Shown here piece by piece: positions 1 through 64,000 of a stretch of 64,000 nt of DNA; positions within the stretch are counted from its first letter, which is position 1, and each line of letters opens with the position of its first letter. The translations under genes and the position numbers were made by a program. Below the pieces are notes generated by a model that saw nothing but the letters and a program-made list of their open reading frames with translations, had not been told where the DNA came from and made no database searches. This DNA is from Magnolia sinica (lineage: Eukaryota; Streptophyta; Magnoliopsida; Magnoliales; Magnoliaceae), in assembly GCF_029962835.1 (NCBI RefSeq), contig NC_080574.1, positions 28,494,001-28,558,000 on the forward strand, read 5' to 3'.

Positions 1-1194
1 CATGAGGTTACACTTGTTAACAAAAGTATGTATATGGTTAAATACGTATGGTTGGGATAGTGTGTGTATGCTAGAGTCTAATTTGAGTCAAGTTCAATTG
101 AAACTAGTGACCCCTACGCTAGGAAAATCAACTGCCTTGGTCAGCCGCTGATTGCTACAACTATCAAGCAATTTAGAAGGTGAGAGGTTAATTCTTCTGA
201 ATGAGAACTTTTTGTCTTATTCTAAGAAATTTTTTTCAGTATGATCGTAAATATAGTTTAACAATAATAACAATATAGAAAGAAAATAAAAGCTAAAAAT
301 ATTTTATTAATGAAGCATACAATATTACACTCACGATTGGCTTGAGGGATGATGATGCCCAATTCCTAATTGAGATTCGTATTGAGATGGACGATGATGA
401 TGCCCAATTATGAATTGAGATTCGTATTGAGATGGTCATGATTTACAGGGTGGTCGCATGTTCGATGTTAGATTGGAAACCGAGCTTCATGCAGAGATGG
501 AGGGGGGATCTTCGACAATCTATTCACCGCTCGATCGAAATCGGGTGTTGTGGTGAGATGGTCGGTGAGGTGATAATCTATTTGTGGCCTTAATAGGAAC
601 CAAGTACGTGATGAAGATAGTCATGATATGACCACTTATTTTTCGTCTGATGTGGATCAAACTTTGTGACGAGATGGATGGGAGAATTACATAACATGTA
701 ATAGGAAACCTCAGCATTATGTTTGAAACTAAGCAAACTAGATAAACTAAGTATTAAAAACTATAACTCCATGTCCATAGTGGATGGATAGATAAAGCAA
801 CGTAGAGCTAAGTTTGATTGTGTCGGTATTTGTTCTTCTGCCATTTAGCTCTGTGTAGTGCGGTTTATATAGGCTTTTAGGAGACGATGCTTTACGCAGT
901 TTCAGCATCATAAAAGATTTGGACAGTTGATTGTGCAAATTTCTTTAATTCTCCACATAAGCATAGCCTAATGACACATATACAAGAAATCACATATATA
1001 TCTTACTATTCCAATCTTACATGCACATTAAAAGTCTTATTGCAATATTGACGTCGCTAGACTCTTGCATAAGAAATTTTGATAAAATACTAATGTCACT
1101 GATTTCTTATATCTAAAAGAGTTGTTTTTAGTAAAAATTAGTATTTAATTATAGATAGATATTTGATTTGATGTGATATTTTTACCTTGAAAGA
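1..1194. other. Intergenic, no gene seen
   Basis: AT-rich DNA with stop codons in all frames. The only internal structure I see is a 45-bp direct tandem duplication at 348-392 and 393-437, built on a GATGATGATGCCCAATT core. No coding similarity is recognisable. Confidence 0.6.
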
Positions 1195-1520
1195 GGAAGT
1201 AAATTGCATTTTACCCTCGCCCGTCTCTAATTAGGAACAAGCATATCTGTGTGAGAAACCACCTTGATATATTTGTTTATCTACTATGTCAATTCCTTTT
1301 CTCATATCATTTTAAGGTATGATTCCAAAAATTAGACACACTGCATTAAATGCAAGACTCATTTGTGGTATGGTCTACCTCAATGTTGAATCTGCCTATG
1401 ATTTTAAGCTCATACCTTAAAATGATATAAGAAAAGGGATTGATGGTGTGGATATATGAATAAATCACGGATTTATTTGTTCTCAATTAGAGACGGTGGG
1501 GTAGGACACAATCCCCTTTA
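1195..1520. mobile_element. Foldback MITE, about 320 bp
   Basis: The two halves are imperfect reverse complements. The left arm runs from CCCGTCTCTAATTAGGAAC through TCATATCATTTTAAGGTATGA, and the right arm carries the reverse complement of both blocks (AATTAGAGACGG near 1485, CATACCTTAAAATGATAT near 1410). The inner block resembles the inner block of the GGGCCCACC foldback family elsewhere in the window (for example 32739-33140), so they may be distant relatives. No coding capacity. Element ends are approximate. Confidence 0.65.
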
Positions 1521-2523
1521 TCCAGAAAAACTTACATTTACAAGAATGCTTTGGATAGAATTTTTTTTAATAAAATTCTAACATTTATGGTCGAGCGTAC
1601 ACATCTTTAAATCCTCCCATTAAAGTTTATCTATGCAAGCATTATACTTTCCGACATTTTGACCTGGCCACACTAGCTAAAGATAATTAAGGACCAAACT
1701 AAGATCATCCCATCACTTATTTTCAGCTGTCGTTCGTGGAAGCACCACTGGATGGGCGCCGTAGATCACCATGCATGTATAACATATGTACGGTGTGGAT
1801 ATGGCTCCCCAAACTATAGCAGGTGGCATGCACACGTATGATTTGGGCCTACATTATTATTTACGAGTCACCTACTTTTAGTACATCTGGATGTGTACAA
1901 GATCCAAACCGGTCATTAAGGTTGTACTTCGGATGGAATCTTGAACCATATTCTAAATTTCGGACAGCTGGCACAATCCTAACCCTTGGATGGGAGAATC
2001 CTTTTAGAAAAGAAATATAAAACGCTTGCGTGATTTCGGTACGCTGAACAGGGCGCGACTTATTGTGACGTGGACGAGACAAGTTCATCTAGATGAGATC
2101 TAACCCGTCCATCAGGTGGGCCACCCTGTGCTTGGATGGGATCCCGAAAATCAAGTGAATTCAACGCTCATGCCGGGTGCACCATTGGAAACAGTTGCGA
2201 AGCCCCACCGTCTAAATTGTGGGATCCACCGTGGAGTGTATCCTATCCACTCATCCGAGCCCAAACCAGGATCAATGGACTCCCATAAATAAGACATTCT
2301 GAAAGTGCTCCAATGGAACGGTTCGGATTGTTCCATAAGTGTTACTTTGAGGGCCCATCGCAGGTAGAGCCTATCTGATGAACGGTTGAGATCTTGCTAA
2401 CGCTGTTGTCCAGCTAAAATCATCATAAATGATCTATAAACTAACGCATTCCAATGATTGAAGGCGTAAATAAAGGTGATGTCGGTTAATGGAGACAGCT
2501 TTTTGTTGTTGTTGGGGGGAGTT
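1521..2523. other. Intergenic, no gene seen
   Basis: Unique-looking sequence with small pieces of gtccatc/ggtgggcc vocabulary around 2090-2350 typical of the foldback repeats nearby, but no complete element can be delimited. No convincing coding frame. Confidence 0.5.
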
Positions 2524-3412
2524 TTCTGATACTCTGGCAGAGCGTGACGCTCGATACGCAGGCACTCAGAAATTGTACACGTGCAAACATTTACTCAGAT
2601 AAAGCCAGCTAAACTGTGAAATCCACTATCTTCAACTCTCATTTCCAAAATCAGGTCAACTAAGCAATCCTAACCTCTGATTCATGGACACTTGTTTGTT
2701 TGAAATAGGACCTATGATCTTTTCATTTTTAACCGTTCAATAGATGTCCACCAAACCAATAATCATATCATCAAATAAGATTAATTCCTTTTGTTCATCA
2801 TATATCAAACTGGGCCCAATAACTTGTACGGTCTGATTTGAAAGTCTTGTGTGCCACGTGTGTAATTTCTGAGTATCTTCTAGGTGCCTGCGTACCAATC
2901 CATCACGGCTTCTCTTTTTCTCTTTTTAGAATTTATCACTACTTTGGGAATGATACAACCACTCTTCACACGAGGGGAGTATCTTGCATTATTGCATTAT
3001 TGTGCACTCGCAGAATGCTTTCCGGGGTGTTATTATATTATACTATAGCTGCCTACGAAGCTTGATACGCAGGCACTCAGAAATTGTACACGTGGCATGC
3101 TAAGTTGTGGAACCCACTTTGGCTAATTCACGATCCCAAGATCATATTGGTGGAACAATCCTAACCTTTAATTCGTGGACACTTGAGAAACAGGGCTGTT
3201 GGATATCTTCCATTTTTAACCGTCCATTAAATGCGTACCGATCCCATAGCCAGATGATCAAATGAATGCAATTTAAAGTTCATCATACATCAAAGCTAGG
3301 AACCATAACCTGAACAGTTGAATATGATTTAACTGTATGCTAAGCTGCAATTCCAAGTAATTTCTAAGTGCATGCGTATCATCCATCACAGTCCGCCAGA
3401 GTATCAAAGTTT
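2524..3412. mobile_element. Cluster of inverted-repeat MITEs (GATACTCTGGC ends)
   Basis: A block beginning TGATACTCTGGC at 2527 and including GATACGCAGGCACTCAG is met in inverse orientation at about 3360-3410 (CATGCGTATCATCC, CCAGAGTATCA). A second direct copy of the left end (GATACGCAGGCACTCAG) starts near 3063, and an inverse end (TCTAGGTGCCTGCGTACC) lies near 2879-2896. The simplest reading is two related MITEs of about 370 and 350 bp side by side, or one element with an internal duplicate. A further lone end (ACAATTTCTGAGTGTACAC) lies near 3500. Non-coding. Confidence 0.6.
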
Positions 3413-5265
3413 TTCAGATGGTCTGGTTTATGGCCCATCTGAAGTGGGGCCCACGATTTGGACGGAATAATTCCAGTTGTAGCATGCAACGTGTACAATT
3501 TCTGAGTGTACACATATAAAGCACCATTGTCTGCCACGAGTTTCCAAGTTTCCAGCGTTCACACAACGAAAACAACACCTTCACGCGTTTTCTTTAAAAA
3601 AAAATAATAATAAAGTAAAATTTGTATTATAATCTCTTCGCTATTTCACGTCCATTTCACATCATTAGATTTCAAGCACTTTTAATTTTCAAAAGTCATA
3701 TATTAGTGGGGTCTAGTCTACCCGTGAGTTTTCCACCATTTGAAAAATGGTGCAGCTCATACACCTCACCTGTCGCACCAAGGTTACAGCGTATGGCTAA
3801 AATCACACTGACCAAGAAATCCTAACCGTCCAATTAATGTTTTTCAAATGGAAAGTTAAAAATAAAATCACACATCAGTTGTCACACCAATTAAGGGTTG
3901 TTGAATTTGGACAGTCAACTATACCCATATATTAGTATGTGGGTAGACGAGTAAGCGCGTAACCGATTTGAAAATCGTAACAGTCATATTATACTCCGTG
4001 AGCTTATCACAAGACAAAATAAATTAAAATAAGGGGAAAAAAAAAAAATCTTTTTGAAATTTCTGGGTGACGAATTAAACTAGCATAGCCGTAGTTTTAG
4101 GTCATGGAATCATGGATTCGATCTCAGCTTACTCACAAAAAAATAAAAAGGGAAAGAAAAAGAAATGAAGAAAATATTCTATTTTTCTGCGTTTTAGAGC
4201 TCTTGAGTAAAAGAGGAAGGTTGACATCAAGGTTTAAAGTATAGTCCAAAACTGCTATGTATCGCCCGTGAATGATACACGGCTGTATCGGCCCAAACCA
4301 TTCTAATAAAGGGATGATACCTGTAGTGTAGATGATGAATGACATCATTGTAAAGCTTTTGCTAATTTAGCATTTGAAAGCCAATCCTATTTGTTGGGAG
4401 AAAGAGTCAAATGATGATGATGATGATTTATGGGAATGCACGATCGCCGCCGACATGTCGCTTTTGCAGTACATCCATACCATGAAAAAGTAGGCCCCGC
4501 CATGAAGATCATCCATCTGGAAAATCAGGCTGACCCACTCTATAGGTGGGCAGCACCAGTTACATGGAGTCACGACTGTTAGCTGTCCATTGATTCCAAT
4601 GGAATGGTCCATCTGATGAAGCTGGACCTTGTGCCAGGTGATATTAATGGTGGGGGGTACCATTTTCATTGCAAGGACGTCCTGCACAGGTGGCATGTCG
4701 GTAGGGAATGATGGTATAGCAACACAAGTTGTGGTGCCGTTGTCTGTAGGTCATCAGTTGTCTGAATGAATTGTATTACTAGAGATCGAATGCGATGTGC
4801 ATGGAAATCTTTTTGTGTGCATCTTATGTAGGTATTTTTATATTCATGCTGTGGATATGCTTAGAATTCAAATGCATGCGAGGAATCTTCCGATTGACTG
4901 GAAAAGTTACGCAGGCACATCATAGGCCCTAGTTATTTAATATATAAATCACACAAAAAGACATGCAAGCATAGCATGCATTTTCAGCATGAATATATGC
5001 ATATATCAATGTACTTATGTTCCATGCTTATGTACAGTATGTAGATACTCCGAAAATGGCCTCCTTTTTCACTTTTTTTTTTTCTTCTTCTTCTTCTTGT
5101 TTCTCTTCAATTTTCATTGTTCTTGGAGTGATCCTAGCCTAATCTTAATGTACCTTGTGCACTCTTATAGGATTAAAGAACTCGATTTAGGTGCTTTGGA
5201 TAGTCCAGGCTCCTTTGACCATTTTGGAGAAAATTTGAAAAAAGAGCAAGTATTCAAAAAATAAA
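3413..5265. other. Intergenic, no gene seen
   Basis: AT-rich with poly-T and CTT microsatellite tracts (5070-5100) and scattered short fragments of foldback-type sequence (4490-4690). No coding frame has a recognisable product. Confidence 0.5.
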
Positions 5266-7270
5266 TAAATTTAATATTGATGGAATAGATGTACAAATCC
5301 ATGCCTTAGATTAGTGATTTTAATCTTGATTTTGTATTTGTTATTTTTGGATGAACAGTGACGGTCAAGAAAAATCCTAAAAGAGAGGCAAATCAAGGGA
5401 GGAAATTGTTTCTGCTCGCTCACATGTGCACCAGTTCCCACAAGAACTTGTGATAACTTTTTGGATCAGGGTAAAAGTTGAGCCCGGTGGGTTTCACGAG
5501 GTGTTGCATCATGTGAACCATTCAGATTTTGGGTTTACATTACATGAGATGAGTTCTCAAAAAGTTCTCACTAGTCCTCATGAGAACCGGTGCGTAGGTG
5601 GGCATTTCACTGGTGTGCATGTGAGTTCGTGAGAAATTTTTGAGAACTTGTCTCATGTGATGTGAGCCCAAATTCTGAACGGTCCACGTGATGCAGCGCC
5701 CCATGAAACCTAAGGCCCAACTTTCACCCTGATCCAAAACTCTGGTGCACCCATGAGCATGACTATATGCATATATAGACACACACACAGACCAAATCAC
5801 AAACTACACCAAAGTTGCCGCTTTTTCGTGGGGATTTACCCATCACAGAGATGCACAGAGCAACAGAAAAAATTTCATATATCCCTTTTCCACTCAATCC
5901 AGAAACAAGAGCGGACATTATTCTGGTTCGTCTATATATATATATATAATTGGCTGATTTCTGTATAAACAGTTACTATCAAGAAAAATTCTCAAAAAAT
6001 GTATTTTTTAATATTAATTGTAAATGGTTGGAATAGATGTAGAATGATTAGATGTATAAATTCATGCCTTAGATTAGTAATTAAAATCCCATTTTGCTCT
6101 CTTTTTGTACTTTTTTATATATTTTTTCAACTGATTTTCGAATGAATAGCGACTATCAAGAAAATTCCTCTAAAATTGTTTTATTAATATTGATTGTAGA
6201 TGGTTGAAATTGATGTAGAATGTATAACTTCATGCTTTTGATTAGTCATTAAAATCCGATATTTTTTGTATATTTTATTTTTGTCCTATTTTCAGACGGA
6301 CAGTGATGGTCAAGAAAAAATCCCAAAAATGTTTTTTTTATTATTTAATATTGATTATTGTAAATGATTGGAATAGATGTATGATGAATAAACATACAAA
6401 TCTGTGCCTCAAATTAGTCATTAAAATCCCTATTCTTTCTTTTGTTTTCGACTAATTTTTGGATGAACAGTGACTGTCAAGAAAAATCCCCAAAAATGTC
6501 TTCTTCTTTTTTTTCTTTTTTTCTTTTTTAAAAAATATTGATTGCAGATGGTTGCAATAGATGTAAAAATCTTATTTTGTATTTTTCTATTTTCAAATGA
6601 ATAGCAACTGTCAAGAAAAATCCCCCAAAATGTTTTTTTTCTTTAATATTGATTGTGAATGGATGGAATAGATGTACAAATTCATGCCTTACATTAGTCA
6701 TTAAAATCTAATTTTGAACTTTTTATATATTTTATTTTTGACTTCTTTTTGGATTAATAGTAACTGTCAAGAAAAATCCCCCTTTTTTTGTTTATATTGA
6801 TTGTAAATGATTAGAATAGATATATAGGATAGAAGGCACACAAATTCATACCTTAGATTAGTCACTTTTTCCTTGATTTCTTTTTTTTTTTTCAACTGCT
6901 TTTCGGATGAACAATGACTGCCATGATTATTATTATTTTTTTAATGCTTGATATTGATTGTAAATGGTTGAAATAGATGTACAAAAACATGCCTTAAATT
7001 AACCATTAAAATCTCATTTTGTATTTTTTATATTCTTTAAATTTTCGATTGATTTTCAAACGAATAGTCTGTCAAGAAAAATCCAAATAAAAATATATAA
7101 AAAAAATATTGAGTGTAAATTATTGGAATAGATGTAGGATGGATAAATGTACAAATTCATGCCTTATATTAGTCATTTTATTTCCTTTCATTATATTATT
7201 TTTTGACTGATTTTCCGATGAATAGTGATTGTCAAGAAAGATCTCCAAAAATGTATTTTCAGTTGTATAA
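5266..7270 (+). repeat. Degenerate AT-rich tandem array, about 155-bp unit
   Basis: About ten diverged head-to-tail units. Each carries, in order, AATATTGATTGTAAATGG, AATAGATGTACAAATTCATG, a block related to CCTTAGATTAGTCATTAAAA, and a block related to GAATAGTGACTGTCAAGAAA followed by AATCCC. Unit starts are near 5268, 6010, 6186, 6347, 6534, 6644, 6793, 6950 and 7105, so the period ranges from about 110 to 190 bp, mainly through poly-T length changes. The gap between the first two units is filled by the foldback MITE at 5424-5752 and flanking sequence. No coding capacity. Confidence 0.8.
5424..5752. mobile_element. Foldback MITE, about 330 bp, inside the tandem array
   Basis: Near-complete palindrome with arms of about 140 bp. 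Left: GTGCACCAGTTCCC, GGATCAGGGTAAAAGTTG, GAGTTCTCAAAAAGTTCTCA. Right: the reverse complements, ending CTGGTGCAC at 5750. It interrupts the 155-bp array, so it is younger than the array. Ends are approximate and I could not settle a target-site duplication. Confidence 0.7.
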
Positions 7271-7911
7271 ATGTAAATAATTATTTGTCACATTATCAGT
7301 GTTAAGTTCATGGTAATATAATCTTATCATTGATATTAGATATTTAGAAATTTAAATATAGGATTTTTGCAGTCAATCTAAGCATGTCAAGTTCATAAAA
7401 TCATCAGACATGTAGAAACAACATTCTCACCAAAGAGTGGACCGTTACACTGTCATAAACATGAATAAAACAAGACAAAAGTGCATATTTGGAATCCACT
7501 AAATATTTGAAAATTTTCCCTTTTTTTTGTCAGATTGTTTTGACAAGAAAAGAAGAAGAAGAAGAAGAAGACCATTATAGGGGCATAATAGCTGTTACAC
7601 CTCCCATGTTGGCCATTGCACATAACGGTACAGCAGGGACCTTTACACCCACTGATACTGCTATAGCACATCTTGGCCTTGATAGAAAGCACGTGTTCAT
7701 TGAGCTATTTGCTTCATTGCATGTGCATCTATGTATATTTTTAGGTGGATCAAGCACATGTGTAGCATTACGATAGTTCTAATATGTAGAGATGTGGGAA
7801 ATGGGAAAATTCTACATGCATGATGCATCAAACCTAGACTGCAATGATCTGAGTCACATCGAGACTAAAAACATTCTATTAACACATTTTCATGCACACT
7901 GATGTAACTGT
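7271..7911. other. 3' flank of the EAPP-type gene, with an interspersed repeat
   Basis: Lies downstream of the EAPP-type stop codon on the minus strand and should include its 3' UTR. About 7417-7640 is roughly 70% similar by eye to 59883-60050 (shared ACAACATTCT.ACCAAAGA, TGCATATTTG and a GAA-rich tract followed by a gttaca block), so it is a dispersed repeat of unknown class. No separate gene. Confidence 0.5.
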
Positions 7912-10820
7912 TCAAGGCTCACTAGGAAGAACATTAAAGAAATGATAAACCTCATCTTCATCAAAGACTCCGACTTCTGAAGAGCAAACCGAACAGCACA
8001 CGGGCCTGAACACTGCATCCTTCTCAAGCTCGCTAGAATTAATGTGGCTGTTGGTCCTCTTCAGTTTCTGTTTTTGTTGCCGCAGTATTTGATTTGTCAT
8101 GATCTTGCAGTTGACTACGAACATGGCCCTGAATTGGGTCAGGTACTTCTCATGCCTACAAGGTAAAGGCTGCTATCAGTGTGGATAATAAAATACACCA
8201 GATTGAAAGTAAATACAGATAAATACATGATCTTGCTCATCACAGGTTGCTTGGAACTGGGAAGAACCCATGTAACTTGAAGAAGGTATCAGGTGCTGGA
8301 CACAACGTTTTAAGACTCGGGAACTTGGAACCGACTTGCTCAGGTCTTGAGACAAGTTGCAACTTGGTTGAGTTGGACAAGTCACCACATATTCCTCTAC
8401 TGGACTCATAATGCCAAACAAGGTCGCACTCAACCAAGTCTGAGTCGACTGGGATGAGTCACATCAGATTCAGACGAGTCATCAACCGCTGGTTGGAAAT
8501 GGCTAGCATGCAAGTCAAGCTGTATGGTGGTATTATCATGAAGATAGTGTTTCACTAAAGCCAAATCCAATTAGTTGGGAGTTGGGACAAGGCTTAGATG
8601 AAGGCATTCTTTTCCACAAGTACAAAATGAATGTAGTGGATGCTAATTGCAAATAGGAATAGCAATGGGCCAGGGTCCAGGTCAGTCCGACCCAATTCTT
8701 AATCGGGCACTCGGTCCTGGTCTGTCCAGCAATCGGGACTTGATTTCAGGCCCATGTGTGACCATTACAACTGTAAATGATCTGTACCCATGCTCAGTTC
8801 AGCTTCAATACTAAGTTTTGCAAAACCTAGGCTCTTTACGAATCAGGCCGGTTCCTGACCCACAGGCCTCTGTTACAGGCCCAAGCCTAACACGTATCAA
8901 GCCAAGTCCTAAAACCCGATGGGCCAGCACAGCCCATTGCCATGCACATCTCAGTTGCCATACCCAGATGCCCCCCACACGTGCAAGATCCAGGCTCTTC
9001 ATCAGGTGTTCTCCACCATTGATGCGTCCAGCACCAACAATTTCCAGCATGCCTGCCCATCAGGTGGGCCAAACATTCACTGAATGTCGGTCCTGTTTTT
9101 TTTTTAAACATCAATTTCTTTTGGTCAACGCGTGGGCTGACCTGATGATATCAATTTCCATCAGACTGGCCTGATTTAAGGGGCCAGAGCAAACTAACAC
9201 TTGGGCCACCAGATGAACAGCCAAGATCTGGCAGAAATGCTACATTGGAAAGTGGAGACATCTGGGTTTAGCAACTACAGATGCATACCTGCAAGGAGCA
9301 CTTCCCAACCATCTCGGTTTAGCAAACTGAAAAACAACTTGTCTATCCACCCACCAACTATTCCAAATCAGCCATGTTAGAAATGATCTTCTCAAAAACA
9401 TAAGAACCTCAAGAGTGAATTCAGCTGAAACAAGAATCGATCACAAACTTAACAATTGGATTTAAGCCTCATATGCAGAAGAAAAGAGCCTGATAGAAGT
9501 GCTGGTGGAAAGTAACTTCTGGACACAGCACAGCAATCTCTAAAGAACAGAAAAACAAGCTCTCAACACAAACCTCATATTAAGTAATGAATCTCAATCA
9601 AATATGAACACTAACACCAATTCTATCAACCCTACTAATCATTGTCATTGTCGTCATCTAAGCCTTACCCCAATTAACTGAGGTCAGCTACATGAATCCT
9701 CATCTGCTATCCCACTATATCAATGATCATCTCTTCAGTGAAACCATTGGTCATCAAGTCCTTTCTTACTACCTCCACCCATAACCTTTTGGGCCTTCCT
9801 ATTGTCCCTTTATAGCCTTCAACTTGAACCAACTCACTCATTTTAACTGGTACAGTTCTTGGTCACCATTATATGGCCAAACCATCCAAGTCTACCTTCC
9901 CTCATCCTATCACCTATTGGTGCTACTTTAAAGTTCCCTTGAATGCATTCATTTCTATTTCTATCCTTAATCGTCTTGCCACTCATCGATCTAAAAATCC
10001 TCATTTCAGCTACAGACTCATCCTACGAGCAAATTGTTCCTTTAAAAACATTTTGCCCCATAAAGCATGAATGGTCTTACAGCTATCCAATAAAATATTC
10101 CCTTCAGTTTCATTTGTACGCAGCAATCACATAAAACTGCAGAGGCACGTCTCCACTTCATCCACCCAACTTTAATTCCATGAGAAACATCCTTCCCAAT
10201 CACTATCAACTCTATGAATGCAGCTGTTTTTAGTACGTATCGGTGTTCCAATACAAGAACAGCTCAGCCAAACCAGATGGCATGGTAGCTTCTACAATTA
10301 GCAAGGGTGATCAAAATCCAAAGCAGAACAAGTTTGATGAGGACATCACATCACGTACACCTTTGCATACGTATCAGATGAGGAGGTGGGCCGCACCGAT
10401 TTCTTTGTGACTAGGCGAGTACCCATGATCATGTTGAAGACTCCATGTGCATGTGCAAGCATCTGGAAGACCCCACACTAGAAAGATGCACATGGGTTGC
10501 TTTAGTGAGTGATTTGGACCGTCGAATTTGAAGGGCATGACGATCTGGCCGTTGGATCGCATGGATTACATGATCAGGTCATTAATCGTGGACTATTTTC
10601 ATCGTCATTGGTTTAGGATTTAGTTGATGATTGATTTATGCTTTGGACACCTTTTGAGTGATTTTACTTGATTTTGCATTACATTAGGGTTATCTTGGTC
10701 AAAATTCACTAAACAGGGTTTAATTTGTAATTTTGGAAAAGGTCTTGAGGCCATATAAAGAGGGGGGGGACCTCCTCATTATTTAGTTTTGTGGAAAAAA
10801 AAAAAAGAAAAGAAAAGAAA

Positions 10821-10862
<42 letters not shown>

Positions 10863-13800
10863 TCCTTTGTTTTCTTCTCCGATCTTCATGTGATGTGAGG
10901 GTGTTTTCCATTTGAATTGGAAGGAAGATCGTTGCGAAGCTTATCTTCATCAACGGAAGTTCAAGGCTTCCTTCCATCCCCACACTCTCATCTCTTTATC
11001 AACAATTGAGGTATTCCTGCAAGTTCTTTGTTTCTTCTTCCCCCTTTCTCCAAATCCATCAACAACCTTCATATCTTCATCTTTTATACATTACTTAACA
11101 AGCCGAACCCTATAAACCCAAAACCCAACCTACCTAGCCCACATGTGTGACTGTATGGCCACACGTGTGAACCCATAGAGTTGGTCGTATGGCCTCACCC
11201 TTGCTCCTTTAGCTTTCCATTGCCCATACAACAAAACCCTACATTCTCTTGTCCAAACCCTAACGCTAAACCTAGAAATCCCAAATCTTCTTATTTTCCC
11301 AAATTATCAAACCATAATTCTTCACAATCTTCAATTAAACCCAAATCCCTACATTCCATCCAAAACCCTAATTCCCTCATCCTAGTACCTAAACCCTTTA
11401 TCCCATTTACCCAATTTACCCCATTAACCATAATTCCAAGTTTTCCCCACTTTTCCTAAACCCTAATCTCACCCTAGGTAGTATTAGGCCTTCCTCTTTG
11501 AAATAGGCTTAACCCTATGTTATTTGGATGTTTTTACATCCATTAGATCTTATTTCCCCTTATTTTAATGGTCTTATAGGATGATGTTTGACAACCTAGG
11601 CTTGAATTATATGTGATCTCTTTTTGGAATCTTGGTATTTGCAATGACGATAGCAAGTTTTGTAATTTTTATTAATTAATTTAATTTTGTTGATTGATCT
11701 CTCACAATATTTGAGTTCATGCATTGGTCCTACATCAAAGTTGGCCAGTAGTGAGGAGAAAACACCCGGGTCTAAATAAAAAAAAACAAGCCAATAGCTT
11801 GAGCTCTCCATTAACATCCAAACAATTGAGTCTAGACACTCCTTTGTTTAGGGGTAGTTTGGCACCTTGGATTTGGGTGGTTTGAGGGGATTTGAGGGGA
11901 TTTCAAATCCCCTGGTATGTTTGGCACCATAAAGTAACCGGGGGTTTCAAATCCCCTCAAAGAAGGGGTTTGAAATCCACGGTGAAAGCTTGGATTACAT
12001 CTAAAATCCTTCCAAGAGTTGCATGTGTAACATGTGTGTCACTAGACTATTAATCTATTGGGCACATGGCCCACTAATGATATCCCAAAACAATTAGATT
12101 ATCAATTGCATATTTGCATCACTATAATTATTTTAATACGATGATCTGCGTCGTCCAAACATTGTCCATGTAAATCAATGGTTAAAATGGTTGGTTAGTC
12201 ACTCAAATGTGATCTTGTGCTTGTGGCCCATCTGAGACTTGGAATTTCATCATTTTCGGGCAAAGTATATATTTCAACGGGCTTATTACAACCATTGTGT
12301 CAAACATTACATACATACACTAATTAGAGATATTAAAGTTGATTTAGTAATTAAATTCAAACCCCTATAAATATACTATGCATAGCTACTTTTGGATTAC
12401 AGGGGATTCTGAATCCAAGCTGCCAAACACAACAAGAGGATTTCAAATCCAGGGGGTTCCAAATCCAAACTCCCAAACAAGCCCTTAGTGTTGTTGCTTC
12501 AAGTGAGATTTGCTTCAAACTAGATTAAAGACTCAAAAGTAAACTATCCATAATGGTGATGATGATAATAAAAGGACTCCAAAGATCACCAAGTTAACTT
12601 GATGCAGACTTGGGTTTATTAAAGGGATAACTCCTTTTCTTTAAACCCTAGAGAACTCCAATGAGTACTCACGAAAACGGAGAGAGAGAGAGAGAGAGAG
12701 AGGAAATTTTTGAAAATTAGACTATAGGAAATGCATTTCAAACTCAATAGCAGCCAGTAGTCACCTATGTACGAGTCAACTCAGACTCGGGTCATCAGAG
12801 TCCAAACCTAGTTTCAAGTTTTTAAACCTTAATTAAAATTTGATTAGCTTGAGACTATCAAGATACATCTACTACATAGCTTAGGTTAGACATCTTCTCT
12901 TCGTTCGGTCCGAATGAAAAAAAAAAAAAAACCATGAAAACAATCAGAGGCATGGAAACAAGTCACAGGCCAAACAAAGACCCCATGCCTGAGGTAGTTA
13001 AATCACAAATACCTCCATTGAAACTATGCTACTCACCGAACAGCTCGCTCTACCATGAGCAGGTTGAATAATACGAGCCTATGAGAAATGGAAACAACCA
13101 AATGGCCAATACAAATATCAAACCCTTACCTTATCTGTCGGGTACAAAGGGAAGTTCAAGCAGGGGCAGGGGATATCGAATCCATACCTTTAAAGACAAA
13201 AGGATATCAACACCAACCAAAAGATAGATAGACAAGATTAATCAATCACACTAGTAGGGGGCGGCAACTAAAGAGGTAGCAAGGGGAACCGCAATTGCAG
13301 GAAAAGGTTCAACCCTACTATAGGCGACATATCGCCAGGTAGCATAGGTCTTAAAGCGACAACCAAGTTAACCCGCTCTGCTGTCATCCACAACAATGTT
13401 TTAAATATCGACAATATCGGCCGTTATATCCCACAATATATCTTGTATCCCACCTGTGCAATACGAAACGCACAGATAGTGCTAATATATCCCACATGTT
13501 CGATCTAGTGAGCATTTTCAATTTCTTATCCCTTTTTTTGTTAAAATTATGTCAAATCAGTGTTAAATGGTTACAAATCAAGGAGTTGAGCTTTGATTTC
13601 GATATTCATTGGTTCTTCATGTTCTCCATGTTTTTTTTCAAAATTTTCCTTCAACTAGCTATCAATTGAGACTAATTTCTAAGTATTTAAGAGTATTTGA
13701 TGGAATGATCATTACATGCATTCTAATTTCAAATTTTGAGAGTAGGTGGTCCAATTTGGGAAAATTTCGAATTTTCTCCCAAATTGTTGCACTCCAAACA

Positions 13801-15900
13801 TGAAATCATGTATGAGGGCCAATATACTAATTTGTTAAGTCCTTGTCAATTTTCAGAAAATAAAAATCATTTTTTAATTAAAAATTATTAAAATATTATT
13901 TTTTTTTTTTGAAATTTCCCTTCAACCAACATTCAATTGAGACTAATTTCGAAGTATTTAGGAGTATTTGATGAAATGATTATCACATACACTCTAAATG
14001 TCATGCATTCAATTTGAATATAGTTGCATTAGTTCAGTCAGACAACGCATAGCTTAGGACCCTATACAAAGGAAACCTATTATGTGCACTTCTTTTTTTA
14101 GATGTTATGATTTAAAGTTGTATTAAGGTCTTTTTTTAACAATCCCGAAGTTCCATTGAAAATTCAACCATTTTCTCCATTTTCCCAAAAAGTGCGATAA
14201 ATTACCCGATACAACCAATATATCCCGTACAAGAACCGATACGTATCTGTATCCCAAGGATGCGATACATAACGCGATACTGATATTTTGAGCACTGATC
14301 CACACTACCACATGATGGGTTAGTGTGTGAGAAAAAATTGAAGATTTGTAATCAAAGCAAGCCATGTTATTCTCAAGGGATGAGAGGATATTTAAACAAT
14401 GATTTCCAATCGAAGAGTCCAGTTGCTTTTGTTCCTATGACCACGGTTTGAGAGTCAAAGATGCAAACAACAAATGCCCTTCCTCACTATGAACAATGCA
14501 GCTGAAACCAGATATTTTGGGTTGCTTTTGACATTAACAGGAGGCAGCCAAGATCCACATGCGTTGGAAACTGATAATAAGAGAAACTACCGGGATCTAC
14601 AAGAAAAAAAAAAAAGCCTTTCTAACTCTATCAAGACACTTGCGTTCAGACACTCTTCATTCTATCTTCTTTGGTCTAAGAATTCCATGACTACTCATAA
14701 CTGTTCTCATTAGTAAAGATTTAGTAATTACATCTTATAAAGTAAATCTTGGCAGCAGCAAAAATCATCACCAATATCGCTTGAAAACGGCAGCCACGAA
14801 AAAAATAAAAGAAGCTTCCACTGAGGACAGTGAAACCTCCAAGCATCCACTAGCTGGGAGTTGGAGAAAGGCATCAACCTTGCCACATGAAACTTCTGGA
14901 AGCACCAGTCCTGGAAAGCGCCAATGTAAGAACATTGAATAAGAAGACAGTAAACGTCTTCCACATCTCTTAGACACATGCGATTAGAGTTAAAATTTGC
15001 CAAGAGTTAGAGAAAACAAAGAGAATTTCCTACAGTACCATGGCCTGGAGAAGATCAGAATTAGTAGACTGACAGAAGAAGGCAAGAAGCTTGTATAATA
15101 TAATATTGATGTGTGAGACAGTGAAATTCTATCGTTGGCGGTAATCATACAAACTAGCAGCCATTATGCAGGTCAAGAGCCTGAAATATACCAATGCTGT
15201 TATTAGTGTAGTTCATTGCACTCAAAGGTAAATCCATCCATGATACCCGAATCACCAAAAGTAGTTGGAAGTCAACAAGCAAGCTTATTTGTCATTATCT
15301 AGAGAAGTAGAAAGATCATTATCAGCCTAAAACTACCCAGGTGATTTACTGCTTGGAAATAAGCTACCAAGCATCAATATTGACAATGATTGCATTCTCA
15401 ATATTTTCAATGAGAACTCATAACAAGATGTACGGAGCCAAGAAAACAAGGAAAGGTGTTTCTGAAGGGGAAAAAAAAATATACAGATTTTAGAGGTTGG
15501 CCTCATATTCATACTTAAGGAACAGAGATTCAACACTTAAAGATTATGTGAATGGATAGGAGCGGGAGAACAAAGAGATATGAGCATCTTGTTCATACCC
15601 ATCTAATCCAATGATAGGGTATTTTCAACACCAACCATATGAGAAAGTTGTGTTTGGAAATGTGAATGTTCTCCTTGAGTCATTGAGTAAATGATGTTTG
15701 GGAGCTTCCACTGAAGATGCTTCAAAGCAAATACCTTTGGCAATCCAGGCAAAGGGTAGTGAAACAAGCTGGACAGCTCAGCACAGCATCGGAGATGCGA
15801 CCCTTTCTTTTCTTATGAGCCCATGATTCATCTTTATCATCAAGATCTGGATCATAGAATTCTGGCTTTATAGAGTAGTCGATTTCATCGTCATCAGAAA
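7912..15900 (-). CDS. EAPP-type (E2F-associated phosphoprotein family) gene, last two exons; 5' part not found
   Basis: Two exons join in frame on the minus strand. Exon complement(15735..15900) follows a TTTTTTCAG acceptor and encodes [16 protein letters not shown], then [19 protein letters not shown]. It ends AAAG before a GTATTT donor. Exon complement(7912..8155) follows TGTAG and starts by completing an AGG arginine codon, giving [16 protein letters not shown] and ending [28 protein letters not shown] and TGA. The acidic start, the CPAC...CLDC zinc-ribbon-like cysteines, the second CC..C group and the [12 protein letters not shown] tail are what I know from plant and animal EAPP proteins; human EAPP is a nuclear phosphoprotein that binds E2F factors. 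About 135 residues are visible, close to a whole plant homologue. A short N-terminal exon is missing: the first visible exon begins in phase after one base of a split codon. I scanned 15901-17800 and could not recognise it. Expression is not shown. Confidence 0.85.
8156..9634. other. EAPP-type intron, 3' third
   Basis: Part of the single 7,579-bp intron (8156-15734). It contains a short plus-strand RTE-like LINE tail (about 8560-8610, CCAATTAGTTGGGAGTTGGG), a hAT-MITE-like end near 8305 (CAACGTTTTAAGACTCGGG) and a probable MITE at about 8660-8950 with opposed GCAATGGGCC ends. No alternative exon is recognisable. Confidence 0.5.
9635..10255 (-). mobile_element. RTE-type LINE, 3' remnant
   Basis: The minus strand of 10042-10251 encodes [17 protein letters not shown], then a [13 protein letters not shown] block and [11 protein letters not shown], the hallmark C-terminal part of plant RTE-clade reverse transcriptases. 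Further pieces follow in other frames down to the typical tail, with CCAATTAACTGAGGTCAGC at 9671 and a TCATTGTCATTGTCGTCATC simple repeat near 9640. It is 5'-truncated near 10255 and has several frame breaks. It sits in the EAPP-type intron, antisense-parallel to the gene (same strand). Confidence 0.85.
10256..11850. other. EAPP-type intron, middle; (GA)n and a C-rich one-sided tract
   Basis: Contains a TATA-like CCATATAAAG at 10751, a (GA)n microsatellite at 10824-10860, and about 11040-11470 where the plus strand is very rich in C, A and T with few G, including several AAACCCTA-type words. The arrangement (TATA, leader-like stretch, G-poor tract) resembles the edge of an old retroelement, but I see no element ends or coding frame and leave it unassigned. 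Confidence 0.45.
11851..12484. mobile_element. PIF/Harbinger-like MITE, 634 bp, TTA duplication
   Basis: Starts GGGGTAGTTTGGCACC and ends CCCAAACAAGCCC, whose reverse complement GGGCTTGTTTGGG matches the start imperfectly. It is flanked by TTA at 11848-11850 and 12485-12487. The TTA duplication and the GTTTGG-type end are typical of Tourist/Harbinger MITEs. Both ends also carry AAATCCCC and GGATTTCAAATCC inner repeats. Non-coding, inside the EAPP-type intron. Confidence 0.75.
12485..13385. other. EAPP-type intron, no gene seen
   Basis: Contains a (GA)n tract at 12680-12702 and a gagtcaactcagactcgggtcatcagag block near 12770 of the kind seen in plant hAT MITEs. Nothing else is recognisable. 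Confidence 0.45.
13394..14297. mobile_element. hAT-like non-autonomous element, family A, 904 bp
   Basis: Starts CAATGTTTTAAATATCGAC and ends GATATTTTGAGCACTG. The end read in reverse (CAGTGCTCAAAATATC) matches the start as an imperfect terminal inverted repeat. Flanks are ATCCACAA (13386-13393) and ATCCACAC (14298-14305), an 8-bp target-site duplication with one mismatch, as for hAT elements. The interior is AT-rich with GATATATCCCA-type words and no transposase. Close relatives are at 33411-34151 and 29258-34220. Confidence 0.8.
14306..15734. other. EAPP-type intron, 5' part
   Basis: Ordinary intron sequence up to the GT donor at 15734-15733 (minus strand). No other exon is recognisable. 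Both AG|G exon edges fit without needing one. Confidence 0.5.
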
Positions 15901-17809
15901 CTGAAAAAACAAGATAGATGATTCAATTGGATAGGATATATATATAACAGTAAAAGAAGCAATTTTAGTGTTGGTGTGGGAATCCTAGAGAAGATTTCAG
16001 AAAGTTGCTTCCAACCAAAACAAATAATAAGGCAAAATGATACAGATAACGGTAGTAGTCAGTGCCAAGCTTGGAAATAAAGCGAAAGTAAGGTAGAAAG
16101 TGAGACTTTTTTTTTTTCGAACACACTCACACAGTAGTGGAATTTCACCACCTATGGGTACTCCAACCCTTTGACCAGGGGTTGAAACTCCTAAGAGTCT
16201 ACCACCGGAGCAAGAGTAAGGACCCTAGAAAGTGAGACCTTGAAGATATTGGTGTTTAAACTCGATAGAGTGCTCCAACATTTCACCCATTTTTTTTCCC
16301 CTTTTCTCAAGGGGAAGTATTTAAAAATCTTAAGTTGCTCTCATTACAACCCAATAAGACTCAATTGAGATTTCAATGTAATCATATCAATCAAAACTCA
16401 ATAGTCAGTTGACCATTTCTTGAATCAAGTCAAACCGTATAGCCCTCAACGAATCTGAGTTGAGTTTTGAGACTCTAAACCTTGGTTAATATCTAATCAC
16501 CTGCGCTCTTACATATAAACCTTGACACTGATTGGAATTCCAACGGTGGCTGACAGTAAAGGTGTGGTCCACCTATCAAGCGGATTGGCTTGATTTTCAC
16601 ATCATGGTGGGCCCACCTTTTGCATGGTTTGGATGTCATACACATGCAACACACTGGTGGGAAATATGAGGCGGCAAGCTAGCTTACCAGGGAGTATGGG
16701 TGATCAACATATATAAATTGGAGATGCCAGCAGGTAAAATTGACAATAGGACAAATGAATGGCTTAAAATTTAAGATTTAGGGCCTGTTTGGTAGATGCC
16801 CAGGAATGAGTTCATCTCATTTTAGCTAATCGCAGTTATGTTTTAGAGATCATGATTGTTGGTTATCAAGACTATTCGTAATCCTTACCAAAAAGAAATG
16901 ATCTTTTATATATAATCACAATTGCTTTCTACGGATCACGTTTGAATTTTCCACTTATAAATAACACGAGAGAAAAGAATATATATATATATATCCTATT
17001 CATTTCTTTTAGCAACCAAAAAATTTAGTAAAGAAGAGAAAAGAGGTTAACTCAATAGAGGTGGTGAGAAATTATATAATGGAATCAAAACTGAATTATT
17101 CCCCCAGCTATCCCTGAGGACTCAACAGGTCTACTTGATAAAGCACTAGTAGACCGGCTGGGAGCCTCTCTTGGGCTCTCTCTCCACTTTCTACTTGGTA
17201 TCAAAGCAAGTTTTTAGACTTGATCACAGTCTACGCTTTTGGGGCCCCACCGTTGATGTCATCTGGCCGTACGGATGACATCAATAGTGGGCCCGACAAT
17301 CGTAGACTGCGATCATGTCCAAAAACTAGCTTTGATACACAACAAATGATGTTAGCATGGTACGACCAGGTAGTCCTTTGAAGCATAAAAGTGTGGGATT
17401 TGGAAGAGAATGATTTCTTGGTGATTTTTGTGCAATTTTTTTTTTTTTAATTTTAAAAAAGTTGTGGTATTTCAGCAAAAATAGAGACTAGTTAGAAAAT
17501 TCCAGATTTCAGTTTTTCAGTTGTCACTTTTCTGAGGGATTTTTGGGAAGATATGTCATATGGATTAGGTGTGGTTGATCATTAAGAATCATGAAACCCC
17601 ATTGAGATTTGGGGGTGCTATGACATTCTTTTTGCAGAAATGGATGACGTACAGCCCTTGTTTTGGGTTTTTTGGCTGATATATCCTGGTGTAACATTTA
17701 TGATGTTATGAGGCTGTGAAATGCACTGGGGATTCATGCTGAGGATGGTAATTTTGTAGTTGTTCTCCTTCTGTGCTTTGAGGTATAATGAACACAACCT
17801 ATTTAACTT
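15901..17809. other. Upstream intron or 5' flank of the EAPP-type gene
   Basis: Should hold, or lead to, the missing first exon. I see a poly-pyrimidine acceptor at 15901-15912, a lone MITE end (TTAGGGCCTGTTTGGTAG at about 16780), a short inverted pair around 17195-17345 (GTTTTTAGACTTGATCACAG and its reverse complement near 17310), and no convincing first exon. Confidence 0.45.
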
Positions 17810-18211
17810 AATGCTCGACCCAACTTTTTTTTTTTTTGAAAGATAACTTATATTAAAAGATAGAAAAATACAAAAGAATGGAACTGCTGAGGAGGCAGCC
17901 CCTTAGGACAAAAGAAAAGAATGATCAACATTGGTCCCTTCCCTGTGGGACTCCCATTCGGCAATGAGACATTTAGCATGACAGGACACTAAGTGGGAGG
18001 GCTTCGCTTCATTCTGAAAGCATCTCTCGTTTCTTTCAATCCAAAGAGTCCACCAAATCGCCAAGATTCCAGTCCGCCAAATCCTGGATTTGAGTTTCCC
18101 TAATCTGACCCCATGCCAGGCTTTAAGAAGGGTGTCCACATCCTTAGGAAAACACCAGCTAATCTTGAAACAAGAAAGAAAGGCACACCAAACTGAATAC
18201 GCAAATGGACA

Positions 18212-18330
18212 GTGAATCAACAGATGGTTAACAGATTCTTCCGAGGACATACAGCATAAACAGACGTTGGGGAGGATCATTCCTTTTTTCCTAAGATTGT
18301 CCAGGGTCAGAATTCGATCGTTCCCAACCA
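18212..18330. repeat. 119-bp direct duplication, left copy
   Basis: LINE-derived sequence from GTGAATCAACAGATGG to TCGTTCCCAACCA. It is identical by eye, base for base, to 22383-22501. The two copies bracket the LTR block at 18331-22382 and belong to one site of the LINE, so one copy is extra. Confidence 0.9.
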
Positions 18331-21300
18331 TCGATCTGCCTCGATGACGACGTCCAGGAAGGGCCTCCTAGCTAGAAGTCAAGTTTTGGTTCAGAAAAGT
18401 GGCCCGATAGTCAAGAAAAGCCCACCATGGGATCTCATGATCGTGGCCCACTCGTCAAATTGGTTTTATATTTTAAGTTTTATCTATTGTTATTATTTAG
18501 AACATCGTGAACGCTTTAGATTTCCTTGTTTGGTTTTTATTTTAGTTTACTTCTGACGGGCATTGTGCAAGTTTTGGAGTATAGGGTTCTCCTATAAATA
18601 GCACCCCTTGTAGTTCTTTTCATTCATTGAAGTTAATAAAAAAGTTCTGCTTTATTTTTACTGCTCTCTTCGTGAGTTGTGGAAGAATTCAAAAGTGGGT
18701 GCGAAGCCCTCCCTTTTCGAAGGGCTAACTACCGTGGTGCGAAGCCACATCGATCCCAATTCACCCCCATCTTCCATCATCTTTTTTTTTCCATCTTCCC
18801 CCACCATCCATATGTCAAATTTGTCCTTTTGTTGCATCAGATTTCTTCATTGAAGCAGGTTTTCAGATTTCAGCCCGCAGGTGAGCTGAAACTTCGGCGG
18901 AGCACTACGCACAAACCGTACATCGGATCGAGCTGAAATTTGGAGGTTTTGGAGTCCATCCCTGGCCGACCAGGGCCAAGGTGGCCTTTTTTTGAATAGT
19001 GGGCCCCACACACATGCGGTCAGGATCACACGCACGTCTGTCTGGGCCATTGTTGCTATCCACACTCGGGATCATCTTTTGGCTCAGGTTTTTATCCTCT
19101 TTTATCCTCTCATAGCCGTTTTTCATGAATCCTAACCCTATATTACATGATCCCTAATTGATTTGCCCCTTTTTATCAACTTAGGGTTCCTTGAATTGAA
19201 ATTAGGGAATCCCTTATATTAGGGACTGATTTTTATGCATGAGTAGTTGATTTTATTTCCTTTTGACATCGTTTGGCTTATAATTTTATTGGTTCAGTCC
19301 TAACCTGTGTCGGCTTGGACCCGCATAGATTCCCCTTTAATTGAATGTTTGGATTTTCATGTGGGATGTGGAATTTGTGTGATTGTTTCTGAATTGGTGT
19401 GATCTAAGCCTGAAATCTTGCATATAATATTTAAATTCACGTCCTGCGTCAAATTTGGTATCAGAGCCTACGGTTCTTGTATGGGAATTCACCACATATT
19501 TAGGGTTTAGTTTGTTTGAGTCCTTCATGCATTCAGTCCATCATATATAGCTGAATTTTAGTAACAGTGTATAGTCTCCTTCATATAGAGTCTCGTAGGG
19601 TTATTTAGTTTTTAGACGCATATAGTTGTAATAGCAGGTCCTTACGTTGAGCAAGTCAGTGTATGCCCACACGTACAGGTCGCGGTTTCGGTTTGCCCCC
19701 CACACTAAATATGGAACAATTGCAAGAGTCACTAAACAAGATATCTCAGACGTTGGAGTCTATGATTAAGCGCTTGGAAATGGACCAATGCTTGAGCCAG
19801 CTTGATGTACGCATTACCCGACTAAGGACTATCGCTAGGACAAACCCCACCATTGGGATAGATGTCCAATCTCAAGCAGGTGGCCTGGAGGATAGACCAA
19901 TGAATAGAGTTGGTCAAGGAATCAATTATGGGTGTGCACCCGTGTACCCACCCCATGAGAGACATCAAGACCGCTATTTTGAGGGGTACAACATGTATGG
20001 CCTTGTGGCTGGAGAGAGTGCACCAGCGGCTAGTGTAGAGTTACCCACTGAGGCCATTCCGGTAATGGATGAGTTACGTGATATCTTTCCTGATGATCTA
20101 CCGGATGAGTCCCTTAGGAAGGATATAGAGCACACCAGAATATGGGACATCGTAATACCTACAACCGAGTTCACGTTGAATAAGTTTGTCGATAGGTCCA
20201 CAGGTCTAAGTCCTTGTGAAGTCGTTACTGATTATAAACCTAGAAAACTTATTAATCTTGTCCCTACGTCACTGTCCCATAGGCCGTCAGAGTCTGCAGA
20301 GTCTTTTGCGCATCACATTCATTCATGGCATCAAGAAATCAGGCAGAAGATCATGACTAATAATGAACATTGCACATTTTATACAGACCAGTATGAATGT
20401 TTCAAAGGATTCAATATTGGGGACTCTGTGATGGTCTGCATCAGGCCCGAGCGGTATCCTTCGAGGGTCGTTCGTAAGTTACACGCGTGTAGCGCTGGAC
20501 CCGTCAAAATTATAAAACGAAACGGTCTCAATGTGTATGAGATAGATCTTCCACTTTCCATGGGAATTAGTTTCACATCTGATGTGGAGGATTTAGTTAC
20601 TTTTCAGAGGACCACTGATACTTTGTCCGGCCCTTCGCCCACCCATCCTAATTCCTCATATTTATCCCTTGAACCATGGCCCCTTTCCAACCCATTTTCC
20701 CAACCTCTACCTCCCATATCTACTTTTCCTAACGTTTCTTCCCAGCCTCTACCTCTCATACCTACCCTTCTCGACCCATTTTTCCAGCCTCTACGTCCCA
20801 TACCTACCCGTCCCAACCCAATTTTCCAGCCTCTACCTTCCATATCTATCATTCCCAACCTATTTTTCCAGCCTCTACGTCCCATACCTACCCGTCCCAA
20901 CCCATGTTCCCGGCCTCTACCTCCCATACTTACCCATCCCGACCTATCTTCCCGACCTCTACCTCTCATACCTATCATTCCCGACTCATTTTCCCGACCT
21001 CTATCTCCCATACCTAACCTTCACACATCCAAAAGGAAATAGAGAATATCCAGGACCATGAGATAGTTTCAACGTCGGACGGCGGGTTTGAAGTACGTGG
21101 TTAAATGGAAGTTACGCCCGGCTTGAGCGACACGTGGCTCACGAGGAGGAGCTTGAGACTTGATCTCGACATCCTGAGCGGTTCGGGAGTTTTATTTCGC
21201 CAGTGGCGAAATCTTCGCAGTAGGGGAGAATTGATGGGGACATCACGCGCACACACGCCGCCCCCATGCACGTACGTACGTAGAAGGAGGACCCCACCAT

Positions 21301-22382
21301 TGATCTGGCTCGATGACGACGTCCAGGGAGGGCCTCCTAGCTATAAGTCAAGTTTTGGTTCAGAAAAGTGGCCCGATAGTCAAAAAAAGCCAACCATGGG
21401 ATCTCATGATCGTGACCCACTCGTCGGATTGATTTTATATTTTAGATTTTGCTTATTGTTATTATTTAGAACATCGTGAACACTTTAGATTTTCTTATTT
21501 GGTTTTTATTTTAGTTTACTTCATTGCCAAGTAATAGGTGTCGCACATAGTGTGAGTTTTTGGGTATAAGGTTTTTCCTATAAATAAGCACCCCTTGTAG
21601 TTCTTTTCATTCATTGAAGTTAATAAAAAATTCCTACTTTATTTTTCTTCTCTTTTCGTGAGTTGTGGAAGAATTCAAAAGTAGGTGCGAAGCCCTCCAT
21701 TTTCGAAGGGCTAACTACTATGGTGCGAAGCCACATCGATCCCAATTCACCCCTATTTTCCATCATCTTTTTTTCCATCTTCTCCCACCATCCGTGCTTC
21801 GAATTTATCCTTTTGTTGCATCAGATTTCTTCATTACAGTAGGCTTCCAGATTTCGTCCTGTAGGCGAACTGAAACTTCGGCGGAGCACCGCGCACAAAC
21901 CGTACATCGGATCGAGCTGATATTTGAAGTTTTGGAGTTCATCCCTGGCTGACCAGGGCCAAGGTGGCATTTTTCTTAATAGCGGGCCCCACACACATGC
22001 GGCCGGGATCACACGCACGTCCATCTGGGCCAATGTTGCTGTCCACACGCGGTATCATCTTTTGGCTCAGGTTTTTATCCTCCTTTATCCTCTCATAGCC
22101 ATTTTTCATGAATCCTAATCCTAGATTACATGATCCCTAATTGATTTGCCCCTTTTTATCACCTTAGGGTTCCTTGAATTGAAATTAGGGAATCCCTTAG
22201 ATTAGGGACTGATTTTTATGCATGAGTAGTTGATTTTATTTCCCTTTGACATCGTTTGATTTATAATTTTTATTGGTCCAGTCCTAGCCTGTGTCGGCTT
22301 GGACCCGCGTAGATTCCCCTTTTTAATTATATGTTTGGATTTTCATATGGGATGTGGAATTTGTGTGATTGTTTATGAATTG
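18331..22382 (+). mobile_element. Ty3/gypsy-related LTR block, fossil, internally reduced
   Basis: Direct LTR copies lie at 18331-19451 and 21232-22382, about 92% alike over the part I compared. TGGTATCAGAGCC at 19456-19468 is an initiator-tRNA-Met primer site, and a purine tract precedes 21232. Between them a frame at 19663-21042 holds a gag-like start, a piece resembling an integrase C-terminal region (GFNIGDSVMVCIRPERYP) and a proline-rich tandem-repeat tail; chromodomain-like sequence follows. The internal region is far shorter than an autonomous element's, so this is a non-autonomous, broken relic. The block neither begins nor ends at the LTR termini seen in the solo LTR at 29307-30518. 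Confidence 0.85.
20685..21025 (+). repeat. 42-bp minisatellite encoding a 14-residue proline-rich repeat
   Basis: About eight tandem units of 42 bp with the core CCTCTACCTCCCATACCTA. In the long frame they read as variations on FQPLRPIPTRPNPI. Because 42 is a multiple of three, all frames, including the reverse strand, stay open over the same stretch. It belongs to the LTR block. Confidence 0.85.
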
Positions 22383-22501
22383 GTGAATCAACAGATGGTT
22401 AACAGATTCTTCCGAGGACATACAGCATAAACAGACGTTGGGGAGGATCATTCCTTTTTTCCTAAGATTGTCCAGGGTCAGAATTCGATCGTTCCCAACC
22501 A
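22383..22501. repeat. 119-bp direct duplication, right copy
   Basis: Identical to 18212-18330. The LTR block reads GAATTGGTG into this copy, and LINE sequence continues unbroken after it (CCAACCAGCCAACC). Confidence 0.9.
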
Positions 22502-23909
22502 GCCAACCAAACACCTGGAGCTTTGGAGGGACAGCGTAATTCCAAAGGAAGTGGGGATGTTGAGAGGGGGCAACAGCATTGTTGGCCGATAGAATTGTGT
22601 AAAAAGACTTTACTGTGAAAACAGATGACTTGTCAGGTTTCCAGATGATGCTGTCCTTGCCGCCATGACTAAGAGACACTTCTTGAATGTAATGTAACAA
22701 TTCAACAAAGTGATCAGCTTCCCAGTCCTAAAGGTTCCTCCTACAGGGGATATTCCAAACAAGCTTGTCAGCTACAAGGGTATAGTTATCGGCTATGAAA
22801 TTGTTTTTCTTGCTCGCCACCCGGAAGATGGAAGGAAATTTATCCTTCAACGGCATGTCTCCTATCCATGTGTCTTGTCAGAACTGGATACAATCTCCCT
22901 TACCCACTTCAAAGCTGATCCATCGGGTGACCTCTTCTTTCATCCGACTAATACCTCTCCACATTGCGGATGCCGTATAAAGAGAGGAATCGATCGTCCA
23001 CCAGCCTCCAATCGAACTCCCATATTTTCCTTTAATGATAATATTTCAAAGTTTGTCCTTTTCATAACCAAGTCTCCAGATCCGTTTACCTAATAGGGCC
23101 TGATTCATCAAGTCGAGATCTTTAATACCAGCTCCACCCTCTTTAAAGGGTTTATAGACATTATTCCAATTCAACAGACTGAACTTCTTCCAATCTTCAT
23201 TGCCACTCCCAAAGAAAATTGCGCCGGAGCATGTCCATAGATTTAAGAACCGCGGCTGGGCAATGAAAGAGAGACATAAAATACTTGGGAAGATTAGACA
23301 AAGCGGCTTTAATTAGCGTTAGTCTCCCACCCATGGATAGGTAACGACGTTTCCATCCTGCTAAATGATTGCTGAATCTTTGTAAGACTTTTTCCCAATG
23401 TTGTTTTTTAGACTGCCCGACACATAAGGGGAGTCCCATGAAGACAGTTGGGAGGGATCCCACACCACACCCCATAAGATCAGCTAACACCTCCGTCTCT
23501 TGAAACTCCAGATTGACCCCAAATAGTTTGGATTTGGACAGATTCACCTTCAATCCTGCCACAGCTTCAAAACATCTAATCACAGTACGTAAATTCGCAA
23601 CTGATTCAGGAGTAGCTTCAGAGAAAATTAGAATATCATCTGCGAATTCGACGTGGGATATCGGAACTTGCACACCTTTCATATGGACTCCCCTAAAGAA
23701 GTTTTCCGACTGAGCTTGCAAGAGCCTAGCTGATAATGCTTCACCGATGAAGAGGAAGAGGGAGGGGGAAAGGGGGTCCCCTTGTCTAAGGCCGCGAGAA
23801 CTTTTAAAAAAGCCTTTCGGGGTTCCGTTTAAAATGACAGCGAAATGGGCAGAGTTGATACATTCCTCGATCCATTGTCTCTAACGGTCACCAATGCTCG
23901 ACCCAACTT

Positions 23910-24657
23910 GACATGGAGGATTTCCATAAGCAATAGAGCTTTCCTTTTTCTGTTTATCATTTCTTCCTTTATTAGGCCTTTTTTATCAGTTGTGTGTATG
24001 CTCACATATTCTGTAGTATTGCACAAGTGTCTTCACATGCCGTTGTAGGTGTAGTTCTCCTCTCAACCATTGTGAGCAAAGTGTTTTGTATAGGTAACGG
24101 TGGTCATAACGGTCACCACCGTTATCGATACAGAGTATCAGCATAACGGTTACGGGGGCCGTAACAGCTGATATGCCCCTGCATCGCTTGAATTTTTTTA
24201 TCTTGAAAAATTCAGAAAAAATATTCAGAAAATCAAGAAAAATGTAAATATTCCAAATATGCATTCATTTTATTTTATTTTTTAAACATGTATATGATAG
24301 TGTAATAGTCCACTCTTTCGTGAGAATTTTGTATCGGGTCATCTGATGAATTTATTAACCTAACAAACTGGGATTAACTACTAACCTTCTATATTTAATT
24401 TTCTAACTATATAATATCAATGATAAATTGATTAGAATGAATTTAATACCAAAACATCTCACATTTACATGTTTGACTATTATTAATAATGTTGGGGTAT
24501 TACATACCATCGCAACTCACGTATATTTTATTTCAACATACAGAGTCTACAGACTTCTGGGCCCTAATGTAATTCATATACCTAACAATTTGATATCATC
24601 AACTCTAAAAAAATAACAATTTGATATCATTTCTGATGCAGGACAATTAACCACTTG
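23910..24657. other. Intergenic, with a partial hAT-like MITE
   Basis: About 24065-24170 carries GGTAACGGTGGTCATAACGG and the opposed GGTCACCACCGTTATC, the palindromic core of the family B elements at 46727, 47616 and 60249. A second end is not clear. The rest is AT-rich without a gene. Confidence 0.5.
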
Positions 24658-25275
24658 CTCTAAAAGCTCGAACTGTTAGAGCATGGCGAATTGATCCCTT
24701 TATCTCATAGTCAAGGCCCCACATCTAATGGATTAGGACCTCGGCCAAACCCCCCTCATGGGCCCCAAATCACATGGATACCGCCTCACACTGGCCGCCC
24801 ACCCTGAGTGTGTCCCCGCATCCCACAGGCTATCCCACTCGAGCCCAGTGTGAAAATACCCCTGCATTAATCACCCCCAGTGAGGAGTCTCGAACATGAG
24901 ACCTCCCTCGTGGGCCCCACCCACCCCGAGTGTGCCCCTGCTCTAAAAGCTCGAATTGTTAGAGCATGACGAATTAATCCTTTTATCTCATAGCCAAGGC
25001 CCCACATCTCATAGGTTGGGACCTCGACCGAACCCCCCTCATGGGCCCTAAATCACATGGGTACCACCTCACACAAGCCACCCGCCTTGAGTGTGTCCCC
25101 ACATCCCACAGGCTACCCCACTCGAGCCCGGTGTGAAATGCGCATTAATCACCCCCGATGAGGAGTCTCGAACACGAGACCTCCCTCGTGAGCCCTGCCC
25201 ACCTCGAATGTGCCCTTGCATCCCACAGGCGACCCCACTTGAGCCCGGTGTGAAAATGCCCCTGCATTAATTTCC
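24658..25275. repeat. 283-bp tandem duplication, two units plus a partial third
   Basis: CTCTAAAAGCTCGAA begins units at 24658 and 24941. Each continues through GTTAGAGCATG, CTCATGGGCCC, GAGGAGTCTCGAAC and GAGACCTCCCTCGTG. A third copy of the end part (CATCCCACAGGC...GTGTGAAAATGCCC) runs to about 25275. On the minus strand GTTCGAGACTC resembles a tRNA-type B box, but I see no A box and leave the class open. Confidence 0.75.
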
Positions 25276-25599
25276 CCAATAGATCTTAAGAAAAATATAA
25301 AATTAGAGTTGGGTGAATAGTATTGCCGATTTGGGGCTGATTTGGTGGACCACTTGATGCCACAAATCAGCCTCAAATTCATGCAATTTATTGGCTCTTA
25401 TCCCACTAATGGATTGGTGGATAGTTATTGGACAGTAAAGAATGAAAAATATCAAATGGTCCTATTTTAAAAAACAACTATCTACAAATTAACAGTTAAA
25501 ATCATTCAAACAATCCCATAGCAATAACGTTCCCATAATTTAATTGGTTAATTTTGAGTTAATATATGCCTCATATACAATTTTTTTATGGTCTTGTAC
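25276..25599. other. Intergenic, no gene seen
   Basis: Short AT-rich stretch between two repeat blocks with no recognisable feature. Confidence 0.5.
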
Positions 25600-26184
25600 G
25601 TGGGGCCCACCCCGATGTATGTATTGTGTATCCATGTTGTCTATCCATTTTGCCAACTCATTTTAGGACATGGTCTGAAAACGAGGTAGATCCAAATCTC
25701 AGGTGGACCGCTGGTGGGTGAGGCCCTAAACATGGGGCCCACCTCAATGTATGTGTTGTATATCTATGTCGTTGATCTGTTTTGCCAGCTAAGGCATGGT
25801 CCCAAAAATAAGCCAGATCCAAATCTTAGGTGGACCACTAGTGGGTGAGGCCTTGAATGTGGGGCCCACCTCATTGTATTTGTTGTATACCCATGTCATT
25901 CATCCTTTTTGCCAACTAATTTTAGGGTATGGTCCCCAAAAATGAGGCATATCCAAATCTTCATGGACCACATAGTAGGAATTGGATTCCCACCATTAAA
26001 AACTTCTTGGGACCAAAAATGTTTTGGATCAAGCTATTATTTGTGTTTTCCCTTCAACCAAGTCTACATGACCTTATCACTAGGTTGGACGGCAAATAAA
26101 CATTACAGTGGGTCGTAGGAAGTTTTTTAGGGTGGGTATTCAATTACCACTGTTTTCCTGTAATCTGGCCCGCTTGGGTCGGTG
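25600..26184. mobile_element. GGGCCCACC foldback element with a triplicated left arm
   Basis: The left-arm start (TGGGGCCCACC) occurs three times in a row at 25600, 25732 and 25859, with repeat units of 132 and 127 bp. Each includes TCCAAATCT.AGGTGGACC. After the third unit the element continues normally (CCACCATTAAAAACTTC, ATCAAGCTATTATTTGTG, TCAATTACCACTGTTTTCC). It then meets an LTR at 26185 before its right terminus appears. Confidence 0.8.
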
Positions 26185-26882
26185 TGATGCGTACGTACGT
26201 GGGATCATGGATCATTCTCATGACTTTACCATTGAGTTGTTAATTGAGTTGCAGAGTGGACTATAAAGTGTAGGATACGTATCCTGTAATAGAATAGTTG
26301 AATTACATGTTGAGCAATGAAGAAAAATTACCTAATTTCCTTTCTTCTATAAAAATATTGGAGGCCAGTTCTCTTTGAACTGAACCAACCTACGTTATCT
26401 TTTTTATTTTACCACAACCCTATTGAATATGAAGAAAGGCTATAGTCAACATCACATCTTGTGTCCGAATCATGGAAGAGGTGACCTGTGGAAAGGACAA
26501 CCTAAACCCCAAAGTGAAAGCTGCCACGACATAGAAAGGGTTACCTGGACAACCAAAGTGCACATGCCATGAGCGGAGATGGTTACCACACAACTAGTGC
26601 AACTGCCATCAGTGGAAAGGCCTCTCTGGAAAAGATGCCATGGCACTTCTCAGATCAGGCTAGGCCTATCCAGTGGAGCTAGGTGCCCGAGGCCCTAGAT
26701 GCACTAGCAATCGGCACATAGGGAAGTGGTTACCTGAGTTTGAGTGGGTGCCATCACAAAGTGGATCACCGCAAATGTTGATTACAAAGCATGGTAAAAT
26801 GTTACGATCCCAAGGGTCTAATAGCCTAACTCGATGCATTCCATCAATTCTAGGGCTTTTGGCATATTGGTTAGGTTCTTAA
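26185..26882 (+). mobile_element. LTR of the Ty3 family, plus orientation, fossil
   Basis: Begins TGATGCGTACGTACGTGG. Its last ~90 bases match, in inverted orientation, the LTR end beside the primer site at 35741. It stands tail-to-tail with a partial LTR on the minus strand at 26888-27207, forming an inverted pair with about 75% similarity over about 250 bp. Confidence 0.65.
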
Positions 26883-28640
26883 GTGGTGTAGCCTTTCTTC
26901 CTTTTCATTGGAATTGTGGTAAAATAAAAAGATAATGCACGTCGGTGAAGTTCGAGGAGAACCAGCCTCTAATATTTTCATAAAAGAAAGAAGAACAGGT
27001 GATTTTTTTTTTTCCAGTGCTCAACATGTAATTAAATAACTACATCACCCATAACAACTCAGGCATAACATGTGTCCCACACTTTGTAGCCCACTAAACT
27101 ACCTATGAAACTACCTGGACATGAATGAATCTTTGACTAAATCAACAACTTAACAATAGAGTCATGGGAGTGATCCATGATCCATGATCCCACATATACA
27201 TGTATCAATCCTCTCCACTCAGAGTGACCTTGTCCTCAAGGTCTACATCAAGAAATCTCTCCAAGAGTGTATGGTACCTCTCCACATGACGTCTTCTGGC
27301 TTCATGCCCTCCCATTGAATGAGTACTTCTGTAATAGCACAGTTGCCTCGCTTCACCATCTTACAGTCGAGAATGGTCTGTGGCCTTGACCAAATAACTC
27401 CATCTTCAATTAGGCGGGGAAGGGAATCTTGCACATGCACATGAGTCCTAACTTCTTATTTAGATGTGAGAATGGAAGATGGGATGGACTTTGGATCCAT
27501 TGGTAGTTCTAATTTGTAGGCAACATGTCCAATACGTTGCAGAACCTTGAATGGGCCAAAATAATAGGGAGAAAGCTTCATGGATCTCCCAAATACCATA
27601 AAGGCTCGACGATATGGATGGAGCCGTAAATACACCAAATCGCCAAAATAATAGGGAGATAGGATGGAACTGTAAATACACCAAATCGCCAACTTTGAAC
27701 TCTCTTAAGTACAATGAAAGTTTGTTATTCCTTTCATTCTCTCCTGTGTTGCTTGTAAGTTGGCATAATGCGGCCCTGACTGCATAGCTCGGCATCTGTT
27801 GCTTGAACTTAGCCCCTGACACATAATGGGGAAGCTAGGGTGAGGGCACACCATAGACAGCTTCATATGGGATTATCTTGGTAGGTTGAACAAGAAGAGG
27901 TGTTGTACCACCACTCTACCCATGTTAACCACTTTAACCATTCTTTCAGTCATTTGCTTGAGAAACATCATAAGTAATTTTCCAAACATCAGTTCAACAC
28001 TTCGGTTTGGCCATCAGATTGAGAATGGTAAACTGAGCTCATATTAAACCTGGTTCATGTAGGCGAAACAATTCCTGCCAAAAAAGGGTGGTGAAGATGG
28101 CATCCTTGTCGTTGACAATGATGTGTTGCATACCATGAAGTTGAAAGTTGTGCTCAATAAAGAGCTGAGCCACAACTGAAGTTGGGTACAGGTGCAACAT
28201 TGCTACAAAGTGTGCGTACTTAGATGAACAATCTACCACCACCAATATCACACTCTTACCATGTGAGAGGGGTAACTCATCTATGAAGTCAAAAGAGATG
28301 TCTATCCAAACACGCTCGAGGATGGGAAGTGCCTGTAATAACCCCAGTGATGCCACGTTCTCACTTTTGTGGTGTTGACGCATGTCACACTCTCTTATAT
28401 ATCACGAACATAACATTGCAACTTGGCCAATGGAATGATGTGGTTACCCAATGAAAGGTTAGGTGAAACACCGAGTGCCTAGCTGTGAGACCCTTGTGAA
28501 GTTCCTTCTGAACATTGGCTCATAAATGCGAGGATGCAACGAGCACTAGGTGCCCCTTATGGTATAGAATCTCATCAACCATCACATAGCTGTGTTGTCC
28601 AACCAACCTTCCTACCAACACTGAGACAACAATTGTAAAT

Positions 28641-29159
28641 TAGAGTTGTACTGAGTCGAGCTTGGCCCAATTCAACTCGGCTCGGCCAGCAGGCTACCCC
28701 AGCTCGAACTCGGCTCGGCTCGGTCCTCGAGCCTGACTGAGCTCAGGCCAACTCGAGCCAAGTTCAAGCCGAGCTTGAGCCCGATCTTTCGAGCCGAGTT
28801 TGAGTTTAAGACTATGAGCTAAGTTCGAGCTTAGGTTTTATAGTTTTAATATATATAATATATAATATATTATAATATAAATAATTTATAATTTATTTTA
28901 ATATATAAATATATACAAAATATTTATACTAAGTGAACTCGATCCGAGTCGAATTGATTTGAACCAAGTCAAGTTCGAGTCAAGTTCTAAGCCAAGTCGA
29001 GTCGAGTTCGGTCTAGCTCGGGCTCAGCTCGAAATTTTTTTCGAGCTCAAAAAATCAACTCGACTCGGCTCGATCCCAGTTTTGAGTTGAGTCGAGTCGA
29101 GCTTTTCTGAGTCGAGTCGAGCAAGTTAACCGAGCTAACTTGGTTCGTGTACAGCTCTA
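28641..29159. mobile_element. hAT MITE, 519 bp, perfect 8-bp duplication
   Basis: Starts TAGAGTTGTACTGAGTCGAG and ends CGTGTACAGCTCTA, whose reverse complement TAGAGCTGTACACG matches the start. Flanked on both sides by TTGTAAAT (28633-28640 and 29160-29167). The interior is rich in CTCGGCTCGG and GAGTCGAGTCGAG repeats around an AT-rich core, typical of plant hAT MITEs. Inserted in the Ty3 element. Confidence 0.9.
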
Positions 29160-29306
29160 TTGTAAATCAGGTCCCGTACCTCATCAAGCAATGTAGTAAT
29201 GGGCTGTGATATGGCTAAGAGGCTTCCTTCTTAGGCCTTTTTGGATAAGACATCAGCCAGTGTTTGCAATATTGATACTATCAGCTGATATTCTCGATAT
29301 TGCGAT

Positions 29307-30518
29307 TGATGGGGACATCACGTGCACACGTGCACTCACGCCGCCCCCCCTACGCACGTACGTACGTAGAAGGAGGACCCCACCATCGATCTGGCTCAAT
29401 GACGACGTCCAGGAAGGGCCTCCTAGCTAGAAGTTAAGTTTTGGTTCAGAAAAGTGGCCCGATAGTCAAGAAAAGCCCACTATGGGATCTCATGATCGTG
29501 ACCCACTCGTCGGATTGGTTTTATATTTTAAGTTTTGCTTATTGTTATTATTTAGAACATCGTGAACGCTTTAGATTTCCTTTTTTGGTTTTTATTTTAG
29601 TTTACTTCATCACCAAGTAATAGGTGTCGCACATGATGCGAGTTTTTGGGTATAGGGTTCTCCCTATAAATAGGCACCCCTTGTAGTTCTTTTCATTCAT
29701 TGAAGTTAATAAAAAATTCCTGTTTTATTTTTCTGCTCTCTTCGTGAGTTGTGGAAGAATTCAAAAGTAGGTGCGAAGCCCTCCCTTTTCAAAGGGCTAA
29801 CTATCGTGGTGCGAAGCCACATCGATCCCAATTCACCCCCATCTTTCATCATCTTTTTTTCCATCTTCCCCCACCATCCGTACTTCGAATTTGTCCTTTT
29901 GTTGCATCAGATTTCTTCATTACAGCAGGTTTCCAGATTTCGACCCGCAAGCGAGCTGAAACTTTAGCGGAGCAACACCGTACATCAGATCGAGCTGAGA
30001 TTTGGGGGTTTTGGAGTCCATCCCTGGCCAACCAGGGCCAAGGTGGCCTTTTTCTGAATAGTGGGCCCCAGACACGTGCGGCCGGGATCACACGCACATC
30101 CGTCTGGGCCATTATTGCTGTCCACACGCGGGATCATCTTTTAGCTCAAGTTTTTATCCTCTTTTATCCTGTCATAGCTGTTTTTCATGAATCCTAACCC
30201 TAGATTACATGATCCCTAATTGATTTGCCCATTTTTATCACATTAGGGTTCCTTGAATTGAAATTAGGGAATTCCTTGGATTAGGGACTAATTTTTATGC
30301 ATAAGTAGTTGATTTTATTTCCCTTTGACATTGTTTGGTTTATAATTTTTATTGGTCCAGTTCTAGCCTGTGTCGGCTTGGACTCGCATAGATTCCCCTT
30401 TTTAATTGAATGTTTGGATTTTCATGTGGGACGTGGAATTTGTGTGATTGTTTCTGAATTGGTAGGATCTAAGCTTGAAATCTTGCATATCATATTTAAT
30501 TTTCCATGTCCTGCATCA
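29307..30518 (+). mobile_element. Solo LTR, 1,212 bp, same family as the block at 18331
   Basis: Starts TGATGGGGACATCACGTG and ends CATGTCCTGCATCA. Flanks GCGAT and GCGGT form a 5-bp duplication with one mismatch. It contains CCTATAAATAGG (a TATA-type promoter) near 29664 and an AATAAA-like AT tract after it. A solo LTR is the usual residue of LTR-to-LTR recombination. It defines the family's true ends. Frames of up to 148 codons inside it are not genes. Confidence 0.9.
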
Positions 30519-30740
30519 GCGGTCCAACGATACGAAACCCTTCGGAATAGACTAAGAAATTAGAAAAAATAAAAATAAAAAATCATGGAATCCTTGGTAT
30601 CGATCGATATATCACACAATATCACAAAATATTGTTTAATATCGATAAATACCGTATGATATCAACGATATTATCACTTTTATTGGAATTTTTTCATGAT
30701 ATTTTGATGTACAACACCTACCCGGTCACTGGGCTATTGT

Positions 30741-31174
30741 GGCCAACTACCAAATTCGCTGATAAAATGGTCGGGATGTCAAGAGACTTGGGACAACGTA
30801 AATATTTGAAAAAAATTAAATAAATAAATAAAAAGAAACAAAAACTTTCAATAGGGTGGATTTGGTACCTATAGCAGAGATTGCCCTGATCGGAAGGTTC
30901 ATTTGGTGGGCCATTCGAATCGAAGTGTTGTGTCGTTCGTAGGTGAGTGCAAACAGATCTCCGAGTCCATCTCAAGCTAACTCAGTTGAAACGCAAGTGA
31001 TTTCGGTATCGTGCTCTGAAAAAATCTGAAGAAATCTTGAGATTTGGGAGGGATTTGGGGGTTTTAGGGTTGCGGAAGGCCAGAACCCTCTCTGGCTTCT
31101 GAAATAGACTTCCGAGCCCTTTTTACGAGCATGGATTGAGTTAGCTCGAGATGAACGATCTTATCAGGGGCTCT
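30741..31174. other. Insert sequence between hAT-like and foldback elements
   Basis: Sequence of unknown origin between family A remains and the first foldback element. No gene. Confidence 0.4.
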
Positions 31175-31598
31175 GTAGGGCCCACCATGATTTATGTGTT
31201 TTATCCACACCGTCCATCCACTTTGATATGTCATTTTAGGGCACGAGCCCAAGTAGGCGAATATAAGGCTTAAGTGGACCACACCGCATGAAGCTGCGGT
31301 GGCAATGAGTCCACCATTGAAGCTTTCCTAGGGCCCACCGTGTTGTGGATTTGCCATCCAATTTGTTCATAAGGTCGGACAGACCTGGATGAAGGGACAG
31401 CATAAATATTAGCTTGATCCCAAACTTTTGTAGTCCAAAAAAAGAAATTTTAATGGTGGCCATTCAATGACCACTGATTTTTATGGTGTGGTCCACCTCA
31501 AATTTGGATCTGCCTCATTTTTCGGCCCATTCCCTAAAATGGTCTATCAAAATGCGTTGACGGTGTAGATACACTGTATTACAACAAGATGGCCTCAC
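31175..31598. mobile_element. GGGCCCACC foldback element, copy 1 of the cluster
   Basis: Starts GTAGGGCCCACCATGATT, with the right arm read in reverse giving GTGAGGCCAT...TACACCGTC. Inner landmarks of the family are present: CACACCGTCCATCCA, GTGGACCACACC, AAGTTTGG-type centre and TGTGGTCCACCTCAAATTTG. About 424 bp, non-coding. Confidence 0.75.
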
Positions 31599-31678
31599 GG
31601 TCAGGGTCCCACCAAATTCGTTGGTTGGCCCAACAGCGTGGATTTGGGGACATGGATTGCATAGGTGAGTAAACTCTT

Positions 31679-32115
31679 TGGGGCCCACCTCGATGTGCGT
31701 ACTACATATCCACGTCATCCATCTGTTTGACGTGTTTGGACTGCTTGTTTTATAGCATGGTCCCAAAATGAAGCAAATACAAGTTTCAAGTGGACCACAC
31801 TACAAGAAACAGTGGGCATTGATCTCACACCATGAAAAACTTCCTAGAGTCCACCGTAATGGTTATTGACCATCCAACCTATTGATGAGTTCAGACAGAC
31901 TTGGATGATAGGAAATATATATATATATCAGCTTGATCCAAAAATTTTGTGGCCCAAAAAAGGTTTTTAATGGTCAATAACCATTGTTTCGTGTGGAGTG
32001 GTCCACGACCGCTTGAAATTTGCATCTACTTCATTTTTGGGACAAACCCATAAAATCATGCGGCAAAACATATGGACTATGTGGATATACCCTGCATGCA
32101 TCGAGGTGGGCCCTA
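31679..32115. mobile_element. GGGCCCACC foldback element, copy 2
   Basis: Starts TTGGGGCCCACCTCGATG and ends CATCGAGGTGGGCCCTA, a near-perfect terminal inverted repeat. Long arms and a central GTGGACCAC / GTGGTCCAC pair. About 437 bp. Confidence 0.8.
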
Positions 32116-32139
32116 CTATCCCACATCACTGGTTCCACG

Positions 32140-32715
32140 TCACATGAGACCCGGACACAGATTTCCCACCAAAGCCTTTTGCAAGAAGTTCCTATGCCGA
32201 GATGCTACGTGGGGCCCAGCATGATTTTTGTGAGAAATCACTCCATCCATCTGTTTTTCCAAATCATTTTAGGACCTGAGACCAAAAATAAGATGGATCC
32301 AAAACTCAAGGCATCCATACGAGGGAGAAAACTAGGGAAAGATTTGTCTACCATAAAAACCTTCTTATGCTCCACCTTGATGTTTATATGCCATCCAAAC
32401 CGCTTATAAGGTCATTCGCACTGGGATGAAGTGAAAACACAAGAAACTTGGCCTAATACGAAACTTTTGTGGCCATACAAATGTTTCAATGGTGGTCACT
32501 TAATCCCCATTGTTTCCTCTCGTATGGCCGCCTTGAGTTGATCCACCTGATTTTTGGTCTCATGTCCTTCAATTATCAGGAAAAACAGATGGACGAAGTG
32601 GATTTCTAACAAACATAACGGTGGGCCCCACCTGGCATCCCAGTGCAGGAACTTCCTGTGAATGGCTTTAGTAGGAAATCCACGTCTATGAGACCCCGGC
32701 CTCACCCAAGATGGC
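32140..32715. mobile_element. GGGCCCACC foldback element, copy 3, with extended ends
   Basis: The core (32209-32631) is flanked by a further inverted repeat of about 70-80 bp. The left has GAGACCCGGACACAGATTTCC, AAAGCC and AAGAAGTTCCT; the right has the reverse complements AGGAACTTCCT, GGCTTT and GGAAATCCACG...GAGACCCCGG. This copy shows that the full terminal repeat is longer than GGGCCCACC. Long terminal repeats of this kind suggest a Mutator-like MITE, but I could not confirm a 9-bp duplication. Confidence 0.7.
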
Positions 32716-32738
32716 ACGGCCCTTACCGTGCAGTAACC

Positions 32739-33140
32739 GTAGGGCCCACCTTGATGTATGCATTATGTATCCACGATGTCCATCCATTTTTCCATATCAT
32801 TTTACGGCATTATTCCAAAAACGAAGCAGATTCGATTATCAGGTGGACCATAAGAATAAGTGGTGATTGACCGTTAATGGGCTACAAAAGTTTTGGATCA
32901 AGCTAAAATTGTTTTTCCCCTTCATCCAGGCTCATGTGACCTTATCAACAAATTATATGGTAAATAAACACTACGGAAACATTAAGGTGCACTCAATGAT
33001 GATTTTAATGGTAGGACAATCAATCACCACTGTTTCTTATGGGTATGGTCCACCTGATAATTGGATCTGCTTCATTTTTTAGATAATGCCCTAAAATGAT
33101 TTAGAAAAACAGATGGACGGGCATGGATACATATTACATA
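32739..33140. mobile_element. GGGCCCACC foldback element, copy 4
   Basis: Starts GTAGGGCCCACCTTGATG. The right arm ends near 33140 (CAGATGGACGGGCATGGATAC) where family A hAT-like sequence resumes. Non-coding. Confidence 0.7.
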
Positions 33141-33410
33141 CATTTATAAATGTTGCATCATATTTGAGTATAGTTGCCTTAGTTCAATCAGATAGCGAAT
33201 AGCTTAGGACCCTATGCAAAGGAAACCTATTATGTGCACTTCTTTTTGAGATTTTATGATTTGAAAGTGTGTATTAAGGTCTTTTTTAATAATCCCTATA
33301 GTTTTATTAAAAAATTCAACCATTTTCCCAATGTTTCCCCATGTTTTCCAAAAAAAATGTAATAAATTACGCGATACAAATGATATATCCCATATATCCC
33401 TTGCGATAAC

Positions 33411-34151
33411 CACTGTTTTAAATATTGACGATATTGGCTGATATATCCCACGATATATCTTATATCCCACTTGTGCGATACAAAATGCACAAGTAGTGAG
33501 ATATATCCCACATGTTCGATCTAGTGAGTATTTCGAATTTCGATGCTCTTATTTTCAGTAATTCATGTTAAATTAGTGTCAAATTGTTACAAATTCATGA
33601 TTTTTCATGTTCTGCATGAAAAATCATGAATTGGGAGCTTTGATTTCGAGATTTGGAGGAGATGGGCTGAGTTGCGAAAATTTTTTAAAAAAAATCAAAA
33701 TTTTCCAATTTCTCGCAAATCGTTTGCAATCTTCATGTTCAAACATCACATAAAAAATGTTTGTAACCTAATCTAGTGTTTCTTCTTTTGCTTTTGAATG
33801 TATTGCTTGTGTTTCCACACGTCTTCTTACATTTATAAATTATATGAATAGACATTGAATATATTTACATCAATTCAGTTAGACAATGCATAGATTAGGA
33901 CCCCACACAAAGAAAACCTACCATGTGGACTTTTTTTTTGTAATGTTTTGATTTATAAGTGTGTATTGATGTCTTTTTTAACAATCACCGAAGTTTCATC
34001 GAAAAATTCAACCAATTTCCTAATGTTTCCCCACGTTTCCAACAACAATGATACATTACATGATACAACCGATATATTCCATGCGATAACCGATAAGTAT
34101 CTGTATCCCAAGAATGCGATACGTAATGTGATACCGATATTTCGAACACTG
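33411..34151. mobile_element. hAT-like element, family A, inner copy, 741 bp
   Basis: Starts CACTGTTTTAAATATTGACG and ends CCGATATTTCGAACACTG. Flanks GCGATAAC (33403-33410) and GTGATAAC (34152-34159) form an 8-bp duplication with one mismatch. It sits inside the outer copy of its own family (29258-34220), so the family moved at least twice here. Confidence 0.85.
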
Positions 34152-36341
34152 GTGATAACCAATATGTAGTTGTATCCCAAGCTTGTGATACATTGCACGA
34201 TACTGATATTTCGAACATTGGCATCAACTGCTTTATCATCATGTCCACTCTTGTAGTCTTATTCATAATCATACCCAAAGAGCTTCGTTAATCACTTCTA
34301 TTGTGCAGTGGTCATTATGCATGCTCCAAGAGATATTTTAGACTTCTTTGGCTAGCTTTAATCTTGAATCACCTTCCCAATAGGTAAGGACACCATTTCT
34401 AAACCGCAAGAATTATAACAAGGAGCTCCTTCTCAAAAGTGGAGAGATTCAAACTTTTCCCTTTTAATGCTTGGCTAATGAACGTCGAGGGCTTGCATTT
34501 TCCCTCATTTGTCAGCCTTTCACCATTGACCACCATTACTTCAAATTGGATGCCACGTCGCACCTTGATACATGCCCTTTTGATCACTGTTGGTTGGGTC
34601 AACAAAATTGTGTGCTACCCAAGTTAATGATGATGGTCACTAAATGCTTGTTGATGCGACCTTTAACTCTTATGGTGTGGGGTGTTGGAGCACCCGCAAT
34701 AGCATATAACAAGATCTCTGGAGGAGATTTTTTAGGCTCTTTCCATCACCGCTTCAACTTCATCGAGCTCTTCACATATCTCTTCCTCCTCATCCGGCCA
34801 ATTACCTACCATAAGAAAAAGTTTTGGTATCTTACAATAGTGTGTTGGATGGAATTTCTTCTCATGGTTGTAATAGAGACCTCGATCCCTTCTTTCTTTG
34901 ATTTCAACCGGTCACAACCATTTGATTGGGGGTGTGGTCCCCTTAGATGTCCCCAAACTGGGTGCAATGGAGGCCTTGACCCCCTCGGGTCACATCGGCA
35001 TCATTCTTGCAATCAACTTTTCCTCTTGAAGCTTGGCCAACCCGATTGCTGTTGTAAGGGACTTAGGATTGAACATTTGAACGTTCTGCCGAAGCTCATC
35101 CTTAAGCCCAGAAACAAAGTAGCTGACCAGGAAAGACTCACTCAAGCCTTCGATGCAATTAGCCAACCTTTCAAACTGAGCCTAATAATCCCGCAATGAT
35201 GTGGTCTACCGCAAAGTGGCCAGAGCCCTGGCGTGGTCCTCAAACTTTGTGGGCTTGAAATTAGTGTTCAACACCTTAACAAACTCATTCTAAGACATGG
35301 GGCCTTGGGCATTCTCCAACCATCAAAACCACTGGAGTGCTTCCCCTTCCATGTTGAAGGATGCAATGATGGGTTGTTGGTCAGGTGTCATTTGATGATA
35401 AGCAAAGAATTGCTCGGCACTGCAAATCCAGCCAGATGGGTCTTCCCCATTGTAGTGAGGAAAATCCAATTTGAAAAACCCTGTTTGAATGATCCCAATC
35501 AAACCAGATTGTGAAGAATCCCCTCCGGCTTCGGTTCATGAAAGCTGGACAAGGGTACGCCTATCCTTCTGCAGAGAAATTGCGAGATGGTCCTTCTTGA
35601 TATCTATGTTCGTCAGCTTCCAAAGGATGTCAGCTAACATTAGCTCCTGATTGGTTGACGATTCCTGCAGACGCCCAATCTCAGCCTCATGATCATCAAC
35701 TCGGGATTTCACCATTGCCGAAGGTGGCTCTGATACCACTCTGGTAAGTACCTAACCAATATGGCAAAAGCCCCAGGACTGATGGAACGTGTCAAGTTAG
35801 GCTAATAAACCCTTGGGATCGTAACACTGCGACCCACCTCCAATGGGTCCTGCGAGTTAAACGGTCTGGATTGAGTTGATGTGGGGTTGTCCCATCTAGA
35901 GAACCCGTATTCCCCATCAAACATGGGATGATAGCAACCATCTCGTCGTGGAACGGATATTCAGAAACCCTAACTCGACTCATTTCAGTTGTTCTTTGGT
36001 TTTTCTGAGTCAAAGAAAAGAAAAACATGCCCTAGTTTTCTGTAAACTCGCTTTCTCTCTTGGGAGGGAAGGAAGAAACGCATAATCAAATCCCCATGGG
36101 ATTAATTAAAACTAATTACGTAATTAGAAGAGGGCGATTAAAGGCGGATTAAGGAGATGACTGACCTAATTCCCGTGGATCGCATGCCGATTCCATGGCC
36201 TCTATCTCTTTCGCGCCTTCCATCTCCTTCTCTCTCGATCGATCCTGACGTTTGATCACGTGCGATCCACGTGAGGCACGGTGAGTACAGGGATCGCGCG
36301 CCTCCTTTATAAGATGTTTGTATTCTGTCTGCGAGGCCCAC

Positions 36342-36830
36342 CGCTACCGACGCTGTCAGTGGCCACTGGCTACTGGAGGGTGCTCTGTAGGCCCCTCCAT
36401 GATGTTTGTGTTTTATCCAAACTGTCCATACATTTTTTCATATTATTTCAGGGCACTAGCCTAAAAAATTGAGGCAGATCTAGATCTCACGTCAACCACA
36501 CCATAGGAAAGTGGTGATTGAACGCCCACTACTAAAAACTTCTCGGGCCAACAAAAGTTTTAGATGAAGCTGATATTTTTATCTAGTTAGGTAGCAAATA
36601 AACTTTCTGGTAGGCTTTAGAATGCTTTTAACGGTGGGCGTCCAATCACCGTTGTTTTCTATTGGCGTGGTCCACTTGAAATTTGGATCCGTATCGTTTT
36701 TGGGCTCATTCCCTGAAATGATCCGAAAAAACAGGTGGACAGCGTGAATAAAACACATGCATCATGATGGGCTTACAGAGCACTATCCAGAAGACACCAC
36801 CCTACTGGCCCTACTGGCAGCGTCAGTAGG
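36342..36830. mobile_element. GGGCCCACC-type foldback element with GACGCTG ends
   Basis: Outer ends CTACCGACGCTGTCAGTGG and CTGGCAGCGTCAGTAGG are inverted repeats. Inside them GGTGCTCTGTAGGCCCC faces GGGCTTACAGAGCACTA, and the family arms follow (TTTGTGTTTTATCC, GAATAAAACACATGC). This is a second end-type of the same foldback family. Confidence 0.8.
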
Positions 36831-36859
36831 CAATCCCTGTCTACCGTAAACTCTGTTCG

Positions 36860-37150
36860 CCATTTCGAGCCATATCATGTTCAGACGTGAACCAAAAATA
36901 GCGCTGGTCCAAAACTCAGGTGGGCCACACGAGATAGAGAAGTGGGGAAGGGATCGCTACCTCTAATACTTTTTGGGGGCCACCATAGTTGTGGTACAGA
37001 CAGATATTTGGTTTTCCCTTCGTCCCAGTGGGACTCGCCTTATGGATGGGTTGGACCCACTGTTCCCCGCGGTGTGACCCACTTGAGTCTGGATCAGCCT
37101 TATTTTTGGGCTCACGCGTTAAAATGATCTCGACCGTCCACACACGTCCG
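36860..37150. mobile_element. GGGCCCACC foldback element, partial
   Basis: Inner arms only: CCAAAACTCAGGTGGGCCACAC, a shortened centre with ACTTTTTGGGGGCCACC, and GTGACCCACTTGAGTCTGGATC. Termini cannot be placed. Confidence 0.6.
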
Positions 37151-37659
37151 GATATAACGACGGGTCAGATGGATCTTTGCTTGGGCTCCTTACAATTGCC
37201 GCAGAACACTCACGTCCTCGTGCCTGTGACTCCAACCCATCCACTTGATTCAATGTGGCATACGTGTGCAATATTCCTGCCTCAAGGTTTGTTTACAGCA
37301 TTTCTCGTGCGTTGGCTGATCAGGACCGTTGATCTTGTGGGCCACCATATAGATGGGCTATAGGTGACAATTTTCGACATCTGTTCTTATCAATTATCAT
37401 TCATGCTGAAGGCCACTGATTGGATGGCTAGAGAACCTATGGTCCATGATTTACGAGATATGGCCTACTCATGCAGTGGGCCACCGGATCACCACATGTG
37501 AAAGCGTAATGCGAGGGGGGAGAATTTTTAGACTAGCCACGATTGGAAAGCGTAGTTAGGATGGTTGATTGAGTGGGCCTGATGTAGCCCAGCTCGCAGT
37601 TAGGATGGTTGATTTAGTGGGCCCGATGTGGGCTAATCCCTGACCAAGAATGGGACGCG

Positions 37660-38165
37660 GTTTGGCTAGTGACGCTGCCACCAGCCAGGTGGCTAGTGGT
37701 CAGTGCTATGTGGACCGCACCATGATGTATGTGTTTTATCCACACCGTCCATCCATTTTGAAAAGTAATTTTAGGGTTTGATCCCAAAAATGGAATATAT
37801 ATAAATATCAGGTGGACCACAATATGGGAAAACAGTAGTGATTGAATTTTCACCATTAAAAACTTATTAGGGCTCACTATAATGGTTATTTGACATCTAA
37901 CTTGTTGATTAGGTCATACAGACTTGGATGGAGGGAAAGTATATATATCAGCTTGATCCAAAACTTTTGTGGTCCCCAAGAAGTTTTTAATGGTAGGCGT
38001 TCAATCAACACTTTGCGGTCCACTTGGGATTTGGATCAACCTCATTTTTGAGCTCATATCATAGAATAATATGGAAGAACGGATGGACGGGGATGATTTC
38101 TCACAAACATCGCGGTGGGCCCCACCTAAGTTCACAGCGCAGGAACTTCCTCTGCGTCCCAAATA
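37660..38165. mobile_element. Chimeric foldback element just upstream of the PPR gene
   Basis: The left end is of the GACGCTG type (GTGACGCTGCCACC, GGTCAGTGCTATGTGG). The right end is of the other type (GTGGGCCCCACC, then GCAGGAACTTCCTC) seen at 32631-32655. The two termini therefore do not match each other although the inner arms do. The right edge is about 240 bp before the PPR start codon. Confidence 0.7.
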
Positions 38166-38405
38166 CATAGGGAAGACTGCACAATCGCCCCCATTCAACG
38201 ATGAACGATCATCAAGTCACACGTTCATGATCGGATGATTCGCACGATTCTTGAGCTATGGTGATCCGTACATGGGCCTAGCTGATGAACTGTCATGATC
38301 TCCTGCTGACCCACTGAAATGTGCCAATAAAAAAAATACAAGGATAGGATCAAATAAATCTTCTTTCTTCCCCATAACGGTAATGCAGGGAAATCCGCTG
38401 ACGAA

Positions 38406-40202
38406 ATGCTTCGGTGGATAACGTACAGTAAGTTTCACCCTCCATCTGTTCGAAGAAATGTCCATACGGCTTATGCATTAAAAGCCATGGATACCATGGC
38501 CATTGAGGAAGAAATATACTCCCATCTCCTGCAAAGATGTGCTCAAACGTCCAACTTAGACTACGGCCAAGCAATCCATGCCAAGCTCATCAAAACATTT
38601 CTTCTTTCTTCCACATTCCTACACAACCACCTCCTCAACATGTACTGCAAATGCGGAGCCCTCGCCAAAGGCCACCAACTGTTCGAAGAAATGCCCGAGC
38701 GGAACGTTGTGTCTTGGTCTGCCATCATTGCGGGCTTCGTTCAACACAACCACCCTAAAGAAGCCATATCCATCTTCCGGCAAATGCAAAAGGAGGGCGT
38801 AGAACCCAATGAATTCACCCTTGTTAGTGCTCTCAACGCTTGCTCTCTCTTCGAGGATACGACTCAGGCATACCAAATATACGCGCTGGTCATTCGTTCT
38901 GGCTTTGAATCGAACGTGTTCTTGACGAACGCGTTCCTCACTGCTCTGACCCGGCATGGGAAACTGACGGAAGCTAAGGAATTATTCGAGAAATGTCGAG
39001 AGAAGGATATCGTTTCTTGGAATGCGATGATGGCGGGGTACCTGCAATTTTCTTACTCGGATGTCTGGGGCTTTTGGTGTAGGATGAATCGCGAGGGAGT
39101 GAGGCCTGATAAATTCACCTTCGCGAGTGTCCTCACGGGCTTAGCTGCTCTTTCGAGCATGAACAATGGCTTGCAAGTCCACGCTCAGCTCGTTAAGTAC
39201 GGGCATGGAGACGACATTTGCGTGGGGAACGCTTTAGTCGACATGTACTTAAAGAATAGGAGTTTGATCGGTGGTTCAAAAGCGTTTGACGAAATGCCAG
39301 AGAAAGATGTGGTTTCATGGACCCAGATGGCATCGGGATGCCTACTATGTGGGGAACCGTCACAAGCTCTCAAAATCATTGAACAGATGAAGCTGATTGG
39401 GGTTAAGCCCAATAAATTCACACTAGCAACCGCCCTAAATGCTTGTGCGAGCTTGGCTTCTATAGAGGAAGGAAAGAAAGCGCATAGTTTCAGGATCAAA
39501 CTAGGGAACAGCATGGATGCCTGCGTTGATAACGCGCTTCTTGATATGTATGCAAAATGCGGATGCATGGATGGCGCGTCGGGGGTTTTTCGGTCGATGA
39601 CCGATCGGTCCGTCATTACATGGACGACAATGATCATGGGGTTTGCACAGAACGGCCGTGCCAGTGATGCTTTGAGGATTTTCGATAAGATGAGGGTAGC
39701 GTCTGTGGAGCCGAATTACATCACATTCATCTGTGTTTTATATGCGTGTAGTCAAGGAGGGTTCGTTGAAGAAGGGTGGGAGTACTTCTCATCCATGGCC
39801 CGCGATCATAGCATCTCGCCAGGAGAAGATCACTATGCTTGTATGGTGGATCTCCTTGGCAAGGCAGGCCAGATTGCGGAAGCTGAGGCTCTGATACAGA
39901 GCATGCCTTTTCAACCCGGCGTGCTGGTGTGGCAAACGTTGCTTGGGGCCTGTCGGGTTCATGGGGACCTAGAGACCGGCAAGCGAGCCGCGGAGAATGC
40001 CCTCGCTCTGGACAAGCTCGATCCGTCGACTTACGTATTGTTATCGAACATGCATGCAGATTCTAATAATTGGGATGGTGTGAGGGAGTTGAGAAAACTG
40101 ATGGGGAATAGAGAAGTGAAGAAAATGCCTGGGTGTAGCTGGATCGAGGTAGCGGGCCATAGCATTCCGCTTCGATTGCATCATGGAGGATGCATAGAGT
40201 AG
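38406..40202 (+). CDS. Pentatricopeptide repeat protein, PLS class with E domain
   Basis: 598 residues, intronless, from the first in-frame ATG; a second candidate is M28. PPR proteins bind organelle RNA and act in editing, splicing or stability. Residues 1-28 are basic and non-acidic, as in mitochondrial or plastid presequences (MLRWITYSKFHPPSVRRNVH). PLS-type repeats run from about 35 to 505: typical landmarks are NVVSWSAIIAGF (100-111), DIVSWNAMMAGY (201-212), DVVSWTQMASG (301-311), GVKPNKFTLATALNACASL (332-350) and ITWTTMIMGFAQNGRASDAL (404-423). An E-type module follows, VWQTLLGACRVHGDLETGKR (508-527) to MPGCSWIEV (574-582). Family members usually continue with an E+ or DYW segment; here an unrelated 16-residue tail ends at TAG. 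Either a natural E-class end or a shortened gene. The specific orthologue is not assigned. Confidence 0.95.
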   Translation: MLRWITYSKFHPPSVRRNVHTAYALKAMDTMAIEEEIYSHLLQRCAQTSNLDYGQAIHAKLIKTFLLSSTFLHNHLLNMYCKCGALAKGHQLFEEMPERNVVSWSAIIAGFVQHNHPKEAISIFRQMQKEGVEPNEFTLVSALNACSLFEDTTQAYQIYALVIRSGFESNVFLTNAFLTALTRHGKLTEAKELFEKCREKDIVSWNAMMAGYLQFSYSDVWGFWCRMNREGVRPDKFTFASVLTGLAALSSMNNGLQVHAQLVKYGHGDDICVGNALVDMYLKNRSLIGGSKAFDEMPEKDVVSWTQMASGCLLCGEPSQALKIIEQMKLIGVKPNKFTLATALNACASLASIEEGKKAHSFRIKLGNSMDACVDNALLDMYAKCGCMDGASGVFRSMTDRSVITWTTMIMGFAQNGRASDALRIFDKMRVASVEPNYITFICVLYACSQGGFVEEGWEYFSSMARDHSISPGEDHYACMVDLLGKAGQIAEAEALIQSMPFQPGVLVWQTLLGACRVHGDLETGKRAAENALALDKLDPSTYVLLSNMHADSNNWDGVRELRKLMGNREVKKMPGCSWIEVAGHSIPLRLHHGGCIE

Positions 40203-41956
40203 GATTGAAGATTATTCATATGAACATGATGGATTCAACCACCAACATGTCACTTTCAAGGAGATAGAAATGGGTTTTCTTTCTGGGTGGGAGGAATCTG
40301 CTTCTTTAACTCCACGCCAGATATCCTTGAATAGAGGATCCAGTTCACCATGACATTGCTGCAAATGTGGAATGCATGGATGAGATTGAAACTGTTCGAA
40401 TGGGGCATATACCAAAAACCACATTCTCATACAAATGGAGACGGATTGACATAAACCATCAATGATTCTGGAGAAGGCTCATTAATTGGATGGTCAGGAT
40501 AGTCCAATCATGTGTGCATGTGTACGGTACAGATTCACATTGGATCACTCCTTGAGTGAATTGGAGGTGCGGCCGTTGCTGGAGTGCAGATGGAGAATTG
40601 GATATCAGCATACTTCAGGATGTAGGGAAAGCATCTGCTTTGGGAAACACATGCCGACCGAACAATCCTCACCGATGGTGTGGATATGGTTGAAGGTGAA
40701 ATGTGTGAGATCTGGGCCATTCATCCGGCAGTGACCGTTGAGAACATGCCCGAGGCTAAGAATTTGATCGGTTACATTGTGTTTTTTTTTTGTGTTGTGG
40801 AGCAATGGTGTTTTCATTTGGACATGCCAATCCAGACCGTCCAATTAGTGGGTCCCACAATGTAAATGGTTTGGATTCATGTACATGTGCGGGAAGTGTT
40901 GGATTAGCTGTGCATGTGAATGGGGAGAATTCATGTTCTTTTGTGATCACTTGCTCCCAAGTCCCAACCAGATGGAATGGGCCATCATGGCACCATTTAC
41001 GGTTATGCATGCATTGCACAGTTAGGGTCCTCGGGGCCGTTGATATTGTAGTCCATTATGGGGACGGATGAAGCAAATATTGCTGTGGTTAGACAACTCT
41101 TTATCGGAGTGCATAACATTTGCCCATTGAAAATTGGAATATTATTTCTTTTTCTGTACTATCTTCCCGTTCATCTTTATATTGTAGAATAAACGCATAG
41201 TCTATACATCACTGATAGAGATTATATTTTAATCTCAAAGGAGTGTCTAATTGGGAAAACACACCCGTAGACACACCTATTGCTGTGATTTTGCTGAAAA
41301 TGAGTTTTAGTCTTTCTCACCTTACATCTTTAAGAAAACCTCTCAATAGAGCTAGAGTTTTCTCTTTTATGAGGTGAAAGAGACCAAGACATGTATATAT
41401 AGGAAGAGTGTTAGATAATCTTACCCATCACACTTCTCTCTTATAAGGTCTTTACACCATAGGTTTTCATATTCGTCTTAATAACCGTGTATAGGGATAT
41501 CTCTTAAATTCGGGTACCTCAAAGTTCTAACGTACCTACGCACCTGGAAATAGACATAGGTCCTTGAATTTACTGAAAGGAGATCAATCCCTTACTATAT
41601 GTGAAGCTGGTTTTGCATGATTTAGAGTTACTCTCGCAACTCTTCTATTTCTGCGCGATTTGTTTGAGGGACTGACGTCTCTCGCAGCAATGCTCGTCCA
41701 CTTCTTCAATGGAGTAATCGATTCCTTCGATCTTATGGCTCTTGTTAGGGCGAACTTGTTGGAATGTAACTGTGTTCTCATGTGCGAAGAATTGAAAATT
41801 GAAAAGTACTCACGATCAATGGAGGCTAAGATGCTGGAAAGTGATTCCCTTGTTTAGTATTTGCCACGTTGTAGTAATCGAACTGGGCTTAACATTGACC
41901 CTCATTATAGGCATTCGCCAGTGCTACTCCAGGGCGTTCAATCGAAGAAGTTGTTT
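40203..41956. other. 3' flank of the PPR gene and intergenic DNA
   Basis: No further gene is recognisable. 41240-41480 has an LTR-like appearance (TGTATATATAGG at about 41393) but no partner or ends. Short pieces of MITE vocabulary (GTGGGTCCCACAATG near 40850) are present. Confidence 0.45.
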
Positions 41957-42350
41957 TCTTGAAATTGATTTGATATCTTTATTGTGGGAAGTGCTGGAAA
42001 TTGACTAAAGACACTGTTTGCAAGATCTGTTTGAAATTGAACCGGAAATTGATTGGAGGTCTCGGCTACAAGGCTATCCTAAAATTGACTGGAGACTCTG
42101 TTTGTAGGATCGGTTTGAAACTATGCTGGATATTGATTGAAAGTCCTTGTTGTAGGATTGGTTTGAAACTATGATGAAAATTGACTGGAGATCCTGTTTA
42201 CAAGATTGATTTGAAATTAAGCTGAAAATTGACTAGAAATCCCGATTGTGGTATTGGTTTGAAACTGAGTTGGAAATTGATAGGACACCTCGGCTGCAAA
42301 TCTATCTTGAAATTGAATGGGGATTTTGGTTTTGGGACTGCTTTGAGATT
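41957..42350. repeat. 48-bp minisatellite, about eight units
   Basis: Units follow GGTTTGAAACT, ATG.TGGAAATTGA, CTGGAGATCC and TTGTAGGATT. Unit landmarks at 42029, about 42077, 42113, 42161, 42209, 42257 and 42305 give a 48-bp period with one 36-bp unit. The period is 16 codons and an open frame of 64 codons crosses the right end, but nothing else suggests a protein. Confidence 0.8.
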
Positions 42351-43428
42351 GACTTCGACTATATGAGGGTATTAAAAAAGGTGCCCCATGGTCTAGGGTT
42401 AAGCTGGCTAGTGTTGGTGGTCCTGTGTGGAGTCTAACGATTTATGCTTAATTTGATTTGGAGGGTGAGAAAAGCCTGTGATTTACTTGTTATTGTTGAT
42501 GAACTAGACCAACTTGGTTATTAGCCATGGCAACTTATGCTTGCATGAATTGTCAGAATATGTCTTGCATTGTTTTCATGCCTTGTGCCAATTCATAAAT
42601 GTAGGCCATTGGTGTGACTTCTGCCTGTTGTGGTTGAGCAGGTTATGCTTCTATGAGATTGAGAGTATGGAAGGATTGAATATCTTCTTAATGGTGACCC
42701 ATTGCTGCTTGGGATCTAGTGTGGATTATGCTAAGATAAGGGAGACTTTTTCGAGGACGCCCAATTCTTGGAAGTGCAATTTTTAGATTTTTTAAAATAT
42801 AAATGCATATGCATATGTAGGTGTAGATGTGCAAGAACATGTATTCTTCAAGGATTCATAAAATCTTATTTTATAAGTCAGGTCATGACCAATGTAGATA
42901 CTTCATCTCCAATGGAGTCACCGTTCCGTGCACGTTGGATGGTGAATTTTCCAAAGGTATAGCAGATCTACCATCTTCCTTCCACTAGTTGCATCTCTTG
43001 TTTACCCTCGTAGGTCATGTGATGAATGGGTAAGCCACATTCAGCAAGCCCAACTTTATGGTATACGGATGGCGGGGAGCCCTTTTCAGCCAGCGGAGGA
43101 GACTAAGAGACACAGCAAACGTGTGCATGTCCAAGATCCGCCCCATTGATCAGAAGCCTCTTTTGCCATGGCCTGATGGGCCACGTGCGTACTATGGAAA
43201 TGGATGGCTTAGAAAAGCCTTCATTCAAGCGCACATGTGAAATCTGCTCGATGGTTGGCCAATCCGATTCGTGGCCCGGGTATGCTGTCTGTGCGCCGCC
43301 CAAACCACGAGCCTGGGTCACGCGCACGCCTCCGATGTGGGCACTTGGGGCGGGTATCTCGTGGTGATCGCTGTAGAACAAGTTCGTATTGGGACGTGAA
43401 TTTCCTACACCCGTGCAACACAAAGCTC
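42351..43428. other. Intergenic, no gene seen
   Basis: No recognisable coding unit. The last ~200 bases before 43429 are GC-richer than their surroundings. Confidence 0.45.
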
Positions 43429-43861
43429 CGTGGGGCCCACCGTGGTGATATGTGTCTGACATTCACTCCGTCCATCATCTGCGCCAGCTCATGTTAGGCT
43501 ACTAAATTAAGAACCACATCCATCCAAAACTCAAGTGGGCCACACCACTAGTACCAGTAAGGATAAGGCCGACAACCATTTAAACCTTCCTAAGTCCCAC
43601 CGGTGATGTTTATTTGCATCCAAACCGTTTATAATGTGGGTCCCACAATTACTAAGATTCAAACCAAATATCAGCATGATCCATGACTTCTGCGGGCCAC
43701 AAGATGGTTTCAATGGTAGGCAGCCCACTTCCACTTTTCTCTGTGTTGTCGTGGCCCACTTGAGATTCGAATCTGCCTTACATATAAATTCACATCGTAA
43801 TTTGAACTGGCGCGAGTGATAGACGGAGTGGATGCTACATACACGTCACGGTGGACCCCAC
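43429..43861. mobile_element. GGGCCCACC foldback element in the promoter of the RING gene
   Basis: Starts CGTGGGGCCCACCGTGGTG and ends CACGTCACGGTGGACCCCAC, with family arms between (CTCAAGTGGGCCACACC, CCAAATATCAGCATGATCC, GTGGCCCACTTGAGATTCG). Its right edge is 172 bp before the ATG of the RING-H2 gene. Confidence 0.75.
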
Positions 43862-43901
43862 AGCCTTTTTTTTTGGGGCCCGGGTTACCTCGAACAAATG
43901 T

Positions 43902-43914
43902 TTCTAGAAGATTC
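43902..43914 (+). promoter_or_regulatory. Heat shock element, three perfect units
   Basis: TTCTAGAAGATTC fits TTCnnGAAnnTTC exactly, the binding site for trimeric heat shock factors. It lies 120 bp before the ATG of the RING-H2 gene. That the gene is heat-inducible is inference only. Confidence 0.55.
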
Positions 43915-44033
43915 TCGTCCGTACACTTGGCCTTCTCTGCATTCCGAGATCCAAAGGGCCACTTCCACCCACCCCAATCTCTCTCTAGCTACGGTTGACG
44001 GTCGGAAGGGATCCATTCCAGAGAAAAGAGAAG

Positions 44034-45110
44034 ATGTCATCCGACGGTAACGAACGGCCGGCAGTGGCCCCCACCGCTCCGAAACCCTACTTCTGCTATC
44101 AGTGCGACCGTACCGTCTCCATCTTCCTCCCTTCTCCTTCCTCCGACCTTAGCTGCCCCATCTGCCATGGCGGCTTTCTCGAAGAATCCCAATACCCTCC
44201 AGAGCCTAACCCTAATCCCTTCTTCTCCTCCGACGATTCTCTGTCCCCCTTCGGATTGCCCCTATTCTTATCCGCCTCCTCCCGAGGCGGCTTCGGTCTC
44301 CCTCCCGATCTCGCCTCCCTCCTCAATCCCACCGTCATCCACCGTCGATCATCGTCCGTGGGCCCCACCGACCCCGACGTCTTCAACCCCTTGCTCTTCC
44401 TCCAGAACCACCTCCAAACCCTCATGGCCGATGGTGCCAACATCCAGTTCGTGATTGACGGCGCCCCCTCCAACGCCTCCCTCTCCTCCAACCTCGGTGA
44501 CTACTTCATTGGGCCTGGCCTCGAGCAGCTCATCCAGCAGCTCGCTGATAACGATCCCAACCGCTATGGCACCCCACCTGCCTCGAAGTCTGCTATCGAG
44601 ACCCTCCCTGACATCAAGATCTCTGCCGAGCTGCTCGAGTCGGATTCCGCGCAGTGCGCTGTCTGCATGGACATGTTCGAGCTTGGGTTGGTCGCAAAGC
44701 AGATGCCGTGCAAGCATATCTTCCACCCTGATTGCATCCTCCCATGGCTCGCGCTGCACAATTCATGCCCCGTCTGCCGCTATGAGCTGCCGACGGATGA
44801 TCTGGATTATGAGCAGCGGACGAGGGGAATGCCACTCCCGGAGAATCTGACGAGTGGGAATGTGGCCACGGATTCGGGCAGCACCGGTGAGGGATCAGAA
44901 CAGGGGGATTCACAGAGGACGGTTGAGCGGAGGTTTAGGATCTCGCTGCCCTGGCCATTTAGGGCTTCTGGTTCGCCTGCAGAGACAAGCAGCACCAGTG
45001 TTGGCAGTGGCAATAATGCTAATGTTAACGAAGGGGAGACGGGTTCAAACTCTCTGGATCGAGGGAATCAGGATTTAGGCTCTGAAACCCGGCAAGAAGA
45101 TTTGGATTGA
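44034..45110 (+). CDS. RING-H2 E3 ubiquitin ligase (zinc-ribbon plus RING, RING1/CRT1-like)
   Basis: 358 residues, intronless. The ATG at 44034 is the first in frame; the frame is open back to 43995, but only through a TTG. An N-terminal zinc ribbon has C21-x2-C24 (YFCYQCDRTV) and C41-x2-C44 (CPICHGGF). The RING-H2 domain spans 208-248 as C-x2-C-x14-C-x-H-x2-H-x2-C-x10-C-x2-C (CAVCMDMFELG, CKHIFHPDC, NSCPVCRYEL). Between them lies the RYGTPPASKSAIETLP segment typical of this plant subfamily, and the tail is Ser/Gly/Glu-rich. No membrane segment, so it is probably a soluble ligase passing ubiquitin from an E2. All eight metal ligands are present and the length is normal, so it looks functional. 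The upstream region has a heat shock element and a foldback MITE. Confidence 0.95.
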   Translation: MSSDGNERPAVAPTAPKPYFCYQCDRTVSIFLPSPSSDLSCPICHGGFLEESQYPPEPNPNPFFSSDDSLSPFGLPLFLSASSRGGFGLPPDLASLLNPTVIHRRSSSVGPTDPDVFNPLLFLQNHLQTLMADGANIQFVIDGAPSNASLSSNLGDYFIGPGLEQLIQQLADNDPNRYGTPPASKSAIETLPDIKISAELLESDSAQCAVCMDMFELGLVAKQMPCKHIFHPDCILPWLALHNSCPVCRYELPTDDLDYEQRTRGMPLPENLTSGNVATDSGSTGEGSEQGDSQRTVERRFRISLPWPFRASGSPAETSSTSVGSGNNANVNEGETGSNSLDRGNQDLGSETRQEDLD

Positions 45111-46005
45111 GGACTGTAGGAGGTATCATCTTCTGCTTAAGAGGGTTCCTTTTTTGAATTTTTTTGTTCCTAGGAATAATTTTGAGTTGTTTACCACACC
45201 TCCCGATGCTGCGGGTTTAAGACAATCAGACACTTATTTAGAGATGCCCCTTGGAATGAACGAGCAGTAGAGGCTAACGATGTCACTGGCATTGGTTATG
45301 CTCTGAAAGTAAATAGTTATACATGTTTGAAGAAAAGGCATAATGCATGCATTTTTTTTTAATGATATTTAGGGTTTTCCTAATTTCTAGTGTTTGTAGG
45401 TAGGAGGCAGCCTTTGTTTGGCTATTGTATTTCGTCAAAACCCAACTCGAAAGTAACACAATTGCAATTTGGAATGGATTTTGGAGCCCAGACTCGCAAT
45501 ATGAATATTAGGAAATGAAATAACAATCTGTTTATTTCCACTTTCTCCCACTAATAATTGCAGTTATCCAGAAACAACATTGGTCATCTGAATCCAATGA
45601 AGTTCCACTATCTGAAATATTATACATTAAGAATGACTTCTATGTGGTCTGCCATTGATTTTTATATATTTATTTATTTTTGAAATTTTACGACTTCATT
45701 CAGAAAGAAAGAACAGCAACAACAGCAACCCACTACAAGTGATCCATTCGTCACTCAATTATCCATTTGTCACTCAATGATCCATTCATCAATCAATGAT
45801 CCATTCGTCACTCATATTTACTTCTTTAGAGCAATCTCTAAATTCATTCCTTCACAAGGCTTTCTCTATTATCCTGAGGGAGAACATAGACTACTATAGT
45901 TATGTCAAGTAGCAGTTTTTTGCTTGCCCTGGTAGGAAAGGGGAAGACACCATCTCTCTCTCTCTCTCTCCTCCCTACATCTCATGGTGCACATGTGTGT
46001 GTGGG
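45111..46005. other. 3' UTR and flank of the RING gene
   Basis: Includes a ~20-bp tandem repeat at about 45741-45813 (ATCCATTCGTCACTCA, four variants) and a (TC)n tract at about 45953-45971. No gene. Confidence 0.5.
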
Positions 46006-46009
46006 GTGC

Positions 46010-46272
46010 AAAGTATGCAAAAAGGGCTATGTCATGGCTGTTATGTAATGGTAACGGTGGCCATCAGTACATGTTATGGGGCTGTAACAACTGTTATGAA
46101 AAAAAAAAAGAAGCTCGTGACAGACCCGTGACGGCCTTGTACGCCGATACGTTTTTTTTTTTCCCTAAAAAGAAGAAGAATCCATAACAGCCACTATAGG
46201 GGTTGTAACAGCCATTACGACCTGTATTGTACGGTAATTACGACCACTATTACCGTTATGGAATGCCATGGT
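46010..46272. mobile_element. hAT-like MITE, family B, diverged copy
   Basis: Carries ATGGTAACGGTGGCC near 46045 and the opposed TATTACCGTTATGGAATGCC at the right, with TAACAGC/GTTACA words between. It resembles the delimited copies at 46727, 47616 and 60249, but no target-site duplication could be assigned. Confidence 0.6.
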
Positions 46273-46655
46273 GGTGAAGGCTAGTTTCTCTAGTCTTTGT
46301 CAAGTGTTCTCTCTTGTGGTGTTTTCTATAAAAGGGAAACATGTGTGGAGGGTGAGTATATCTTCCTAAGGGATTTCTAGGTAAGAGATTTCTCATGCAG
46401 TGGAAAAGTGGGAGTAGTAAGCCTTGTATTTCTGGTTTCTCTTATTTTATTGAGGAAGAAAGCTCCGTGTTGTTGTCTTGTGGATGTAGGCATATTGTTG
46501 AACCACATAAATTTGTGCCTCTTGGCTCTTGTTTTTTGTGTCGGATCTTTCCATTTGTAGTTTTGTGTATCGCTGGTATTGAACGTGTGTAGGTGTAGCT
46601 GCACAACAATAACTCCATACGGATCTGAATTTAAGTGTTTTTTTTTTTTTAATTT

Positions 46656-46707
<52 letters not shown>

Positions 46708-46718
46708 TTTTTAATAAT
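46273..46718. other. Intergenic with (TA)n
   Basis: No gene. A pure (TA)n tract lies at 46658-46704, directly before a family B element. Confidence 0.6.
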
Positions 46719-46726
46719 ATTGTTTG

Positions 46727-46932
46727 CAATGTGTTCCAAAACGGTAACGGTGGCCATGATGGCCACCACCGTTACTGTTATGATACGGGCTGACCATTTT
46801 TTATTTTAAAAAAAAACTGTCACAGGACCGTTACTACTTGTTTTTTCTGTAACAGTCGTTACAGCTGTTTCGACCTCGTAATGCGTAATGGTTATGATCG
46901 TTATCGTTACGTAACCGATTTTGAATACCTTG
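46727..46932. mobile_element. hAT-like MITE, family B, 206 bp, perfect 8-bp duplication
   Basis: Starts CAATGTGTTCCAAAACGG and ends CGATTTTGAATACCTTG. Flanked by ATTGTTTG on both sides (46719-46726 and 46933-46940). The interior has GGTAACGGTGGCCATGATGG followed by its near reverse complement, so the left part can fold by itself. Confidence 0.9.
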
Positions 46933-47239
46933 ATTGTTTGTGTTGTATTGTATGAGATTTGAATGATATGAGCATATTTTGGATATAAGTTCATCACTTA
47001 TGGCCAATAACACATTGTTGTCTCACCTAAACAATGGAAAACTATTGTGCATAGTTATTTTTGTAATGTTTCAAGTTCTAAGTGTGCAATCATGTGTCTT
47101 TTAACATCTTCTGAAGTTCTATTCGTAAACATTTCCCAATGTTTCCCTCATACTGCGATACATAACACAATACATGCAATATTTCCCTATCTGTCCCAAG
47201 ATGTTCTTGTATTGTAAGGGGTGCGATGCATGGTGCTAT

Positions 47240-48125
47240 ATTGATACATAAAACATTGATGGTGGGCCTTGGCTATCCATCACACATCAACATAACCATA
47301 TGTCTATTGCAATGGCTTCATAGAAGCTATGTAATCATCCGTCTCCTTCATCTCATCATCCAAGTACTTGCTTATGATCTCCGGTGAAGTCGGAAGCTTC
47401 ACACCCACTTTGGCTTGTTGCACTTCATCAATCATATTCCTAATATGTGGGTTTGTAGCTGCATTGGCTAGCACATGGTTGAATATATATAAAAAATGAA
47501 ATAAGGTAAACATCCTCTTCCTCACGGTTTGCTTACTCCAAACACCCATCAATCACTTTTGATTTGCACCCTTATTCTTATACAATGATGGATCAGTGAG
47601 TGGGTCCGCCACCCGCATGGTGTGCTATAAAGGTTGTTACATAAAGGTAATGGTAGCAACCGTTACACGTTACAAGGTCGTAACAGTTGTAGCCACCGTT
47701 ATGAAAAAAATGACTTGTAACCGTTGTTAATGGCCCGTTACGCCCCTTGTAAAAGCCATAAAACCCCATAATGGCCTATTACGGGGTAAATACAGGTTTT
47801 TTGGATTTTTTTTTTCAATGTTTCGGGACAAATACATGTTTTTTGAGTTTTGTCCTTTCAATAATTAAAAAAAAGCGACCGTAATGACCGTTATGATCCG
47901 TATCGTAAAGGTAACGGTGGTGGCCATTATGGCCACCGTTACCATTATGGAATACCTTGGCCACCCGAGTGCTTTAGGTTCGACATACACTAGGCTCCTT
48001 GAATTCCCAACTGTCACCCCTACTTCTATCCCTTTTACTATTGCCACCAACACTGCGTCTAGACCCCTCAAACCTAGGCCTAGACTCAGCCCATCGCATT
48101 TGCTCTGTCCCATGATTATCTTCAT
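47240..48125 (-). pseudogene. hAT transposase remnant (DUF659-type N-terminal part)
   Basis: On the minus strand, 47304-47552 reads GVWSKQTVRKRMFTLFHF, then NPHIRNMIDEVQQAKVGVKL. Upstream (48125-47968 and 47607-47560) YEDNHGTEQMRWAE and ADPLTDPSLYKNKGANQ are readable, and downstream near 47270 an MCDG motif appears in another frame. This order is that of plant hAT transposases between the BED zinc finger and the catalytic core. It is broken by at least one stop and one frame change and by the MITE at 47616-47959. The catalytic part is not seen. Confidence 0.8.
47616..47959. mobile_element. hAT-like MITE, family B, 344 bp, perfect 8-bp duplication, inside the transposase remnant
   Basis: Starts CATGGTGTGCTATAAAGG and ends CATTATGGAATACCTTG. 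Flanked by GCCACCCG at 47608-47615 and 47960-47967. Removing it and one GCCACCCG copy rejoins the transposase sequence on both sides. Confidence 0.9.
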
Positions 48126-48249
48126 AGAGGTGTGAAATGCCTATCTATAAGCTAGTATGTCCTGCTACGTCACACAATCACAGGGTATCTAATGTCATGG
48201 TAGTCGTCATCCAGCTTCTCATCTACTTTTCCAAGTGCCCATATTGGAT

Positions 48250-51200
48250 TCAACGATGGTGGGCAAGACTGTCCAACGGGAGCGATAGGAAGATGAGATG
48301 ATTGCTGAAAGCCCTCAACAGAAGCTGCAGGGGAGAAAGGAAAAGAAGGAAAGCAGTGGATATGAAAGGCGATTGCCAACGGCAAGTAGGTGGTCCGAAT
48401 GAGGCCGGATGGGATAGAGAAGGCTTGAGAATCCTTGTAATGGTCATTAGTTGAACAATCGAAGAAGCCACCATTTTGCAGATTCAGTCTTAGCTCGAAG
48501 AGTGCGGCGGTTTGGCAGAGGAGAACTTCATTGTGAAGCTAATAGAGGTGAATGAGGTCTAGATCTCGGTTAAACCTGGTATAGAGCTCGATCAATTGTT
48601 GATTCTAGGAGCAAGATTTAAAGATGGATGGGTGAGACAAATAAGGAGATGGGTGGACAAATTTCTTTTTGGGAAGGAGGTATGGTTTCTCATTTTTTCC
48701 GGGGGGGGGGGAATTTAGGAAGTATTTTTAGAGATTGGGTTATGTCTGGGAGAGGTGGTGGCTATAGATGATGTGATGGAGGATAGTACTGAGTTGGGGG
48801 CGATGGCGACCTGCTGGGGAGAAGCAGATTTAGACAAGGAGTCGCTGATGGTGCACGACTTCAGTGCTCTAGCGGTGCATTGTTTCGAGTCGGCGAGGTG
48901 TGGAAGCTTGCCATTGGTTGTAATGGGGTTGGTGGGGAAAGGGGGAAATGAGGATGAGGTACATGGGGTTCAGAGGGATGTAGGAGTGTGGAAGGCGGAT
49001 ACTCTCGCCCGGAGCTGTGGTTCGGAGCCTGAGCTTGCTGCAAAGGGGACACGTTCTCCCAACTTTAGAGAGGGTCGGGTCTCGGTTTAGGATGTGTGAT
49101 CATAGGAGAAAAGCGGGGTCAAGGCTTTGGATGCCCAATCTGTCTCCAAAGCTATTATCTTGAGGGTTCATCATAATGAGGGCGGCGACGTTGCTGTGGA
49201 GAATACACCTAGCAGGACCTTTCTCAAGGAGAGGAAGGGATGTCTATGCACGGTGCTGATGAAGACCACTCACCTCTTGCCCTCATCTCTCTTACATGTG
49301 CGGTGATATCGGATTTGTCCGCATGATTGATTGAAACTCGCATGCGGACCCGCATCGAGAGATGGCATGAGAGGCTTTTGAGTATTTCTCCTTAAGCTAT
49401 TGATGGCCCTCTGGTGAAGGTCAATGAGGGGGAAGATCCTGAAGGACGACAACTCCTACAAGAAGATGGTGGTAAGGGACTCGAATTGCGATAAGACAGT
49501 GGAAGGGTCTTGTTGGAAGTTGGACAATCTGATGTCAACTGATCACATTATGGAGGAGGTGTTGATAGTCAAACCTCTTGGGGCTACATTGAGGTGGGGA
49601 AGATGTTGCTATCTGCCAGGCCAATGTTGAAATGGTGACAGATGTTCAAGCTGTAGCAAAAAAGGTTAGTAATCTTTTGGAGGAACAACTGCACTGGTCT
49701 AAGGATGTGCTTGAGAGGGTTGGGAGTTTACTGGGCCTATCTTTTGGGGCATGAGATGAGGATGCTTATGCTTTCTTCCAATTTGTTCAAGGTAGAGGAG
49801 CTCTGAGGCAGTAGGATCTTCAAGCTTTGAAGGTTCGGAAATCTCTGAGAGGGTGGAGAGAGCTTCTCAACCTCAAGTGCACGATCAATTACGATTCCAT
49901 AGGTAAGGCTAGTGGGGGAAAGAGAGTCATGAGGGCTAAGATTGTTACTAAATGATAATATTTTCTTGGAATGTCAGGGGATTGGGTTGCAGCTTTAAAA
50001 CAGGTCATGTGAAAAAGACGTGTAAAAAGAGGCAAAAGCTGATGTTCTTGCGCTGTTGGAAACCAAGATCCAATCCATGAACATGGGCATTGTGGATTCC
50101 ATGTGGGGATAAAGCATAGAGAGTGGATTACAATGGATGCTATTGGTGCGGCATGGGGTATTGCTGTAGGCTTGAATTTAGAGGTATAGAAGAAAGAGGA
50201 CAACTCCTCTAGTATTTTTTTTCTTTATCTCTGGTATTATGGGACACAATTTCTGGATGGTGATGCAGTTTTTCTGCACTCTATGGGCCGTGTGTTCTAG
50301 GTCAACGTGATCAGTTTTGCGTTGAATTGAATAGTGTTAGGCAACGCTGGAATTTTTAGTGGTGCGTTGGAGGTGATTTCAAGGTGGTGAGATTTTCATA
50401 TGAAAAATTGAATGGTGGGTGTATCAGCAACATGAAAGGTTTCACAGAATGAGTAGAGTGTCATGAGCTAGCATATCTCCCACCAAGGGGAGCAAAATTT
50501 ACCTCGTCAAATGCGCAAGAGGATCCTATCCTGTCACAGTTAGATAGATTTCTAGTTTTGGTGGAATGAATAAATTCCCACTTGCAGGCCAAAGGGGATT
50601 GCTGAAACCTATGTTCGATCATTGGCCTATTGTGCTGGAAGTTTTGGAAGAAGGTTGGAGCCCAAAGCCTTTCTGATTTGAGATGGCCTGGATGGAGATA
50701 GATGGTTTTGAGCAACTGATTAAGGAATGGTGGGAGTCTTTTTCAATTGAAGGTTTTGCCGGCTTCAAGTTGTCTTGGAAGCTAAAAATGTTGAAAGAAA
50801 AGATAAAACGCTGGAAGAAAGTTCTTGGTGCTAGGGAGGCGGAGTTTGAATCCCTTTTAAAGGAGATGCATGATTTGGATGTCAAAGAAGAGGCTGGTCA
50901 TCTATCCTCAGAGGAACGTGAAAAGAGATCTAGCTTAGCCTTGAGTTATGCAAGCCATATTAAAGAAGAGGAAATCAAATGGAGGTAGTGATCTTGATCA
51001 CTTTGACTAAAAGAAGGGGAGAAGAATACTAGTTTCTTTTATCTCGTAGCTACCGTTGGGGCTTAAGGCAACGAAATAAGCAGTTTGGTAGTTGACGGTA
51101 TCAAGACATTGGTTAAGCTGTAAATTTGCGATTCGATTGTGTCCTTCTATAAGAACCTCTTAACTCGTGATAATTGGAAGAGGCTGTGATTGGTGAAGTT

Positions 51201-52875
51201 TGATTTCCCTTAATTGCCAAGGGCGGTAGTGAAGTCTCTTGAACACCCGATTTCAGAGGAAGAGAGGTTAAAGCTGCTCTAGATTCACATGTAGAGAGAA
51301 GGCCCTAGCTCCAGATGGTTTTCCAATGATGTTTTTCCAAACATTTTGGGAAGTGATTAAAAGGGATGGGATGGAGTATGTGTTGGAATTATATGGTCGT
51401 GATTGTCTCTCAAATGATTTAGGGGTGTCTTTCATAGCTCTCATTCCTAAAGTTGAAAGGACGGAGTCGATAAAAGATTTTGGCCTATAAGCTTGATTGG
51501 GGCCCCATATAAAATTATTGCTTAAGTCCCGGCACTTCGATTTCAGATAGTGATTGGGGCTCTTATTTTGTTATGCGGATGTGGCCACGGTGGATAATCT
51601 TCGACTTATTTGACATTTGTGGGATAAAGATTATTCAAAGAATTGAGAGGAAGCTTTCGGATTGGAAGGGCTGTTATTTATCTTTAGGGGGTTGTTAACC
51701 CTCATTAAAACAACTTTCTCTAATATGTTGGTGTATTTTATGTTGTTATTTAAATGCCCCAAGTTAGTGTTGGATAGGTTGGAAAAATTAAGAAGAGATT
51801 TCTTTTAGCAAGGGGAGGGAGAGAAAGAAGTTCCATCTTTGTAAGTGGGATGAGGTGTGCAAGTTAATTGTCGATGGTGGGGTAGGTGTGAAGGATTTGG
51901 AATCCATGAATATGTTGCTGCTTGGGAAGCAACTTTGGAGATTTGGCACCGAATTAGGAAGGCTGTGGAGGGAGACTATTGCAAGCAAATATAGTGTGCA
52001 GGAGGGGGGTGGGAAGTGAGAGATCATCTCGATATTGCGCATCTAGTATTTGGAAAGCAATCATTTTGGTTGATCAGGTTTATTTCTGTGCAAAGCTGGT
52101 TGTTGTAATGTGATGGATGTGTGGTTTGGTCCCCTCTTTTGTTGTAGAGATATATGACAGACGAGGAGATTATAGAGTTTGCTTGTCTATTGGACAGATT
52201 GATGATCGTGGCTCTGTTGGCTCATGATGAGGATTCGATGGTTTGGCATGCCCACAGTTTAGGCGGTATTTCCGTTTGATCCTTCTTCAAGTTGATCCGT
52301 GGAGTGCCACACCTTAATTCTTTTCTGTATTACTTGTGATTATATGGATCCCCTCCAAGGGTGTCTCGGCTTTCGTTTGATTAGTGGGAAGAAAGAGAGT
52401 GCTAACTATTGATAATCTGCAAAGAAGATCCCTAGTCCTCCCTAACATATGTTTGATGTGTATGAGAGTGGATTACCTCTTTATTCACTACATGTTTGCC
52501 TGGAAGGTGTGGGACCATTTCTTTGAAGTTTTTCATACTGGTTGGATGATGCTAGAATTCGTTGTGGATTTATTATGGGTTTGGCATGGAGGCGGGGTTG
52601 GCAAAGTGGGGAAAATTGTGGAGATTGATTATCATGGCGATTTTTTTTGGTCATTTGGGGGAACACAATAGACTGTTTTGGTAATAGAAGCTCTTCGCCT
52701 CCTGAGGTCATTATGGAAATTAAGTGTAATGTAATGGGTTGGGTTTCTTATGTAAAAGCCTTTAAATATGTTAATCTCTCCTCTTTTGAGTTGTAGAGTT
52801 GGGTTGTATTCTTTTGCGCTTTTGCGTGTTTTCTAATAAATTTCAGTTATCTATCTCTCTCAAAAAAAGAAGCTA
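48250..52875 (+). mobile_element. L1-type LINE, near full length, decayed
   Basis: An ORF1-like region (about 48500-49900) precedes ORF2. ORF2 begins at about 49955 with endonuclease sequence IIFSWNVRGLG, followed by ADVLALLETK near 50040 and SQLDRFLV near 50540. Reverse transcriptase traces (PISLIGAPYKIIA at about 51480) and the zinc-binding region (RVLTIDNLQRRSLVLPNICL, 52393-52452) follow. The end has TAATAAATTTCAG and a short A tract at 52864. Many stops and frameshifts. The start is approximate. Confidence 0.8.
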
Positions 52876-53658
52876 AAATTAAAAATTTCTCACCTCTGGG
52901 GTTTTGTCCCAAAATACCTATCTGATGACAATTTCTTTACCATCTAGTGTTTCAATGCAAAATACTTTAAGTGGAGTGGTTGAAACACATCTATGAAAAG
53001 ATTAAAAATTGGCCCAAAAAAGTTTTTTTAAAGAAAAAAAATATATTTTCTTAAGAATTTTCAGCAACATACATTGTCATCGTAATACTTGCGAAACATT
53101 GCGAGTAGTGAGCGATGTCATGTATTTAAACAATAAGATGAGTGCTAATATATCATGATAAATTTGATATTGTGGTACGTCGCATATATCTGCTGTAAAT
53201 ATATTACTTCTAGAGTGTTTTGTAACGTTGACCCAACAATGCCAAGAGGGATCTTCGATGCATAACTGTTGTATTCTTATTCTATTCTTGCTCTAACAAA
53301 ATTCCTTTATGGGTACCTACTTTGTGAGAAAATTCTTAATCCTTTTTGCCATGTTGGCAATGGGCCTTCTTACCACTAAAGATGCAGGCGTGAGTGTGTT
53401 AGTAGCTAGGTTGTTTTGGTAGAGGTAGTTACTAGAAGTGCTTCCCTCCAGAAGCACGAGTGGAACGAGTGTGTAGGTGTTTTAGTCGCGTGAGGTCAGT
53501 GTGTTTAAGGCGCGTGGTAAGTGACGAAAGCGTTAGCGACCGGTTAGTTGCTAAGGTGAAGAAGGTCCTTTAAGGCACAAGTGTAGGTAAGTGATGGTAG
53601 CGCGTTCCTAAGGTAAGGGACTTTGAGGTAAGGAGAGTGTAACGAAGTGCTTCCCGAA
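52876..53658. other. Intergenic, no gene seen
   Basis: AT-rich, then from about 53400 a G-rich stretch with short internal repeats (AAGTGCTTCCC at 53438 and 53646) and a small hairpin (GTGCTTC...GAAGCAC, 53439-53458). Origin unknown. It is not rRNA although it borders one. Confidence 0.45.
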
Positions 53659-53897
53659 GAGCTGACATTGAGGTGCCAAACCTTCCTGTCGATGCGAACC
53701 CTTGGGGAAGATCAACCTGTTATCCCTAGAGTAACTTTTATCCATTGAGCAACGGCCCTTCCACTCGGCACCGTCGGATCACTAAGGCCGACTTTCGTCC
53801 CTGCTCGACGAGTGGGTCTTCCAGTCAAGCTCCCTTCTGCCTTTGCACTTGAGGGCCAATCTCTGTCCGGGCCGAGGAAACCTTTGCATGCCTCTAT
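53659..53897 (-). pseudogene. Plastid 23S rRNA fragment in the nucleus (NUPT)
   Basis: The plus strand is the antisense of the conserved 3' part of plastid 23S rRNA: GAGGTGCCAAACCTTCC, CCTGTTATCCCTAGAGTAAC, CGGCACCGTCGGATCACTAA, GAGGAAACCTTTGCA. Several differences from the plastid sequence as I remember it are CG to TG or CA changes, as expected for methylated nuclear DNA. About 240 bp, not functional. Confidence 0.9.
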
Positions 53898-54394
53898 TCA
53901 TCTCTTTGTTATCTCCCAACAAGGAGTATGAAGTTATTTGACAGTTTTTTTAAACCTCTTTTAAAGGATTGATACCTCAATACCCAAGTAAATCACCAAT
54001 ACTTATGGAAATGTGCCCAAATCCTTGTTTCCTTGTAATAGTGAATGAAGAGATGGACTGTTTCGTCCTCCTTGATGTTGTTGATTTTTTTTGAAAAATG
54101 TAAAAAATATAAGAAATTAAGGGTAACTTTCCTAAGTTAATAGATAACTAATTTTACATATTTAAAATATATTTGAGAGAAATAAAATCAATTAAACATC
54201 AAGTGCTTAAATCTTGATCTTCCAACTTCCAAGAGGGGGAGAGAGAGAGATTAAGACCACTTGGAATTAAGAGATGTAAGATAAGAAGAGAGCAAGAGAG
54301 TTTTGGAGTGAGAGTATTGCAAATGGGGGAGGTTTGGAAGCCTTTTTTAAAAACAAAGTTGTTTAAAAAAAATTAATATGCCAACCGTTGGCCA
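53898..54394. other. Intergenic, no gene seen
   Basis: AT-rich with a short GA tract near 54240. No recognisable unit. Confidence 0.5.
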
Positions 54395-54512
54395 ATGTGC
54401 GATCGCATATGCCACATATGCGATCGCATATGTGCCAGATTGCATATGCGATCTGCATATGGATATGTGCATATGCGATTGCATATGCGCATATGCGGTC
54501 ACACATGACAAC
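54395..54512. repeat. Cluster of palindromic GCGATCGC / CATATG words
   Basis: GCGATCGCATATG occurs twice and CATATG or GCATATGCG variants at least eight times in about 115 bp. Almost every word is its own reverse complement, so the stretch can form many alternative hairpins. It ends where LINE zinc-binding sequence begins. No element class recognised. Confidence 0.75.
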
Positions 54513-55264
54513 AATGCTCCTTACACATAAAGTGTATTCTCAGAAGACTATGCCCCCTATGTTTAAGATGATTAGGCGTGATAATTTTGTCAGTCACAAC
54601 TGTCCAAGTGAGCACCTCAACTCTTGCCGGAATCAATAAGCTCCACACGTAAACACAAGGAGGCAGATTTGGAAGAGAACTGCCCAATTGAGGGTGCATG
54701 AAAGCCTATCACTGTCCCGTTTGTTTTCCTGTTGTTGTTTTTCTCTTCTTTGCAATTAATCAACTTTCTTTTTTGCAATTAATTTTGAGATGCCGTTTAA
54801 AGAAAAAAGCCCGGCATTGTCCTCTGTCTGAACTTGGTCTGGTATACAACTTCCTCATTGTTGAGGTTCCTTTGAAAATTTATATTTCATACCAACTTTC
54901 TTCCCAACTCTTTCACAACATTTTTAGAAGACACTTTCTCACCATACATGATAGATTTTTGGGAATTTCATCTCAAGACTTCCGTTTTCTCATCCAAATG
55001 TTGTCCCAAAATTCCACCTATCATCTTTCCCCTCACAAAATTTTACACGTCATATCTTTTCTTTAACCACATGTATTGCTCTTTGTGGATGTTTCTCCAA
55101 ACATCCAATCCCCTGCCAACAGTGATGCCTCCCTTGACCTTCTAACTTCCTTCTATTTAATTTAAGTGTTGCTTCCTTTGTATGCCCTTTTCGCACCAAT
55201 GGAAATCCCTTTGGTTTTCACAAGCCTTTTCGCCTTTGAAAAATGATTCAGATTACACCAGGAG

Positions 55265-55382
55265 TAAGGTTGGCAATGGGCCGGACCTGGGCCCAGTAAT
55301 ATCAAAATTTCAACAGTAGCGGCCTGAAAGCCCAGCCCACTGGACCAAATATAGGCCCAGGCCAGGCCTATTGCCAAGACTA
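55265..55382. mobile_element. hAT MITE, 118 bp, first copy
   Basis: Starts TAAGGTTGGCAATGGGCC and ends GGCCTATTGCCAAGACTA, inverted repeats. Flanked by ACCAGGAG on both sides (55257-55264 and 55383-55390), a perfect 8-bp duplication. Confidence 0.85.
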
Positions 55383-55675
55383 ACCAGGAGATCTGAGAAA
55401 GCAGCTTGAGGCCTAATCCCTTCACAAAATTTAACACATGTCAAATCTTTTCTTTTACTGCATGTATCGCACTTTGCAGATGTTTCTCCAAACATCCAAT
55501 CCCCTGCCAACAGTGATGCCTCCCTTGACTTTCTAACTTCCTTCTATTTAATTTAAGTGTTGCTTCCTTTTTATGCCCTCCTTGCACCAATGGAAATCCC
55601 TTTGGTTTTCACAAGCCTTTTCACCTTTGAAAAATGATTCAGATTGCACCAGGAGTGAGGCTGGCAATGGGCTAG

Positions 55676-55774
55676 ACCTGGGCCCTGTAAAATCAAAATT
55701 TTCAACAGGGCCGGCCCAAAAGCCCAGCCCACTGGTCCAAATGTAGGCCCAGGCCAGGCCTATTGCCAGGACTA
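55676..55774. mobile_element. hAT MITE, second copy by segmental duplication
   Basis: Same element and the same ACCAGGAG flanks (55668-55675 and 55775-55782) as the copy at 55265. Its presence here comes from the 391-bp duplication, not from a second insertion. Confidence 0.85.
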
Positions 55775-56100
55775 ACCAGGAGATCTGAGAAAGCAGCTCG
55801 AGTATTATCTGTACACAGGCAGCTTCTTTTCCAAAGTTATTTTCTTTTCAAAACTTTCAACAAACGAATTCCATTTTGATTCTGCATTAGGATTGGCAAC
55901 CGACAGGACCCTGAAATAAGTCATTGGAAGATTTTTTGTTTTGCATCCTAAACTACCTGGCACGGAAGCAAGCCATGCATCCTCGATTTTTATTCCCTCC
56001 ATCTTGCTCTTTAAGAGGTTTATCCTAAGATCCAAGATCACTTAAAAACATCTTAAAGTATAATTAAGAGTTTGCACTTGATCTTTTGATTTGCTGAGCC

Positions 56101-56569
56101 CTTTCTAAATCATCCATACCCAACTTGCTCAAAATAAATAAATAAATAAAATAAAAATCCACTGCTCAAAAGATAACCAATTGAAAGAGATGCAGTCAGG
56201 TTGAGGCCTGGCCATTGATGGTGAAAAGCTGCTTCTAGAAATTCACCATTCTCTTCTTGAGTTCCTCATGATGTTCAATAAACTCTCCGTCCACTGTAAA
56301 TGATCTCGTTTCCTCTTCTTGTAGCATTGGCCATCTGGTGGAAGAAAGACATAATTTGTCCTCTTCAATCAGAACTTCACTTCTCTTTGCATTCCAGACA
56401 TTGGGTTTTAATCTTGAAGAATTGATGCTTTTTACAAGTTAAAAACCCACTCTTTCCATGGAGAAATCTTTCTACCACCCATCTATCAATTTCACATAGC
56501 CTGGAATTAATAGCTGTTTATTTTTGTACTTCTATGGCCTCTGTCCCCAAGACTGTCCCACATTCGAGC
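56101..56569. other. Intergenic, no gene seen
   Basis: No recognisable coding unit or repeat. Confidence 0.45.
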
Positions 56570-56935
56570 AATAGAGGAATATGATAATTTAAGCATGGGT
56601 TTTGCCGGAATCTGTGGAGGCTCTTCTCTAGGCGCGGCATGGAGATGCTGGAAAGGCTAGCTAAGCTATTTGGAGGCTTCTTGTAATGGCTATTCTTTGG
56701 GCGATCTGGAAAGAAAGAAATGGCCGGTACTCTAGAAACAGGAGGTCCGCTGTGAACGGTGATCAAGACAGTTGTGGGTTTTTTCAAGGGTTAGGCTCCT
56801 CGTGTGTATGCACAGCTAAGACTGCCTCTTTCTATTCTATTTTGGAGTCTTAGTATAGCATTGTATTCTTTTCCTGCCTTCTGGCGGGCGTCTTAATAAA
56901 TTTTGTTCTCTCTCAAATAAAAAAAATAAAAAAGA
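56570..56935 (+). mobile_element. L1-type LINE 3' fragment
   Basis: The plus strand reads AILWAIWKERNGRYS near 56695, the end of the LINE zinc-binding region. A tail with GTCTTAATAAATTTTGTTC and an A-rich end follow near 56920. It is opposite in orientation to the remnant at 54499-56100, so it is a separate insertion. Confidence 0.75.
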
Positions 56936-58584
56936 AACAAAGAAACATTCAAGCAGGGATCTTTGGCACACCAGCTTGAAATGCACCTCCCATTCATTTT
57001 TAAGAGGCAGGAGGAAAAAAAAAAAAAACCTGTCCAATCTGCACATGATCGGGCTTTCTTGATTTTTCGACCAAGTGATCATCACCTATCAATGGAAGGT
57101 CAATGAGCTCACGTTAGTTTATTAAATCTGGAAACAGCCTCATGCTATAAATTTAGCAGTGCAAGGCTCCTACTATCAGTGGTGTCTCTCATCAGATTTG
57201 ATGTGACTTCAAACCTGAAGCTTCAGATCAGGTGTCAAGTCATTGTTAACAGTTATTATTAGCGGGGTATAGTTTAGATGTTAAGACATTGTTTTTTTTA
57301 AAAAAAAAAAAAATTTTAAATTTTTTTTGACGGATATTGTTTGTAGTTTTTTGCAGTTGCTTCCTTTATGTCATAAGTGGTGGTAGATCTGATTAATGTT
57401 AACCAATGTTTTGGAATTGCACATGTTTGAGTGAACTCTACTTGTTTACAAGTTTTTCCATGAATTTTATCCCCCTTCGCATTGTGTGGATTTTCTTGGG
57501 GCGTGAAGCAACATTACCTAGATTCCTCTTCTGGAGCAACTTGAGCTGAGATCAATTGACCTGTCTGAGTTCATTAGAGTATATACAGACTTGGCATATG
57601 CTATAGAGGCATGGTTGTAAAAAAGTGTCTAGTGGCTACCAAATCAACCGTATCAGATCTGATTTGCACTAAAACATTCAGACAATATGTATCAATCCAT
57701 TCATGATGTCAGTTGGCATTTATTTGCAACTTTACCAGGCAGAGTCGCCAGATGGTTCCCAGCCCGGGTAAAGGATGTGAGGTGGGCAGCCACTCATCAA
57801 ACTTTTGCCAAGCCATCGTGAGCACTTCTGTTTTGAGCTATTGGTGTAATAGGAATAGTGAAGCTGACTCCAAATAACTGGAACAAGTCTATGATCATGA
57901 TGGTAGGTTAATCCCGAGTTTTATGCATACTACATCAGCGACCTCCCCATGTGTTATGTAAGGGCCAATCGCTGGAATGAGTTATCCACATTTTAGAATC
58001 TTAGTGTCTGTTTTGGGGGTACTTTCATTTTAATTTTTTTTAAATTTTTTTTTTTTTTAAGTTCTTCCCTTGCAACTTCAGCTGTCTGAAAAATAGCACT
58101 CTAGAGTTTTCGCAAAAAATGAGTTTAGGAGACACTGCTTTCCACCTGCCCACACACATGCTCACTGGTTTCACATGTGCAGGGTGCAAACTGCCCATGA
58201 GGTATGCCATGACATGAATATATCATGCCCCATAAATCGCTACCATCCATTTTATGGGTGGGTCACACTGTAGCTGTGAATATGGTCTGTTCGTGAGAGA
58301 ACTGACAGGCGCCGACAGCTACAAGGGTGCCATTGGTCACGTAAATTGGTTTTCTCCTGTCACCCGAACAGGCCCTTGGACTATGTTTGGAAGTTTCTCT
58401 TCTCAAATATTTAAACTGTAGGCAACTGTAAAATAAAGGTCCAATCACAAAGTTCCTTCAACACATAATCAGTGATCTCTGTTGGGAATGTCTCCATTCA
58501 CATGCTGCTGCAATTAGGAGGATTGACACACCATAGTAGGTATAGGCATGAGATCAGGTCAGACATTTTGTGTTTAGAGATGAT
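56936..58584. other. Intergenic, no gene seen
   Basis: AT-rich with poly-A/T tracts at 57295-57330 and 58030-58065. No gene or delimited element. Confidence 0.5.
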
Positions 58585-58835
58585 TAAAAGTAGATTAAAA
58601 AAGTTTATTTAAAAGATAATAAATCAACTCATCATTATAGATCATCCCAGCTATTTGGGGTTGGCTATTTAAAAGACAATGCGCTCCAGAATGTTTTACT
58701 GATAAAAGTAGGTTAAAAAAGTTTATTAAAAACATATTTAAAAGATAATAAATCAACTCATCATTATAGATCATCCCAGCTATTTGGGGTTGGCTATTTA
58801 AAAGACAATGCGTTCCAGAATATTTTACTGATAAA
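58585..58835. repeat. Tandem duplication of about 120 bp
   Basis: TAAAAGTAG(A/G)TTAAAAAAG starts at 58585 and 58703. Both copies carry GATCATCCCAGCTATTTGGG and GGCTATTTAAAAGACAATGC, a block that resembles an RTE LINE tail. Confidence 0.75.
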
Positions 58836-60153
58836 AATACTAAAATATTAAATTTATAGGCTAGACTCCTATGTTAGTTTAGCACTATTTTGGAAATGGT
58901 GGAGACTTATCTTCCTCACACGTGACAGTGGTGTGCAGCTATCCAGACCATCCAAATTGTGGGTCCCATTATGGATAGAGCATAAGTCTAACATCTCACT
59001 GTTTACGCAATCCTAACCATCCAATTAATGGCTATCAAATGGATCGTTAGAGTAAAATAATGAATGTTCCAAATTCGAAGGTAGTGCAATTGGTCAGTTA
59101 TGCTCCATCCACAGTTGGCTCAGCAATTTGAATCATCTGGATTGCCATACAGCTATGGCATGTTAACCATTGAAGAGTCACCACCATTTTTTAAATGATG
59201 CAAAACTAATGGAGTCTGGCCCTAAATTTATGGTTGTCCCAAATCTGATCATGATGTTTTTGGGGTGGCCTGTCCCAACTCCAATCATGATTTTCTGGGG
59301 TTACCCATACCAACTCAAACAGAGTTGACTTAGTTGAGTCTTGTTGGTTTCAGTTGGCAACAAAACGAGTTACCAACCTAAACAGGACAGAAATGGAATG
59401 AGTCTGGGGCTTGTTGTACAGATTGCACTCCAAAATGCTATCTGTAAGAGCCCATTTCTTCTTCTTCTTCTTCGGGAAACTATTTATATAAATTAGAGAT
59501 ATGCATTAGCAGGATGAAACCCACAAATAGAGGATGATGATGACAGTGTTGAGTAGCCACGGGCCCACAGTCAGCACGTAATTCTTTCTAGTGGTGACTG
59601 GTGAGTGTTATTCACTTATTTATCATCCTTAAAAAAAAATTATTCACCTATTTGTGGGCAATTTATTAGTTATTTACTTATTTGCATCTATGTTTGTGTT
59701 TGACACTTTTAACTATTGATAATTTGATATTTGGTCAGATTTACCATACTTGTGACTATGGTTTGTGTCATCATTACATATTAGTGGACTTGTAATCTTA
59801 CGTATTGATATTAGAATACTGTATATTAGAATTTTAGAGTTGGTCAGCTACTAAGTACTCAACTTTAAACATGCAGCCCGATGGACAACATTCTTACCAA
59901 AGATTGGGCTGTTACACCATTCAATACATGTCCAAAACAAAAAATAACTGCATATTTGAGGTCCTCCCATTTTTTAGAAAAATTATGATTTTCTGTGAAA
60001 AAGAAAAAAAGAAAAAAGAAAAAAGGCCGTTACAGGCCATATCATATTGGCTAGCCAACATTAATCAAATAATGAACTCAAATGTTATTTCTCCCAAAAG
60101 AAGAAGTAGAAGTTGAACTGAATTTTGTAAAAATATACCTCTTTTTAATTGAT

Positions 60154-60198
<45 letters not shown>

Positions 60199-60240
60199 GA
60201 ATGATAACCAAATTGGTTCAATCTAAAAAAATAATAATCA
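58836..60240. other. Intergenic with an interspersed repeat and (TA)n
   Basis: 59883-60050 is similar to 7417-7640 (see there). (TA)n at 60157-60196. No gene. Confidence 0.5.
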
Positions 60241-60248
60241 GTTAAATG

Positions 60249-60520
60249 CAAGGTAATTCTATAACAGCAGTGCTGTTACCGTTACTCATCTCATAGTATT
60301 GCCAACACCTGGTTAAGAAGAGACTTTTGACCTCATACTGCACTGCAACAGTTGCATCACGAATCTGACTCCATGTTCTGTTCTTTCCACCGTTATTGTC
60401 ATTTTTTCTTTCCTTTTCTCTCTTTTTTATGTTTTGATAAAAACCTGTATCAGCCCCGTGATGGGCTGTAACAGGCCTTTTTTTTTCTGTAACGGCCGTC
60501 ACAGCTGTTTGAAAACCTTG
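60249..60520. mobile_element. hAT-like MITE, family B, 272 bp, perfect 8-bp duplication
   Basis: Starts CAAGGTAATTCTATAACAG and ends CAGCTGTTTGAAAACCTTG, inverted repeats. Flanked by GTTAAATG on both sides (60241-60248 and 60521-60528). Non-coding. Confidence 0.9.
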
Positions 60521-60528
60521 GTTAAATG

Positions 60529-62689
60529 TCAACTTCACGTGCAACCCACCTCATGTTCCAAGATGTCATGTGTGCAGGAATTCCAACCAGTGCATGAGGG
60601 TGGGCTGCCATGAATGAAGTTCACCTTGTAAAAAATTCAGGCCGGTCCACTCATCAGCCAGGCTATACTGGGCGTACATTAAATCAGATTGTTGGCAGTT
60701 CTGGTTTAAACCATCCATTGTTTCTGTACAGCATGGGCCCCACCTGGTGATCTTCACCATGGGCCATCTTATGAATGGTTCAATGTCCTACACATGTGAC
60801 ACGCTGGTCGGTAAGCTGGGTTCCCTGTGAAGTTCATATTCAACTAGATGAAGGTGGTGATGCCTATAGAGGGGCATGGATATAAAAATTCCTGGGGATT
60901 GGTAATTGGGTGAGAAGAAATCAAATATGCAGCTCGTTGAAAGAGATGAAGTGTGCCCAGACAAGGCTGTGGGTGCATATAGTGGCCTCTGGTAACTTAG
61001 ATTCTTATAGGTGGGCAGACTTCCATCATCATATGTATTAAATCTATAACCCCTCTAGCCTATAGTTGCATGGAATCTTCTACTCTGTGGGTCGCTCCCC
61101 CTTTTGGAATCTATGGTCACTAGACATTTCAGGATTAAAATAGCCTGTCTTTATTTGTTTGACAAGTTCCCATGGCACATCACTTCCCACCACAATGCGG
61201 AGTTTGGCAGGATGATTTTGTAGTGCATAGTATGCCAGCCCTCTCACTTTCTTCAGTATCTTTCTTCGAGTTACAAAGGTCTCCTTTCTCTCTCCACATT
61301 CATTTGTTCATGTGAAGGAGAACTCTTTTTCTTATTTTCTTTTTTTTTTGGGGTGGTATCATGGCACTCACATCATTTTTTGTATATGCATTGCACCAGT
61401 ACACCTGCACAAATGAAGGATCTAATTTATATGCATGTACACTCTTTTTATTTTTATTTTTTTGTGCATTCTGTTCCATTCCATCTTTGGTTACTTTTTT
61501 TTTTTTTTTATTCTGGCTTTTTTGTAGAGGATATTCACTGCCATGTTTGCTGAAGGAGCATCCCCTGTAATTTGTCAATTAGTTTGCCCTGGATCTGTTT
61601 GGACGGGTCTCAGAAGGTGGGCCAGAATTCTGTGTCCCATGGACAGGACCTCCCAGGCAACTATATACTACATTGAAATTTGGTATATTTGAACTTTGAG
61701 ATCACAATCATAGGTTTTAGCTGATTTGTTCATAATCAAAACATCCTTATGTCTGTTTTTCCATTGTCTGTGTTTTGTTTCTTCCTTTTTTTTTGGGGGG
61801 AATTTTTGTAATATATCACCATCACCATCATCATCATCATTCATGCTCATACTTATTTCATTTAATACCGTCAGGTTTTCTACATGCATTTCTTTTTTAG
61901 TTATCAAGGATGAGACCCCATGCGGGAAACCTGTATTTGTCACCAATGGTTGGTGATCTGTTGGCTCTCGTTTTGCCAGTAGTATCTTGAGTAGTACAAA
62001 ATACTTTTCTTTTACTGGGTTTTGACCAATGCAATTCCAGTAGAAACTGAGAGCTCATTCATGTTGATCCCTCACCATCCAACATGGTATGCATGTTCAA
62101 GATACTAGCCATCTGTTGTTAGGTGGATTGTTTTCACCTTGCTCCAACAATCGGACTGGTTCACTTGCAAGGCAAGGCTAATGTTCCAGACGAATGGATG
62201 AGTGGACGGGCCTGAGTTTTTGTGCCTGGGTAATTGGAATTTTGATGGGGGTTCATCCGATGGACGGTGCAAGATATTCTATACGTTAGTTGGTTTGGTG
62301 GCCCCCTCATGTTTTCAAACCCATTCTATCTTGATATGGAATCAAATAGTAAACCTTTGAATGGCAATGGAAGGCTCTTCTATGTAAAACCTTTTTGAGG
62401 TATGGAAATACATTATCCTGATGAAATACTGAAGAGGCGATTTGTGACACAGCAATGTGGCACAGGTGGGTAAGATCTCGGTCGTTCATCAGATGTGGTT
62501 CAATGGGAGCATTCCCTGGCCAAATGATAAGCCAGTTCGGTAATGAAGTCTACACAGCATTACGGACCTCGTAATTTTTCCTCTTACTCTCTCATTCGCG
62601 GAGCAACGAAAGCGTGCTTTACCCTTTTCAACCGATTATCTGACTGTTACCTGGTGCTCGCGTTACAAAAGAAACCGTCTTTCTTGCAT
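60529..62689. other. Intergenic, no gene seen
   Basis: Short foldback-type fragments (CATGGGCCCCACCTGGTG near 60735), CAT-rich simple repeats near 61818-61842 and several poly-T tracts. Small frames here have no recognisable product. Confidence 0.5.
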
Positions 62690-62815
62690 CAGATTCAAGG
62701 ATACAAATGGCCCTGACTGTCGATGGGCCAGGCGTGGGCGTATTGGTTTCAAAATTTTGAATAAGCCAGTCAGCTTAGCAAAACCCTAGGCCTGGCCCAT
62801 TGACACCATACGCAT
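62690..62815. mobile_element. Small hAT-MITE-like repeat
   Basis: GATGGGCCAGGCGTGGGC at about 62722 faces CTAGGCCTGGCCCATTGAC at about 62788, inverted repeats like those of the 118-bp MITE at 55265. No clear 8-bp duplication. Confidence 0.5.
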
Positions 62816-63169
62816 CTATGTTTCATATTTAAGGGTTTTTATTTATTTATTTATTATAAATATCCCAACCACTAGGGCTCATGCCCTCAATATCCATACC
62901 ATTGGTGGATGGACACGACTTCAAAATCTTCTGGCCAAAGATTGTGCCTATTATTATTATTATTATTTTTTTATCAGTTTAGTGTGAACTTTTTACAGTT
63001 TCTTTGTAGTAGCATCATTGGCATGATGCGAGTCAAATGGAATTTCATAATTTCACATGGAATTTTATGTAGACCTCCGGTCATTAAGAGTGATATTTAT
63101 TTTGTTGTGAGAGAGAGAATCATCATTGTATTGAGAGGATGTAGAAAAACCCTTAGCTTCCAACAAGGT
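62816..63169. other. Left edge region of the copia remnant
   Basis: AT-rich with a (TTA)n tract near 62945. May include the untranslated leader of the copia-type element, but no LTR is recognised. Confidence 0.4.
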
Positions 63170-63960
63170 TCTTCTGATGAAGATGTATGATGGCGGAAAC
63201 ATGGCTGAGCATCTCAAGGAGTTCAACACAGTGATGAGCCAGTTAGAGTCTGTAGGCCTTAATTTTGATGACGAAATCATAGCTCTTTTGATCTTATCAA
63301 TGTTACCAAACAGTTGTGACAGTTTGGTGGTAGCCGTGAGTAATTCTATCGAATTAGCGAAGTTGAAGTATTGAGGAATCTTATAGAAAAGTCTCGGGAT
63401 CTTTACGTGAAACATTAGGGAATACTTTAAATGTCAAAGAAAGGGAAAGAACACCAAATAAACGAAACAAAAATCATGGTTAATCGAGATCAAAGAATAA
63501 CATATCATTCAAGCCTCCACAAGACAATGGTGATGGTTGTTGGAATTACGGCAAAAGGGACACATGAAGTGGGACTATAAAGCTCTGAAGAAATAGATTC
63601 TGGTGCCTCGTTTAATGCTACTTCATGTAGGAATGTTCTTTATAATTATGTACATGATAATCTGGGAAAAATCTATTTGGGAGATGATGAATCTTGTTCT
63701 ATTGTTGGAAAGGGAGACGTTCAAATAAACCAATCAAATGGGACAATGCCGAAGCTGAAAGATGTCATGCATGTTCCAAATCTGCAAAAGAAATTTGATC
63801 TCAGTTGACCAACTTGCCAATTCTAGACACAATGACCTTTATTAGCGATTCGTGGAAGATCAAGAAGGGGGCTATGATAATTGCTCAATGTAAGAAAGAA
63901 GGCACTCTTTACTTGACTTTCAACTCTAATAGTTCTATTGCAGTTACATAATTAGGGGTG
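63170..63960 (+). mobile_element. Ty1/copia gag-protease remnant, fossil
   Basis: 63177-63374 encodes a copia-type gag piece (LKEFNTVMSQLESVGLNF, SMLPNSCDSLVVAVSNS). Downstream come a zinc-knuckle-like stretch near 63540, a DSGASFN protease motif near 63600 and KLKDVMHVPNLQKKFDLS near 63755. It is broken in several places and continues towards or beyond the right edge of the window. LTRs are not seen. Confidence 0.8.
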
Positions 63961-64000
63961 GACACGCGTCTATGATATCACATACTTGGGCACATGAGCG

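Follow-up and report, generated by a model that had tools for sequence, protein, structure and literature searches.

Integration of a Ty3-type LTR retrotransposon inserts complete element termini and duplicates about 5 bp of the target. A T-DNA insertion accompanied by a much larger, 158-bp target duplication was reportedly described by Gheysen in 1987. The systems closest to the structure considered here are, in the main, products of double-strand break (DSB) repair. In plants, patch-mediated DSB-repair insertions (Vaughn and Bennetzen 2014, as represented in papers citing it; extended in PMC7971508) carry site duplications that are mostly shorter than about 125 bp and are ascribed to adjacent nicks. 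The available part of PMC7971508, which deals with rice, gives tandem duplications attributed to the repair of such nicks as the commonest source of insertions, with a share of 70% of events at the start that declines above 125 bp and falls to 5% by 200 bp; an earlier rice set comprises insertions of 10-1000 bp, including short duplications from ectopic donors (PMC7407515, available part). A related process is documented in mouse and human cells nicked by Cas9 nickases: in the portion of PMC8355091 at hand, 3' overhangs of 43-49 bp are filled in with the participation of Pol alpha-primase before joining, which thereby duplicates the overhang in tandem and depends on Ku80 but not on polymerase theta. 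Schiml et al. 2016 is cited alongside these fill-in duplications in the accessible text. Retrotransposon DNA is also known to repair breaks, namely Cas9 breaks in mouse zygotes (PMC4516963), and in primates captured DNA interrupts repeat elements with 2-9 nt of microhomology at the joints, target duplications of 4-21 nt and 39 of 68 donors lying within 5 kb (PMC2671141, in part).

Here we present an analysis of a stretch of 64,000 nucleotides of Magnolia sinica DNA (hereinafter the window), in which an LTR block lies within a LINE between two copies of a 119-bp target sequence. The material inserted appears to come from a Ty3-type element, as it would in ordinary integration, but the block has no terminal LTR edges and the duplication is 119 bp long. 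In the length of the duplicated site it is akin to the patch-mediated insertions of plants; in contrast to these, the copies are not in tandem but separated by a 4-kb ectopic piece, where the rice set of PMC7407515, as far as its available part goes, spans 10-1000 bp. With the nickase products (PMC8355091, in part) it would share the filling of both overhangs followed by joining, whereas those products are tandem copies and here a large insert intervenes. The proposed capture of retrotransposon DNA recalls the zygote study, although the portion of PMC4516963 covered mentions no 119-bp target duplication; the interruption of a repeat element with short joint microhomology recalls the primate cases, from which the locus differs in the length of its duplication (PMC2671141, in part). 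In the literature within reach, this exact structure did not turn up, and we claim no priority for it.

Host LINE and Target Duplication

The host of the insertion is a 5'-truncated LINE on the minus strand (17827..23892), carrying RVT_1 and zf-RVT domains and an oligo-A tail that appears on the plus strand as 13 consecutive T (17825-17837). It is flanked by its own target duplication, 17 bp long and without mismatch, with one copy at 17810..17826 on its 3' side, whose final two T possibly belong to the tail, and an identical one at 23893..23909 on its 5' side. This duplication and the T run mark the ends of the LINE, which is therefore truncated at its 5' end and measures 1,895 bp once the block and one 119-bp copy are subtracted. 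That a LINE surrounds the block, as a preliminary description had proposed, is confirmed by the Pfam matches on the minus strand: RVT_1 lies in 23200-23880, and zf-RVT is split by the block into a left piece covering its positions 39-85 and a right piece covering 1-77. Since the block sits inside the LINE, it is the younger of the two.

The left copy of the target duplication (18212..18330), in the zf-RVT coding sequence of the minus strand, and the right copy (22383..22501) are identical at 119 of 119 positions, exactly as first described, and the match stops abruptly at both sides of each. A survey of exact direct repeats in the window (at least 30 bp long and spaced by at least 300 bp) returned 44 pairs in all; among the best 25 of these 44, the 119-bp pair is the longest, and the runner-up is a 51-bp repeat within a tandem duplication of ~390 bp. 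A chance origin of the 119-bp repeat is excluded.

When the LINE flanks are fused through a single 119-bp copy, the frame stays open for 217 codons up to its stop at 17903-17905, and zf-RVT is covered in full (Pfam, 1-85 of 85, 1.4e-22). The restoration of both the frame and the domain by a one-copy join indicates that the ancestral site had one copy; the empty site with a single 119-bp copy that had been predicted is thus borne out in silico. Upstream of the 217-codon piece the LINE frame is not intact, being interrupted by three stops and one frame change.

The length of the duplication is itself informative: 119 bp is far outside the roughly 5 bp produced by integrase, or the 4-6 bp of canonical LTR-retrotransposon insertions more generally, and inside the size range of nick repair, for which patch-mediated DSB-repair duplications run from tens of bp to about 125 bp.

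Several other features of the window are recorded here for completeness. Two open frames on the plus strand are probable host genes, one of 614 codons with PPR repeats and an E motif (38358-40202) and one of 373 codons with a RING finger and a zinc ribbon (43989-45110); together with the LINE and the Ty3-like LTRs they give the window the appearance of nuclear DNA of a plant. On the minus strand, 53643-54136 matches part of a large-subunit rRNA gene of bacterial type (Rfam RF02541, 152 bits), probably plastid DNA that entered the nucleus long ago. Two tandem copies of about 390 bp, with 91% identity, occupy 55028-55802, and a diverged repeat array, about 65-70% alike at several overlapping offsets, occupies 5935-7259. 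The tRNA-SeC called by ARAGORN at 11865-11964 on the plus strand is probably a chance match in plant DNA.

The LTR Block

The block spans 4,052 bp of the plus strand (18331..22382) and belongs to a Ty3-like LTR element of which its interior, 1,780 bp long, is a deletion derivative. The left LTR (18331..19451) retains its inner end, ...TCA, and has lost 68 bp at its start, or 64 bp if the bases ACCA at the joint are assigned to the LTR; the right LTR (21232..22382) retains its 5' TG and has lost 52 bp at its end, or 55 bp if the bases GTG at the joint are assigned to the LINE. Both inner LTR ends are accordingly present and both outer ends gone, so that neither edge has the complete terminus of a canonical LTR insertion, in agreement with the earlier claim that the edges lie off the LTR termini. 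The reference for these losses is a solo LTR of the same family at 29307..30518 on the plus strand, already proposed as the comparison and measuring 1,212 bp from its initial TG to its final CA. Its full ends and its 5-bp flanks (GCGAT/GCGGT, matching at 4 of 5 positions) display the ordinary insertion mode of this family.

Within the block, a primer-binding-site-like stretch, TGGTATCAGAGCC, begins 4 bp past the end of the left LTR (19456..19468) and is presumably the initiator-Met tRNA primer motif, while GTAGGGGAGAAT (21220..21231), directly before the right LTR, we take to be the polypurine-tract motif. Between them, also on the plus strand, lies an open frame of 459 codons and a stop (19663..21042; 1,380 bp). 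A Pfam search of two pieces of this frame, covering 19663-20661, gave a sole match above the cut-off, SH3_Tf2-1 (2.7e-09), in the second piece; the first piece matched no family, neither RT nor gag was matched in either, and a match to RHH_ERCC6L2 (0.0026) falls below its cut-off. Further downstream, about 8 copies of a 42-bp tandem repeat (20681..21022) run in frame and encode a proline-rich tail. As expected for plant DNA, there were no matches to the block among plasmids (megablast), to an exact 32-bp LTR pattern among viral contigs or to an exact 30-bp LTR pattern among prokaryote genomes.

Relative Ages of the LTRs and the Duplicates

The two LTRs differ at 91 of 1,062 aligned sites (8.6%; K2P 0.092), with 10 gap events, which is close to the divergence of about 8% first given. 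Set against the 0 of 119 differences between the duplicates, this contrast is significant (Fisher p = 4.2e-5), and the 95% upper bound on the divergence of the duplicates is 2.5%. Among 944 overlapping windows of 119 columns along the LTR pair, the minimum is 2 differences and the median 11; with gaps removed, the longest identical run is 54 columns. Removal of CpG-like contexts weakens the contrast, which nevertheless stands (P = 0.006; 78 sites).

The changes themselves are of a kind expected from ageing in methylated chromatin, where an excess of C:G to T:A substitutions accumulates. Over 1,054 three-way sites the left LTR has 38 private changes, the right LTR 47 and the solo LTR 33, of which 21, 30 and 24, respectively, are C:G to T:A. 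The divergence of the LTRs beside identical duplicates, together with this bias, suggests that the LTR pair was already old at capture; most likely it had aged in a chromosome beforehand. Homogenization of the 119-bp copies by gene conversion was considered as a source of their identity and set aside, since the 1-kb LTRs between them should be the likelier targets of conversion and are nevertheless 8.6% apart.

Two observations run counter to an aged LTR pair, and with it to the capture of an old fragment. One is that both block edges lie close to the element ends, as considered below; the other is that the 1,380-bp ORF of the element is still open despite the divergence of its LTRs, while the upstream frame of the host LINE has three stops and a frame change. 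With neutral decay set to half the divergence of the LTRs, the frame would stay open with a probability of 0.22 if substitutions alone are counted and of 0.003 with the indel rates of the LTRs.

The Joints and the Probable Mechanism of Insertion

At the left joint, the last 4 bp of the left copy, ACCA (18327-18330), are common to the LINE and the LTR, a match read from the right and solo LTRs because the block itself has lost its bases at this place. At the right joint, the right copy opens with GTG, which the LINE has in common with the left LTR of the block; in the solo LTR this point is GTA, and just GT is shared with the LINE. Both matches noted in the preliminary description are thus real, the second in full only against the left LTR. 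There is no filler at either joint. Among 200,000 random pairs of LINE and solo-LTR positions, at least 3 bp are shared in 5.6% and at least 4 bp in 1.9%, giving a chance of about 0.0017 for a microhomology of at least 4 bp at one joint and at least 3 bp at the other. Patch-repair joints are recognized by the absence of transposon termini and by microhomology or filler; here the outer LTR ends are missing and ACCA and GTG stand at the joints.

Briefly, we consider the following course of events the probable one: a staggered break in the LINE was filled in, and a fragment of an old LTR element was joined into it via microhomology. A pair of nicks, one on each strand and about 119 bp from each other, would have produced a double-strand break with long complementary overhangs; fill-in of both overhangs would have left the same 119 bp on each end; and a 4-kb piece of an old chromosomal LTR element would then have been joined between these ends, using the 4-bp and 3-bp microhomologies. 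This course, in outline the one first proposed for the locus, fits the size and the perfect identity of the duplicated copies, the loss of the outer LTR ends, the age of the LTRs and the short matches at the joints. On the other side, the 4-kb block exceeds the 10-1000-bp insertions found in rice (PMC7407515, in part), both of its edges lie less than 70 bp from the element ends, and the independence from polymerase theta given in the accessible part of PMC8355091 makes that system a poorer fit with microhomology at both joints.

The joints bear also on a second possibility, decidedly less probable, namely microhomology-mediated template switching (MMBIR/FoSTeS or SDSA-type copying). Copying would have left the LINE at ACCA, run through 4 kb of an old LTR element at another locus and then resumed in the LINE at GTG, 119 bp upstream, whereby these 119 bp were copied twice. 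This path would account for the duplication, both microhomologies, the absence of filler and an intact old donor, and it makes a free fragment unnecessary; nothing in it, however, forces a return exactly 119 bp behind the exit, a length that fits the published range of nick repair. Template switching and fill-in yield the same product, and no junction scar separates them.

The same short joints speak against an artefact of assembly or library preparation, in which both joints would be chimeric and the LINE really uninterrupted. Assemblies do fail at perfect repeats and at repeated elements, but the 4 and 3 bp shared at the joints are too short for an overlap misjoin by the assembler, the window has zero N runs, and two independent chimeras would be required; we therefore regard such an artefact as unlikely.

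The position of the block edges raises the question of what form of DNA entered the break. A random 4,052-bp fragment overlapping the 4,172-bp element would lie wholly inside it with a chance of about 1.5%. The near-symmetric trimming of the outer LTRs instead leads to a variant of the fill-in course, improbable on the whole, in which the captured piece was free DNA of the whole element with eroded ends, an aged element having been released or copied as a unit into a patch-repair break; such a route, independent of integrase, would let old elements that are dead for retrotransposition keep moving. That it was extrachromosomal DNA of the element, such as linear cDNA eroded at its ends and inserted by an errant integrase or by end joining at a break, we hold to be quite improbable. 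The nearly equal losses at the two outer ends (about 65 and 54 bp), the lack of anything beyond the element (which a random piece would give in 1.5% of cases) and the open ORF would all be in keeping with it. Fresh cDNA, however, has identical LTRs, whereas these are 8.6% apart, with ageing-type changes along their whole length, while the duplicates are identical.

A two-step history, beginning with the capture of a solo-LTR fragment into which a one-LTR circle from a younger element later recombined, would yield intact inner and truncated outer LTR ends, LTRs that differ and an open ORF. It predicts few private changes before the switch point in one LTR and after it in the other, whereas the private changes prove to be evenly spread (columns <=600/>600: left 20/18, right 24/23), and with this the scenario was rejected as very unlikely. 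Insertion of LTR-element RNA by the LINE machinery (TPRT) is scarcely credible: LINE insertions can produce long duplications, but no poly(A) was found on reading either block edge, the edges (GACA/GTGA and ACCA/GCCA) are not rich in T/A, the block exceeds the length of the transcript expected from the R-to-R layout of LTR elements, and the host LINE's own duplication is 17 bp. An ordinary old insertion with later loss of its ends was also discarded, for separate events would be required at both ends.

Conclusions

In conclusion, the insertion is most likely a repair accident of a known kind, and it looks like a clean instance of an almost complete LTR element moving without the help of integrase. 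The consequence for the reading of plant genomes concerns dating: the divergence of the LTRs (8.6%) would date the donor, while the duplicates put the event itself below about 2.5%, and an annotation pipeline that takes the age of insertions from their LTR divergence would go astray at such a site. If the fill-in of a staggered break with capture of an old fragment is the true course of events, patch repair in plants accepts an insert of 4 kb.
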